Position numbers and translations under genes: made by a program | The notes under the pieces: generated by a model | Database searches by the model: none | What the model saw: the letters and a program-made list of their open reading frames with translations, nothing else | Told to the model about the DNA's origin: nothing | Part shown: positions 1-7,289 of the stretch, piece by piece | Position numbering within the stretch: position 1 is the first letter of the stretch | How the letters are laid out: every line of letters starts with the position of its first letter | Assembly: GCA_946478635.1 (NCBI GenBank) | Contig: CAMLCX010000238.1 | Span: 1 to 7,289 of the forward strand | Length of the DNA: 7,289 nt | Origin: an uncultured Pseudomonadota bacterium | GTDB lineage: Bacteria > Desulfobacterota_B > Binatia > UBA9968 | Direction of reading: 5' to 3'

Positions 1-441
1 GAGCGGGATCCCGACAACGGCAACAAGCCGACCGACGCGCGCAGTCGCATCGGCACCGGCCCCTGGTCGAATGCCAAAGGCGTCGTGGTCGCGAAGAATC
101 TTGACGAGCTGCACGCCCGCAAGGGAGACGCGGATGTGTTTGTCGACGAGCGCGGGCAGCGCGTTCCTGGCAATTGGCCGGATTCACCAAAACCCACGGT
201 GCATGACATTCTGACCGGCTCGACCGCCGACGGTCGGCTCATGGCCGGAAAGACATGCAACGACTGGACGTCCGACGCTTCAGACCAACAGGCGCAGGTG
301 GGTCACTCCGATGGACTGGGGCCTGGCGCTGATCAGTCCGGGACATACTCCGTATGGAACTCGGCACACGAGAATGGAAGCTGCGCCAATACCGCGCCGC
401 GCGGAGGCGGCGGCCGGATTTACTGCTTCGCGGCGAAATGA
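1..441 (+). CDS. Secreted lectin/endostatin-like domain protein, C-terminal part (5' truncated)
   Basis: The frame is open from the first base of the window to a TGA at 439-441, giving 146 residues; the true start lies upstream. An internal GTG at 85 is in frame but is unlikely to be the start, because the residues before it (RIGTGPWSNAKG) belong to the same conserved pattern. The visible order is a GPW(S)NAKGV segment, a charged linker with DVFVDERG, an HDILTGS-x-ADG motif, TCNDWTS, QVGHSDG, WNSAHENGSC, and a terminal GGGRIYCFAA. As I recall them, this motif series and the YCFAA end are typical of bacterial extracellular proteins with a C-type-lectin or endostatin-like fold, sometimes on lipoproteins. 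Three cysteines are visible and could form disulfides, which fits export. The signal peptide, if any, lies outside the window. The ligand is unknown. Confidence is high that this is coding and moderate for the fold. Confidence 0.72.
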   Translation, partial: ERDPDNGNKPTDARSRIGTGPWSNAKGVVVAKNLDELHARKGDADVFVDERGQRVPGNWPDSPKPTVHDILTGSTADGRLMAGKTCNDWTSDASDQQAQVGHSDGLGPGADQSGTYSVWNSAHENGSCANTAPRGGGGRIYCFAAK

Positions 442-488
442 GCCGTCGCGAGGTTCATCACACTTGAGCCGACAACAATTCAACTTTC

Positions 489-494
489 GGAGGA
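489..494 (+). promoter_or_regulatory. Shine-Dalgarno of the PPOX-family gene
   Basis: GGAGGA lies 9 nt before the ATG at 504. It is a strong ribosome binding site and fixes that start. Confidence 0.75.
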
Positions 495-503
495 ACGACT
501 AGC

Positions 504-926
504 ATGGACTGGAAGGAAGCACTGCCGCTGTTGCAGGAGAATCACACCGGTGTCGCGATCAGCGTCACGCCGAAGGGGCGCGCCCAGGCAACCATCGTCT
601 CGACGGCCGTGCTGGATGGCAAGGTCGGGTTCGCGTCGCGGGATTACACCGTCAAGGCGAAGAACATCCAACGAACGGGCCGGGCGACCGTCACCGTCGT
701 CAAGCTCGACACCCGGCGCTACGTCACCGTCGAGGGCCCTGCGTCCATCGAGCCCTGGAAAGATACGCCGGCGCACATTAAGCGTCTGAAAGAGCTCTAC
801 GTTGCCATGGGCCGGGGGCCCAAGGGCGCGGACGAGGAATTCGCCCGGCAAATGCGGGATGAAAAGCGAAACCTGATTCTAATTACCCCCGAGAGCGTCT
901 ACGGCAGCCTCCGATCAGGCGCCTAG
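504..926 (+). CDS. PPOX-class (pyridoxamine 5'-phosphate oxidase-like) flavin/F420-dependent oxidoreductase
   Basis: This is a 140-residue single-domain split-barrel protein, a usual length for the small PPOX/Rv1155-like family. The N-terminus (about residues 4-45) has the family pattern: a short helix, then GVAISVTPKGRAQATIVSTAVLDGK-type strands. Next comes ASRDYTVKAKNIQRTGRATVTVV (about 44-66), where the R/K-x-K-N and following basic residues normally contact the flavin or F420 phosphate. VTVEGPASI (about 74-82) is the conserved strand that precedes the C-terminal helix. The end, RNLILITPESVYG, is also typical. Members are cytoplasmic dimers that bind FMN or F420 and reduce or oxidise varied substrates; the cofactor and substrate here cannot be told from sequence alone. 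The start is well supported by GGAGGA 9 nt upstream. The gene sits 62 nt after the lectin-like gene and is followed by a tandem repeat, so it may be its own unit. Confidence 0.88.
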   Translation: MDWKEALPLLQENHTGVAISVTPKGRAQATIVSTAVLDGKVGFASRDYTVKAKNIQRTGRATVTVVKLDTRRYVTVEGPASIEPWKDTPAHIKRLKELYVAMGRGPKGADEEFARQMRDEKRNLILITPESVYGSLRSGA

Positions 927-935
927 CACGTTAAG

Positions 936-955
936 TTATTTAGTCTTATTTAGTC
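936..955 (+). repeat. Perfect tandem 10-bp duplication
   Basis: TTATTTAGTC occurs twice back to back (936-945 and 946-955) in the short AT-rich gap after the PPOX gene stop. It is 10 bp long, about one helical turn, and lies upstream of the first binding-protein gene. It could be a regulator site or simply a slippage duplication. Confidence 0.8.
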
Positions 956-999
956 ATGACGATGTGCAGAGCCGCAACTAAAGGTCGGAGTATCCCCCG

Positions 1000-1054
1000 C
1001 AAAGCATGTCCCGAGCGACGCCGAAGGGGCGCAAAGGCCGGAAAGGGAAGAAAA
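1000..1054 (+). repeat. Degenerate purine-rich REP-like element in the leader of the first binding-protein gene
   Basis: The stretch CCCGAGCGACGCCGAAGGGG, continuing into GCAAAGGCCGGAAAGGGAAG, is open in the frame of the downstream gene and would encode a very basic CPERRRRGAKAGKGRK. That peptide looks like the translation of the small intergenic palindromic elements (often read as CPERSRR or RKGAKAQR) found scattered in many environmental genomes. It looks nothing like the N-terminus of a binding protein. A similar purine-rich string lies in the opposite orientation near 6747-6783. Repeat identity is inferred by eye. Confidence 0.4.
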
Positions 1055-2104
1055 TTGAGTAGCGGGCTACGCTCGATCATTTCAAGAGGCGTGATCTGTT
1101 TCGTCGCGGTTGGCTTAGCCGGAATTATTTCAAACCACGCGGGCGCCGCTGAGCGCAGCGTCAACATAGCGCCGGATCAGATCGACAGATCCGCAAAGAA
1201 GAGCGAAAGAATAAGACTCGGTTACTCGGGTCCCAGCATGGGCAACATCCCGCTGCTGATGGCCGCCAAGAAAGGCTTTTTGGCCGACGAGGGTTTTTAT
1301 ATCGAATTCATTCAGACCCGCAGCAACGTTTCCATCGCAGCGGTGTTGACCGGCGACATGCAATATACGTCGGCCACCGTGTCCTCATCGAGCGCCGCCG
1401 GCAGAGGCGTTCCAATCAAAGTGGTGGCTGTCATCGTCAACAGGCCGTACCAATACTTCGTCGTTAAACCGAGCATACAGAGCATCGATCAACTCCGTGG
1501 AAAAATCTTCGCGGTGGACTCTCTCGGCAGCAGCACCACTTATCTGCTCGCGAGAGAGGTGTTGAAACAGGCCGGTTTGGATCCGGACAAAGACATCAAA
1601 ATCATCGGTTCCGGCGATGCGTTCGCGCGACTTGCCCAAATGAAAGCGGGAGCCATCGACGGAACATCCATGACGCCGCCGCAGTTGCTGGTCGCGCGAA
1701 ACCAGGGGTTTCGGATACTCGGCAGCGTGAAGAACGTACCGGAATTGCCGTCGACCGGGATTGCCGCCTCGGAGAAATTATTGAAAGAGAATCCGGAACA
1801 CGTGAGAAAAATGCTGCGGGCGACGGTGAGAGCGCTGGTTTTTGTGCGCGAGAACCGGGAAGAAACGATTCGTCTGGTTATGGACCACCTTAAGCTCGAC
1901 CGAGCCATAGCTGAGGAGTCCTATGAGCTGGTGAAAGAGGCCTATTCCCCTGACGGCAGCATGAGCGATCAAGGATTTCGCTTGGTTTCCGAACTGCAGC
2001 GCGAGACCACTTTCGCGAAGACCGGTCCTGCGGCGCAGATGAGCGACTTCTCACTGCTCCGCCAGGTTCAAAGCCAACTAAGATCCGAAGGCATTTTGAA
2101 GTAA
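1055..2104 (+). CDS. ABC transporter periplasmic substrate-binding protein, NMT1/SsuA-like (paralogue 1)
   Basis: This is a 349-residue exported binding protein of the NMT1/THI5/SsuA/TauA class, which delivers small organic substrates to an inner-membrane ABC permease. I chose the TTG at 1055: it follows the purine-rich AAAGGGAAG and gives a clean signal peptide, with Arg6 and Arg11, a hydrophobic core at about 12-25, and cleavage near AGA-A (about 31). The frame also opens at ATG 956, but that adds 33 very basic residues of repeat-like character. The mature protein shows IRLGYSGPSMGNIPLLMAAKKGF near its start, LTGDMQYTS, SIDQLRGKIFAVDSLGSSTTYLL (start of lobe 2), and the MKAGAIDG signature shared with the second binding protein at 4124-5131. 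No lipobox is seen. No permease or ATPase gene lies in the window. The substrate is unknown; taurine, sulfonate or thiamine-precursor labels would be guesses. Confidence 0.85.
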   Translation: MSSGLRSIISRGVICFVAVGLAGIISNHAGAAERSVNIAPDQIDRSAKKSERIRLGYSGPSMGNIPLLMAAKKGFLADEGFYIEFIQTRSNVSIAAVLTGDMQYTSATVSSSSAAGRGVPIKVVAVIVNRPYQYFVVKPSIQSIDQLRGKIFAVDSLGSSTTYLLAREVLKQAGLDPDKDIKIIGSGDAFARLAQMKAGAIDGTSMTPPQLLVARNQGFRILGSVKNVPELPSTGIAASEKLLKENPEHVRKMLRATVRALVFVRENREETIRLVMDHLKLDRAIAEESYELVKEAYSPDGSMSDQGFRLVSELQRETTFAKTGPAAQMSDFSLLRQVQSQLRSEGILK

Positions 2105-2117
2105 CTAAATTTCCATC

Positions 2118-2150
2118 CGGCGCTCATTTCGTTCGAGGAAATCGGCGCCG
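2118..2150 (+). terminator. Stem-loop between binding protein 1 and the SDR gene, possible weak terminator or attenuator
   Basis: CGGCGC (2118-2123) pairs with GCGCCG (2145-2150), and ATTTC (2126-2130) pairs with GAAAT (2138-2142). A T-G wobble and one C/C mismatch lie between the two stems, and the loop is 7 nt. Only four T residues follow (2154-2157), so intrinsic termination would be weak. It could instead stabilise mRNA ends or tune expression across the operon. It begins 13 nt after the binding-protein stop and ends 8 nt before the SDR Shine-Dalgarno. Confidence 0.5.
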
Positions 2151-2157
2151 AAGTTTT

Positions 2158-2164
2158 GAGGAGG
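2158..2164 (+). promoter_or_regulatory. Shine-Dalgarno of the SDR gene
   Basis: GAGGAGG lies 12 nt before the ATG at 2177. The in-frame TTG at 2156 overlaps this site and therefore cannot be the real start. Confidence 0.7.
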
Positions 2165-2176
2165 CAAACGGATCCA

Positions 2177-2935
2177 ATGAGACTGTCCGGAAGAGTAGCA
2201 ATTGTGACCGGCTCGGGGAACGGGATCGGCAAAGCGATAGCCGGTGGCCTGGCGCGCGAAGGAGCGCAAGTAGTGATCGCCGAGCTCGACTCAGAGGCGG
2301 CCAAGCGGACCGAAGCGGAAATTCGCGACGCCGGCGGCGAGGCGATGGCCGCGGTGACCGACGTTTCTTCGGAAGAAAGCACACGGAGCATGGTGCAGCA
2401 GGTGATTGCCGCGTATGGCAAGGTGGATATCCTGATCAACGACGCCGCGCATCCGCCGCTTCCACGCAAACCGTGGCACGAATTATCCGTCGAAGAATGG
2501 AGCAAGCCATTTAACGTCGATTTAAGAGGTTGTTTTTTGTGCTCGAAGGCGGTGTTTCCGCACATGAGGGATCAGCGCTCGGGCCGGATCATTAATTTCT
2601 CCTCCAGCACGGTCGTGGGAGTGCCTGGCGGCGGCGGCGTGCTCCCCTACGTCACCGCCAAGGCAGCCGTCATCGGTTTCACTCGCACCTTGGCCCGGCT
2701 CGTCGGTGACTTTAACATCAACGTCAATACGTTGATGCCGGGGTCAACTCTCACCGAGCGCGTCAAACGGAGACAATCCCAGGACTACATTGATAAATAC
2801 ACGGCGCAGCGCTGTCTGAAGCGCCCTGGACAACCCCAGGATCTAATCGGCGCTGCGGTGTTTCTGTCTTCGGATGACAGCAGCTTCATTACCGGCCAGA
2901 CGATCCTCGTCGATGGCGGGCGCGGCATGTTGTAA
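2177..2935 (+). CDS. Classical short-chain dehydrogenase/reductase (SDR)
   Basis: This is a 252-residue cytoplasmic NAD(P)-dependent oxidoreductase, a normal length for classical SDRs. The Rossmann motif TGSGNGIG (residues 11-18) is the family TGxxxGxG. Acidic residues at the end of the second strand (Glu36, Asp38) favour NAD(H) over NADP(H), by family rule. TDV (61-63) is the adenine-contact motif. NDAAH (88-92) replaces the usual NNAG, a noticeable deviation. The catalytic set is Asn113, a serine in FSSS (142-144), Tyr158 and Lys162 in YVTAK, followed by the family PGSTLT at about 190-195. The C-terminal SSFITGQTILVDGG is canonical. A GGGG run just before Tyr158 makes the substrate loop glycine-rich. 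The gene lies between a binding protein and an extended SDR, in the same direction, which suggests oxidation or reduction of an imported alcohol or ketone; the substrate is not predictable. Confidence 0.92.
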   Translation: MRLSGRVAIVTGSGNGIGKAIAGGLAREGAQVVIAELDSEAAKRTEAEIRDAGGEAMAAVTDVSSEESTRSMVQQVIAAYGKVDILINDAAHPPLPRKPWHELSVEEWSKPFNVDLRGCFLCSKAVFPHMRDQRSGRIINFSSSTVVGVPGGGGVLPYVTAKAAVIGFTRTLARLVGDFNINVNTLMPGSTLTERVKRRQSQDYIDKYTAQRCLKRPGQPQDLIGAAVFLSSDDSSFITGQTILVDGGRGML

Positions 2936-2939
2936 GCTC

Positions 2940-2975
2940 TCGGTTCGCCGCGCAGTCGAAAAAAAACCGAACCGA
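2940..2975. repeat. Inverted repeat between the two SDR-type genes
   Basis: TCGGTTCG (2940-2947) and CGAACCGA (2968-2975) are perfect 8-bp inverted arms around a 20-nt A-rich spacer. It starts five bases after the SDR stop. No T-run follows on the + strand, so a standard terminator is unlikely; an mRNA hairpin or a dimeric regulator site is possible. Confidence 0.55.
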
Positions 2976-3010
2976 TGCGCGAGTGACGCTTCGAGCAAGG
3001 AAATGATGAA

Positions 3011-3961
3011 ATGAAATTTTTGGTAGCAGGGCTCGGCATGTTAGGTGTCAACGTCGTGGCGCAGCTTCATGGCGAAGGACACGAAGTTGAAGCGTTAGAC
3101 ATCGATCCGCGGCCTGGGCAGGCAAAACTTGGCCGGCTGGGCATTTCTATTCGGACGCACGCCGGCGATGTGACCGACTTCGTGCAGGTTGCGGCAACGG
3201 CAAATCTTGTCCAGCCTGCTTTTATCATCAACACCTCCGTGTCGCGGGCAACTGATCGTCCGGCCCTGATGGCAAGCATCAACGTCATGGGCCTCATCAA
3301 TTTGCTCGAGGCGGCGCGCCTTTTTAAGATTTCACGCGTGGTGCACGCCAGCTCGACGACCGTTTACGGTGCGGCAAAGCGCGATCCCAAATATCAAGGG
3401 CAAGTATCTCACGGAGAACTCATGAGCTTCGCCGATACGTTTTATGGGGCGACGAAGCAGGCGGCTGAAGGCATCGGTCACAACTACACGCGCCACTGCG
3501 GCGTGGATTTCGTCGCGGTGCGCTTTTGCCATATTTTCGGCGGCGGTTCGACGAGCACGGGGATGGCCATCGAGAATCTGGTCAAAGCAGCGGTCGAAGA
3601 CCGGCCGGCGAGGATCGAAAATCGCCGCGCCTTTTGGCAAGACCGGGAAGATTTCGTTTACGTCAAAGACGCCGCCGGCTCGCTGATCGCCGCCTGCAAG
3701 GCGCCCGAGATCGTGCACCGAGCGATGAATTTCTCGATGGGCGTGCATTACACCTTTGAAGAGATCATCGGATTGGTCAAGAAATTGATAAATCCCAACC
3801 TAGTCGTAAGTCGCGACGGCGGCCTCGACGCGCCATTCCTGCGCTCGCCCCTGGCCGCCCCCTACGATACGCATCTGGCTCACGAACAATTGCGTTACAC
3901 CCCGAAATTTACAATGGAGTCCGCCATTGTCGACTTCGCCAAATCGCTCAGGACGCCATAA
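3011..3961 (+). CDS. Extended SDR, NAD-dependent epimerase/dehydratase family
   Basis: This is a 316-residue protein of the NAD(P)-dependent sugar-epimerase/dehydratase superfamily. The N-terminus MKFLVAGLGMLG carries the dinucleotide motif as GLGMLG (residues 7-12), slightly different from the usual GGxGxxG. Asp30 at the end of strand 2 (EALDID) points to NAD(H). The family INTSVSRATDRP (73-84) and NVMGLINLLEAARLF (91-105) segments are present, and the latter is the classic N-x-x-G-x-x-N-L-L-E-A helix. The active site is ASSTTVYG (113-120) with Tyr145 and Lys149 in YGATK. REDFVYVKDAA (212-222) matches the conserved R-x-D-F-x-Y-V-x-D motif. The start ATG 3011 follows AAGGA (2998-3002) at 8 nt. 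Two earlier ATGs (3003, 3006) are in another frame and hit TGA at once. Usual substrates are nucleotide sugars, but members in catabolic operons act on other hydroxy compounds; its setting here favours the latter without proof. Confidence 0.9.
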   Translation: MKFLVAGLGMLGVNVVAQLHGEGHEVEALDIDPRPGQAKLGRLGISIRTHAGDVTDFVQVAATANLVQPAFIINTSVSRATDRPALMASINVMGLINLLEAARLFKISRVVHASSTTVYGAAKRDPKYQGQVSHGELMSFADTFYGATKQAAEGIGHNYTRHCGVDFVAVRFCHIFGGGSTSTGMAIENLVKAAVEDRPARIENRRAFWQDREDFVYVKDAAGSLIAACKAPEIVHRAMNFSMGVHYTFEEIIGLVKKLINPNLVVSRDGGLDAPFLRSPLAAPYDTHLAHEQLRYTPKFTMESAIVDFAKSLRTP

Positions 3962-4061
3962 AAAAGTTTATTTGTTTTATTGCATGACGGCGAGGCAGGA
4001 GCACGAGAGGTGAATCGTATTTGCCCTCAATGCGGTGTTTCGCCGCGCTCGACTCGCGCCA

Positions 4062-4091
4062 TTGACAGGTCGACGAGCCAGTTGGTACGGT
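4062..4091 (+). promoter_or_regulatory. Candidate sigma-70-like promoter before binding protein 2
   Basis: A perfect TTGACA (4062-4067) is followed after 18 nt by TACGGT (4086-4091), which matches the -10 consensus at only three positions. It lies in the 162-nt gap before the second binding-protein gene, the longest gap inside the metabolic block, so a separate promoter here is plausible. The match is weak and unsupported by any other site. Confidence 0.27.
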
Positions 4092-4123
4092 CCGCGGAGA
4101 ATTGGCGGTACGAAAGGGTACTC

Positions 4124-5131
4124 ATGAATTTCGCTCTCCGTCGTGTGCCGGCATTGCTTCTTTTCTTCGGACTGCTATTTCCCGCCCGGGCAAGTGTAGA
4201 GGCGCAGAATTTGAGAGTGCCTTACGTTTCGCTATCTCCTACGGCAGGACCCTTGTGGATTGCTTATGAAGCGGGATTCTTCAAGCGAAACAATGTCAGC
4301 GCGGAGCTGTTGTACATTCCGGGCGGCTCGACGATTATCCAGGCGATCATCTCGGGCGACGTGAAGATTGCCAATATGGCTCCGCCGTCGGCGATTGGAG
4401 CCTGGGCGAAAGGCTTCGACCTGGTTTTGATCGCCAGCGGCGTCGATCAGCTTTTGGAAACCGTGGTCACTGGAGCCTCGATCAAGACGCCCGCGGATCT
4501 TAAAAATAAACAAATCGGCGTCAGCCGCTACGGTTCGCTTACCGACATGGCGCTGCGCGAAGCGTTGCGCCACTACAAGCTCAATCCGGAGAAGGACGTA
4601 ACGATCCTGCAGACCGGAGGTGAGGCGACCCGCTTCGCCGCGTTGACAACCGGCGCCATCGATGGGGCGATGCTTTCAGGCGATAAATTGGTGCAGGCCG
4701 AAAAATTGGGCTATCACGTCGTCATCGATCTCAGCAAGCTGCCGATTTATTATCCCGTGAACGGCGTGATTACTTCCAGGAAGTTTCTGGCGAGCAATCG
4801 GGACGTGGCCAGAGGTTTTCTCCGCGCTTGGGTCGAGGGCATTAAAGCTTTCAAGACCGACAAAGAGTTATCGGTCAAGGTTCTCGCCAAATATTTGAAG
4901 ATCAACGACCGGGAGATCCTGGAAAAAAGCCACGAGATCTATCGGCCGGTCTATAAGAAAATTCCGTATGGCGATCGCCGGGCGGTGAGATTTGCCCTGG
5001 ACCAGATGAGCAAAGAAGTCCCCGACGCGGCCAAACTGGACGCCGACCATTTCATTGACAACAGTATTCTCGCCGAGCTGGAAAAGAGCGGCTTCATCGA
5101 TCAAATTTATAACGAACCTGCGAAGAAGTAA
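4124..5131 (+). CDS. ABC transporter periplasmic substrate-binding protein, NMT1/SsuA-like (paralogue 2)
   Basis: This is a 335-residue exported binding protein, related to the one at 1055-2104 but clearly diverged. The ATG at 4124 has GAAAGGG at 4112-4118 and begins a textbook signal peptide: MNFALRR, then a hydrophobic run PALLLFFGLLF, then cleavage at ARA-S or VEA-Q (about residues 23-27). The frame runs upstream to 3980, but that extension has no signal-like or family character. The mature part shows LRVPYVSLSPTAGPLWIAYEAGFF (first strand and helix), IPGGSTIIQAIISGDVKIANMAPP, TPADLKNKQIGVSRYGSLTDM (lobe 2), and LTTGAIDGAML, sharing GAIDG with paralogue 1. The C-terminal helices (about 235-335) are charged and typical. 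It is followed after only 10 nt by the VOC gene, so the two are probably co-translated, suggesting that the VOC enzyme acts on the ligand or its product. Ligand unknown. Confidence 0.88.
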   Translation: MNFALRRVPALLLFFGLLFPARASVEAQNLRVPYVSLSPTAGPLWIAYEAGFFKRNNVSAELLYIPGGSTIIQAIISGDVKIANMAPPSAIGAWAKGFDLVLIASGVDQLLETVVTGASIKTPADLKNKQIGVSRYGSLTDMALREALRHYKLNPEKDVTILQTGGEATRFAALTTGAIDGAMLSGDKLVQAEKLGYHVVIDLSKLPIYYPVNGVITSRKFLASNRDVARGFLRAWVEGIKAFKTDKELSVKVLAKYLKINDREILEKSHEIYRPVYKKIPYGDRRAVRFALDQMSKEVPDAAKLDADHFIDNSILAELEKSGFIDQIYNEPAKK

Positions 5132-5135
5132 GGAG
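5130..5135 (+). promoter_or_regulatory. Shine-Dalgarno of the VOC gene, overlapping the upstream stop codon
   Basis: AAGGAG begins inside the TAA stop of binding protein 2 (5129-5131) and lies 6 nt before the ATG at 5142. It decides the start over an earlier in-frame ATG at 5055 and implies translational coupling. Confidence 0.8.
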
Positions 5136-5141
5136 CTGGAC

Positions 5142-5942
5142 ATGTTCGCAAAGATCAAGCACCTCGCCATCATCAGCGACAACTATGTTCTGTTGAGCCG
5201 GTTTTACGAAGCTCTGTTCGGCATGAAGACTTCGAAATCACCCCGGCCGGAAAGCGCCGTGGCCATTGGCGACGGCTACATCGGCATGAACATCATCCCG
5301 CAGAAACTGGGACGGCAAGCCGGGCTCGAGCATTTTGGCTTGGAAGTCGAAGACGTCGAAAAAGTCAACGCGCGGTTGCGCGAAAAATATCCTTCCATAC
5401 AGCTGATCAAGCGACCCACCAATCGTCCTTTCGCCGGGATCAGCACCCATGATCCCGACGGCTACGTTTTCGATTTATCGCAACAGACCATGGCCAATCG
5501 GGCGGAAGTGTACGTCGAAGGCGAATGGAAGCAAGATCGTTATATCGGCCACTTCGTCCTGCGCTCGTTGAACCCGGCGAATCTCGCCAAGTTTTATCGA
5601 GAAGTCTACGAGCTTCAGGAACTGGAAAAGCCCGCCGACGATCCCAATCATTATTTAACCGACGGGCGTGTGACGATGATTGTTTCCCCGTGGGCGATCA
5701 CCGATTACGAAGGCGCCGGCATCGAACCGCGGCATATGGATCATCTCGGTTTCAAAGTTGAAGACGTGGAGGCGTTCAAAAAAGATTTGAAGGCTCTGGT
5801 CAACAGAAACCCCGCGCTTTCCCCCAAGCCCGGTGGCACCGAAGGCGAGATCAGGCTCAAGCTGCTGGCCAAATGCAAGCACGGCCAATTTCAACTCGCC
5901 GATCCGGACGGTGTGCCCATCGACATTTCCGCGGGCAGGTAA
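5142..5942 (+). CDS. Two-module VOC-superfamily metalloenzyme (glyoxalase / extradiol dioxygenase-like)
   Basis: This 266-residue protein is built of two vicinal-oxygen-chelate modules. Module 1 (about 3-115) begins KIKHLAIISDNYVLLSRFYEALFGM and ends DPDGYVFDLS. Module 2 (about 133-264) begins YIGHFVLRSLNPANLAKFYREVY and ends DPDGVPIDIS. Both keep a full candidate metal triad: His7, His64, Asp111 in module 1 and His137, His201, Asp261 in module 2. The family commonly uses His-His-Glu, so Asp in both halves is a variation. The spacing and two-module size resemble type I extradiol dioxygenases, where normally only the second module binds iron, but the motifs around the ligands are too general to name a reaction; isomerase, lyase or dioxygenase are all possible. 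The frame runs back to 5055 inside the upstream gene, but the Shine-Dalgarno supports 5142. It follows binding protein 2 by 10 nt. Confidence 0.88.
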   Translation: MFAKIKHLAIISDNYVLLSRFYEALFGMKTSKSPRPESAVAIGDGYIGMNIIPQKLGRQAGLEHFGLEVEDVEKVNARLREKYPSIQLIKRPTNRPFAGISTHDPDGYVFDLSQQTMANRAEVYVEGEWKQDRYIGHFVLRSLNPANLAKFYREVYELQELEKPADDPNHYLTDGRVTMIVSPWAITDYEGAGIEPRHMDHLGFKVEDVEAFKKDLKALVNRNPALSPKPGGTEGEIRLKLLAKCKHGQFQLADPDGVPIDISAGR

Positions 5943-6020
5943 GCCAGTAGAGTGCTGAAAAAACGCACTTGTGCTTCGAGAGCCTGAGCCGCGGACGAGC
6001 TGACCTCACAATCGGTGAGC

Positions 6021-6027
6021 GAGGAGG
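6021..6027 (+). promoter_or_regulatory. Strong Shine-Dalgarno of the redoxin gene
   Basis: GAGGAGG lies 9 nt before the ATG at 6037. This is the best ribosome binding site in the window. It sits before the short upstream part of the redoxin and not before the ATG at 6202, so translation is expected to begin upstream of the in-frame TGA. Confidence 0.85.
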
Positions 6028-6036
6028 ATTATCAAT

Positions 6037-6594
6037 ATGATCGCCAAACCGAAAGCACCTCGCGTCGGAGTCAAAGCTCCAGAGTTTCTCATCGAAACAC
6101 CGGATGGCAGGTTTCCGCTGCATCAACTGGCGGCGCGGCATGAGAAACTCATTCTCACCACCCAGGATAGTTACCGATATCACCCGAACTGAGCTGCCAG
6201 CATGGCTGCTTCGTTGAAGCAGGACTATGCGAAGATTCTAAAAGCGGGAGCCGATCTCGTCATGATCTCGCCTGATTCTCTCGAAGAACATCGCCAATAT
6301 GCTCTCGCGCTCTTCGGCGAGGAGCTTCCCTACCTCTACGTCTCGGACGGCAGCCTCGACATAGCGCGGCGCTACGGCCTGATCCGCAAGGAAGAACATC
6401 CCCACGGCGGATTCTACTATCGCTCGCTCTGGATATTGAACCGCGACGCGCTGATCACTTACAAGCGCGTTCCCTGGGAAGGCAACGCGGAGGTCAAAGA
6501 GTACCAGAAATTATTCACGCTCATCGGCAGCGAAGCCGGAGAATGGAGAGCCACCTGTGGTTTGAGTGCGCCGGAGAAGCTACACGCAAGCTGA
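6037..6594 (+). CDS. Redoxin (AhpC/TSA/Bcp-like peroxiredoxin), probable selenoprotein with in-frame UGA as selenocysteine 52
   Basis: Reading through one in-frame TGA (6190-6192) gives 185 residues, a normal peroxiredoxin length. Residues 10-24 (VGVKAPEFLIETPDG) are the family start, VGxxAPxFxLxxxDG. Residues 36-51 (EKLILTTQDSYRYHPN) lead to the active-site loop, and residue 52, where peroxidatic Cys is expected, is the TGA. After it come AASMAASLKQDY, then GADLVMISPDSLEEHRQYA (about 71-89), equal to the family GAxVVGISxDS segment, then YYRSLWILNRD (about 127-137), with Arg129 placed like the conserved Prx arginine. The only cysteine is Cys174, near the C-terminus, a possible resolving partner. 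GAGGAGG precedes ATG 6037; ATG 6202 has no good site. A SECIS-like hairpin follows the TGA. The expected role is reduction of peroxide or another oxidant through Sec. The alternative is a nonsense mutation in a Cys gene, but only this one codon is affected. Genome-level selABCD cannot be seen here. Confidence 0.8.
6206..6222 (+). promoter_or_regulatory. Bacterial SECIS-like stem-loop after the in-frame UGA
   Basis: CTGCTTC (6206-6212) pairs perfectly with GAAGCAG (6216-6222), leaving a GTT loop. The stem begins 13 nt after the TGA and the loop G is the 21st base downstream. Bacterial SECIS elements recognised by SelB sit just after the UGA inside the coding region and carry a G at the start of a small apical loop; the E. 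coli fdhF element has its loop G residues at about the same distance. The hairpin is seen directly; its function is inferred. Confidence 0.68.
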
Positions 6595-6802
6595 AATTGA
6601 GGAAACAACGGACGGGCTTGCAAGAGCAGGATTGTTTAGTTATCAATGCCGCCCGATTGGATCACGGCGAAATGGGTTGCCGTACCTGTCAGTGGGCAGT
6701 GAAATATTGGCGGCGTTTCGAATCCGGTGGGGAGGCGACAAAGGTTTCTCTTTTTCTTTTTGACCCTTTTGCCCCTTTGAGGCTAAATCACTCTATTCCA
6801 GC
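6595..6802. other. Intergenic region with a pyrimidine-rich tract
   Basis: This 208-nt stretch follows the redoxin stop. I see no convincing gene in it; open frames that cross it have no Shine-Dalgarno, family motif or sensible composition. From 6747 to 6783 it holds a run of T and C (TTTCTCTTTTTCTTTTTGAC and onward), ending CCCTTTGAGGC. The reverse complement of this run resembles the purine-rich leader element near 1026-1054. No clear terminator hairpin or promoter was found. Confidence 0.5.
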
Positions 6803-7289
6803 ATGCAGAAACCTCCGGATTTTGAATCGCTCGATCAAATGGCTGAGGCAACCGCCGCGGGTTTGTCGCAGGCGGCCGCGTCTTCGGCGTACGAGCTCTT
6901 TCTGGACAAAGAATTCCGTCGACTGGCCGGTCTTGAGCTGTTGACTCAGGTGGAGCAGGACCGGATCTTCAACGAGCTGGTGGTCGCGTTTCTCGTGCTG
7001 ATCATGCTTCTGCTCGAGGCGCCCGATCTCCGCGTCACCCAGGAATTTCGAAACTATCTCGCCGGTCTTAACCAACGGATCTCTGCAGCGTATATGGAAA
7101 ATCTAACGACCCTGGGCGTGGAAGCCAATCATCTTCGTGACTGGGAGAAACTCATCTCCATGCGCTATGAGGAGTACGCGCGAGATAAGCACGAGGTGCG
7201 CGGGGCGGCGATGCGGATGGAGTCGGCCGAAAAAAGCCTGGACTTGGACGGGCTTTCGAGAATCCAACTGCTCGTGCCGGTGCAAGCCG
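6803..7289 (+). CDS. Uncharacterised helical protein, N-terminal part (3' truncated)
   Basis: From ATG 6803 the frame stays open to the window end, giving at least 162 residues; the C-terminus is outside. I do not recognise the family. The N-terminus is acidic and Ala-rich (MQKPPDFESLDQMAEATAAG). Then comes an amphipathic stretch, and a hydrophobic run FLVLIMLLLEAP at about residues 73-84, which may be one short membrane segment but is more likely a buried helix because it is flanked closely by charged residues. The rest (about 85-162) is rich in Glu, Arg, Lys and Leu, with features such as YEEYARDKHEVRGAAMRMESAEKS, suggesting long helices or coiled coil. No signal peptide and no Cys are present. 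The start is uncertain because no good Shine-Dalgarno precedes it; an in-frame ATG at 6839 is the alternative. Coding is supported by the long open frame and natural amino-acid make-up. Confidence 0.62.
   Translation, partial: MQKPPDFESLDQMAEATAAGLSQAAASSAYELFLDKEFRRLAGLELLTQVEQDRIFNELVVAFLVLIMLLLEAPDLRVTQEFRNYLAGLNQRISAAYMENLTTLGVEANHLRDWEKLISMRYEEYARDKHEVRGAAMRMESAEKSLDLDGLSRIQLLVPVQA

What the first reader, a model, noticed from the sequence alone, without database searches (positions are those of the whole stretch)
6037..6594. Probable selenocysteine peroxiredoxin hidden by an in-frame UGA
The sequence shows one TGA in an otherwise intact 185-codon frame. The upstream half has a strong Shine-Dalgarno and the typical AhpC/TSA start (VGVKAPEF...DG); the downstream half has GADLVMISPDS and YYRSLWILNRD. 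The TGA falls exactly at the peroxidatic Cys position of the fold, after HPN, where relatives have (S/T)PxC. Random nonsense mutation would seldom hit the one codon where Sec is chemically meaningful. Standard gene callers would report only a 130-residue protein from 6202 that lacks its active site. Known biology: peroxiredoxins and Prx-like proteins are among the established bacterial selenoprotein families, but the sequence around this U (YHPNU, without the usual Thr of TxxU/TxxC) looks like an unusual subgroup.
Basis: partly seen in the sequence, partly recalled or inferred. Interest (0 to 1): 0.92.

Follow-up and report, generated by a model that had tools for sequence, protein, structure and literature searches.

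The report
Selenium peroxiredoxin hidden behind stop codon
A bacterial antioxidant-type enzyme is annotated as a headless fragment because its active-site codon looks like a stop; comparison with relatives indicates that the codon is read as selenocysteine, and the active site differs from the usual peroxiredoxin motif.

Summary
The in-frame TGA (6190-6192) is real and very probably a selenocysteine codon. Of 374 protein relatives 120 were listed; all 120 begin at the equivalent of Met56, just after the TGA. The one relative with DNA, in a Syntrophobacter-labelled MAG, has the same TGA at codon 52, is 134/176 identical, and its half before the TGA is under purifying selection. That MAG has selA-selB-selD and a UCA tRNA-Sec. 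A 7-bp hairpin with a GUU loop, 20 nt after the UGA, fits the published bacterial SECIS model; weaker and negative fold controls are given in the report. The protein has a peroxiredoxin fold with residue 52 at the peroxidatic cysteine. The usual P-x3-T-x2-C reads S-x3-H-x2-U; Arg129 is in 120 of 120 and Cys174 in 119 of 120. No full-length Cys form was found, and no NCBIfam model reaches its cut-off for the window protein. I read it as an undescribed Sec-peroxiredoxin subfamily. Untested: selenium insertion, activity, and Sec machinery in the window's own organism.

The parts
6022..6027 (+). Shine-Dalgarno AGGAGG
   Evidence: read from the sequence
6037..6594 (+). Sec-peroxiredoxin-like gene, 185 codons with TGA read as Sec
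   Evidence: full-length relative in L001
6181..6183 (+). His49 codon, at the place of the Thr of PxxxTxxC
   Evidence: alignments; same residue in L001
6190..6192 (+). in-frame TGA, proposed selenocysteine codon 52
   Evidence: same TGA in L001
6202..6204 (+). internal ATG (Met56) from which the 130-aa fragment is annotated
   Evidence: start of the 120 listed relatives
6206..6222 (+). predicted bSECIS hairpin: 7-bp stem, GUU loop 6213-6215, 20 nt after the UGA
   Evidence: model constraints from PMC13188914
6421..6423 (+). Arg129 codon, equivalent of the catalytic Arg (role recalled)
   Evidence: 120 of 120 listed relatives; Arg at that column in 7 of 8 distant peroxiredoxins
6556..6558 (+). 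Cys174 codon, the only Cys besides residue 52; candidate resolving Cys
   Evidence: 119 of 120 listed relatives
5142..5942 (+). upstream neighbour: glyoxalase/VOC-family protein
   Evidence: Pfam PF00903

Best explanation
The gene encodes a 185-residue peroxiredoxin-fold selenoprotein. A hairpin just after the UGA recruits SelB with Sec-tRNA(UCA), so that UGA at codon 52 is read as selenocysteine. Sec52 sits at the start of the active-site helix and acts as the peroxidatic residue, attacking a peroxide with help from Arg129 and, in place of the usual Thr, from His49. The resulting selenenic acid is resolved by Cys174 in the C-terminal tail, giving a selenenylsulfide that a thioredoxin-type reductant recycles. 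Shown here: the conserved frame and TGA in two sequences, the hairpin, the fold and residue placement, and Sec machinery in one carrier MAG. Inferred: selenium insertion, peroxide as substrate, the Sec52-Cys174 pair, and the role of His49. The confidence is for a Sec-coded peroxiredoxin-fold protein; for the detailed catalytic cycle I would give about 0.5.
Against: DNA was available for only two members, identical over the hairpin, so covariation is untestable. Synonymous change right after the UGA was not significantly low (4 of 12 against 63 of 115 codons, Fisher p 0.23, permutation p 0.13). Folds of three stretches around the site have z -1.72, -2.52 and -1.00 in the window but +0.50, -0.83 and +0.42 in L001. 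The hairpin filter is loose: 408 of 5574 TGA triplets, 243 of 5000 codon shuffles of the window stretch and 765 of 5000 of L001's pass, and it scores the Sec-codon hairpin of selD in G001 at only -4.7 kcal/mol. In the other sampled genomes of G001's phylum the family was not found, so its presence there could be transfer or mis-binning; 4-mer composition mostly agrees with the bin, one stretch of the contig (L023) less so.
Confidence: 0.9

Rival explanations
1. UGA is a genuine stop and the protein is made in two pieces by termination and re-initiation at the ATG nine nucleotides downstream (51 aa plus 130 aa).
For: An in-frame ATG follows the UGA closely in both DNA sequences and the Met is present in 120 of 120 listed relatives, though those were annotated from it. 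Gene callers predict this 130-aa product.
Against: No clear Shine-Dalgarno is visible by eye before that ATG. The split would fall on the peroxidatic residue and leave a conserved Cys174 without a partner. It does not explain the hairpin.
Confidence: 0.04
2. UGA is read through, but as cysteine (or another residue) by a special tRNA and not as selenocysteine.
For: [quoted passage not shown] The product could still be a working peroxiredoxin.
Against: The carrier MAG has SelA and a tRNA that ARAGORN types as Sec with a UCA anticodon. The window's organism could not be examined.
Confidence: 0.04
3. A decaying pseudogene or an assembly error produced the TGA.
For: The window alone, one assembly, could not exclude it.
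Against: The same TGA occurs in another assembly at 76% protein identity with a selected N-terminal half, and the 120 listed clusters are annotated from the same downstream Met. No frameshift or second internal stop is present.
Confidence: 0.01
4. The organism reassigns UGA genome-wide (for example to Trp).
For: It would keep the frame open.
Against: Two of the eight window genes examined, including this one, end in TGA, and in L001 this gene and its upstream neighbour end in TGA.
Confidence: 0.01

Closest known systems
Selenocysteine peroxiredoxin (PF00578, TxxU; PrxU, NF040737)
   Same: Peroxiredoxin family, Sec at the peroxidatic position
   Different: PxxxTxxU is replaced by SxxxHxxU; the window protein scores 16.9 bits against the PrxU cut-off of 270
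AhpC/TSA family selenoprotein with UxxS (cd02970 / PF13911 AhpC-TSA_2)
   Same: Peroxiredoxin-like, Sec followed at +3 by Ser
   Different: No PF13911 match listed at E up to 10; both full-length members match PF00578 and PF08534
Thiol peroxidase Prx-SUH (NF045827, listed as CxxU)
   Same: Peroxiredoxin-like selenoprotein
   Different: 11.8 bits against 298 for the window protein; no CxxU
Archaeal and Prx6-type peroxiredoxins (Aeropyrum ApPrx 2cv4/3a2v, Sulfolobus 6q5v)
   Different: Cys enzymes, 208-250 residues, 19-22% identical; ApPrx has the Pro and Thr of PADFTPVC

Membership tests
Bacterial selenoprotein | single in-frame UGA inside a conserved frame | tested here: met
Bacterial selenoprotein | UGA aligned to the catalytic Cys of homologues | tested here: met
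   Cys in 8 of 8 distant peroxiredoxins aligned and in the solved ones shown; no close Cys homologue found
Bacterial selenoprotein | bSECIS hairpin after the UGA | tested here: met
   constraints of PMC13188914 Fig. 2 legend met in both sequences; 7% of TGA triplets also pass; covariation not testable
Bacterial selenoprotein | selA, selB, selD and tRNA-Sec in the carrier genome | tested here: met
   met in G001, the MAG of L001; window's own genome not held
Bacterial selenoprotein | selenium in the protein | not testable with these tools
   needs labelling or mass spectrometry
Peroxiredoxin (PF00578) | domain score over the curated cut-off | tested here: met
   41.9 and 51.0 bits against 26
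Peroxiredoxin (PF00578) | peroxiredoxin fold | tested here: met
   predicted model
Peroxiredoxin (PF00578) | PxxxTxxC/U active-site motif | tested here: not met
   S45 and H49 in both full-length members; so 'variant', not typical member
Peroxiredoxin (PF00578) | catalytic Arg | tested here: met
   R129 in 120 of 120; Arg in 7 of 8 distant peroxiredoxins at that column, Ser in L011
Peroxiredoxin (PF00578) | peroxidase activity | not testable with these tools
   enzyme assay needed
PrxU (NF040737) | NCBIfam cut-off | tested here: not met
   16.9 of 270 bits for the window protein; 17 of 50 members of A2 match at E <= 1, best 2.5e-5
Prx-SUH (NF045827) | NCBIfam cut-off | tested here: not met
   11.8 of 298 bits for the window protein; 20 of 50 members of A2 match at E <= 1, best 0.0062
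AhpC-TSA_2 UxxS selenoprotein (PF13911) | PF13911 match | tested here: not met
   no match listed at E up to 10 for the two full-length members

The most novel reading that the evidence does not exclude
A Sec-only branch of the peroxiredoxin fold (at least 120 sequence clusters seen) with no surviving Cys form, in which a His replaces the highly conserved Thr (S-x3-H-x2-U). Such an active site may do something other than ordinary peroxide reduction, using Sec52 with His49 and the invariant His121/His123. With no close Cys partner, it would be easily missed by the Cys/Sec-pair method of selenoprotein discovery.
Probability: 0.45. Interest if true: 0.7.

Novelty: new variant of a known kind. Interest (0 to 1): 0.62.

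Why it matters
The 120 relatives listed are all held as fragments that lack the active-site half. If the reading is right, it adds a Sec-peroxiredoxin subfamily that no entry I could match in the 2026 inventory of 119 covers, and an example of a family with Sec but no close Cys form, of the sort that Cys/Sec-pair searches can miss. The Thr-to-His change at the peroxide-binding position is a natural experiment on a highly conserved catalytic motif.

Tried and rejected
Own genome: not held, so Sec machinery of the window's organism could not be tested. Viral contigs: 22 pattern matches, none a relative. Plasmids: 8 of 72,556 records, 23.7-29.5% identity, none covering 80% of the query. N-terminal searches for a full-length relative: 2 candidates with P0001 residues 1-58 (E <= 0.01) and 8 with P0123 residues 1-58 (E <= 1), none scoring; these need shared 5-residue words, so a diverged Cys form could be missed. 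Rfam on the window: one sraL match at 2717-2862, 20 bits against 39. At E <= 0.001 another 2 of 198 and 6 of 35 matched weakly; these 8 align as ordinary peroxiredoxins with Cys. Synonymous conservation after the UGA: not significant. dS of the N-part was not returned because of saturation. RNA folds of L001 were not unusually stable. ORFs of L022, read to judge the contig, were not informative.

Literature: a search for YHPNU/HPNU gave 30 papers, the 10 listed unrelated by title; Binatota with selenocysteine gave 1; further listings. Two papers that might list more families were not held. Seen: PMC13188914 (passages, and section 7 parts 1-2 of 3), PMC1794560, PMC9312934, PMC5029168, PMC8762117 (passages); PMC12013277 (term search without hits); the rest in listings only. 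Recalled, not from a call: the roles called peroxidatic, resolving and catalytic Arg.

Full report
OBSERVATION. The frame 6037-6594 contains one internal stop, TGA at 6190-6192, and ends in TGA at 6592-6594. AGGAGG stands at 6022-6027 before the ATG. Under the standard code this frame shows only the 130-aa ORF from 6202. Pfam AhpC-TSA (PF00578) matches residues 10-142 at 41.9 bits against a cut-off of 26, so the domain runs across the TGA.

RELATIVES. The read-through protein has 374 relatives at E <= 0.001 among 517 candidates; the best 120 are listed. All 120 begin at the equivalent of Met56, four codons after the TGA: 117 with MAASL, 2 with MTASL, 1 with MAASF. A gene caller would normally go on upstream if codon 52 were a sense codon, so this is indirect but repeated evidence for a stop codon there. 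The other 254 were not shown; some may be ordinary peroxiredoxins. Searches with residues 1-58 of the window protein and of the L001 protein found no scoring full-length relative (2 and 8 candidates).

DNA OF A RELATIVE. The scan of genome contigs gave 23 pattern matches and one relative, L001, in a MAG labelled Syntrophobacter sp. SbD2. Its frame has TGA at the same codon, in the context DSYRYHPN-TGA-AASMAASLKQDYAKI, as in the window. Identity over residues 1-176 is 134 of 176; the last nine residues are not alike. In the 51 codons before the TGA the two differ by 8, 10 and 31 bases at codon positions 1, 2 and 3, with 24 synonymous and 16 non-synonymous codon changes, dN 0.19 and dS saturated; codons 53-176 give dN 0.12 and dS 1.35. 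The half that the annotation drops is therefore a selected protein sequence.

SECIS. Right after the UGA the two sequences share a 29-nt identical block, the next longest in the gene being 14; 184 of 20,000 codon-column shuffles gave a run that long. It contains CUGCUUC-GUU-GAAGCAG at 6206-6222: a 7-bp stem and a 3-nt loop beginning G-U, 20 nt from the UGA. The bSECIS model quoted in PMC13188914 (passage) asks for a 3-9 nt loop, a 4-16 bp stem, G in the first two loop positions, a 16-37 nt spacing and MFE <= -7.5 kcal/mol. All are met (-7.6 for the hairpin itself; -9.0 for the 24-nt piece). With the same filter, 5537 of 77,425 positions and 408 of 5574 TGA triplets pass in 22 pieces of DNA (L001 and L024 overlap in part), as do 243 of 5000 codon shuffles of the window stretch and 765 of 5000 of L001's, but only 1 of 5000 random synonymous recodings of each. 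The strong control is thus the last one; the two sequences are not independent over the hairpin. Against: synonymous change in the 13 codons after the UGA was not significantly low (4 of 12 against 63 of 115, Fisher p 0.23, permutation p 0.13). Three stretches around the site fold with z -1.72, -2.52 and -1.00 in the window but +0.50, -0.83 and +0.42 in L001. The in-frame TGA of selD in G001 has a hairpin at the same 20-nt spacing that scores only -4.7 in the filter, although its 48-nt piece folds at -14.0.

MACHINERY. The MAG of L001 (G001, 5.6 Mb, completeness not told) has tRNA-Sec at 73.1 bits (cut-off 47), typed by ARAGORN as tRNA-SeC with anticodon tca, and selA, selB and selD side by side on one contig, all over their cut-offs, selD with one in-frame TGA. 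The peroxiredoxin gene lies on another contig whose 4-mer composition mostly resembles the bin (L001 0.93 to two reference stretches, L024 0.95-0.96; L023, also of that contig, 0.90). That is one genome; the window's own is not held. In the other genomes sampled from G001's phylum the family was not seen.

KNOWN FAMILIES. The 2026 inventory (PMC13188914, section 7 parts 1-2 seen) lists 119 families or subfamilies. The near ones are Prx with TxxU, Prx-like with UxxC/UxxU, AhpC/TSA with UxxS, redoxin with UxxC, and Prx-SUH with CxxU. The 2022 review places the UxxS family in PF13911 (passage), for which our two full-length members show no match. For the window protein NCBIfam of June 2026 gives PrxU 16.9 of 270 bits and Prx-SUH 11.8 of 298, the best model being PRK13190 at 26.7 of 261. 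I therefore take it as an undescribed subfamily of Sec peroxiredoxins. Two papers that might list more were not held, so 'undescribed' rests on those reviews, NCBIfam and the motif search.

SURROUNDINGS. Upstream on the same strand are a VOC/glyoxalase protein, an NMT1/THI5-like binding protein, an epimerase, an SDR, a second NMT1-like protein and a PNPOx-type protein. In L001 the gene starts 11 bases after an ORF that I recognise from memory as a tripartite-tricarboxylate-type binding protein. With two loci no conserved operon can be claimed.

Noticed in passing
homologue list: Three relatives with an organism name carry labels from unrelated phyla (Candidatus Binatus, Terriglobales, Chloroflexota) at 80-86% identity, which suggests horizontal transfer or mis-binned contigs.
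   Followed up: no
window 956-2104 and 4124-5131: Two NMT1/THI5-like substrate-binding proteins; both also match the model of SaoX, the binding protein of a selenoprotein-rich system, weakly (32.4 and 31.3 bits of 300).
   Followed up: no
L048 1531-1533: selD of the relative's MAG has an in-frame TGA followed by the same bases as the window gene (TGAGCTGC) and a weak hairpin at the same 20-nt spacing.
   Followed up: partly
window 6803-7288: ORF of at least 162 aa running off the window end; no Pfam match at E 0.001 and no NCBIfam match at E 0.01.
   Followed up: no
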